The notes below the pieces were generated by a model. That model saw only the letters and a list, made by a program, of their open reading frames with translations, did no database searches and had not been told where the DNA came from. 23,400 nucleotides of DNA from the IMG/VR virus record IMGVR_UViG_3300022698_000145, positions 1 through 23,400 of that record. One strand, given 5' to 3'. Both the position numbers and the translations under genes were made by a program. This DNA is from a virus. Of the stretch, positions 1 through 23,400 are shown piece after piece (the first letter of the stretch is position 1; each line of letters begins with the position of its first letter).

Positions 1-2
1 AA

Positions 3-212
3 GCTAGTGGGATGAAGCACTGGTTTGATGGTGAGTTCCGCGAGCATCGCCGACAAGATATCCAGGATTGGTTTGATGCCTCGCTAAAAGAAGCATTATC
101 GGAAGGTTACTCAGTTGACGATTACATTCCTGATACATATGTTGACTATGAGAAAGAATCCCAAGCAGGGTATCGTGCTGCTAATGGGTTTGACGTGACA
201 GAAGGACAATAA
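3..212 (+). CDS. Hypothetical protein, probably cut at its 5' end
   Basis: The reading frame is open to the left window edge. The first ATG, at 12, has no convincing ribosome binding site, so the true start is probably upstream and this is a C-terminal fragment of about 69 residues. The sequence is polar, acidic and aromatic, with no signal peptide or membrane segment. I do not recognise a family. Its TAA stop shares a base with the ATG of the following glycosyltransferase (TAATG), so the two are probably translationally coupled in one operon. A complete 66-residue gene starting at 12 remains possible. Confidence 0.6.
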   Translation, partial: ASGMKHWFDGEFREHRRQDIQDWFDASLKEALSEGYSVDDYIPDTYVDYEKESQAGYRAANGFDVTEGQ

Positions 213-1903
213 TGGACAATCAAAGATATGGAGAGCTGCCAAGCACCCCTGCGGTGTTTGCAGCCTGTGATGCAAAATACTTCAAGATGTTTGCACAATC
301 GTTTGTAAGTAGCGTAAACCAAAACACGAAACACGATGTACACATACATGTAATTAACCCAGACGATGAAGTAATCGGACTGGCGTGCTTTATCAATTCA
401 ATGGTTGACTGTAACGTTACATACACCTTTGCCGACAGCGATCTATCAAACTACAAAGAAGATCAAAAGCGAGCATTGTACGCTTCTCTGAGATTCTTAG
501 TTGCTCCATTGATCCTCGAGCATGCAAAGAAACTGATGATCCTTGATATTGATTGCCTCGTTATGCAAGACTTCGACTTCCCTGAAAAAGCTTTGGGGTA
601 TTTCCCTCGCGAGCCATTGCAGGGAACTGTTGGTTGGGAAAACGAAGGAACTAAGGTTGCAGCTGGATGTGTATACTTCGACCATTCAGCAATGAACGTA
701 TGCAACGCAGTTTCTGAAACCCTTGGTGGTCTTGAGTTGAAATGGTTTAATGATCAGGTTGCGTTGAATCATGTATTCAGTCAAGTACCTGAAGGTCTTT
801 GCGAGCGTTATGATGGTGCTTTCATGGACTGGGAGTTCAATGAAGGAACTACTATCTGGACAGGCAAGGGTCCACGAAAGTACGACAACGAGACGTATGT
901 TACAAAGCAGAAAGAGTACCATAACATCATTGACGAGGAGGCAAGCAAAGTAGAGAAGGTTCTATTTGCTCCCCGCCTTGATATTGCGTTCAAGAAGTTT
1001 GGTCTCACTATTGCCAATAGTGTAAACGAGCCGATCCGTAAGTATTGGAAGATGTATTACGAAAACTGGGCAGATGAACACGAAGGGTTGGTTGTCAAGT
1101 CTCCGCGATGGATGTTTGTGCGTGAGTTACAGAATCATTTCGCCAGTGCAAAGAACATTTATGTTCCTCATGTAGAGAAACATGACTACCAAGGCAAAGA
1201 AGGCACGCAGTATTATATGCAGACCGTGTTCCCTTGGTTGTTCACTGAAGACTCTGAAGGCTGGGCTGGAGGTGGATCATACATTAAGACGTTTGATCCT
1301 TCCGATAAAGACTGGCGTATCGGTGCGTGGAATATCATGCAGGATTACATCAAAGAAGGTGGGAGTAAGTTCAAGCATCTGCAGTCAGACAAAACTAACT
1401 GGGGTTTGATTGACGATGACTACATTATCGTTCCCCTTCAATTGCCTCATGATGATACGATTAAGTATCACTCTGACATCAGTGTAGAAAAGTTTGTGCA
1501 AGAGTTATGCCACTTTGCTAACTTGAATCCTGATGCGCCTCAGCTGGTGTTCAAAGGGCATCCTGTTAATCTGGGGGCAATGGCTCCCTTGAAGCAGATC
1601 ATTGAAGGTGGGTATAACAACGTTGTCTATATCTCGGAAGGAAACTTCAATGAGCTAGTTAAGCGTTCTAAAGGTATGTTCGTACTGAATGGAGGCTCAG
1701 GACAAGAAGCAATGTTGATGGAGAAGCCAGTGGCGTGTTTCGCACGTTGTGATTATCGCCCTGCTGTTATCCAAGGAGACATTGAGGATATTGAGGGCGC
1801 ATACAAACAACTCTGCGAGAAACCGAACGTCGAGCTATACAAGAAGTGGTTTGACTGGTACGTTAGAAAAACTTGTGTTGACGTTAGAAAATACCTCGCA
1901 TAA
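212..1903 (+). CDS. Two-domain glycosyltransferase (GT8-like domain plus KpsS/capsule-synthesis-like domain)
   Basis: This 563-residue protein appears to join two sugar-transfer domains. Residues about 10-290 resemble GT-A transferases of the GT8 type: an N-terminal Rossmann-like strand, then SLRFLVAPLIL and a DxD-type metal and nucleotide-sugar site (LDID, residues 111-114). The C-terminal part, about 385-560, resembles the capsule polysaccharide KpsS/KpsC fold: a PLQLPHDDTI segment, a KGHP motif near residue 450 and an NGGSGQEAM loop near 493-501 where family members have a serine/glycine-rich donor-binding loop. No signal peptide or membrane helix is visible, so it should act in the cytoplasm. 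The acceptor is unknown: host polysaccharide, a virion protein or phage DNA are all possible. It starts on the ATG sharing a base with the previous stop. Domain calls rest on motif recall, not a search. Confidence 0.8.
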   Translation: MDNQRYGELPSTPAVFAACDAKYFKMFAQSFVSSVNQNTKHDVHIHVINPDDEVIGLACFINSMVDCNVTYTFADSDLSNYKEDQKRALYASLRFLVAPLILEHAKKLMILDIDCLVMQDFDFPEKALGYFPREPLQGTVGWENEGTKVAAGCVYFDHSAMNVCNAVSETLGGLELKWFNDQVALNHVFSQVPEGLCERYDGAFMDWEFNEGTTIWTGKGPRKYDNETYVTKQKEYHNIIDEEASKVEKVLFAPRLDIAFKKFGLTIANSVNEPIRKYWKMYYENWADEHEGLVVKSPRWMFVRELQNHFASAKNIYVPHVEKHDYQGKEGTQYYMQTVFPWLFTEDSEGWAGGGSYIKTFDPSDKDWRIGAWNIMQDYIKEGGSKFKHLQSDKTNWGLIDDDYIIVPLQLPHDDTIKYHSDISVEKFVQELCHFANLNPDAPQLVFKGHPVNLGAMAPLKQIIEGGYNNVVYISEGNFNELVKRSKGMFVLNGGSGQEAMLMEKPVACFARCDYRPAVIQGDIEDIEGAYKQLCEKPNVELYKKWFDWYVRKTCVDVRKYLA

Positions 1904-1939
1904 AATAAACTAAAGTATACCTATTTTATTGCGGCGCAC

Positions 1940-1947
1940 TATAAATA
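1940..1947 (+). promoter_or_regulatory. T4-type late promoter box
   Basis: An exact TATAAATA, the T4 late promoter consensus at -10, lies 37 bases after the glycosyltransferase stop and 45 bases before the next gene's ATG. The predicted start of transcription (about 1953-1955) falls inside the 5' arm of the terminator hairpin that follows. Function is inferred from consensus and position. Confidence 0.6.
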
Positions 1948-1976
1948 AAGGGGCACAATTAAGTGTCCCTTTTTTA
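1948..1976 (+). terminator. Intrinsic terminator after the glycosyltransferase operon
   Basis: A 9-bp stem (AAGGGGCAC with GTGTCCCTT, one G:U pair) with a six-base loop AATTAA is followed by six T residues. This is the clearest rho-independent terminator in the window and should end the operon that includes the glycosyltransferase. It overlaps the likely transcription start of the late promoter just before it. Confidence 0.8.
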
Positions 1977-1992
1977 TATCCGGAGAAAAGTA

Positions 1993-2172
1993 ATGTTCAG
2001 TTGGCTGACTGGCAAGTCGCGCAGAAATAGAAAGTACCTTGTGGAATACTACTCAAACGAGTTCAAGAATGAGTATCAAACACTGACAAGAGATAAGTTC
2101 CTAACCGAAAAGGACGTGATGAATATTGTCGAATCACGCCTGAAGTCGGAGGGCACTCATGCTAAAGCGTAG
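1993..2172 (+). CDS. Small basic hypothetical protein
   Basis: This 59-residue protein begins at the ATG with the SD-like CGGAGA eight bases upstream. An in-frame upstream ATG at 1963 lies inside the terminator loop region and lacks an SD. The N-terminal third is basic and aromatic (MFSWLTGKSRRNRKY) and the rest is a probable amphipathic helix. No family is recognised. It is the first gene after the late promoter at 1940, and its end overlaps the next small ORF by 14 bases, suggesting coupled translation. Confidence 0.6.
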   Translation: MFSWLTGKSRRNRKYLVEYYSNEFKNEYQTLTRDKFLTEKDVMNIVESRLKSEGTHAKA

Positions 2173-2287
2173 TTTGAACATGGTATACGGTGCTTTCTGT
2201 GAGATGCAGATGCGCCGTGCTGAACGCTATCTAGATCTCTATGGCTTCAATCAAGAAGAAGTCTGCAAGATAAATTTCTCAAAATAG
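2159..2287 (+). CDS. Small hypothetical protein, 42 residues
   Basis: A short ORF overlaps the end of the previous gene by 14 bases. GGAGG, at 2148-2152, sits six bases before its ATG and is a good ribosome binding site. The product is basic and ends in Ser-Lys-stop, where TCAAAATAG is also the first part of the promoter cassette that follows. The function is unknown. It is too short to be certain, but the SD and the packing favour a real gene. Confidence 0.5.
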   Translation: MLKRSLNMVYGAFCEMQMRRAERYLDLYGFNQEEVCKINFSK

Positions 2288-2318
2288 TTGTTGCCTTTTC
2301 GCTGCATCTGCGTATAAT
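2281..2318 (+). promoter_or_regulatory. Sigma70-type promoter, divergent copy of the repeated cassette
   Basis: AAAATAG is followed by -35 TTGCCT (2291-2296), a 16-base spacer and -10 TATAAT (2313-2318). It drives the membrane-protein gene at 2352. The start of the cassette carries the stop codon of the upstream ORF, as in the copies at 7214, 8455 and 10200. Confidence 0.8.
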
Positions 2319-2351
2319 AACAAGTGTTGGTTTGATAATTAGGAATAGATT

Positions 2352-2567
2352 ATGAGTTCAGAATTAAAGAATACTACTAATGGTGTGAACTTCCCTATCT
2401 TGGGAGTACTTGGTCTTATCTTCATTACACTAAAATTAACTGGGCACATTGCATGGTCTTGGTGGTGGGTACTTGCGCCGTTCTGGTTCCCGTTTGCTCT
2501 CGGTTTAACATTCGCAGTTATCTATCTTGTAGTTGTGGGGTTCATCAGACTCGTCGCCAAATACTAA
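2352..2567 (+). CDS. Small two-helix membrane protein (Fragile-X-F-like phage family)
   Basis: This 71-residue protein has a polar N-terminus of about 13 residues, then two hydrophobic segments (about 14-30 and 40-66). The segments are joined by an aromatic HIAWSWWWVLAP stretch. The TGHIxWSWWWVLAP pattern recurs in small phage and bacterial proteins that databases call transmembrane Fragile-X-F protein. That name carries no function. It should sit in the host inner membrane. It is the first gene after the promoter at 2281, with GGAATAG before the ATG. A role in membrane remodelling or superinfection exclusion is possible but unsupported. Confidence 0.75.
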   Translation: MSSELKNTTNGVNFPILGVLGLIFITLKLTGHIAWSWWWVLAPFWFPFALGLTFAVIYLVVVGFIRLVAKY

Positions 2568-2597
2568 ATAGAAAGTAAATTTTCTAAGGGTATTACC

Positions 2598-3332
2598 ATG
2601 ACACAAGTTTATGCTTGCGAAGAACATAAGCAACTCTGCTATTATATAGACAAACACCTGAGTGGTGATTTGGAAGAAGGCATCATGCCTGATGTTATAA
2701 TTGCTAAGTTTGAGTTCTTCAACGAGCTGGCTGTTCTTGCAAGTATTGACTTCAAGCAAGTTCTTATGATGGTAAAGTCTTCATATGTCTATAAGATGTT
2801 TGAAGCACTGAAGTTCTCATTAGCTAAAGTAATGGAAGTAGCGAAGAAAGCGTATAAGCTTTGGAATGCCCTGTGGGACGCTGTCGCTATTTGGGTTCGT
2901 AAGAACAAGATTACAAAGGTTACAAGAAAGAACCTGAAGGAACTAGACAAGTATCTGTCTACACACCCTAAGTTGAAGGGCGCGACTGGTGTTGTTGTTG
3001 GTGCTTTCTTGGTGTTCCAGTGGACTCTGTTGATTTCCTTTACTGGTAATGTTAAGTTCGACTTTGATCAGTCTAACCTGATGAAAGCTATCGACGGAAA
3101 CTTTAAGCTTGCTGATGTGTTTGCCTCGGCAGCTGGGATCAAGATGTTGATGTTCATTACCACCGGCGTGGTTACTGGAGCTTCGTTCCCATGGGGTGCT
3201 ACCGGTCTAACAGCCCCACACCTGTTCTTGTTGTCTCTAGTGTATACTGCAGCAAGGCAGATAGGCAACGATAAGATGGGCGAGTATGTATACAAAACTA
3301 TAAGCAGGCGAATACCAAAAATTTCAATTTAG
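2598..3332 (+). CDS. Conserved phage membrane protein of unknown function
   Basis: The 244-residue product has a soluble helical N-terminal half (about 1-125, rich in Lys and aromatic residues). The C-terminal half contains about three hydrophobic segments, roughly 129-148, 177-198 and 205-220. The C-terminal pattern FDFD, then KLADVFASAAGIKMLMF and TGVVTGASFPW, recalls hypothetical proteins seen in marine T4-like phages. I know no assigned function. SD-like TAAGGG precedes the ATG. It follows the small membrane protein by 30 bases, so both are probably co-transcribed. Its TAG stop lies just before the promoter at 3336. Confidence 0.75.
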   Translation: MTQVYACEEHKQLCYYIDKHLSGDLEEGIMPDVIIAKFEFFNELAVLASIDFKQVLMMVKSSYVYKMFEALKFSLAKVMEVAKKAYKLWNALWDAVAIWVRKNKITKVTRKNLKELDKYLSTHPKLKGATGVVVGAFLVFQWTLLISFTGNVKFDFDQSNLMKAIDGNFKLADVFASAAGIKMLMFITTGVVTGASFPWGATGLTAPHLFLLSLVYTAARQIGNDKMGEYVYKTISRRIPKISI

Positions 3333-3335
3333 GTG

Positions 3336-3364
3336 TTGACACCTTCCCTTCTTTGTTATAGAAT
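3336..3364 (+). promoter_or_regulatory. Sigma70-type promoter upstream of two small ORFs and the tRNA cluster
   Basis: The -35 is TTGACA (3336-3341), followed by a 17-base spacer and -10 TAGAAT (3359-3364). The upstream ATTTAGGTG again contains the stop codon of the preceding gene. No terminator is visible before the tRNAs, so this promoter may also drive the whole tRNA and ncRNA cluster. Confidence 0.7.
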
Positions 3365-3386
3365 TTGTGCATAGTTAGGGAAAAGT

Positions 3387-3533
3387 ATGGAAGCTAAAGT
3401 TGTTGTTACGTGGTCGAACGGGTTTATCCAGAAGTATACATACCCTGTTACCACTAAGAAACGGATCCGGAAGCTTGAAGAGTTTTTAGATTCTCTACGA
3501 AATGTTGTTGACTATTCAATTAAGGTGCGTTAG
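3387..3533 (+). CDS. Small basic hypothetical protein, 48 residues
   Basis: The ORF starts 23 bases after the -10 box, with SD-like TTAGGGAAAAGT before the ATG. The product MEAKVVVTWSNGFIQKYTYP... has a beta-strand-like N-terminus and a basic helix (KKRIRKLEEFLDSLRN). No family is recognised. Promoter, SD and the close spacing to the next ORF support a real gene. Confidence 0.6.
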   Translation: MEAKVVVTWSNGFIQKYTYPVTTKKRIRKLEEFLDSLRNVVDYSIKVR

Positions 3534-3534
3534 A

Positions 3535-3642
3535 ATGAGTGTTATGAGAATGATTAGGATGTTCGGTAATGTCGGTGACTCACGGTCGTATTACAGCGGA
3601 AGCGTAAAATACAACGCTGTTGTCAGTCCGAAGTCTAACTAA
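3535..3642 (+). CDS. Very small hypothetical protein, 35 residues
   Basis: An ORF starts one base after the preceding TAG and ends eight bases before the first tRNA. The product begins MSVMRMIRMFGNVGDS and is basic. SD support is weak, so reinitiation after the upstream stop would be needed. It could be chance reading frame in the tRNA leader. Confidence 0.35.
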   Translation: MSVMRMIRMFGNVGDSRSYYSGSVKYNAVVSPKSN

Positions 3643-3649
3643 CCTTTAA

Positions 3650-3726
3650 ACCTCCGTAGCACAATTGGATAGTGCAACAGCCTTCTAAGCTGTAGGTTAT
3701 TGGTTCGAGTCCAATCGGGGGTGCCA
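3650..3726 (+). tRNA. tRNA-Arg (anticodon UCU)
   Basis: A complete cloverleaf is visible: acceptor ACCTCCG with CGGGGGT (one G:U), anticodon stem ACAGC/GCTGT around loop CTTCTAA, T arm ATTGG-TTCGAGT-CCAAT, discriminator G and encoded CCA. It reads AGA codons, which T4-like phage tRNAs often supply. Confidence 0.95.
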
Positions 3727-3733
3727 AGTTTAT

Positions 3734-3809
3734 TCCACCATAGCTCAGTTGGTAGAGCAGAAGACTGTTAATCTTTTGGTCCCTGGTTCGAGTCCAGGTG
3801 GTGGAGCCA
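3734..3809 (+). tRNA. tRNA-Asn (anticodon GUU)
   Basis: The acceptor is TCCACCA/TGGTGGA, the D arm GCTC-AGTTGGTA-GAGC, the anticodon loop CTGTTAA, and the T arm CCTGG-TTCGAGT-CCAGG. Discriminator G and CCA are encoded. It lies seven bases after tRNA-Arg, so the two are probably one processed transcript. Confidence 0.95.
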
Positions 3810-3822
3810 AATAAATAGATTT

Positions 3823-3913
3823 ACTGGATACCTGCCTGTGAGCGGTTATAAAGCGAGTAGACGGAATATGTAACAGTCTACCTTAGTGACAATGTGTGGT
3901 TCGTCCATCCAGT
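3823..3913 (+). ncRNA. Putative structured RNA A in the tRNA cluster
   Basis: No coding frame is supported here. The segment is bounded by a perfect 7-bp inverted repeat, ACTGGAT (3823-3829) with ATCCAGT (3907-3913). Inside is a 6-bp perfect hairpin, GTAGAC (3857-3862) with GTCTAC (3876-3881). The size and closed ends suggest a processed stable RNA. It is not a canonical tRNA because no standard T arm is present. T4 carries two stable RNAs of unknown role (C and D) in its tRNA cluster, which is the closest precedent. Confidence 0.5.
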
Positions 3914-3919
3914 TTATTT

Positions 3920-4071
3920 TTAGTGAGTGCTCTTGAGGTTGCGTTCAGTGTTGGAAACTATCATGAACGGTAAATGTACTAGAGTCGTAGGGAGTAGCTA
4001 CCCGTAGACGCACTATACAGACCTCGCCAAATTCTAGAATATCGGGCAATAAAAATAAGAGCACTTACTAA
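3920..4071 (+). ncRNA. Putative structured RNA B in the tRNA cluster
   Basis: A 15-bp terminal stem (3920-3934 with 4057-4071, one G:U pair) encloses the segment. Nested inside are GAGGT (3935-3939) with ACCTC (4021-4025), GTTCA (3943-3947) with TGAAC (3964-3968), and a GTAG/CTAC hairpin at 3987-4001. The long closing stem with stacked inner pairing is far beyond what chance would be expected to give. The function is unknown. Confidence 0.6.
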
Positions 4072-4077
4072 ACACCC

Positions 4078-4270
4078 CTAACTACTCGTGAGTTAGGCTA
4101 CGTTGAAAGACGTGTGACCTGCCAAGCCTCTTAACAATGCTCAAATCGGCGAAAATGCTGTACAGTATGGTCAACTGTATGGAGTGGTCAATCGGACTGA
4201 GTTTGTAAGTCCTGTGATGTACAGCAGGCTGATAATGTGGGATAAGGATCGAAAGGTCGACTCCCCACAC
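4078..4270 (+). ncRNA. Putative structured RNA C in the tRNA cluster
   Basis: Four helices can be read. CTAACT pairs with AGTTAG (4078-4083/4091-4096). TACGT pairs with ACGTG around TGAAAG (4099-4114). A perfect 8-bp TGCTGTAC/GTACAGCA (4156-4163/4219-4226) encloses GGACT/AGTCC (4194-4198/4208-4212). TGTGGG/CCCACA (4236-4241/4264-4269) encloses GATC-GAAA-GGTC with a GNRA tetraloop. A minus-strand ORF of 64 codons here has no coding features. The role is unknown. Confidence 0.55.
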
Positions 4271-4290
4271 CCCCAAATTTCTGCTACCTT

Positions 4291-4371
4291 AGGTCGTTTA
4301 TGCGGCTGATGCAGGAGCGCCCGTCAGAGCTATTGAAGAGGTTTCGTGCCCTCGACATAAATCTGACACCT
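4291..4371 (+). ncRNA. Putative structured, tRNA-like RNA D next to tRNA-Thr
   Basis: The outer pairs are AGGT (4291-4294) with ACCT (4368-4371) and TTTATG (4297-4302) with CATAAA (4356-4361). Two inner hairpins follow: CTGATG/CGTCAG (4306-4311/4322-4327) and GAGG/CCTC (4338-4341/4350-4353) with a TTTCGTGC loop. This multibranch layout recalls a reduced cloverleaf but lacks a proper anticodon arm and CCA end. It directly abuts tRNA-Thr, so processing of that tRNA's 5' end would release its 3' end. Confidence 0.45.
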
Positions 4372-4372
4372 T

Positions 4373-4448
4373 GCTTCCTTAGCTCAGTTGGTAGAGCAAC
4401 GCACTTGTAATGCGTAGGTCGTCAGTTCGAATCCGACAGGAAGCACCA
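4373..4448 (+). tRNA. tRNA-Thr (anticodon UGU)
   Basis: The acceptor is GCTTCCT/AGGAAGC, the D arm GCTC-AGTTGGTA-GAGC, and the anticodon stem ACGCA/TGCGT around loop CTTGTAA. The T arm with TTCGAAT follows, then discriminator A and encoded CCA. It reads ACA. Confidence 0.95.
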
Positions 4449-4453
4449 TTTAC

Positions 4454-4544
4454 AGAGAGTTGGGTGAGCGGTTTATACCAGCAGTCTTGAAAACTGCCGT
4501 GCGTTAATAGCGTACCGAGGGTTCGAATCCCTCACTCTCTGCCA
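4454..4544 (+). tRNA. tRNA-Ser (anticodon UGA)
   Basis: At 91 bases with a long variable arm, this is a class II tRNA. The acceptor is AGAGAGT/ACTCTCT and the anticodon stem GCAGT/ACTGC around loop CTTGAAA. The T arm GAGGG-TTCGAAT-CCCTC is followed by discriminator G and encoded CCA. It reads UCA. It is the last tRNA of the cluster. Confidence 0.95.
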
Positions 4545-4567
4545 CTCATCTTCCGCATAAATAATGC

Positions 4568-4596
4568 TTGTGTCCATACCATATTTGCGATACAAT
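4568..4596 (+). promoter_or_regulatory. Probable sigma70-type promoter for the gene at 4629
   Basis: The -35-like TTGTGT (4568-4573) and -10 TACAAT (4591-4596) are separated by 17 bases. Just upstream at 4556-4563 is CATAAATA, one base off the T4 late box, so early and late control may both act here. Confidence 0.5.
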
Positions 4597-4628
4597 ACAT
4601 GCATACGAACTAAGACGGAAACCTAAAG

Positions 4629-5660
4629 ATGAAGTTCAGCAAATACCTAAGCGAATCAAAAAACTACACCACTCGCTCTGAGATCGAGAATGCGATTGAA
4701 GAGTACAAGAAAGCTGGTGAGGTTCTGAACCCTGAATTCATCAACCTCAAAGAACGTTCAAACAGCGTTATCACTAAAGTATTCGAACAGTACAAAAAGG
4801 TGTATGGTAACACTCGCCGTGAGATGGGTACTGACATTCACGATGAGCACGCAGTACTATGGGACGTTTTGTTCTCCTTCCCCACAGGAACTATCGGTGC
4901 TAACTCTTTCGCCAAGAAAATTGCCAAGGCAATGAAAGACAAGAACGTTCCTGATTCAGTTAAGGAAAAGCTGAAGCCGATTTTCGATGACATGAAAGAA
5001 GACATCGATGGTTGGATCAAGGTTAACAACGATCTGAAAGAACTGAAGAAGATGGTTGTTAAGGTTACACAGAAACGTGCCGAAGCTAAAGCCAAAGTCG
5101 AAAAAGAACGTTATCGCGATTCTTCTACTCTGATCAAAGAACTTGAGTCTGTTGAGGGTGAATACCTGAAGCGTGCTGAAAAGATTGCTCGCGATGAAGT
5201 CAAGTATCGTTTGGATGCGCTGAAAAAGAATGGTATGGATCTGAACAAGTTGGTTCCCAGCCGTGGTAAACGTCCTACTTCTGAAGAGCGTATGATGCGT
5301 GCCCCTTATGTTGTTATCACTCGCTCTGCTGATGTCAACGATGGTAAGCCGATGACCATTGCACAGATGAAGGCAATGACTACCGACATTCGTGAAGCTG
5401 ATAAGAAGTCGATTGAACGATTCGTTAAGATTTCAGTTGATGATGCAAAAGCTAACTACCGTGCATTCATTAACAAAATGGTAGACAAGATCGGCAAGCC
5501 TGTTGTTAAAGCAGACTTCAAAGGCAGCATCTGGAGCAATGCATTGTTGACGATTGAAGATGTTGATGGCGACACCCAAGTATGGAAAACCAAAGCAATC
5601 ATTAACTACTCTAAGTATCGCAAGGCATTTCACCAGTTCCCTTCACGAAAGCAAAAGTAA
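4629..5660 (+). CDS. Hypothetical helical phage protein, 343 residues
   Basis: The product starts MKFSKYLSESKN, an opening of the kind seen in many T4-like virion-associated and accessory proteins. Most of it is highly charged helix. Coiled-coil-prone stretches lie at about 125-160 (with KELKKMVVKVTQKRAEAKAK) and 170-205. The last 60 residues look like a small beta-rich domain (GSIWSNALLTIEDVDGDTQV). There is no signal peptide or membrane segment. The codon use is typical of the highly expressed genes here. No family is recognised. The CATAAATA box at 4556 and the size are compatible with a structural or packaged protein, but nothing shows that directly. Confidence 0.75.
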   Translation: MKFSKYLSESKNYTTRSEIENAIEEYKKAGEVLNPEFINLKERSNSVITKVFEQYKKVYGNTRREMGTDIHDEHAVLWDVLFSFPTGTIGANSFAKKIAKAMKDKNVPDSVKEKLKPIFDDMKEDIDGWIKVNNDLKELKKMVVKVTQKRAEAKAKVEKERYRDSSTLIKELESVEGEYLKRAEKIARDEVKYRLDALKKNGMDLNKLVPSRGKRPTSEERMMRAPYVVITRSADVNDGKPMTIAQMKAMTTDIREADKKSIERFVKISVDDAKANYRAFINKMVDKIGKPVVKADFKGSIWSNALLTIEDVDGDTQVWKTKAIINYSKYRKAFHQFPSRKQK

Positions 5661-5677
5661 TCTATTAAGGTTTTATT

Positions 5678-6310
5678 ATGAAAGTTTATATTGGAAAGTA
5701 TCAAGACCGTTTAACGTGTAACATCCACACACGCTATATGGAAAAGAAGTATGGTGGGGAAGATTGGCCAAGTCCGTTTGAGTACAATTTCATCGAGAAG
5801 TTGCTTGAGGAAGTGGAAGACAAGGTTCAAATTGCATACAACGTATTAAACGAATTGTGGTTTGATCGCCAAGATCAAAAAGTCAAAGTCAAGCTTGACC
5901 CTTGGGATACGTGGAGCATGGATAATACCCTTGCCCATATTATTCACCCTATGCTTTTGCAACTAAAAGAAACTAAGCATGGAGCTCCTGTTGTTGATAA
6001 CGAAGATGTACCAAAAGAGCTACGTGTAACTAAAGCGCAACTGAACAAGTATAACAAACTGGGCGAACCCGATCCCAAGTTCTTTGACCGCTGGGATTAC
6101 GTCTTAGATGAGATGATTTGGGCGTTTGAGAATCACCTAAATGATGATACAGATAATGAGTTCTACAGCGAAACCGATAACCCAGAATTGAAAGGTACAT
6201 TCGGTGAGTTTGCTCTAAAGGTTGATGAAGAAGGTTTGCGTAAATTTAATGAGAGAAAGGCGAATGGATTTCGTCTATTCGGTAAATATTACCTGAGTTT
6301 GTGGGATTAA
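5678..6310 (+). CDS. Conserved tailed-phage protein of unknown function
   Basis: This 210-residue protein belongs to a family I recall in many tailed phages. The recognisable core is DPWDTWSMDNTLAHII (about residues 74-89), then LQLKETKHGAP, a DxEDVPKELR segment, WDYVLDEMIWAF (about 145-156) and the C-terminal NGFRLFGKYYLSLWD. It is soluble and acidic, and has no assigned catalytic motif. SD-like AAGG precedes the ATG by nine bases. It starts 17 bases after the previous gene and is followed within three bases by the SH3-like protein, so it is probably the second gene of this operon. The function is unknown. Confidence 0.85.
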   Translation: MKVYIGKYQDRLTCNIHTRYMEKKYGGEDWPSPFEYNFIEKLLEEVEDKVQIAYNVLNELWFDRQDQKVKVKLDPWDTWSMDNTLAHIIHPMLLQLKETKHGAPVVDNEDVPKELRVTKAQLNKYNKLGEPDPKFFDRWDYVLDEMIWAFENHLNDDTDNEFYSETDNPELKGTFGEFALKVDEEGLRKFNERKANGFRLFGKYYLSLWD

Positions 6311-6312
6311 AT

Positions 6313-6567
6313 ATGAATGAAATGGCTAAGAGTTCTATTGAAGACACTCTTAAAAAGGGAAGATGTTCAATACGATACAAAAAAGATGATGGTGCGTATC
6401 GTATTGCAGAAGGGACTTTAGACTCTAAGTCTATCCCCCACATGACGTCAGGGAAGAAAAAAGTTGACGCTGAAACTGTTATGTACTATGATTTGAACGT
6501 TGAAGCTTGGCGTTCGTTTAAAGTTAAAAATTTAATTCAGATTGATTTGACAGGTATTATTTTGTAA
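6313..6567 (+). CDS. SH3-barrel-like small phage protein (paralogue 1)
   Basis: The 84-residue product carries the pattern SIRYKKDDGAYRIAEGTL (about 18-35), then TVMYYDLNVEAWRSFKVKNL (about 55-74). This pattern is typical of small phage proteins annotated as SH3 beta-barrel fold. ATG 6313 with GGGA seven bases before is preferred over the GTG at 6301, which lies inside the upstream gene. It is clearly related to the protein at 10781-11026. The stop overlaps the next gene's ATG (TAATG). The role is unknown; small SH3 barrels often bind nucleic acid or protein. Confidence 0.8.
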   Translation: MNEMAKSSIEDTLKKGRCSIRYKKDDGAYRIAEGTLDSKSIPHMTSGKKKVDAETVMYYDLNVEAWRSFKVKNLIQIDLTGIIL

Positions 6568-7220
6568 TGAGAAATGTGATTGGTATTTGTGGGTTGATTG
6601 GTTCTGGAAAAGGAACCGTTGCTGACATGCTTATTGAAGAGCATGGGTATGTTAAAATCTCTTTTGCCGATGCACTGAAAGATGGCGTTGCCTCTATGTT
6701 CGGATGGGAACGTGCACTACTTGAGGGCGACACAGTTGAGAGCCGAGAGTGGCGCGAGAAGCCCGATGCATACTGGTCTCAGAAGACCGGCGAAGAAATT
6801 ACCCCACGTTTGGTTCTACAGAAGTTCGGAACCGAGTGTATGCGTGAGGGGTTTCATGATAACGTTTGGGTCAATATCGTAGAAAAGAAAATCCTTGATA
6901 ATCCTGACACCAATTTCGTTATCCCTGATACTCGGTTCAGTAATGAAATTGGTATGATCAGAAACATCGGCGGAACCGTATGGCAGGTTCGTCGTGGTGA
7001 GTTACCTGAGTGGTGGAACAATGCATTAGAAACCAACTTGGCTGGTCGAGATCATGAGTGGATCGTTTTTGACGAAGGGATTCACATGGAAGTCAGCTAT
7101 CCTGCTGTTCACAAGAGCGAGTGGGGTTGGGTTAATCATGACAGAGCATTTGACGCAATAATCAAAAACGACGGAACCCTCGAAGAACTTAAAAATAAAA
7201 TCACAAATTTTCTAAAATAA
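6567..7220 (+). CDS. 1: Deoxynucleoside monophosphate kinase (T4 gp1-like)
   Basis: This enzyme should phosphorylate deoxynucleoside monophosphates to diphosphates for phage DNA synthesis, using ATP. The P-loop GLIGSGKGT is at residues 9-17. It is followed by ISFADALKDGVASMFGW, the EGxxxESREWRE acceptor-binding region (about 53-63), and the RLVLQKFGTECMREGFHDNVW and IPDTRFSNEI segments typical of T4 gene 1 kinases. At 217 residues it is close to the usual size (T4, 241). It is translationally coupled to the preceding SH3-like gene. Its TAA stop lies inside the AAAATAA head of the next promoter cassette. In T4 the enzyme also accepts hydroxymethyl-dCMP; whether that applies here cannot be told from the sequence. 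Confidence 0.92.
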   Translation: MRNVIGICGLIGSGKGTVADMLIEEHGYVKISFADALKDGVASMFGWERALLEGDTVESREWREKPDAYWSQKTGEEITPRLVLQKFGTECMREGFHDNVWVNIVEKKILDNPDTNFVIPDTRFSNEIGMIRNIGGTVWQVRRGELPEWWNNALETNLAGRDHEWIVFDEGIHMEVSYPAVHKSEWGWVNHDRAFDAIIKNDGTLEELKNKITNFLK

Positions 7221-7251
7221 GTGTTGTCTTTCTCGATCAGTGAGGTATAAT
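7214..7251 (+). promoter_or_regulatory. Repeated sigma70-type promoter cassette, subtype 1
   Basis: AAAATAAGTG is followed by -35 TTGTCT (7224-7229), 16 bases and a perfect -10 TATAAT (7246-7251), then a GAGAGG ribosome binding site. It is nearly identical over more than 50 bases to the copy at 15242-15279. Confidence 0.85.
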
Positions 7252-7278
7252 GGCTGTATTGAATGAGAGGGATATGTT

Positions 7279-7416
7279 ATGACAACGCTGTATTTTCTAT
7301 ATATTTTTGCTGATGTCATCATTGATAGTTGGAATGCGTCGACTGCCCCTAAAAAAGATTCAGCTGCACTGATTCGTGAATGGGCAGTTGAAGTTGAAAA
7401 AGAATTGGGTCGATAG
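7279..7416 (+). CDS. Small hypothetical protein, 45 residues
   Basis: This is the first ORF after the promoter cassette; GAGAGGG lies upstream of its ATG. An alternative ATG at 7274 is out of frame. The product has a hydrophobic N-terminus (MTTLYFLYIFADVIID) and a charged helix. It may be peripheral to or anchored in the membrane. No family is recognised. Confidence 0.55.
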   Translation: MTTLYFLYIFADVIIDSWNASTAPKKDSAALIREWAVEVEKELGR

Positions 7417-7425
7417 GAGATGATT

Positions 7426-7875
7426 ATGAACAACACAAATACCGTATTTATTATTGAAACGCATTACTTTGAGGACTATGGCAATTGCGTCAAAGCCAAA
7501 GGTACTCGTCGCATTCGTGTCGAGTGTGATTACATTGAAGAGGCTCGTGAAGTTGCTGAGATGTTCAGTGATAACATGGAGTTCGTGGTCGACGTTTACA
7601 CTGTGAACGCGAACATCCTTGCCGAAGAAGATATGGTCTTCGCTGAGATGGAAGCATATGCCCCCACCCGAACAGTTCCTACTGTAGTTCGCCGTGGCAA
7701 CTATAGCAGTGATTGGTATCTCAAGCGTGGGTACGTTGTCAACAGCAACGAGGATCGCCCTGAGTTCAAACACTTGGCAGGTAAGTTCTGTGGTTGGGTT
7801 GATAACCTCAGTATCGGTAAGTGTGTGTTGAAGATCCAAGGGGATAAGCGAATCCCCATGGAGATGGCACTATGA
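7426..7875 (+). CDS. Hypothetical protein, 149 residues
   Basis: ATG 7426 is preferred because AGGAG (7415-7419) directly abuts the in-frame ATG at 7420 and sits six bases before this one. The soluble acidic product opens with TVFIIETHYFEDYGN, a pattern I associate with small unannotated phage proteins, and has two central acidic helices. There is no catalytic motif. It overlaps the next gene in ATGA. An antisense ORF of 159 codons lies across it but lacks a ribosome site. The function is unknown. Confidence 0.7.
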   Translation: MNNTNTVFIIETHYFEDYGNCVKAKGTRRIRVECDYIEEAREVAEMFSDNMEFVVDVYTVNANILAEEDMVFAEMEAYAPTRTVPTVVRRGNYSSDWYLKRGYVVNSNEDRPEFKHLAGKFCGWVDNLSIGKCVLKIQGDKRIPMEMAL

Positions 7876-8243
7876 TGTCAATTGAAGGGGGTGGTTCATA
7901 CACCCCCGACTATTGGGTAGTTGTAAAGGTGTTTCGCGAAGACGGATCGCCATACTATCGCCTTGTTTGCTCTTGGTCTGGCGGATATCTCGACGGCGAT
8001 TCTTGGCAGATCAACAGCGGAATTGTCGAGATGGAAGACGTTGGTGAACATTATATTGTTCACGGAAAGAGCGGTAGCAGATATCAGGTCTATAAAGATT
8101 CATATGGACTACGCGACTCAATGATGCCGATCGTTGATACGCTTTGTGATTACTTCAGAGCCTACTCTGACGAGCTGGTACTCGAAGACAGAGAAGATTG
8201 GACGTTGTTCTTCACCGACCCTCAACTGGAGTTGCCGCTATGA
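7872..8243 (+). CDS. Conserved small phage protein, 123 residues
   Basis: The product contains YTPDYWVVVKVF, WSGGYLDGDSWQINSGI (about 35-51) and GKSGSRYQVYKDSYGL. This combination recalls a recurrent hypothetical family of T4-like marine phages. It is beta-rich and soluble, with no active site visible. It starts at ATGA overlapping the previous stop and ends at ATGA overlapping the next start. Three genes (7426-8461) are thus chained by 4-base overlaps and must be co-translated. Confidence 0.75.
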   Translation: MMSIEGGGSYTPDYWVVVKVFREDGSPYYRLVCSWSGGYLDGDSWQINSGIVEMEDVGEHYIVHGKSGSRYQVYKDSYGLRDSMMPIVDTLCDYFRAYSDELVLEDREDWTLFFTDPQLELPL

Positions 8244-8461
8244 GCCATACTCTCGAAATGACAGATGAGCAATACGATGCATATCTGAAAATGCTGGAAA
8301 TTCTTAGACATACCATGCCCGACCAAACTGGTGGTTATTTCATTTGTGGTGAGGGTGGTGACAAAGATGAATGGGGGTTGCCCGAGGTAATCGTGGTATG
8401 TCCTGCCATGGGTATGAGTGAGTCTGTGGTCTATCGTAAAGTCGAAAATAATTCAAAATAA
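8240..8461 (+). CDS. Small hypothetical protein, 73 residues
   Basis: The ATG at 8240 overlaps the preceding TGA. The longer frame from 8198 is a shadow inside the upstream gene. The product has a helical N-terminus (MTDEQYDAYLKMLEILR) followed by GGYFICGEGGDKDEWGLPE. It ends Asn-Asn-Ser-Lys-stop, where TCAAAATAA is the head of the next promoter cassette. No family is recognised. Confidence 0.65.
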   Translation: MSHTLEMTDEQYDAYLKMLEILRHTMPDQTGGYFICGEGGDKDEWGLPEVIVVCPAMGMSESVVYRKVENNSK

Positions 8462-8492
8462 GTGTTGACTTCCTCCACGAGCATAGTACAAT
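8455..8492 (+). promoter_or_regulatory. Repeated sigma70-type promoter cassette, subtype 2
   Basis: AAAATAAGTG is followed by -35 TTGACT (8465-8470), 16 bases and -10 TACAAT (8487-8492), then GGGTGCATAACTTGAGAGG. It differs from the copy at 10200-10237 by a single base over the promoter. It overlaps the last codons of the upstream gene. Confidence 0.85.
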
Positions 8493-8520
8493 GGGTGCAT
8501 AACTTGAGAGGGAAACCACT

Positions 8521-8733
8521 ATGACTAACATCGACTTCAACACTATGACTGACCTAGAGTTCACTAACCTGATGCTGTCAGGTCGCGTAATGACTTTAGT
8601 GCGTGATGAAATCATCACAGCTCCTGAAGCAAAAGAGATAATCGACACTTATGGCGACGACATGAACTTGGTTCGTGAGTGGATTGAAGCAAAGGAAGAG
8701 CTAGTTCCTATGATTGAACTGGACATGATCTAA
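8521..8733 (+). CDS. Small acidic hypothetical protein, 70 residues
   Basis: This is the first gene after the promoter at 8455, with GAGAGGG nine bases before the ATG. The product is acidic and mostly helical (DLEFTNLMLSGRVM, PEAKEIIDTYGDD). It ends in TAATG shared with the next gene. The function is unknown. Confidence 0.7.
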   Translation: MTNIDFNTMTDLEFTNLMLSGRVMTLVRDEIITAPEAKEIIDTYGDDMNLVREWIEAKEELVPMIELDMI

Positions 8734-8900
8734 TGAAAGTATACACCATATCAAATGTTTACCCTGATGGTGAGAAGGAGTTGATTCACATCTACAGTGA
8801 TCTGCGGAAAGCAGAAGAGAAAGTGTCATACTTACTCAAAGACATGTATGGCGATGAAGAAGACTTGGTCGTGGATGAGTGGGAAGTTGAAGGAAAATAA
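8733..8900 (+). CDS. Small acidic hypothetical protein, 55 residues
   Basis: It starts on the ATG sharing a base with the previous stop and ends two bases before the next ATG. The product MKVYTISNVYPDGEKELIHI has a beta-hairpin-like start and an acidic tail (GDEEDLVVDEWEVEG). Tight packing on both sides supports it. No family is recognised. Confidence 0.6.
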   Translation: MKVYTISNVYPDGEKELIHIYSDLRKAEEKVSYLLKDMYGDEEDLVVDEWEVEGK

Positions 8901-8901
8901 T

Positions 8902-9321
8902 ATGAAAGAAACTATGTTTTACATCCACAACATTGATAATGACGAAAAAACTGCATATGTGAAGTTTGGAATCACTTCTCACTACTTTCAGTTTGATGGT
9001 GATGAGCCAACCCAAGAAGAAGCAAGGCTTGCTATCGTTGATGCGATGGCTCGCGAGCATGGCACGATGAGAAAAGGCGATCTTGAATTTCTTGACAATA
9101 CTGACAAAGATCGTTCGGCAGAGATTATAGGATGGTCGGAAGACGCTCGTGGTCCGTACTGTTGGACAATATGTTGGTTTAAAAAAGACAGTGAAGGATA
9201 CAATCTAGAGTCTGTTGGTAGTCGTATGGTATCTGAAGATATAAATCAAGAAGACTTTATGGCATTGGTCAAATATGCATTTGCTGTGCTGAATGCTAAA
9301 TTTGAATTGGAGAAAAACTAA
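8902..9321 (+). CDS. Hypothetical protein, 139 residues
   Basis: ATG 8902 follows AAGGA and the previous stop. The same frame runs upstream to 8797, but that part overlaps the well-supported 8733-8900 gene and is rejected. The product is soluble, mixed alpha/beta and acidic, with motif-like stretches AYVKFGITSHYFQFDG and GPYCWTICWFKKDSEG. No family is recognised. The stop overlaps the next ATG (TAATG). Confidence 0.7.
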   Translation: MKETMFYIHNIDNDEKTAYVKFGITSHYFQFDGDEPTQEEARLAIVDAMAREHGTMRKGDLEFLDNTDKDRSAEIIGWSEDARGPYCWTICWFKKDSEGYNLESVGSRMVSEDINQEDFMALVKYAFAVLNAKFELEKN

Positions 9322-9431
9322 TGAAAGACTATGATTGGACGCTCGGTGTTGATGTAACAATCAAGTTCATCGACCTGTCTGCAAAACTTTTTGTCATTGT
9401 CGCTTGTGCTGAGTATTTGGGCTGGGCATGA
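9321..9431 (+). CDS. Small possibly membrane-associated protein, 36 residues
   Basis: A short ORF is chained by TAATG to the gene before and by ATGA to the gene after. A moderately hydrophobic segment (LFVIVACAEYLGWA) occupies the C-terminal half. The two overlaps make translation likely, but the size limits confidence. Confidence 0.5.
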   Translation: MKDYDWTLGVDVTIKFIDLSAKLFVIVACAEYLGWA

Positions 9432-9766
9432 GTTACTGTCGTTGGGGTAATCCGGTACCTGAAATGACACCGGATGTTGACCTATCCAATAAAAAGATGG
9501 TGGAAATATATGAGCAAGGCGGATACTCTGCATGGAAAGATTATAAAGAACGTACTGGCGCAATGTTTTCAGAAGCATACGTTTATGAACGTGTCCATGG
9601 AGGCTTCATTTGCCAGTGGCAACACGAACCTGACTTTGTTTGCGATACGCCCAAAGAAATGGCAGACTATCTCACAGAACAAAAAGCAAAGGGTAAACTA
9701 ATTCCACAATCTGCTATTGATTGCTTATACTACGAGGTTGATAACTACGAGGCTGGTCGTGATTGA
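9428..9766 (+). CDS. Conserved phage protein with MSYCRW start
   Basis: The 112-residue product begins MSYCRWGNP and later has YVYERVHGGFICQW (about 52-65). The MSYCR(W/F)...VYVYE...GGF(I/V)C pattern recurs in small proteins of many phages and plasmids of unknown role. The Cys residues may bind metal or form a redox pair, but this is not shown. It begins at an ATGA overlap and its end overlaps the next gene. Confidence 0.75.
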   Translation: MSYCRWGNPVPEMTPDVDLSNKKMVEIYEQGGYSAWKDYKERTGAMFSEAYVYERVHGGFICQWQHEPDFVCDTPKEMADYLTEQKAKGKLIPQSAIDCLYYEVDNYEAGRD

Positions 9767-10061
9767 GTACAGCACCAACTGGATGGGTCCAATCAGTAAG
9801 GGATGGTACGAACAAAACGGGGTCGATCACGAGAAGCTAAATTACTCTGGTGGTCGCATTGACGTCTACGGACTTGATACGAGAGAGTACTGGGGCGGAA
9901 AGCATGAGTACTCTCTACCGATAATGCGAACAGAAGATTGGAACGACTTCAGTGATTGGTTGGACGACTTTGAGACAGAAACGCTCTGGTCATTTGAACA
10001 GATAATGGAAGAGTATCTACAGGATACAGGACACGTAATACGGTGGTGGAAAGATGATTAA
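9759..10061 (+). CDS. Conserved small phage protein with GTG start
   Basis: GTG 9759, preceded by GAGG at six bases, gives MIEYSTNWMGPISKGWYEQ as the N-terminus. This matches a recurrent phage hypothetical family (I/VxYxTNWMGP...WY...SGGRIDVYG...MRxEDWNxFxxWLDxFET). The frame continues upstream to an ATG at 9717, but that part lies inside the previous gene. At 100 residues it is soluble and aromatic-rich. The function is unknown. Its end overlaps the next ORF by 8 bases. Confidence 0.75.
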   Translation: MIEYSTNWMGPISKGWYEQNGVDHEKLNYSGGRIDVYGLDTREYWGGKHEYSLPIMRTEDWNDFSDWLDDFETETLWSFEQIMEEYLQDTGHVIRWWKDD

Positions 10062-10206
10062 ATATGTAATTGAAGAGCAAGAAGGTGTGTTTCACCTGTA
10101 CTCTATAGTACCAACTGACTTTGCGGGCGATGCCAAGAACTGGATCTGTAGTGGAACTGAAGTATTCTGCGAACTGCAAAGAAATCGACTAGAAAATTCA
10201 AAATAA
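10054..10206 (+). CDS. Small hypothetical protein, 50 residues
   Basis: The ATG overlaps the previous gene's end. GGTGG lies at 10043-10047, six bases upstream. The product MIKYVIEEQEGVFHLYSIVP ends Glu-Asn-Ser-Lys-stop, again formed by the TCAAAATAA head of the promoter cassette. The function is unknown. Confidence 0.6.
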   Translation: MIKYVIEEQEGVFHLYSIVPTDFAGDAKNWICSGTEVFCELQRNRLENSK

Positions 10207-10237
10207 GTGTTGACTTCCTCCACGAGTATAGTACAAT
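10200..10237 (+). promoter_or_regulatory. Repeated sigma70-type promoter cassette, subtype 2
   Basis: The -35 is TTGACT (10210-10215) and the -10 TACAAT (10232-10237), 16 bases apart, preceded by AAAATAAGTG and followed by GGGTGCATAA. It is almost identical to 8455-8492 and drives a gene set different from that one. Confidence 0.85.
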
Positions 10238-10268
10238 GGGTGCATAAATTGATTGAGAGGTACTTATT

Positions 10269-10397
10269 ATGAGTTGGGCAAATTTCTGGAATAGCGATGT
10301 GATTATCAATGTTACTGTGCACCCAAGCATTATCATGGGCGGGATCGTTCTAGCTGGTTTGGCTTATGGTCTGTATCGTGAGATGAAGAATGCATAA
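10269..10397 (+). CDS. Small single-span membrane protein, 42 residues
   Basis: This is the first ORF after the promoter, with TTGAGAGG upstream of the ATG. The sequence MSWANFWNSDVIIN is followed by a hydrophobic segment (about residues 19-35: PSIIMGGIVLAGLAYGL) and a short positive tail YREMKNA. This predicts one inner-membrane helix. Its end overlaps the next gene by 8 bases. Confidence 0.65.
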   Translation: MSWANFWNSDVIINVTVHPSIIMGGIVLAGLAYGLYREMKNA

Positions 10398-10578
10398 GCT
10401 TGAGCTGTATGCAGTTATGGTCATGATTGAAGACTCTTGGGTGTACGTCACCTACATGTGTGACGGAAAACCAGAACCTCTTGTGTTCAATAACTCTATT
10501 GACGCTGAAGATTATGCTGAAGTCTGGCGCATCAAGGATAAAGGTGCAGCCAAAGTTGTTATCTATAAAGGTGAGTAA
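10390..10578 (+). CDS. Small hypothetical protein, 62 residues
   Basis: The start overlaps the end of the membrane protein gene; GTGAGATGAAGA upstream gives a usable ribosome site. The product (LYAVMVMIEDSWVYVTYMCDG, then an acidic helix and AKVVIYKG) looks like a small alpha/beta fold. No family is recognised. The next gene's start codon follows its stop directly. Confidence 0.65.
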   Translation: MHKLELYAVMVMIEDSWVYVTYMCDGKPEPLVFNNSIDAEDYAEVWRIKDKGAAKVVIYKGE

Positions 10579-10779
10579 TTGGCAAGATCAAAATGCACTC
10601 GGTGCACCTCCACAAAAACTTCGGTGAAGACCGAAAGTATCAAAATGAATAAACTTGCCGAAAAGGTCGAAGTGGTATATACTACATGTAAGGATTGCGG
10701 GTCTGAGATCTGCACCAAGGCACAGATAAATAAAAATCGAAGAACTTACAAAAAGATGTTGAAAGCGATAGGAGAATAG
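10579..10779 (+). CDS. Small putative zinc-ribbon protein with TTG start
   Basis: TTG 10579 directly follows the previous TAA, with GGTGAG just upstream. The TTG start is favoured because it includes the first of two CxxC pairs (CTRC at 6-9 and CKDC, about 37-40, followed by GSEIC), which together could hold one zinc. Starting at the internal ATG 10645 would lose the first pair. The remainder is strongly basic (KNRRTYKKMLKAIG), suggesting nucleic-acid binding. That is inference. Confidence 0.55.
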   Translation: MARSKCTRCTSTKTSVKTESIKMNKLAEKVEVVYTTCKDCGSEICTKAQINKNRRTYKKMLKAIGE

Positions 10780-10780
10780 T

Positions 10781-11026
10781 ATGAATCGTGATGATATTGT
10801 GAGCGTGTTGAACGAGAAGGTTACTGACTTCTCTTATAAGAAAGCTGATGGTGAATTGCGCCAAGCTAAAGGTACACGAATGTTATCAGAAGTCCCTGCC
10901 GAGAAGCTACCTAAGAGCGAGGACTCAAAAGAAAACGCTCAAACCGTGCGTTACTATGACATGAACTCTGACGGCTGGCGTTCGTTTCGAGTAGAGAACT
11001 TTGTGGGGTTTGCTGATGAGTCTTGA
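10781..11026 (+). CDS. SH3-barrel-like small phage protein (paralogue 2)
   Basis: This 81-residue protein shares FSYKKADGELRQAKGT and TVRYYDMNSDGWRSFRVENF with the protein at 6313-6567, in the same order and spacing. The family is the small phage proteins labelled SH3 beta-barrel fold. AGGAG precedes the ATG by six bases. It overlaps the start of the GT4 gene by 11 bases, so the two are coupled. The role is unknown. Both paralogues lie just upstream of an enzyme gene (dNMP kinase and GT4). Confidence 0.8.
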   Translation: MNRDDIVSVLNEKVTDFSYKKADGELRQAKGTRMLSEVPAEKLPKSEDSKENAQTVRYYDMNSDGWRSFRVENFVGFADES

Positions 11027-11981
11027 AGATATTTCTGACAACGAAGTGATTGGACCAACCGAAGACGGCACATACTCAGAAGCTAACGGCGGAACCGAGA
11101 TGATGAGTCGTGGTCTTGTTGAGCGTATTGACCCAGAATTGCTTGAGCAGTTCAATATCATTAAGTCACGTGTTCGTCATGTAGACGATCAGAAGAAAAA
11201 CGTTTTGTGGTTGCATGATACATGGGATGACCCAGAGTCTCAGCATTTGCGCTCCAAGGAAAGTCGTTCTCGATTCGACAAGCTGGTGTTTGTATCAAAC
11301 TATCAGTTCCAAACATACCATATAACTCATGGTGTTCCTTATGCCGAGTCTATTGTGCTTAAGAATGCGATTGAGCCGATTGAATTCAAAGTCAAGCCCA
11401 AAGATCAAATCCGTTTGATCTATCACACAACACCTCATCGTGGTCTACAGTTGCTTGTTCCTGTCATGGAAGAACTAGCTAAGATTCATGGGGATAAGAT
11501 TCACCTTGACATCTATTCGTCGTTTGAGGCGTATGGTTGGAAAGAGCGTGACGAACCGTACCTCGACCTGTTTGAGCGTGCGAGACAGCACCCCAATATG
11601 ACGTACCACGGTTATCAACCTAACCACGTTGTAAGAAAGGCACTACAAGAAGCACACATCTTTGCGTATCCAAACATTTGGCCAGAGACGTCATGCATTG
11701 CAGCTATTGAGGCGATGAGTGCTGGGTGTGAGATTGTCTGCCCGAATCATGCAGCATTACCGGAAACGCTGGCGGGTTTTGGTACGATGTATCAGTTCAG
11801 CGAAGATATGAACTATCATGCAAACGTATTCGCCAATGTGCTACACCAAGCCATCGGTCGTCACTACGATGAAGACAACCAAAAGAAGTTGATGTTCCAG
11901 AAGAACTACATTGACAATTTCTACAACTGGGATGTCCGTGCCGCTGAATGGACTGGTATGTTGAGGGGTTTGTCAAAATAA
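11016..11981 (+). CDS. GT4-type glycosyltransferase
   Basis: This 321-residue GT-B enzyme should transfer a sugar from a nucleotide donor. The N-terminal domain carries EANGGTEMM (about 22-30), seen in many GT4 enzymes. The C-terminal donor domain has the E-x7-E motif in WPETSCIAAIEAMSAG (Glu 224 and Glu 232), followed by PNHAALPE. No membrane segment is visible. ATG 11016 overlaps the upstream SH3-like gene; an earlier in-frame ATG at 11001 lies deeper within that gene. With the enzyme at 212-1903 and the protein at 14458, it suggests phage-directed glycosylation, but the acceptor is unknown. Confidence 0.85.
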   Translation: MSLEDISDNEVIGPTEDGTYSEANGGTEMMSRGLVERIDPELLEQFNIIKSRVRHVDDQKKNVLWLHDTWDDPESQHLRSKESRSRFDKLVFVSNYQFQTYHITHGVPYAESIVLKNAIEPIEFKVKPKDQIRLIYHTTPHRGLQLLVPVMEELAKIHGDKIHLDIYSSFEAYGWKERDEPYLDLFERARQHPNMTYHGYQPNHVVRKALQEAHIFAYPNIWPETSCIAAIEAMSAGCEIVCPNHAALPETLAGFGTMYQFSEDMNYHANVFANVLHQAIGRHYDEDNQKKLMFQKNYIDNFYNWDVRAAEWTGMLRGLSK

Positions 11982-11984
11982 CCC

Positions 11985-12013
11985 TTTACTTTCTTTCTGT
12001 TCTAGCGTATTAT
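11985..12013 (+). promoter_or_regulatory. Sigma70-type promoter, weaker relative of the cassette
   Basis: TTTACT (11985-11990), a 17-base spacer and TATTAT (12008-12013) follow TCAAAATAA, which carries the GT4 stop codon. It drives the gene at 12039. Confidence 0.6.
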
Positions 12014-12038
12014 TGATGCTTAAATTATGGAGTAAATT

Positions 12039-12560
12039 ATGACTGAAGTGTATAAGCGTAAGAAGATCCGCAAGGCTCGTAAACCAATGTCGCCAGAACA
12101 GAAAGAAGCTGCAGCAAAGCGTCTTGCTGAGGCTCGTGCAAAACGCCAAGCAGCAAACCCGCCACAATACAAAAACATTCACCACACTGTCCGTGACCTT
12201 GATGACGACCATGCATTGAGTATGAAGAACGTCAAGGAATGGATCAAGACACAGAAAGAAATCGCATCAACCCAACGTGCTGCTGTGAAGGCTAACGTTA
12301 AAGGTGCGCTTGCTCGCCTTGCTCAAACTGAAGGTTATATCCGCTACATGCAATCATACTTGCAAGACGGTATCTGGCGCGACAGTCATTATGGTGAGCA
12401 TCGAGAGATGCGCATGGGTTACTACTGCGTTCAAAATGCATATGATGAAAACGGTGAGCCCAAACGCACTATTGGTATTTGGTATCAAGACCTTGGTGGC
12501 GAATGGACTTATGAAATGGAACAAGAGGCACTTAAAAAGAGGAACTCTAAAGATGGGTAA
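12039..12560 (+). CDS. Conserved T4-like phage protein with basic N-terminus
   Basis: This 173-residue protein starts with a lysine/arginine-rich stretch (KRKKIRKARKPMSPEQKEAA), then Ala/Lys-rich helix to about residue 45. A more structured part follows with TEGYIRYMQSYLQDGIWRDSHYGEHRE (given here as TEGYIRYMQSYLQ and DGIWRDSHYGEHRE) and IGIWYQDLGGEW. I recall similar proteins in T4-like marine phages without a function. The charge suggests nucleic-acid contact. SD TGGAG precedes the ATG. It overlaps the next gene by 8 bases. Confidence 0.75.
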   Translation: MTEVYKRKKIRKARKPMSPEQKEAAAKRLAEARAKRQAANPPQYKNIHHTVRDLDDDHALSMKNVKEWIKTQKEIASTQRAAVKANVKGALARLAQTEGYIRYMQSYLQDGIWRDSHYGEHREMRMGYYCVQNAYDENGEPKRTIGIWYQDLGGEWTYEMEQEALKKRNSKDG

Positions 12561-12936
12561 AGTTATTGGTCTATTTAACAAGAATAAAGCAGAAGACGAA
12601 GAACCGATCTCAAAAACCATTGTAAAGGATGACGAAGGTAATGTGTTGGAGCACGAAGAACTTGACGAACTAGCCAATAATTGGTGTGTTGAGTTTATGA
12701 ACCAATTGTATGATGCTGATATTGGTGGGGATACTGACGAAGAACTCCGTGATCAGTCTTACTTCTTTGAAGCTTTGAAAGCTTTGTTATATCGAGCGCA
12801 TGACGTGAAGCATCCGTTCCACGAAATGATTGACAAATGTATTCGTGTTCAAGTGAATGAAGACGGTTCATTTGATGCTTGGTGGATCAACAGCGAAAAC
12901 GAAGAAAGCGAAGACGATGAAGAACTTGACGAATAG
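12553..12936 (+). CDS. Acidic hypothetical phage protein, 127 residues
   Basis: ATG 12553, with GAGG nine bases before, is the likely start; the longer frame from 12304 runs inside the previous gene. The product is very acidic, ending EESEDDEELDE, with a middle helix around LYRAHDVKHPFHEMIDKC. No family is recognised. It sits between a basic conserved protein and RNase H in a run of T4-like genes. Confidence 0.7.
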   Translation: MGKVIGLFNKNKAEDEEPISKTIVKDDEGNVLEHEELDELANNWCVEFMNQLYDADIGGDTDEELRDQSYFFEALKALLYRAHDVKHPFHEMIDKCIRVQVNEDGSFDAWWINSENEESEDDEELDE

Positions 12937-12950
12937 ACCAAAATGGTTTA

Positions 12951-12959
12951 TGCTATAAA
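12951..12959 (+). promoter_or_regulatory. Possible extended -10 promoter for the RNase H gene
   Basis: TGCTATAAA matches the extended -10 pattern TGnTATAAA, 26 bases before the RNase H ATG. No correctly spaced -35 is visible; TTGACG at 12926-12931 is too far. This is a weak call. Confidence 0.35.
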
Positions 12960-12984
12960 CTCGTAAATAAATTGAGATATTAAA

Positions 12985-13848
12985 ATGATTCTCCTTGACT
13001 TAAATCAAGTAATGATCGCTAACCTCATGATGCAGGTTGGTATGAACAATCAGGAAGTAGACGAGAACATGGCTCGACACATGGTGCTGAATAGTATCCG
13101 TTTGTATCGCTCCAAGTTTTGTCACGAGTATGGCGAACTGGTTATCTGTTGTGATGATAAGAACTACTGGCGCAAGGACGTGTTCCCTTATTACAAGGGG
13201 CACCGCAAGGCTGATCGTGAGAAGTCTAAGCTTGATTGGAACAAGATCTTTGGCGCTCTAAATAACATTCGTGAAGAGATTAAAGAGCATTTCCCCTATC
13301 GTGTTATTCAAGTAGAACGTGCTGAGGCTGATGATATTATCGGTTCAATGGCTGAAGAGTTTGGTGTATATTTAAACTCTGGAAGTTCCGAGCGTATCCT
13401 AATCCTTTCTGGTGACAAAGACTTTGGTCAGCTACAGAAGTTTGTCAACGTTGATCAGTTCAGTCCAGTAACCAAGAAGTGGATCAAAGTAAATGATGCA
13501 AAGCGGTTCTTGAAAGAACACATTATGAAAGGCGATCGTGGGGATGGTATTCCCAACTTCCTTTCTAAAGATAGTTGCTTGATTGCTAAGGAACGACAGA
13601 AGCCACTCGGTCAGAAAAAGATCGATAAGTGGATTGACCTTGAACCTGAGCAGTTCTGCGATGAGGATATGCTTCGTAATTACAAGCGCAACGAACAATT
13701 AGTAGACTTGGCAGCTGTCCCGATCGAAATCCGTAAGGAAGTAGTTCGACAGTTTAAAGAATACAAATTACCTGAGCGCAAAGGATTACTAAATTACTTT
13801 ATCAAAAACCGACTAAAACTATTAATGGAGCACATACAGGACTTCTAA
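12985..13848 (+). CDS. rnh: RNase H / 5'-3' exonuclease (T4 Rnh-like, FEN family)
   Basis: The enzyme should remove RNA primers from lagging-strand fragments, acting with the phage replisome. The flap-nuclease acidic set is visible: Asp 5 (LLDLN), Asp 57-58 (CCDDKNYWR), Glu 114 and Asp 116-117 (RAEADDIIG), Asp 144 and 146 (SGDKDFGQL), and Asp 184/187 (GDRGDGIPN) at the helix-hairpin region. At 287 residues it is close to T4 RNase H (305). A GAGAT ribosome site precedes the ATG. Its stop overlaps the next start (TAATGG). All expected active-site positions appear intact. Confidence 0.92.
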   Translation: MILLDLNQVMIANLMMQVGMNNQEVDENMARHMVLNSIRLYRSKFCHEYGELVICCDDKNYWRKDVFPYYKGHRKADREKSKLDWNKIFGALNNIREEIKEHFPYRVIQVERAEADDIIGSMAEEFGVYLNSGSSERILILSGDKDFGQLQKFVNVDQFSPVTKKWIKVNDAKRFLKEHIMKGDRGDGIPNFLSKDSCLIAKERQKPLGQKKIDKWIDLEPEQFCDEDMLRNYKRNEQLVDLAAVPIEIRKEVVRQFKEYKLPERKGLLNYFIKNRLKLLMEHIQDF

Positions 13849-14285
13849 TGGCACATAAAACTATGCACGCAATTTTGAAAGAGGTAGAAGAAGCAAAGAG
13901 TCGTAAAGACAAAATTGCAACCCTACACAAACACAGCTCTGCTGCACTAAAGCAGGTGTTGGGGTATACCTTCGACCCGAAGATTAAATGGCTATTGCCG
14001 GAAGGTTCGCCACCCTACAAAGCACTATCTGAAGATGCTGATCAGGAAGCACGATTGGTCAGCGAACTCCGCAGATTGTATTTGTTTGTTGAGGGTAATA
14101 CGGATACACAACGTAACCTGAAGCAACATCGACGTGAGCAACTATTCATTGAGATGCTTGAGTCAATTGACCCAAATGACGCGAAAGTGTTGATTGGGAT
14201 GAAAGATGGCAAACTACCTTACAAGGGGGTCACTCGTAAGTTGGTCGCGGAAGCGTTTCCAAACTTAGCGAGGGATTGGTTTTAA
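13848..14285 (+). CDS. Conserved T4-like phage protein (DUF6433-like)
   Basis: This 145-residue protein has the signature MHAILKEVEEAKSRKDKIA, LKQVLGYTFDPKIKWLLPEG (given here as LKQVLGYTFDPK and IKWLLPEGSPPY), LYLFVEG, REQLFIEMLESIDPNDA and KLVAEAFPNL. This matches a widespread family of T4-like phages that I recall as DUF6433; the number was not checked. It is helical and soluble and has no known activity. It is coupled to RNase H through TAATG, so a link to replication is possible by context only. Confidence 0.85.
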   Translation: MAHKTMHAILKEVEEAKSRKDKIATLHKHSSAALKQVLGYTFDPKIKWLLPEGSPPYKALSEDADQEARLVSELRRLYLFVEGNTDTQRNLKQHRREQLFIEMLESIDPNDAKVLIGMKDGKLPYKGVTRKLVAEAFPNLARDWF

Positions 14286-14303
14286 GTACGATAAGAGTCT
14301 AGC

Positions 14304-14486
14304 ATGGGTAAAATTAAAAAGTCTTTCCGCGACTACACTGAAGAAAATGACGGCATTCGGAAGAAGCCATTGAAGAAACAACCTCGTAACAATTACAAAA
14401 AGCATCTGATGGATGTTGTTGAGAATGAGGATTGGGATGAACTAGAGGATGATCTATATGAGCAAGGTGGCGTTCGTCGTCGGTAA
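14304..14486 (+). CDS. Small basic phage protein, 60 residues
   Basis: The product MGKIKKSFRDYTEENDG has a lysine-rich central part and an acidic segment (VVENEDWDELEDDLYEQGG) before a final Arg run. Similar short proteins occur near RNase H genes in T4-like phages, in my recollection. AAGAG precedes the ATG. Its end overlaps the next gene by 29 bases. The function is unknown. Confidence 0.7.
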   Translation: MGKIKKSFRDYTEENDGIRKKPLKKQPRNNYKKHLMDVVENEDWDELEDDLYEQGGVRRR

Positions 14487-15033
14487 TGGCGTAAGTCGTA
14501 AAGAAGTTAACCTTGAGAGTCTCGTCGACAAAGCACCAATTTATGGGTGTAATGCTTTATGTCGAGACTTCTCTGCTTGGAACTACTTGGTTGCAATTGA
14601 TGATGGTATGATTGACGAGATCAAACGATACCATATGAACAAGGGGCACGTGATCTTCCCTGATGAAGATGAGCGTTGGGAGCCTGCTGAATACAGTCCC
14701 AAGCGTAGACGTGCCAATGCTGGTATGATTGCAATGCAAGAAGCTATTAAGCGAGGCGGTGAAATCATTTATTGCTTGGGTATGGACTTTGTATTGAAGA
14801 GCGATATTGCTGTGTCAAACGTCTATCGTGACAGTGAGAACTATGGTCCAGAAACTCGCTCCACTCAAGACGACAACTACTACCGAATCAAATACCTTTC
14901 TTGGTTTGCAAAACAAAACCCTAAAGTCAAATTTGTTTTTGTAGTCCCTGATAATATTTCGATGAGAGATATCGGCGAGTCTAACGTTGTTGGGATGAAG
15001 ATGGAAACGTTCAAGAAAAAGCTAAATAGCTAG
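14458..15033 (+). CDS. Rossmann-like protein, DUF115/MptE- or glycosyltransferase-like
   Basis: The 191-residue product opens with VAFVVGNGVSRKEVNLESL and IYGCNALCRDF, then WNYLVAIDDGMIDEI and IIYCLGMDF. This layout is seen in the DUF115/6-hydroxymethylpterin pyrophosphokinase MptE-like fold and in some sialyltransferase-like proteins. ATG 14458 with GAGG nine bases before is preferred over ATG 14449, which abuts the SD. It could modify a sugar or bind a nucleotide. It forms a third sugar-related candidate in this window, but substrate and reaction are not visible. Confidence 0.7.
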   Translation: MSKVAFVVGNGVSRKEVNLESLVDKAPIYGCNALCRDFSAWNYLVAIDDGMIDEIKRYHMNKGHVIFPDEDERWEPAEYSPKRRRANAGMIAMQEAIKRGGEIIYCLGMDFVLKSDIAVSNVYRDSENYGPETRSTQDDNYYRIKYLSWFAKQNPKVKFVFVVPDNISMRDIGESNVVGMKMETFKKKLNS

Positions 15034-15055
15034 GACAATAAAAAAGGATTAACCT

Positions 15056-15232
15056 ATGCCATTTGAATGGTCTATTATTTTTCTTGGAGCCATCTTCATG
15101 TCTGCTTATTTCTCTTACAGAGCAGGCTATCGTGCCGCAGTACCGGATGTCGTTGACCAAACCCTATTCAGCCTAGAGGCAAAAGGGTTCATTGAGATCG
15201 ACGACGAAGGTAACGTCAGCGGGAAAAAATAA
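15056..15232 (+). CDS. Small N-anchored membrane protein, 58 residues
   Basis: The N-terminus carries one hydrophobic segment (WSIIFLGAIFMSAYFSY, about 5-21), followed by a charged cytoplasmic tail with FIEIDDEGNVSGKK. AAGGATT precedes the ATG by seven bases. No family is recognised. The following gap holds the promoter cassette at 15242. Confidence 0.65.
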   Translation: MPFEWSIIFLGAIFMSAYFSYRAGYRAAVPDVVDQTLFSLEAKGFIEIDDEGNVSGKK

Positions 15233-15241
15233 AAAAAAGTC

Positions 15242-15279
15242 AAAATAAGTGTTGCCTTTCTCGATCAGTGCGGTATAAT
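15242..15279 (+). promoter_or_regulatory. Repeated sigma70-type promoter cassette, subtype 1
   Basis: AAAATAAGTG is followed by -35 TTGCCT (15252-15257), 16 bases and -10 TATAAT (15274-15279). It is almost identical to 7214-7251, including TCTCGATCAGTG in the spacer and GGCTGTATTGA downstream. Here the TCAAAATAA head is kept although the previous gene already stopped at 15232. Confidence 0.85.
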
Positions 15280-15309
15280 GGCTGTATTGATTGAGAGAGG
15301 TTACATACT

Positions 15310-15684
15310 ATGGCTTATATGAACAAAGAACGCAAAGCAATTCTAGCCCCTGCTATCAAAGCAGTCCTCAAAAAGTACGGAATGAAAGGTTCTATTGCGG
15401 TAAGAAATTACAGCACCCTTGTCGTAAACATCAAAGAAGGTTCTATCGACTTCAACGTTGATCGTGAATACTTTACCCCAAACCCCTACCACTTCGAACG
15501 TCACTTTGCTGACAATGAAATTGCTATCGAGTTCTTCCGTGAGATGTACGCTGCCATGAATGGTTTCGGCACCGAACTGAACAATCACGACAACAGCGAC
15601 ATCATGACTGATTACTTTGACGTTGGTTGGTATGCCGACATCAATGTTGGTACATTCGGCAAGCCTTACACATTAGTTGCATAA
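15310..15684 (+). CDS. Conserved phage/plasmid protein, 124 residues
   Basis: The N-terminus MAYMNKERKAILAPAIKAVL, then KYGMKGSIAVRNYSTLVVNI and the C-terminal HDNSDIMTDYFDVGWYADI mark a family found in many T4-like phages and some plasmids, with no assigned function. It is soluble and apparently complete. GAGAGG precedes the ATG by 11 bases. It is transcribed from the cassette at 15242 and followed at once by another cassette. Confidence 0.85.
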   Translation: MAYMNKERKAILAPAIKAVLKKYGMKGSIAVRNYSTLVVNIKEGSIDFNVDREYFTPNPYHFERHFADNEIAIEFFREMYAAMNGFGTELNNHDNSDIMTDYFDVGWYADINVGTFGKPYTLVA

Positions 15685-15690
15685 TATTTC

Positions 15691-15728
15691 AAAATAATTG
15701 TTGACAACCTCGCCCATTGTAGTACAAT
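15691..15728 (+). promoter_or_regulatory. Repeated sigma70-type promoter cassette, subtype 2
   Basis: AAAATAATTG is followed by a perfect -35 TTGACA (15701-15706), 16 bases and -10 TACAAT (15723-15728), then GGGTGCATAACTTGAGAG as in the copy at 8455. It should be the strongest of the set by consensus. Confidence 0.85.
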
Positions 15729-15741
15729 GGGTGCATAACTT

Positions 15742-15755
15742 GAGAGAGAGAGAGA
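15742..15755 (+). repeat. GA dinucleotide run in a ribosome binding region
   Basis: Seven GA units form the ribosome binding region of the gene at 15761. The other cassette copies have shorter GAGAGG-type runs at the same place, so the repeat number varies among paralogous leaders. Confidence 0.7.
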
Positions 15756-15760
15756 TTATT

Positions 15761-15958
15761 ATGAGCAAGACTATGAATTACGTTATGGACATTGAAGACC
15801 TAGTTTGGAAGCAGTACGAAAAACTGCCTGCAGATAATCGCGACTTTATCCTTGCTGCAAACAGTGCATCTGAAATTGCTGAAGAGATGTATGGTTCGTA
15901 TGCGGTTAGTATCATTGAGAACATGGTAGACAACTACTATGGCGCAGAAGCGAAGTAA
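15761..15958 (+). CDS. Small acidic hypothetical protein, 65 residues
   Basis: ATG 15761 follows the GA-rich ribosome binding region; the frame extends upstream only through the promoter. The product is helical and acidic (MDIEDLVWKQYEKLPADNRD, then IAEEMYGSYAVSIIENMVD). No family is recognised. It is followed by GGAG and the next gene, so the two form an operon. Confidence 0.7.
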   Translation: MSKTMNYVMDIEDLVWKQYEKLPADNRDFILAANSASEIAEEMYGSYAVSIIENMVDNYYGAEAK

Positions 15959-15969
15959 AGGAGATTATT

Positions 15970-16251
15970 ATGACTGAACTTGACTACATGCCCGAGTACA
16001 AAAAAGCACCTATGTGGGATCAGCTAGGCAAAATCATTGACTCTGAAAGCGCCCGTGATGTTGTGCCTGAGCATATGTTTAAGCCAATGACCAAAGTTGT
16101 TACTGACGATGGTGTTGAGTTTAACCTTGATCATATTAAAGCGCAGATGATCAAAGATGTGGTTGTCCAGTACCCTACTGTAATGCGCAAGCGTGTACTC
16201 GATTTTATCCAGACAAGCGAAGGTTTCGCCAAAATATTGGAAGCTGTGTAA
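15970..16251 (+). CDS. Hypothetical protein, 93 residues
   Basis: GGAG lies eight bases before the ATG. The product is soluble and helical, with a central strand pair TKVVTDDGVEFNLDHIKAQM and a basic helix (VMRKRVLDFIQTSEGF). No family is recognised. The TAATG overlap couples it to the next gene. Confidence 0.7.
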   Translation: MTELDYMPEYKKAPMWDQLGKIIDSESARDVVPEHMFKPMTKVVTDDGVEFNLDHIKAQMIKDVVVQYPTVMRKRVLDFIQTSEGFAKILEAV

Positions 16252-16796
16252 TGAATGTTTTCTACGTCCACTCCGACCCTAAGACTTGCGCTGAAATGCA
16301 TTGTGACAAACACGTGGTCAAAATGATCATTGAGTATGCACAGTTGCTTTCTACCGCACATCGTATGCTCGATGGTGAGATGTACGAAGGCAAAACAAAG
16401 ACTGGTCGTAAGGCTACTCGATACCGTTTACATGATGAGCGCGAAGACGTTTTGTATATGGCTAGTCACATGAAGCACCCTGACGAGATCTGGATTAAGA
16501 AAAGTCGAGCGCATTATCAGTGGGTTTACGACCTGTTTGAACACTTATGTGACGAGTACACTCACAGGTATGGCAAAATACACATGACAGATTCTAAGCT
16601 GAGAGAGGCGCTCCGACAGGCTCCTAACAACATTCCAGAGGCTGATTGGCAAGATCCGCCCCAGTGTATGCCCGAGCACTGTAAGCAGAACGATGCAATC
16701 TCGGCATACCGTCAGTACTATATAATCGAGAAAAAGCGATTTGCAAAGTGGACTTCCAGGGCTGTTCCGCTCTGGTACAAAGAAGCAATGGCATAA
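16251..16796 (+). CDS. Conserved T4-like phage protein, possible pyrimidine-dimer-glycosylase-like
   Basis: The 181-residue product begins MNVFYVHSDPKTCAEMHCDK, followed by HVVKMIIEYAQLLSTAHR, then AHYQWVYDLFEHLCDEYTHRYGK (given here as HYQWVYDLFEHL and CDEYTHRYGK), and ends near AYRQYYIIEKKRFAKW. This family is common in T4-like phages. I associate it loosely with the pyrimidine dimer DNA glycosylase (endonuclease V-like) fold, but that is weak. Conserved His, Asp and Lys near the N-terminus could be catalytic. TAATG couples it to the gene before. Confidence 0.8.
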   Translation: MNVFYVHSDPKTCAEMHCDKHVVKMIIEYAQLLSTAHRMLDGEMYEGKTKTGRKATRYRLHDEREDVLYMASHMKHPDEIWIKKSRAHYQWVYDLFEHLCDEYTHRYGKIHMTDSKLREALRQAPNNIPEADWQDPPQCMPEHCKQNDAISAYRQYYIIEKKRFAKWTSRAVPLWYKEAMA

Positions 16797-16799
16797 ATA
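16792..16799 (+). promoter_or_regulatory. Late-promoter-like box, one mismatch
   Basis: CATAAATA, one base off TATAAATA, overlaps the TAA stop of the upstream gene and lies 24 bases before the FmdB-like start. The downstream GAAAG is shared with the box at 18062. This is a candidate only. Confidence 0.3.
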
Positions 16800-16822
16800 G
16801 AAAGTGATTGAAGGAAATTAAC

Positions 16823-17146
16823 TTGCCTCTATACGATTTTGAAAATACAGAAACTGGTGAACGATTCGTCGAGATGTTAACTATCGGCGGACGGGAAACT
16901 TACCTTCAAGAAAACCCCCACATTAAGCAACTCATGCTTAGTGCTCCTGGACTCGTTTCCGGAACAGGATTCCAAAGCAAGCAAGACGACGGCTGGAAAG
17001 AAAATCTTTCACGCATAGCCGAAGCACATCCAAATTCATCATTAGCTGATAAAGTAGGAGGGCGCTCATCATCGAAAACCAAAGTCCGTGAAATTGCCAG
17101 TAAGCACGGGCGAACAAAAAGTGGATCGTATAACATGGACCTCTAA
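16823..17146 (+). CDS. FmdB-like phage protein with TTG start
   Basis: TTG 16823, with AAGGA seven bases before, gives MPLYDFENTETGERFVEML. This is the typical N-terminus of FmdB-family zinc-ribbon-like phage proteins (MP(L/T)Y.F.N..TGE). The following YLQENPHIKQL, SGTGFQSKQDDGWKE, and HPNSSLADK segments fit the T4-like phage version, which lacks the cysteines of bacterial FmdB. The alternative TTG at 16808 is too close to the SD. The family is annotated as regulatory by similarity only. It stands directly before PhoH. Confidence 0.8.
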   Translation: MPLYDFENTETGERFVEMLTIGGRETYLQENPHIKQLMLSAPGLVSGTGFQSKQDDGWKENLSRIAEAHPNSSLADKVGGRSSSKTKVREIASKHGRTKSGSYNMDL

Positions 17147-17176
17147 CCCATAACAAAAACAATATAAGGGGGCATA

Positions 17177-17971
17177 ATGCCAAAGACCTTATCTCTTGTA
17201 GCAACTGACGAAGGATTTGATCTTTCTCATCCTGAACTTAATGATTTTGACTATTACGCAAAGAAACATCAAAAGAAGAAGGAACGTAAGAATCGACAAA
17301 GGCAAGACAGCGGTTTGACACTATCTGATGTAGAACCGTTAAACTATTCGCAAAGACGTGTTATTGAGTCTTTCAATCAAGGTATGAACCTAGTATTGCA
17401 CGGTTGTGCTGGTACAGGTAAAACCTTCCTCGCCTCCTATCTCGCAATTCGAGATGTGATGGATAAAGTAGACGGCGTACAAAAAGTTATCATTGTACGA
17501 TCCGTAGTTCCTACAAGAGATATGGGCTTCCTCCCCGGAACCATGACAGAAAAGTCAAAAGTATATGAAACTCCTTACCAGTCTCTGTTTTCTGGTATGT
17601 TTAATCGAGGTGATGCGTATGACATCCTAAAGCAAAAGTTGAAAGTTGAATTTACAACCACATCATTTGTTCGTGGTGAAACTTGGGACGATGCGATTAT
17701 TGTCGTTGACGAGTTTCAGAATATGTCGTTCCAAGAACTCCACAGCGTAATCACCCGTGTTGGTGAAAACTCTCGTATTGTGTTCTGTGGTGACGGCAAG
17801 CAAGATGACTTGACATCCAAACGATTCAATGAAGAGTCTGGGATTGAGAAGTTCATTAATGTGCTTGAGCGAATGGGCGGTTTTGATATTATTAATTTTC
17901 AGACTTGTGATATTGTTCGTTCAAATTTAGTTAGGGATTATCTAATCGCGTGTCATGAGTTGGGATATTGA
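17177..17971 (+). CDS. phoH: PhoH-like ATPase
   Basis: The 264-residue protein has a lysine/arginine-rich N-terminal region (28-42), then the P-loop GCAGTGKT (76-83), and Walker B IIVVDEFQNMS (Asp 178, Glu 179). It also carries IVRSVVPTRDMGFLPGT and the RIVFCGDGKQDDL segment typical of PhoH ATPases. PhoH proteins are related to helicase superfamily 1 and are widespread in marine phages; bacterial members act in RNA metabolism. AAGGGGG precedes the ATG. Its end overlaps a small ORF by 17 bases, and the homing endonuclease follows. Confidence 0.92.
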   Translation: MPKTLSLVATDEGFDLSHPELNDFDYYAKKHQKKKERKNRQRQDSGLTLSDVEPLNYSQRRVIESFNQGMNLVLHGCAGTGKTFLASYLAIRDVMDKVDGVQKVIIVRSVVPTRDMGFLPGTMTEKSKVYETPYQSLFSGMFNRGDAYDILKQKLKVEFTTTSFVRGETWDDAIIVVDEFQNMSFQELHSVITRVGENSRIVFCGDGKQDDLTSKRFNEESGIEKFINVLERMGGFDIINFQTCDIVRSNLVRDYLIACHELGY

Positions 17972-18125
17972 GCCGTCAGAATATTGGGAATTGTATGACA
18001 GAATAAGTAATTTGTTTCCGCAAGATAGCGAAGATCAAATTAAAGACAAAGTCCAAATATTTATAAATAGAAACAGGAAAGAGGGTGCTGGAACACCCTC
18101 TCCCCCTAAACACAATACAACTTAG
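17955..18125 (+). CDS. Small hypothetical protein between PhoH and the homing endonuclease
   Basis: This 56-residue ORF starts 17 bases before the PhoH stop. The product opens MSWDIEPSEYWELYDRISNL, an acidic, aromatic helix, and becomes low-complexity near the end (GAGTPSPPKHNTT), where the hairpin at 18081 lies inside the gene. The odd C-terminus suggests the natural end of the ORF may have been altered by arrival of the endonuclease unit. Confidence 0.6.
   Translation: MSWDIEPSEYWELYDRISNLFPQDSEDQIKDKVQIFINRNRKEGAGTPSPPKHNTT
18062..18069 (+). promoter_or_regulatory. T4-type late promoter box upstream of the homing endonuclease
   Basis: An exact TATAAATA, followed by GAAAC, lies 68 bases before the endonuclease ATG and inside the small upstream ORF. 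Homing endonuclease genes in T4 commonly have their own late promoters, so the position fits. Confidence 0.6.
18081..18100 (+). promoter_or_regulatory. RNA hairpin in the homing endonuclease leader
   Basis: A perfect 7-bp stem GAGGGTG/CACCCTC with loop CTGGAA is followed by a C-rich, not T-rich, stretch, so it is probably not a plain terminator. It would lie near the 5' end of a transcript from the late box at 18062. Confidence 0.5.
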
Positions 18126-18137
18126 CGGAGTCGTATC

Positions 18138-18851
18138 ATGTCTGTTGATATTTATAATTTCATATACAAAACAATCTCACCTAGCGGAAGATATTATATC
18201 GGTCGCCACACCACAAAAAACTTACAAGACGGGTATCTCGGATCTGGTAAGTGGGTCAATTCATACAAAAACAAATCCAACCTCAAAAGGGTTATTCTAG
18301 AATTTGCTGAAGATTTTGAAACTCTATTGGAGTTGGAAGAGAATCACATCAATAATTCTATTGACGACCCGTTGAATATGAACTACAATAATAAGCCTGT
18401 GGGGTTTGGTTCGGGTAAACATAACCCAAACACAGACCCAAAAAGAAAGAAGTTTCTCACAGAAAGAATGATGGGTGTTAAAAACCCAATGTATGGTAAA
18501 ACCCATAACGAAGAAACTAAGAGAAAAATAAGCGAGAGCACTTCTGGGGAAAATAACCCATTCTACGGCAAAAGTCACACTATCGAAACCAGAAATAAAA
18601 TTAAAGAAACATCTACCGGAAGAAAATTGACCGAAGAAACCAAGAAAAAGCTTTCTGAAATTAAGAAAGGTAAAGAAACTTGGAATAAAGGGTTAGAGGG
18701 ATGTTTCGAAATGCCAGAGTCAGGTAAACAGGCTATATCAAAATCATGGAAAGATAGACCAAAACTAGAGTGTGAAAACTGTGGTGAATCATTTTACCCG
18801 AATACATATAAAAGATGGCACGGCGATAATTGTAAAAATGCGAAACTTTGA
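18138..18851 (+). CDS. GIY-YIG homing endonuclease
   Basis: The 237-residue protein has a GIY-YIG nuclease domain (about 1-90): IYNFIYKT in place of GIY, GRYYIGRH (17-24) with the catalytic Arg 23, GYLGSGKW, and EENHINNS with the candidate catalytic Glu near 67-68. NUMOD3-like DNA-binding repeats follow (NPMYGKTHNEETKRKISES and NPFYGKSHTIETRNKIKET). The C-terminus has a possible zinc finger CENCGESFY...HGDNC. It should cut DNA in related phages lacking the element and copy itself there. It is free-standing, not in an intron. The codons are richer in AAA/AAT than in neighbours, which fits transfer. It overlaps the next gene by 14 bases. Confidence 0.92.
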   Translation: MSVDIYNFIYKTISPSGRYYIGRHTTKNLQDGYLGSGKWVNSYKNKSNLKRVILEFAEDFETLLELEENHINNSIDDPLNMNYNNKPVGFGSGKHNPNTDPKRKKFLTERMMGVKNPMYGKTHNEETKRKISESTSGENNPFYGKSHTIETRNKIKETSTGRKLTEETKKKLSEIKKGKETWNKGLEGCFEMPESGKQAISKSWKDRPKLECENCGESFYPNTYKRWHGDNCKNAKL

Positions 18852-19500
18852 TCACAAAGACTTTGAAATTGAAGACCTAACAACTGAAACGATTAACGGG
18901 AAACGCCACTATGTAACACCCAGTGGCAAGTTCCCGTCGATCACCACAGTCCTATCAATCCTCTCGCGCGACTCGATTATGAAGTGGCGTAAGAGGGTTG
19001 GTGAGGAAGAAGCCAACCGAGTCTCTACTAAAGCTGCGCGAAGGGGAACTAACGTTCACCAGATGTGTGAAGACTACATCAACAATAAACTTGAAATGAA
19101 AAAGTTTATGCCAGCTGATAGGGAAACGTTTCAATCTATTCAACCTGTGCTGGACGAACACCTTGGTTTGGTATGGGCACAGGAAGTGGCTATGTGGTCA
19201 GACTATCTCGGCATTGCAGGTCGCGTTGACTGTATTGCTGAGTGGGATGGGAAGCTGGCTGTCATCGACTTCAAGACTTCTCGTAAACCTAAGAAGAAAG
19301 AATGGATTAGCAGTTACTTTATGCAGGCTGCAGCTTATTGTGTCATGTTCGAAGAAAGAACTGGAATTTCGATAAATAAGATTGTTATTGCCATTGCGGT
19401 TGATGGTGAAGAACCACAGATTTTCGAGGAAAGGAGAGACAATTGGACAAAGAAGCTCATAGAAACCATAGCTCAGTATAGACTCGAATCAAACTTATGA
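18838..19500 (+). CDS. RecB-like PD-(D/E)XK nuclease
   Basis: The 220-residue protein has the RecB/Cas4 nuclease pattern: GTNVHQMCEDY (His 74), EVAMWSDYLGIAGRVDCIAE (Asp 131 in GRVD), VIDFKTSRK (Asp 144, Lys 146) and QAAAY (Gln 163, Tyr 167). It should degrade or process DNA with Mg2+. T4-like marine phages often carry such an exonuclease. ATG 18838 is chosen because the frame upstream runs inside the endonuclease gene and because MRNFDHKDF is a plausible N-terminus. The SD is poor, so translation may be coupled to the endonuclease. Confidence 0.88.
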   Translation: MRNFDHKDFEIEDLTTETINGKRHYVTPSGKFPSITTVLSILSRDSIMKWRKRVGEEEANRVSTKAARRGTNVHQMCEDYINNKLEMKKFMPADRETFQSIQPVLDEHLGLVWAQEVAMWSDYLGIAGRVDCIAEWDGKLAVIDFKTSRKPKKKEWISSYFMQAAAYCVMFEERTGISINKIVIAIAVDGEEPQIFEERRDNWTKKLIETIAQYRLESNL

Positions 19501-19509
19501 GGATGTAGA

Positions 19510-19845
19510 ATGAACATCGAAACAAAGTATCTGGCATACATAACCGCTTTACTGATTTGCTTTACAGTGGTTGACACTTATGCAGAAGAAAGGCAAGTTG
19601 TTCAATTGCCAGTACTTTGTGGACCAATTGATGATATCGTATCCCCGATCAAAGCTGACGGGCATGATATAATCTTTATGGGATCAACCCCCTCTGTTGA
19701 GGGGAGTGATGTTTATGCGACGGTTTGGGGTGATCAAGAGAACACCTCTTGGGTATTCACCTTAACCAATATGAAGCTTGGTCAGTCTTGCATCGTATCA
19801 TCAGGCGATGGTGAATACAAGCAATATTACGGAAGCGGTATCTAG
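19510..19845 (+). CDS. Small secreted or periplasmic hypothetical protein
   Basis: The N-terminus (MNIETKYLAYITALLICFTVVDTYAEE) shows a short polar start, a hydrophobic core and a probable signal peptidase site after TYA. The mature part, about 85 residues, is beta-rich and has two cysteines (LCGPIDD and QSCIVSS) that could form a disulfide in the periplasm. GAGG precedes the ATG by seven bases. It ends tail-to-tail with the minus-strand operon, overlapping its last gene by four bases. The function is unknown. It may belong functionally with the secreted proteins on the other strand. Confidence 0.75.
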   Translation: MNIETKYLAYITALLICFTVVDTYAEERQVVQLPVLCGPIDDIVSPIKADGHDIIFMGSTPSVEGSDVYATVWGDQENTSWVFTLTNMKLGQSCIVSSGDGEYKQYYGSGI

Positions 19846-20384
19846 TTAGCTAGTGGGTTGTCCAAAGCTCTCTGCAACTTAGAGTTCAACCTATCTTCTA
19901 GTTCTTCCATATCTCGTTCAATCGAGGTATTCAACCTTTCACGAGCTGAGTCATAATCATTCTGTAGAGAATCCCTCTTGTTCTCAAAACGCTCTTCAGC
20001 ATTCTGAATCATCTGGCGAACGTCAGCTTCAGTTTCTTTGACGTCATCTTCTACTTGATCAACTATGTCTTCCACTCGAACTAAGTCGTCTCTTAGATCG
20101 TTTTTGATATCACGAACTCGTGCTTCGGTCTCAATAGAAGCGTCACGGATAACATTAACTTCAACGATTACCGCATCCATCTTACCATCCATGACACTCA
20201 ACTGCTCTTGAAAACCAGATAGATCAGGGGCAACGTATTCTTGAATCTGCGCCTTCATGTTTCGATAGTCATTGTAAAATTCAAACGCACCCCACGCACC
20301 ACCACCCAAAGTCGAAAGGGCAGTAACCAAAGCGAATGCCTTGCCACCGGTAAACTTTACTCCAGCGAATTCTACTTCTGCCAT
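19842..20384 (-). CDS. Inner-membrane-anchored long coiled-coil protein
   Basis: The 180-residue protein has a short cytoplasmic start (MAEVEFAGVKFTGGK), one membrane helix (about 16-36: AFALVTALSTLGGGAWGAFEF) and then about 130 residues of strongly heptad-like, acidic coiled coil. The layout resembles inner-membrane spanins or scaffold proteins. I recall similar AEVEF-GGxKFxGGK proteins in marine T4-like phages, without a function. AGGAG precedes the ATG by six bases. It is the last gene of the minus-strand unit and overlaps the stop of the convergent gene by four bases. The spanin-like role is inference. Confidence 0.8.
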   Translation of the reverse strand: MAEVEFAGVKFTGGKAFALVTALSTLGGGAWGAFEFYNDYRNMKAQIQEYVAPDLSGFQEQLSVMDGKMDAVIVEVNVIRDASIETEARVRDIKNDLRDDLVRVEDIVDQVEDDVKETEADVRQMIQNAEERFENKRDSLQNDYDSARERLNTSIERDMEELEDRLNSKLQRALDNPLAN

Positions 20385-20393
20385 TTTATTCTC

Positions 20394-20825
20394 CTAGTTC
20401 TCGAACCCAGAACCGCCAACACTATTCAATCTTTTGAGTGTCTCTAATTCTTCTTGTAGTCTTAATACTTCAATTCTTTTCTTTCTTAATTCAAGCTCGT
20501 AAAGAGAGTTGCAATTTATCCGCTCTTCAGGTGCGTCCAATGGGATAGTGATCCTAGCGTAAACACCAACATCTCTTGTGCTATCCCCGTTACTGTTGCC
20601 AAAGGGACTACTGTAGTTGTCTATAACTCCAGTCACACCAAGCTCTAAGTTAGTCGCTCCACCAATAGCGTTCTTGCAATCCAGATCACCCGATCGAATG
20701 CTGTCCTGCCCATATGCGGTTGGGGGCGAAGGCAGTGCTAAGTTAATAGAACTGGCATCCGCCAGTGCACTCAGCGAAACCACCGAAATCAAACCAACCA
20801 AAAAATAGCGCATATTGAAACTCAC
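20394..20825 (-). CDS. Secreted conserved phage protein with C-terminal coiled coil
   Basis: The GTG start at 20825 forms a GTGA overlap with the preceding stop. An ATG four codons in (20813) gives MRYFLVGLISVVSLSALADA, a clean signal peptide. The mature part has SINLALPSPPTAYGQDSIR, SGDLDCKNAIGGATNLELGV and DVGVYARITIPLDAPEERIN, then CNSLYELELRKKRIEVLRLQ entering a helix. This pattern recurs, in my recollection, in proteins of marine phages and some marine bacteria. Two cysteines suggest a disulfide. The C-terminal helix could pair with the coiled coil of the next gene's product. The function is unknown. Confidence 0.8.
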   Translation of the reverse strand: MSFNMRYFLVGLISVVSLSALADASSINLALPSPPTAYGQDSIRSGDLDCKNAIGGATNLELGVTGVIDNYSSPFGNSNGDSTRDVGVYARITIPLDAPEERINCNSLYELELRKKRIEVLRLQEELETLKRLNSVGGSGFEN

Positions 20826-21199
20826 TTAAACTTAGAACAAATTCTAGAAGAAACTGCAGCTCTTGTAGAATCTCCCTTTCTCAACTTTGAACGTGAGCAG
20901 ACATATGTTGCTCGACTCACATCCTTTTCCCGGACAAAGACTTCAAACGAAACCTTGCTCAGATATTCCAACTGCACTATCCGGTACGTTGACGCAAACG
21001 GGATTGGATTGAAGTCTTTATCGAAAACTGCAATCTCATAAAACTCAACGTCTGCCCTTTTGTTGAACATCCGCATCGTTGTGCTGTATAGCCCATCCAT
21101 ATAAGACAGCTCCAGCTTCGGATAGGTAGGTGTCATTTCGTGGGCATTAGAAGTACCCACGAAAAGCACCATCAATAAGGGCATGATAAAAGTTTTCAT
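20822..21199 (-). CDS. Secreted pilus-chaperone-like protein
   Basis: The signal peptide is MKTFIMPLLMVLFVGTSNA. The mature 106 residues read as one immunoglobulin-like domain: YPKLELSYMDG, MRMFNKRADVEFYEIAVFDKDF (given here as MRMFNKRADV and EFYEIAVFDKDF) and TYVCSRSKLRKGDSTRAAVS, then SRICSKF. The order of strands and the R-C-S-K end recall the N-terminal domain of fimbrial (PapD-type) chaperones, but at half their length. It begins one base after the pilin-like gene's stop with no clear SD, so translation is coupled. If the analogy holds, it would fold or hold the pilin-like protein in the periplasm. Confidence 0.75.
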   Translation of the reverse strand: MKTFIMPLLMVLFVGTSNAHEMTPTYPKLELSYMDGLYSTTMRMFNKRADVEFYEIAVFDKDFNPIPFASTYRIVQLEYLSKVSFEVFVREKDVSRATYVCSRSKLRKGDSTRAAVSSRICSKFK

Positions 21200-21200
21200 A

Positions 21201-21722
21201 TTATTTCGCGATGCACTCAGCTTCAGCTAGTGCGGTATAGTTACCGCCCGGAAAAGCTTTGTTTCCTCCCATAGTTGCTTCTGAGTGGATAGCAAACCAA
21301 GTACTGCCCGTTGCAGTCAGCGTGTAGCGATCTGTATCACCAACTTCTAGCTTGTTGGCTTCATACGAACCCATGCCTTCAGCATCACTAACCGCCTGAA
21401 CTGACACTTCACCAGTGAAGGTTGCTTGATCAGGTAAGTTGGGTGAGCTACTGAACTCAGTCGGGGGAGTGATTTCTGCAAAGTATGCATCTGCCAATGT
21501 CACATCAATACGAACAACAGCTTGGTCACCACCGTCGGCTTGCTGTGTAGACAGTGTGTATGAGTTGGGGTTTCCGTAAGTACCTGCGGTGCTTGTCTGG
21601 ATGACGCAACGAGATTCTACGGTGCCATTGATTGGAACGTTTCCGGCTTTTGCCAACAACACACCACCTGCCAGTAGAGATGCCATAGCAATACGTGAAT
21701 ATGTTTTAGTCTTATCGAACAC
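21201..21722 (-). CDS. Secreted pilin-like (spore coat U / fimbrial-type) protein
   Basis: GTG 21722 with AGGAGA six bases before is the start; the frame extends further only into the intergenic and previous gene. The 173-residue product has a signal peptide (MASLLAGGVLLAKA, cut before GNVP). The mature beta-rich part begins NVPINGTVESRCVIQTSTAG and ends FPGGNYTALAEAECIAK, with a cysteine near each end. That layout is typical of fimbrial and spore-coat-U-like subunits. It sits directly before the chaperone-like gene, as pilin and chaperone genes do. No usher is seen in the window. It may form a surface polymer or a virion decoration. Confidence 0.75.
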   Translation of the reverse strand: MFDKTKTYSRIAMASLLAGGVLLAKAGNVPINGTVESRCVIQTSTAGTYGNPNSYTLSTQQADGGDQAVVRIDVTLADAYFAEITPPTEFSSSPNLPDQATFTGEVSVQAVSDAEGMGSYEANKLEVGDTDRYTLTATGSTWFAIHSEATMGGNKAFPGGNYTALAEAECIAK

Positions 21723-21759
21723 AATTGTTCTCCTATGAATTATTTGAAAATAACCATCA

Positions 21760-22656
21760 CTATTGGTATTGCATGTCAATCATTTTTTCATGCAATATTT
21801 GTTGAGCTAAACCAGTCCGAAGACCACGTCTATTTTCTGGCAATTTTTTATCCACAAGAACAACGGAATCACTATAAGATCCGCCATCAATCGTCACTAC
21901 ACTATATGTTCTCTCCATCACTGCGTTTGTTGCCTGATTCATTAAGTCGATTCTCGCGGCTTCCGCAAAAAGCGCATTATCGTTAATTGCCGATAGTGCC
22001 AACTCCAAACGGATTGCTCTACGATTTTCTTCTTTCTCTTCTTTCTCTTTCAGATCTTCTTCTGATAACCCTTCATCTTCGACCGACTCAACCTCAGTCT
22101 CTCGATCAAGATCCACGTTCTCATCTGAAGTGACGTCATACAGAGTTGACACGTCCACTTCAGGGACTACAGGTTCCGGTTGCTTGTAGTTAGGGCAACT
22201 CGGATCAAACTGAGGGTCATAGCACGGGTCTACCTTATACGTGTAAACAACATTGGCATCTGTAACGGTGCCCGTACCCTCAACCTCTATTGAACCATCA
22301 CCCCAAGCCTGCCTCGGAATGTTGGGTACAACAGGAACAACTTTACGAAGCTCGATACCACCTTGCTGTCCAGACCAATCATCCGTTGATCTGAAGATGT
22401 AACCTTCGCCAAAAGCATTTTCGTTTTGGACATGAACTTTCATATCGTCTTCGGTTATCTTGATCGGGGTGTAGCGATAGATGACATTACTCACATCCAG
22501 TCCGGGCACGTTAGGCGGAAACACATTATCCATGCTCCACGTGTGTCCACTTGATGCCGCGTTATCGGTCTGTCCGTAGTATGGGGTTATGCTCTCAGAA
22601 TATGAGTAGCATGCCCAAGATACCAATACCAAAGCGAGTTGCTGTCTCTTTAACAT
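21760..22656 (-). CDS. Secreted conserved phage protein, 298 residues
   Basis: The signal peptide is MLKRQQLALVLVSWACYSYS. The N-terminal domain (about 20-165) has TPYYGQTDNAASSGHTWSMD, VSNVIYRYTPIKITEDDMKV, HVQNENAFGEGYIFR and RQAWGDGSIEVEGTGTVTDA. A Cys-Pro-rich link (VDPCYDPQFDPSCPNY) leads to an acidic low-complexity stretch (about 185-212) and a helical C-terminal domain. I recall the WGDGSIEVEG family in marine phages and bacteria without function. The start overlaps the previous gene by 62 bases. AAGG precedes the ATG. Confidence 0.82.
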   Translation of the reverse strand: MLKRQQLALVLVSWACYSYSESITPYYGQTDNAASSGHTWSMDNVFPPNVPGLDVSNVIYRYTPIKITEDDMKVHVQNENAFGEGYIFRSTDDWSGQQGGIELRKVVPVVPNIPRQAWGDGSIEVEGTGTVTDANVVYTYKVDPCYDPQFDPSCPNYKQPEPVVPEVDVSTLYDVTSDENVDLDRETEVESVEDEGLSEEDLKEKEEKEENRRAIRLELALSAINDNALFAEAARIDLMNQATNAVMERTYSVVTIDGGSYSDSVVLVDKKLPENRRGLRTGLAQQILHEKMIDMQYQ

Positions 22657-23134
22657 CTACCTTATCCGAATCTTCTAATTCTTGACGCGTCGTCTCGACG
22701 TGAGTTTCCCAACCCAAACGAGCAGCGTCACCAATTTGACCGTTATATGGACAAGGAGTTCCTGCGTGCATCATAGCATCGAAAACCTTTTGGTCTTGAC
22801 ACATAACTGATACTGCGGCAACTTTCATGCCCATATCAAAAAGCGTTTTAGCATTCTTCAGACGGATACAGTTTTCTTCAGTGAACGTAGTTCCTGCCGA
22901 GATACCCAAAATCTGGGTCTGCACTGCACCAGCGACACCGATAGTACAAAGGTCGCTATTATTACCTGAGCTAAACTGTGGAGAGATAGCAGATGGCGGG
23001 GGTTGCTTGATGGTGGTGGTCATATTACCGTTTGTGGTAATTGTACTGTCTGTTGTAGATTCAGTAACAATGGGGTCTACTGCCCAAGCCAAAGAAGAGC
23101 ATAATAGTAATGACAGTGCAGCAATATACCTCAT
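22595..23134 (-). CDS. Secreted protein with C-terminal membrane segment, first gene of the late minus-strand unit
   Basis: MRYIAALSLLLCSSLAWAVDP is a clear signal peptide. ATG 23134, with GGA upstream, is preferred over ATG 23143 because a transcript from the late box at 23170 would leave almost no leader before the latter. The mature part has a Thr/Asn-rich stretch, PPPSAISPQFSSGNNSDLCT, GVAGAVQTQILGISAGTTF, then VSVMCQDQKVFDAMMHAGTP and CP. It ends in a short hydrophobic helix (FGIGILGMLLIF). Four cysteines suggest disulfides. The PPPSAISP...GAVQTQ...AGTPCP family recurs in marine phages in my recollection. The function is unknown. Confidence 0.82.
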   Translation of the reverse strand: MRYIAALSLLLCSSLAWAVDPIVTESTTDSTITTNGNMTTTIKQPPPSAISPQFSSGNNSDLCTIGVAGAVQTQILGISAGTTFTEENCIRLKNAKTLFDMGMKVAAVSVMCQDQKVFDAMMHAGTPCPYNGQIGDAARLGWETHVETTRQELEDSDKVDVKETATRFGIGILGMLLIF

Positions 23135-23162
23135 CAGTTCCATCTCGCGTATTATAAAAAAC

Positions 23163-23170
23163 TATTTATA
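23163..23170 (-). promoter_or_regulatory. T4-type late promoter box for the secreted-protein unit
   Basis: An exact TATAAATA on the minus strand lies about 28 bases before the first gene's ATG at 23134. No good -35 precedes it, as expected for T4 late promoters. It places the whole six-gene unit in the late programme. Confidence 0.6.
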
Positions 23171-23177
23171 AAAACCC

Positions 23178-23206
23178 TTGACTTAGGTACTATAATGCAG
23201 TACGAT
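23178..23206 (+). promoter_or_regulatory. Probable sigma70-type promoter for the SleB-like hydrolase
   Basis: The -35 is TTGACT (23178-23183), followed by 17 bases and -10-like TACGAT (23201-23206). A TATAAT at 23191-23196 is too close to this -35, though it could serve as a -10 with another weak -35. The region is divergent with the minus-strand late promoter. Confidence 0.45.
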
Positions 23207-23230
23207 TGTTTTTAAATTGAAGGAGAGAGT

Positions 23231-23400
23231 ATGAGAATCGCATTAGCTGCAGCTTTATTGTTTGGTGTTCCACAGAGTTTCGCCGAGACCACATACACCG
23301 AGGAAGAAATTAATTGGTTGACTAAGAACGTATACTTTGAAGCAAGAAATCAGGGTATCGCAGGGCAACTAGCTGTAGCCATGGTTACGTTAAATCGGGT
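23231..23400 (+). CDS. SleB-type cell wall hydrolase, 3' end outside the window
   Basis: The first 56 codons are present. MRIALAAALLFGVPQSFAET is a signal peptide. The start of the SleB/Hydrolase_2 domain follows: EEINWLTKNVYFEARNQGIA, then GQLAVAMVTLNRV. The Glu in YFEAR is the expected catalytic residue of these peptidoglycan lytic transglycosylases. GGAGAGAG precedes the ATG by a few bases. A Sec-exported hydrolase would reach peptidoglycan without a holin. It stands divergent to the secreted late unit, suggesting a role in lysis or envelope remodelling. Confidence 0.85.
   Translation, partial: MRIALAAALLFGVPQSFAETTYTEEEINWLTKNVYFEARNQGIAGQLAVAMVTLNR

Follow-up and report, generated by a model that had tools for sequence, protein, structure and literature searches.

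What is encoded in the 563 bases that separate tRNA-Asn from tRNA-Thr in the tRNA array of the virus record analysed here (23,400 bases, hereafter the window), and what might it do for the phage? Four tRNAs, identified with ARAGORN and Rfam, lie within positions 3650-4544 and flank the block in the way stated by the preliminary description of this DNA:

3650-3726, + strand: tRNA-Arg, upstream neighbour of the block
3734-3809, + strand: tRNA-Asn, upstream neighbour of the block
4373-4448, + strand: tRNA-Thr, downstream neighbour of the block
4454-4544, + strand: tRNA-Ser, downstream neighbour of the block

Bacteriophage T4 has stable non-tRNA transcripts, its RNAs C and D, in its tRNA cluster; the RNAs labelled B and C below are likewise non-tRNA RNAs amid phage tRNAs, a likeness drawn by description only. 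To our knowledge, no role has so far been assigned to non-tRNA RNAs in phage tRNA clusters. The block holds no credible protein gene, as had been claimed; the only open reading frames, one of 64 aa on the minus strand and one of 41 aa on the plus strand, have no Pfam match. ARAGORN and Rfam recognised the flanking four tRNAs only and gave no tRNA or tmRNA match for any of the segments A, B, C and D; promoter and terminator scans came out near shuffled expectation and are uninformative. The four segments had been described as RNAs of equal rank, all of them unknown. The presence of structured RNAs without annotation in the tRNA cluster is borne out, but the block, though real, is uneven: B and C are genuine structured RNAs with relatives and covariation, neither of which was seen for A or D, and a stretch of C matches RF03085, a family already in Rfam. 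The features are as follows:

3823..3913, + strand: segment A; possible terminal stem, RNA status not supported
3918..4073, + strand: RNA B; new structured RNA family (fold energy, alignment A1, model R2)
4074..4111, + strand: two small hairpins ahead of C (z -2.46 for 4074-4115)
4112..4272, + strand: RNA C; composite of abiF core and 3′ module (eleven-sequence alignment A2)
4120..4151, + strand: abiF RNA core (RF03085); Rfam match, proposed AbiF-binding head
4153..4272, + strand: 3′ module of C; R1 match of 109.5 bits, covariation on alignment A3, proposed scaffold
4291..4371, + strand: segment D; two possible hairpins, RNA status not supported

The core of C matches RF03085 with 42.2 bits (cut-off 37; E 8.6e-5 for all of Rfam and the whole window), model positions 3-34 being aligned throughout, and the helices as well as the unpaired CAAAUC stretch of abiF RNA are retained; by score and structure, C is an abiF RNA. 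It is the single abiF match in the window, and Rfam revealed no tandem copies of the motif. The covariance models of Rfam were thus productive for C and gave no match for A, B, D or the 3′ module of C. Searching with a core pattern returned seven IMG/VR contigs; the similarity extends past the core, as in the window, in L002, L004, L005, L007 and L008, while L003 and L006 contain the abiF core alone. Changed or interrupted cores were recovered from L012, L030, L043, L044 and L050 by further patterns and by reading of the flanks. Among 12 distinct sequences (alignment A4, which omits near-duplicates as well as L030 and L043 with their loop insertions, and adds the lone abiF motifs of L003, L006, L009 and L010) the seven pairs of the core are 96.4% paired, two of them with changes on both sides. 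In alignment A2 the long insertions of L030 and L043 split the apical loop of the core, with both flanks retained.

The core of C is fused to a module of about 120 nt. The stem in C previously called a perfect 8-bp helix is present, but comprises 9 bp (UGCUGUACA/UGUACAGCA, 4156-4164 with 4218-4226); the GNRA hairpin was found as described (GAUC-GAAA-GGUC, 4247-4258), enclosed by a GUGGG/CCCAC stem (4237-4241 with 4264-4268), and the predicted fold of C contains all three elements. Alignment A2 consists of the window's C and ten relatives (L002, L004, L005, L007, L008, L012, L030, L043, L044 and L050). A pattern for C returned 33 stretches, nine of which were retained (L004, L005, L007, L008, L012, L014, L021, L030 and L033); the other 24 were rejected as chance matches by reading of their flanks, and six of these, compared with the covariance model R1, gave no match below E 3. 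By R1, 22 of 34 phage records contain the 3′ module, that of the window included; copies outside the reach of the C patterns are a second one in L005 (E 9.6e-11) and those in L055 (3.8e-6), L056 (1.5e-5) and, weakly, L042 (0.028). For alignment A3, 12 of 24 R1 matches (E up to 0.03) were used, with omission of near-duplicates and of copies whose upstream part is not the same; 93.6% of cells are paired, and nine of 23 pairs have changed on both sides. The covariation score is 0.386, against 0.192 for shuffled alignments (0/500) and at most 0.110 when the structure is slid along the alignment, the latter a comparison favouring the proposed structure, which was drawn after viewing the alignment. 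Helix 2 is the weakest, with 83% pairing and no double change. Compensatory changes in relatives, then, were seen in both parts of C.

The 3′ module also occurs apart from the abiF core, in L014, L021, L033, L046 and L047, or behind a second head which starts near TTCACGGTGATGC or a variant of it and continues with GCTTAGCCCGAGAAGA:

L005 2565-2664, - strand: second-head copy
L042 120-244, - strand: second-head copy
L055 94-228: second-head copy
L056 12916-13023: second-head copy

Since the module is found with another head or without the core, the head of C looks exchangeable, and since several relatives of C lack the core, AbiF alone cannot be the general role of the family. In L014, partial or repeated copies of the module (615-715 and 1494-1616) are separated by about 780 nt, an arrangement that an insertion splitting the module and duplicating part of it would give. 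The two hairpins at 4074..4111 are confined to the window; none precedes C in the relatives compared.

RNA B has a long terminal helix, the stem claimed earlier, an inner body of several helices and an invariant hairpin, GCCAAAU...UAUCGGGC. The covariance model R2 matches the window at 3914-4077 with 163 bits, and pattern searches together with R2 recovered 13 other copies on 12 IMG/VR phage contigs. Alignment A1 comprises 13 of the 14 copies, the window's among them (L053, a duplicate of L058, was left out); both sides have changed in 26 of 45 pairs, and in 13 of the 17 pairs of the terminal helix, so that compensatory change is evident for B also. The covariation score of 0.425, from a structure predicted on the same alignment, compares with 0.194 for shuffled alignments (0/500) and with no more than 0.154 for slid versions. 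Across A1, the hairpin GCCAAAUYCUAG..UAUCGGGC has invariant pairs, a constancy that is in part due to selection of the copies because this very stretch had served as a search pattern. Rfam release 15 has no match for B or for the 3′ module of C, be it from the window or from seven relatives; they are two RNA families absent from that release. When the block, B and C were compared with the phage collection, and B with the plasmid collection, the abiF core alone gave a meaningful E-value. A search for host-side copies of B in 395 genomes from the same phylum as G034 found none, an empty answer that shows little. B and modules of the C type occur together in five of the 13 records bearing B (in L042 weakly); in L005, B follows C directly. 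A short RNA lies 3′ of C in L002 (after 3332) and L030 (about 455-540); the stem closing it (TTTTAGARTAGGCACTG...) resembles the terminal stem of B, and that of L002 has no Rfam match at cut-off.

Folding energies were scored against dinucleotide shuffles (200 or 300 per segment), and the excess stability expected of the segments was found in part only. B is far more stable than its shuffles (z -4.85, 0/200; z -4.04, 0/300) and the 3′ module of C moderately so (z -2.32, 4/300), but C as a whole is unexceptional (z -0.78 and -1.14), the abiF core by itself folds worse than shuffled sequence (z +1.57), A is at chance level (z -0.63 and -0.41) and D is weak (z -1.92, 9/200, for 4276-4372; z -1.65, 19/300, for 4291-4371). 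Energy is a poor judge here, with low power, because the four genuine tRNAs beside the block reach z values of just -1.2 to -2.3. For A and D no relatives were found in 57 loci; an 18-nt pattern from A led to L115, where the match amounts to 35 nt at 86% identity, on a contig without tRNAs and overlapping open reading frames. Both segments may be spacers or, alternatively, narrowly distributed RNAs. That the entire block is spacer DNA folded by chance, as the lack of clear excess stability or confirmed relatives for A and D would allow, can practically be dismissed and is refuted for B and C by the abiF match (E 8.6e-5), the recurrence of the composite RNA in ten other contigs and the covariation of both RNAs.

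The association with tRNA genes is not peculiar to the window. Among the loci collected, 14 of 23 C modules and eight of 14 copies of B have a tRNA or tmRNA gene within 200 nt, the nearest such gene being in these cases always on the same strand; nine C modules (six once near-duplicates are merged) end 3-5 nt before a tRNA. In cyanophage S-SZBM1 the abiF RNA precedes tRNA-Ala by 4 nt, with tRNA-Pro further upstream, and in Arthrobacter phage Mimi a match of 33 bits, below cut-off, follows tRNA-Tyr. As the motif is also intergenic outside tRNAs in several isolates (Acj61, PZL-Ah8, CGphi29, CRP-143 and two mycobacteriophages), tRNA arrays appear to be its favoured, not its sole, site. On the phage contig L030, a permuted tmRNA (629-888; RF04321, 112.5 bits) is located close downstream of C.

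In the published system, abiF RNA serves as antitoxin to AbiF, a HEPN RNase toxin of the Abi_2 family (available part of PMC12373285). Abi_2 (PF07751) has no match in any of the 34 phage records, the window's own among them and ten with an abiF RNA above cut-off, or in any of seven further isolates, of which five have an abiF RNA above that threshold; the 15 abiF-positive phage records include seven isolates, six titled complete genome, and IMG/VR records may be fragments. C of L005 matches 58 phage records; six among the 20 matches listed were examined with Rfam, five scoring over the abiF cut-off and Mimi below it. A control scan of species genomes with the same abiF core gave 31 places, all of which we take from their titles as Bacteroidales; there, an AbiF gene begins 19-33 nt downstream of the core at 21 of the 31 (tblastn), three loci being cut by contig ends, and ten of the adjacent proteins were confirmed as Abi_2. 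Seven of the 31 cores (L064, L072, L077, L084, L088, L089 and L091) lack AbiF despite more than 900 nt downstream. With the toxin gene missing, the locus in the window is not an AbiF toxin-antitoxin module (type III), and C is an orphan abiF RNA. Prophages are suggested by the open reading frames downstream of some of the seven bacterial cores without AbiF: that in L077 starts like its counterpart in the viral contig L003, and L064 and L091 have a similar one in common.

How such an RNA might act can be judged by comparison with known systems, again as far as the available parts of the sources go. RCd22 of C. difficile has two abiF motifs and works by direct binding, both in cis and in trans; breaking its stems abolishes the action (PMC12373285). 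In common with abiF RNA, to which RCd22 and AbiFr of PbAbiF belong, the core of C, scoring over the RF03085 cut-off, has its helices and the unpaired CAAAUC; unlike RCd22, C has one core and is followed by no toxin gene, and unlike abiF RNA it is fused to a module foreign to Rfam and situated amid tRNA genes. Phage PhiTE encodes pseudo-ToxI, an RNA mimic of a type III antitoxin (PMC3475682); both would be phage-encoded RNAs directed against a host RNase toxin, an activity that for C is inferred, but pseudo-ToxI is a tandem repeat with another toxin family and RNA fold, C a single composite RNA. RNA anti-CRISPRs (Racrs) are, like C, viral copies of an RNA element from host defence that stand alone, without the gene of the partner protein; they imitate CRISPR repeats, whereas C would imitate the AbiF antitoxin (PMC10651486). 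By analogy C may work like pseudo-ToxI and the Racrs, while belonging to neither. An abiF motif was found with Rfam in the lytic cyanophage S-CREM1, Rfam's list naming three phage genomes; in its available part that report gives the motif only, with no role or link to AbiF neutralisation, and mentions neither a composite RNA, B, nor the absence of the toxin (PMC9964418). The composite RNA and B are not named in the titles and abstract openings examined, from a literature with few subscription journals.

Our preferred reading, which we consider to have about even chances of being right, is that C is a phage-borne antidote to AbiF set free by tRNA processing, and B its companion RNA. The block would thus be part of a phage tRNA unit carrying two structured RNAs, which would share a transcript with the tRNAs and be excised from it when tRNA ends are processed, as suggested by related copies lying a few nucleotides from same-strand tRNAs. 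The abiF RNA of the host would keep host AbiF inactive; once infection halts host transcription, this RNA would decay and release the toxin, whereupon C made by the phage would use its abiF core to bind AbiF and hold it inactive, to the benefit of the phage. The 3′ module would most likely be a scaffold stabilising or maturing C; for B we can only guess at a host RNA-binding protein other than AbiF, contacted through the invariant hairpin. This comes close to the earlier proposal of decoys or regulators of host nucleases, C carrying the core of an AbiF-silencing RNA. It is argued for by the core over cut-off, the compensatory changes, the conserved composite RNA and the tRNA linkage, by the lack of Abi_2 in phage records as against AbiF at 21 of 31 bacterial cores, and, from the available parts of these sources, by neutralisation in trans by abiF RNA (PMC12373285) and the precedent of pseudo-ToxI (PMC3475682). 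Against it count the seven of 31 bacterial cores that lack AbiF too, the single core of C compared with two in RCd22, a minimum-energy fold of C without the abiF hairpin, the poor folding of the isolated core relative to shuffles, the relatives of C that lack the core, and the finding that single-copy wild-type pseudo-ToxI of PhiTE was not antitoxic before expansion (PMC3475682, available part). Should the reading hold, one RNA of a phage tRNA cluster gains a named, testable partner, AbiF, held to be the forebear of Cas13 (PMC12737573, PMC12165695, available parts).

It is possible, though we doubt it, that B and C are housekeeping elements of the phage tRNA operon, with functions in processing, stability or translation, and that the abiF-like core is a recruited protein-binding fold. 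The tight linkage to tRNAs, often of 3-5 nt, the retention of the 3′ module by relatives without the core and the permuted tmRNA beside C in L030 would fit this, but it leaves the close retention of abiF sequence and the orphan abiF motifs outside tRNA arrays (Acj61, CRP-143 and others) unexplained. An extension of the antidote reading, which we put forward as a speculation with a rather low chance of being correct, regards phage tRNA arrays as stores of decoy RNAs, in which the 3′ module of C serves as a common scaffold for exchangeable heads that imitate the RNA partners of different host RNases; the abiF head would disarm AbiF, the second head and B other toxins, all freed by tRNA processing. 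If this were true, RNAs in tRNA arrays would offer a route to unknown RNA-controlled defences.

Descent of C from a defensive abiF module once carried by a phage, with the toxin lost and the RNA persisting as a relic or in a drifted use, is improbable: prophages can bear complete AbiF modules (PMC12373285, available part), and cores are varied or interrupted in L012, L050, L043 and L030, yet core and module show purifying selection and compensatory changes, and the same composite recurs in many contigs with the toxin gene in none of the 34 records. Still less credible, indeed very unlikely, is the converse role, in which C would trigger AbiF by displacing or disturbing the host antitoxin, or the host would sense infection through C; the motif would bind AbiF either way, and the related AbiD1 is activated by a phage product, but in the published system abiF RNA inhibits by itself (both from the available part of PMC12373285), and a trigger would be costly to retain across many lytic-looking phages.

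As to the phage itself, no relatives of two flanking proteins were found in viral_contigs; by way of one exonuclease of the window, the nearest isolate is Phage C48C1 (Kyanoviridae), with 54% identity. An open reading frame with NUMOD3 motifs, probably a homing endonuclease, adjoins this exonuclease gene (18138-18851), and the window further contains capsule-synthesis-like and glycosyltransferase genes at 212-1903 and 11001-11981.

Follow-up and report, generated by a model that had tools for sequence, protein, structure and literature searches.

The six genes g1-g6, located on the minus strand of the window (the whole 23,400-nucleotide stretch analysed here, from IMG/VR record IMGVR_UViG_3300022698_000145), form a late, Sec-exported module directed to the host envelope. 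A sequence-only reading of this DNA had proposed such a module, and the observation holds; the point missed by that reading is that the six-gene unit is composite and unites two sub-modules that also occur separately. One of these sub-modules contains adjoining genes for a predicted PapD-like protein (g4) and a predicted pilin-like protein (g3). We consider the chances to be even that an usher-less chaperone/pilin-like pair and its anchoring proteins build a fibre or coat in the envelope of the host late in infection.

Table 1. The envelope module, which runs on the minus strand from 23134 to 19842, with its promoter and neighbours (window positions).
Feature	Position	Strand	Description
Neighbour: SleB-type cell-wall hydrolase	23231-23400	plus	Sec-exported; divergent; cut by the window end
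T4-type late promoter TATAAATA	23163-23170	minus	Exact octamer, 20-29 bp upstream of g1
g1	22595-23134 (alternative start 23143)	minus	Sec-exported
g2	21760-22656	minus	Sec-exported; 298 aa
g3	21201-21722	minus	Sec-exported; GTG start after AGGAGA
g4	20822-21199	minus	Sec-exported; 125 aa
g5	20394-20813	minus	Sec-exported
g6	19842-20384	minus	Anchored in the membrane by its N-terminus; periplasmic coiled coil with NPL at its end
Neighbour: secreted 111-aa protein	19510-19845	plus	No assigned role; convergent; overlaps g6 by 4 bases

The genes are tightly coupled, with an overlap of 62 bases between g1 and g2 and gaps of 37, 1, 8 and 9 bases at the g2/g3, g3/g4, g4/g5 and g5/g6 junctions. In 35 of 63 relative loci the exact octamer TATAAATA is present no more than 80 bp upstream of g1, compared with 0.8 expected from shuffles, and it was found upstream of none of g2-g6 in the relatives' loci. 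Because the late promoter is conserved only at g1, these data support a single late transcription unit that starts at g1, at least in T4-like carriers, which agrees with the earlier claim of six coupled genes behind one late promoter. The two neighbours that had been named are also present: the fragment of the SleB-type hydrolase clusters with a Hydrolase_2 protein, and in at least four contigs the genes for relatives of the 111-aa secreted protein run convergently towards g6.

Signal peptides were scored by a heuristic of our own rather than by SignalP. They were found in 60 of 67 relatives of g1, 55 of 56 of g2, 54 of 54 of g3, 55 of 56 of g4 and 54 of 55 of g5 (90-100%), against a background of 17% of the other genes that encode 90 aa or more, which bears out the five signal peptides of the sequence-only reading. 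The sixth protein is, as that reading stated, a membrane-anchored coiled-coil protein: g6 begins with a membrane segment, continues as a coiled coil and, in 52 of 52 sequences, has an NPL/NPM motif at its C-terminus. No lipobox was found in the N-termini of g1-g5, and the module has no lipoprotein. These signals also bear on whether the products are virion proteins that simply have hydrophobic N-termini. Module genes adjoin structural genes in some phages, as such proteins might; however, the signal peptides of the five families are canonical, tailed virions assemble in the cytoplasm, and module genes are present on bacterial plasmids, and we regard this explanation as highly improbable. The main text of the cryo-EM paper on phage phiKp24 mentions neither gp141-143 nor mass spectrometry and thus supplies no proteome evidence either way (PMC9700779).

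Relatives of g1, the most widespread member, occur in 466 IMG/VR stretches, and relatives of g5 in at least 540. Every untruncated locus examined shows the order g1-g2-g3-g4-g5-(insertions)-g6, and order and membership are constant across about 140 loci. When loci were seeded independently with g5, the complete set g1-g6 was recovered in order in 69 of 82, and in the remaining 13 the absent genes lie past the end of the stretch. The co-occurrence across marine phages that had been proposed for these genes is thus strict. They also had been described as lacking a known function, and searches of Pfam, NCBIfam and PDB sequences with single proteins and alignments returned nothing significant for g1-g5. 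A match of g1, which has four conserved cysteines and a hydrophobic C-terminal tail, is to phrog_20531 (6.5e-15), annotated as function unknown. The protein g2 has a beta-like N-terminal part, an acidic linker and a C-terminus ...HEKMxDMQY, and weakly matches (E=0.0045) an HTVC115P protein encoded at the same place; g5 carries an L-x-L-x-L strand at its N-terminus, a conserved cysteine pair and a C-terminal coiled coil.

The two sub-modules were each found alone. A g1-(g2-like)-g6 set occurs in pelagiphages and a Roseobacter phage. The g3-g4-g5 trio occurs in Vibrio phages, in a form that has diverged further in Klebsiella jumbo phages and Erwinia phages, and in bacteria, namely on Mesorhizobium and Vibrio plasmids and on one alphaproteobacterial contig. 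Cellular copies are rare, since class-wide sampling yielded one further alphaproteobacterial copy in 289 genomes, not counting the phage-like contigs of the query genome itself, and no copy beyond the centre genome in 185 genomes of the other class. An usher was neither annotated nor recognised near the trio in the Vibrio phages, the plasmids or the alphaproteobacterial contig, and the usher profile PF00577 matched none of 38 carrier records of up to 328 kb, the E. coli control being positive.

The AlphaFold2 model of g4 (pLDDT 87.5) shows a single PapD-like domain. In Foldseek, its best PDB matches are the chaperones of chaperone-usher pili (SafB at 5.4e-5, PapD, DraB, FaeE, Caf1M and FimC), and every one of the top eleven is a pilus chaperone or a complex of chaperone and pilin, with E values from 5e-5 to 5e-4; PapD-like folds in the same search also include non-chaperones such as MSP and VAP-A. 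When viral models were searched in Foldseek with only g4 as the query, a protein of Klebsiella phage Eowyn was found; its gene directly precedes that of the g5 relative detected by sequence. An F1-G1 disulfide and a basic G1 residue are features of FGL-type chaperones (PMC4133393). Two cysteines of g4, C101 and C121, are invariant in 18 diverse relatives and sit in the last two predicted strands, which are adjacent, at the predicted position of the FGL disulfide, and members of the marine phage family have K or R two positions past C121. The second, C-terminal Ig domain is absent from g4 (125 aa, one domain) and from its cellular relatives, and the conserved arginine of strand A1 (R8 of PapD, R20 of Caf1M) is likewise absent, with no conserved arginine before R48 in 48 sequences. 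No significant sequence or profile similarity of g4 to pilus chaperones was found, and profile-profile comparison with the E. coli chaperones did not exceed column-shuffled controls.

The AlphaFold2 model of g3 has a pLDDT of 87.1. Its four best Foldseek matches are pilins (FimF, CfaB, FimG and the pilin domain of PapG) and are weak, with E values of about 3e-3 and TM-scores of 0.30-0.49. In chaperone-usher pili, the N-terminal extensions carry alternating hydrophobic residues, and the P4 pocket accepts only glycine (PMC3960871). The N-terminal segment V29-x-I31-x-G33-x-V35-x3-C39 of g3 is conserved, predicted to be disordered and similar to a pilin donor strand; residues 27-38 are of low confidence and unstructured in the model. 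The pattern h-x-h-x-G-x-h-x(2-5)-C occurs in 53 of 54 g3 relatives, 13 of 17 E. coli K-12 pilins and 23 of 3749 other ORFs, an enrichment that is partly post hoc, as the pattern was picked after g3 and the pilins had been viewed. Pilins of chaperone-usher systems have an incomplete Ig fold and a C-terminal motif with a glycine at position -14 and a penultimate aromatic residue. Near the other end of g3, the invariant G160 is the 14th residue from the C-terminus, and the penultimate residue is alanine, not tyrosine. We rejected sequence homology as an argument: the hhalign score against 17 E. coli pilins (P=2e-4) was caused by signal peptides, and after these were trimmed, 17 of 150 column shuffles reached the score observed for mature g3, so that homology to pilins is not claimed.

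Alternatively, g3 and g4 could be unrelated secreted proteins with immunoglobulin-like folds, and fold convergence would account for their likeness to pilins and chaperones. Ig-like folds are common, neither protein resembles its counterpart significantly in sequence or profile, and the TM-scores of g3 lie below 0.5. However, two adjoining, co-conserved genes point independently to the partners of one known complex, and the donor-strand pattern of g3 and the placement of the g4 cysteine pair also speak against convergence, which we therefore consider rather doubtful. The module resembles the chaperone-usher pili (type 1, P, and FGL-type Caf1M/Caf1 and SafB/SafA) in the adjacency of its pair, in the extension of g3 and in Sec export. 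It differs from them in its single-domain chaperone, in the absence of an usher, of a recognised adhesin and of sequence-level similarity, in its late expression as a unit of lytic phages and in its extra partners g1, g2, g5 and g6.

Of the roles that the sequence-only reading had listed, a surface polymer agrees best with the predicted folds, which are PapD-like for g4 and, on a weak match, pilin-like for g3. Under this proposal, the six genes, expressed as one late unit, would give rise to a structure of several proteins in the envelope of the host cell, with g3-g4-g5 as a stripped-down chaperone/pilin system at its core. Sec would export g3 and g4; the single domain of g4 may hold g3 through strand donation; and subunits of g3 may link by donor-strand exchange, the V-x-I-x-G-x-V extension of one inserting into the next. 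Because no usher is encoded, g5 and the coiled-coil protein g6 in the inner membrane would probably cap the fibre or coat and anchor it, and g1 and g2 might tether it to the envelope or enable its passage to the surface. The lack of an usher also counts against a fibre, since none of the known routes for export to the surface would then be available. Being produced shortly before lysis, the structure would most likely cover or remodel the host surface, which might mask receptors, exclude later phages or reduce the adsorption of progeny to debris; a role as a lysis helper ranks next.

The spanin-like complex that had been suggested is disfavoured and, as the main explanation, rejected. Two-component spanins (Rz/Rz1) share with the module an inner-membrane anchor with a periplasmic coiled coil, as in g6, and late expression; in contrast, the module has six genes and no lipoprotein, and a separate Rz-like spanin gene lies beside the complete module in at least eight contigs. 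For pVp-1, which carries g3-g4-g5, both i-spanin and o-spanin families are listed (Kongari et al., PMC6139136). An Rz-like profile matched 18 of 30 carrier records, and the same profile also matches cellular controls. A lysis accessory is a broader alternative, in which g6 is the i-spanin-like coiled coil and g1-g5 are periplasmic or outer-membrane partners that disrupt or link the outer membrane at lysis, in addition to spanins or instead of them. Besides the topology of g6 and the late expression, the surroundings lend it some support: SleB adjoins g1 here, an Rz-like gene and a T4-type lysozyme lie directly upstream of g1 in four loci (L019, L055, L057 and L060), a holin and an M15 endolysin follow the Vibrio trio, and a recognised lysis-type gene lies within 6.5 kb in at least 23 of 68 loci. 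No 3TM holin near the module was picked up by a regular expression, but Pfam recognises one that it missed (GTA_holin_3TM, in L192, two genes past g6), so that the number of lysis genes in the vicinity is a lower bound. Against these observations stand the separate spanins, the missing lipoprotein, the majority of loci without a recognised lysis gene nearby and the occurrence of the trio in bacteria without lysis genes; we judge an accessory role in lysis to be unlikely.

The exported proteins might also act individually, without a polymer, in superinfection exclusion or receptor masking. Like the receptor-blocking protein Llp of T5, they are exported to the envelope, and in the Vibrio phages the trio directly follows large, probable tail-fibre genes, a possible site for receptor-linked exclusion genes. 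Such genes can sit there, as llp adjoins the receptor-binding gene of T5. However, the module is multi-gene and, here, strictly late, six co-conserved proteins exceed the needs of the known single-protein exclusion factors, and a chaperone-like partner suggests assembly. Individual action accordingly appears quite unlikely.

With less than even confidence, we further propose that a donor-strand secretion or assembly system not previously described, consisting of the pilin-like g3, the single-domain, PapD-like g4 and the coiled-coil g5 and operating without an usher, exists in bacteria, was acquired by several unrelated lytic phage lineages and was fused in marine phages with the g1-g2-g6 envelope unit, giving rise to a late fibre or coat. 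A phage-borne pilin/chaperone pair was not found described in the part of the literature that was covered. The unit is kept intact in hundreds of marine phage contigs and must therefore matter to infection, yet none of the curated families in Pfam or NCBIfam covers its proteins. If the reading of g3 and g4 is true, lytic phages build donor-strand-linked envelope structures without an usher in a cell that is close to bursting, which would be new for both phage biology and pilus assembly, and the simpler versions in Vibrio and Klebsiella phages make the proposal directly testable.

The sequence-only reading had described the minus-strand genes g1 to g6 as one late, exported six-gene unit, an observation that our analysis confirms and that had been understated. 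The gene layout and coordinates are correct, canonical signal peptides occur in five of the six genes in the window, and g6 encodes a coiled-coil protein with a membrane segment at its N-terminus. The 23.4-kb record is probably a viral fragment, and its T4-like features include PhoH, a dNMP kinase, a phrog_298 exonuclease and TATAAATA late-promoter octamers. Three NUMOD3 motifs (PF07460, 8.7e-26) occur in a homing-endonuclease-like gene that overlaps the start of the downstream PD-(D/E)XK exonuclease gene in its longest reading.

Positions of the unit and of associated features in the window and in compared loci (L-numbers)
Feature	Sequence	Positions	Strand	Remark
Unit g1-g6	window	23134 to 19842	minus	one 62-base overlap; gaps of 37, 1, 8 and 9 bases
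g4	window	20822-21199	minus	
Homing-endonuclease-like gene	window	18138-18851		
Small lipoprotein gene	L005 (CRP-810)	5612-5872		
g4-g5 pair	L182 (BoB-90 plasmid)	4528-5324		
Class 3 lipase gene	L009	7124-7840		
PF01223 endonuclease	L009	8649-9449		
PF01223 endonuclease	L033	5131-5895	minus	
c6 membrane protein	L187	149-466		
c6 membrane protein	L192	2351-2683		

A scan with g1 found relatives in 466 IMG/VR stretches, and a scan with the g5 alignment found relatives in at least 540. Order and strand are constant in all loci retrieved via g1, and co-conservation was borne out by the loci retrieved independently via g5, of which 69 of 82 contain all six genes in order; in the other 13, the missing genes fall past the end of the stretch. 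Insertions are tolerated only between g5 and g6. Of 63 loci, 35 (0.8 expected) have the T4 late octamer TATAAATA in the 80 bp before g1, and none has it upstream of g2-g6; the remaining carriers may use different late promoters. A T4 Gp23-type capsid gene was found in 7 of 38 carrier records, most of which are fragments. According to a simple heuristic of our own, signal-peptide features are present in 90-100% of g1-g5 relatives versus 17% of other genes. The association exceeds chance, g1-g6 is one unit, and its assignment to the envelope holds.

This unit is a composite of parts that also occur separately. In the Pelagibacter phage HTVC115P, the uncultured phage MW202481 and the Roseobacter phage CRP-810, relatives of g1 and g6 flank a secreted protein in the g2 position, which in HTVC115P matches g2 weakly (E=0.0045) and shares its DMQY end motif. 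Pelagiphage Mosig has the same order: g1 is followed by a large acidic secreted protein and then by a short coiled-coil protein that has a membrane anchor and ends in NPLAG; we did not score this last protein as g6. None of these four phages contains g3-g5. In CRP-810, the full g1 gene is immediately preceded by one for a small lipoprotein that resembles the conserved C-terminal portion of g1 (E=3.4e-5). The trio g3-g4-g5 occurs without g1, g2 and g6 in the Vibrio phages pVp-1 and Ceto (both T5-like), K379 and D289, where it comes directly 3′ of two large genes that probably encode tail fibres. Klebsiella jumbo phages and Erwinia vequintaviruses carry a more divergent version in which g4 and g5 are followed by a 167-aa secreted protein that may be a pilin-like counterpart. 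In addition, the trio is found with two pilin-like genes on a Mesorhizobium plasmid and amid metabolic genes on an alphaproteobacterial contig, and g4-g5 with secreted neighbours on Vibrio plasmids. The Mesorhizobium copy and the one on a Vibrio nigripulchritudo plasmid (L183, L181) have EAL-domain (c-di-GMP phosphodiesterase-type) genes beside them, as would fit a surface structure linked to c-di-GMP. On the Vibrio campbellii BoB-90 plasmid, the g4-g5 pair adjoins a type I-E CRISPR-Cas operon, and this plasmid has a second, diverged copy at another site (L185).

No significant Pfam, NCBIfam or PDB sequence match was obtained for g1-g5. The AlphaFold2 model of g4 (48-sequence alignment) is a confident beta sandwich (pLDDT 87.5), and each of the eleven best PDB matches of this predicted structure is a chaperone-usher chaperone or a chaperone-pilin complex (SafB, 5.4e-5; also PapD, DraB, FaeE, Caf1M, FimC and others), followed by MSP and VAP-A, which also have the PapD-like fold. 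The last two predicted strands of g4 hold two cysteines that do not vary even among cellular relatives, and these are the same strands that carry the F1-G1 disulfide shown to be critical in FGL chaperones (PMC4133393); the bond in g4 is putative. FGL chaperones also have a conserved G1 lysine, K139 in Caf1M (PMC4133393), and the marine phage g4 family has K/R two residues after the second cysteine. Moreover, a search of viral models by structure alone ranked a 116-aa Eowyn protein third for g4, and its gene is directly 5′ of a g5 relative previously found by sequence alone, an adjacency that gives independent support for g4. The first residue of mature g4, next to the predicted cleavage site (HEMTP), is a histidine in all 48 marine relatives and likewise in the Klebsiella and Erwinia relatives.

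The g3 model (pLDDT 87.1) has a low-confidence, unstructured mature N-terminus (approximately residues 27-38), and its first four PDB matches, FimF, CfaB, FimG and the PapG pilin domain, are weak (E ~3e-3, TM <0.5). Hydrophobic residues alternate along the N-terminal extensions of pilins, and glycine is the only residue accepted by the Pap P4 pocket (PMC3960871). The corresponding stretch of g3 reads V29-P-I31-N-G33-T-V35-E-S-R-C39, and all 47 sequences share I31, G33, V35 and C39. A generalised pattern matches 53 of 54 g3 relatives and 13 of 17 E. coli K-12 pilins versus 23 of 3749 other ORFs, a contrast that is supportive rather than a blind test because the pattern was devised after inspecting both families. 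Profile-profile alignment with signal peptides removed did not support homology of g3 to pilins.

By the tests applied, the unit falls outside the chaperone-usher family: it has no usher (PF00577 in 0 of 38 carrier records; the control E. coli genome was positive), its chaperone-like g4 is single-domain, and sequence similarity is absent. With no usher found, the structure may remain periplasmic or may reach the surface through a host usher. Part of the unit plausibly works like a chaperone-usher system nonetheless. The earlier interpretation is partly supported, and the surface polymer that it proposed is plausible. Beyond the predicted folds, we infer that g4 most likely holds g3 in the periplasm via strand donation and that g3 subunits then most likely join through their own N-terminal extension. 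The g5 protein, with an L-x-L-x-L strand in its mature N-terminus and a C-terminal coiled coil, could cap or anchor the chain, which g6 would anchor in the inner membrane; g1, with four conserved cysteines and a hydrophobic C-terminal tail, and g2 would connect it to other envelope layers.

At least 23 of 68 loci have lysis-type genes in the vicinity of the unit: SleB adjoins it in the window, four contigs have an Rz-like gene and a T4-type lysozyme immediately before g1, GH19/PG-binding and M15 enzymes are nearby in other loci, and a 3TM holin follows the unit in L192. The spanin-like role also suggested earlier is disfavoured, because at least eight contigs contain an Rz-like spanin gene alongside the complete unit. 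Within 6.5 kb of the unit, 22 of 68 loci have a class 3 lipase gene (PF01764), which often comes just 3′ of g5 or g6 and is usually followed by a small membrane/coiled-coil gene (cluster c8). In five loci, the module adjoins a phage-encoded, signal-peptide-bearing DNA/RNA non-specific endonuclease (PF01223, 1.9e-50), which may be exported to attack other DNA. Small membrane proteins with an N-terminal EF-hand-like motif (cluster c6) are encoded near the module in 24 loci, in L192 between g6 and the holin. The late timing and envelope location of the unit suit a receptor-masking coat, an exclusion structure against other phages, or a lysis helper.
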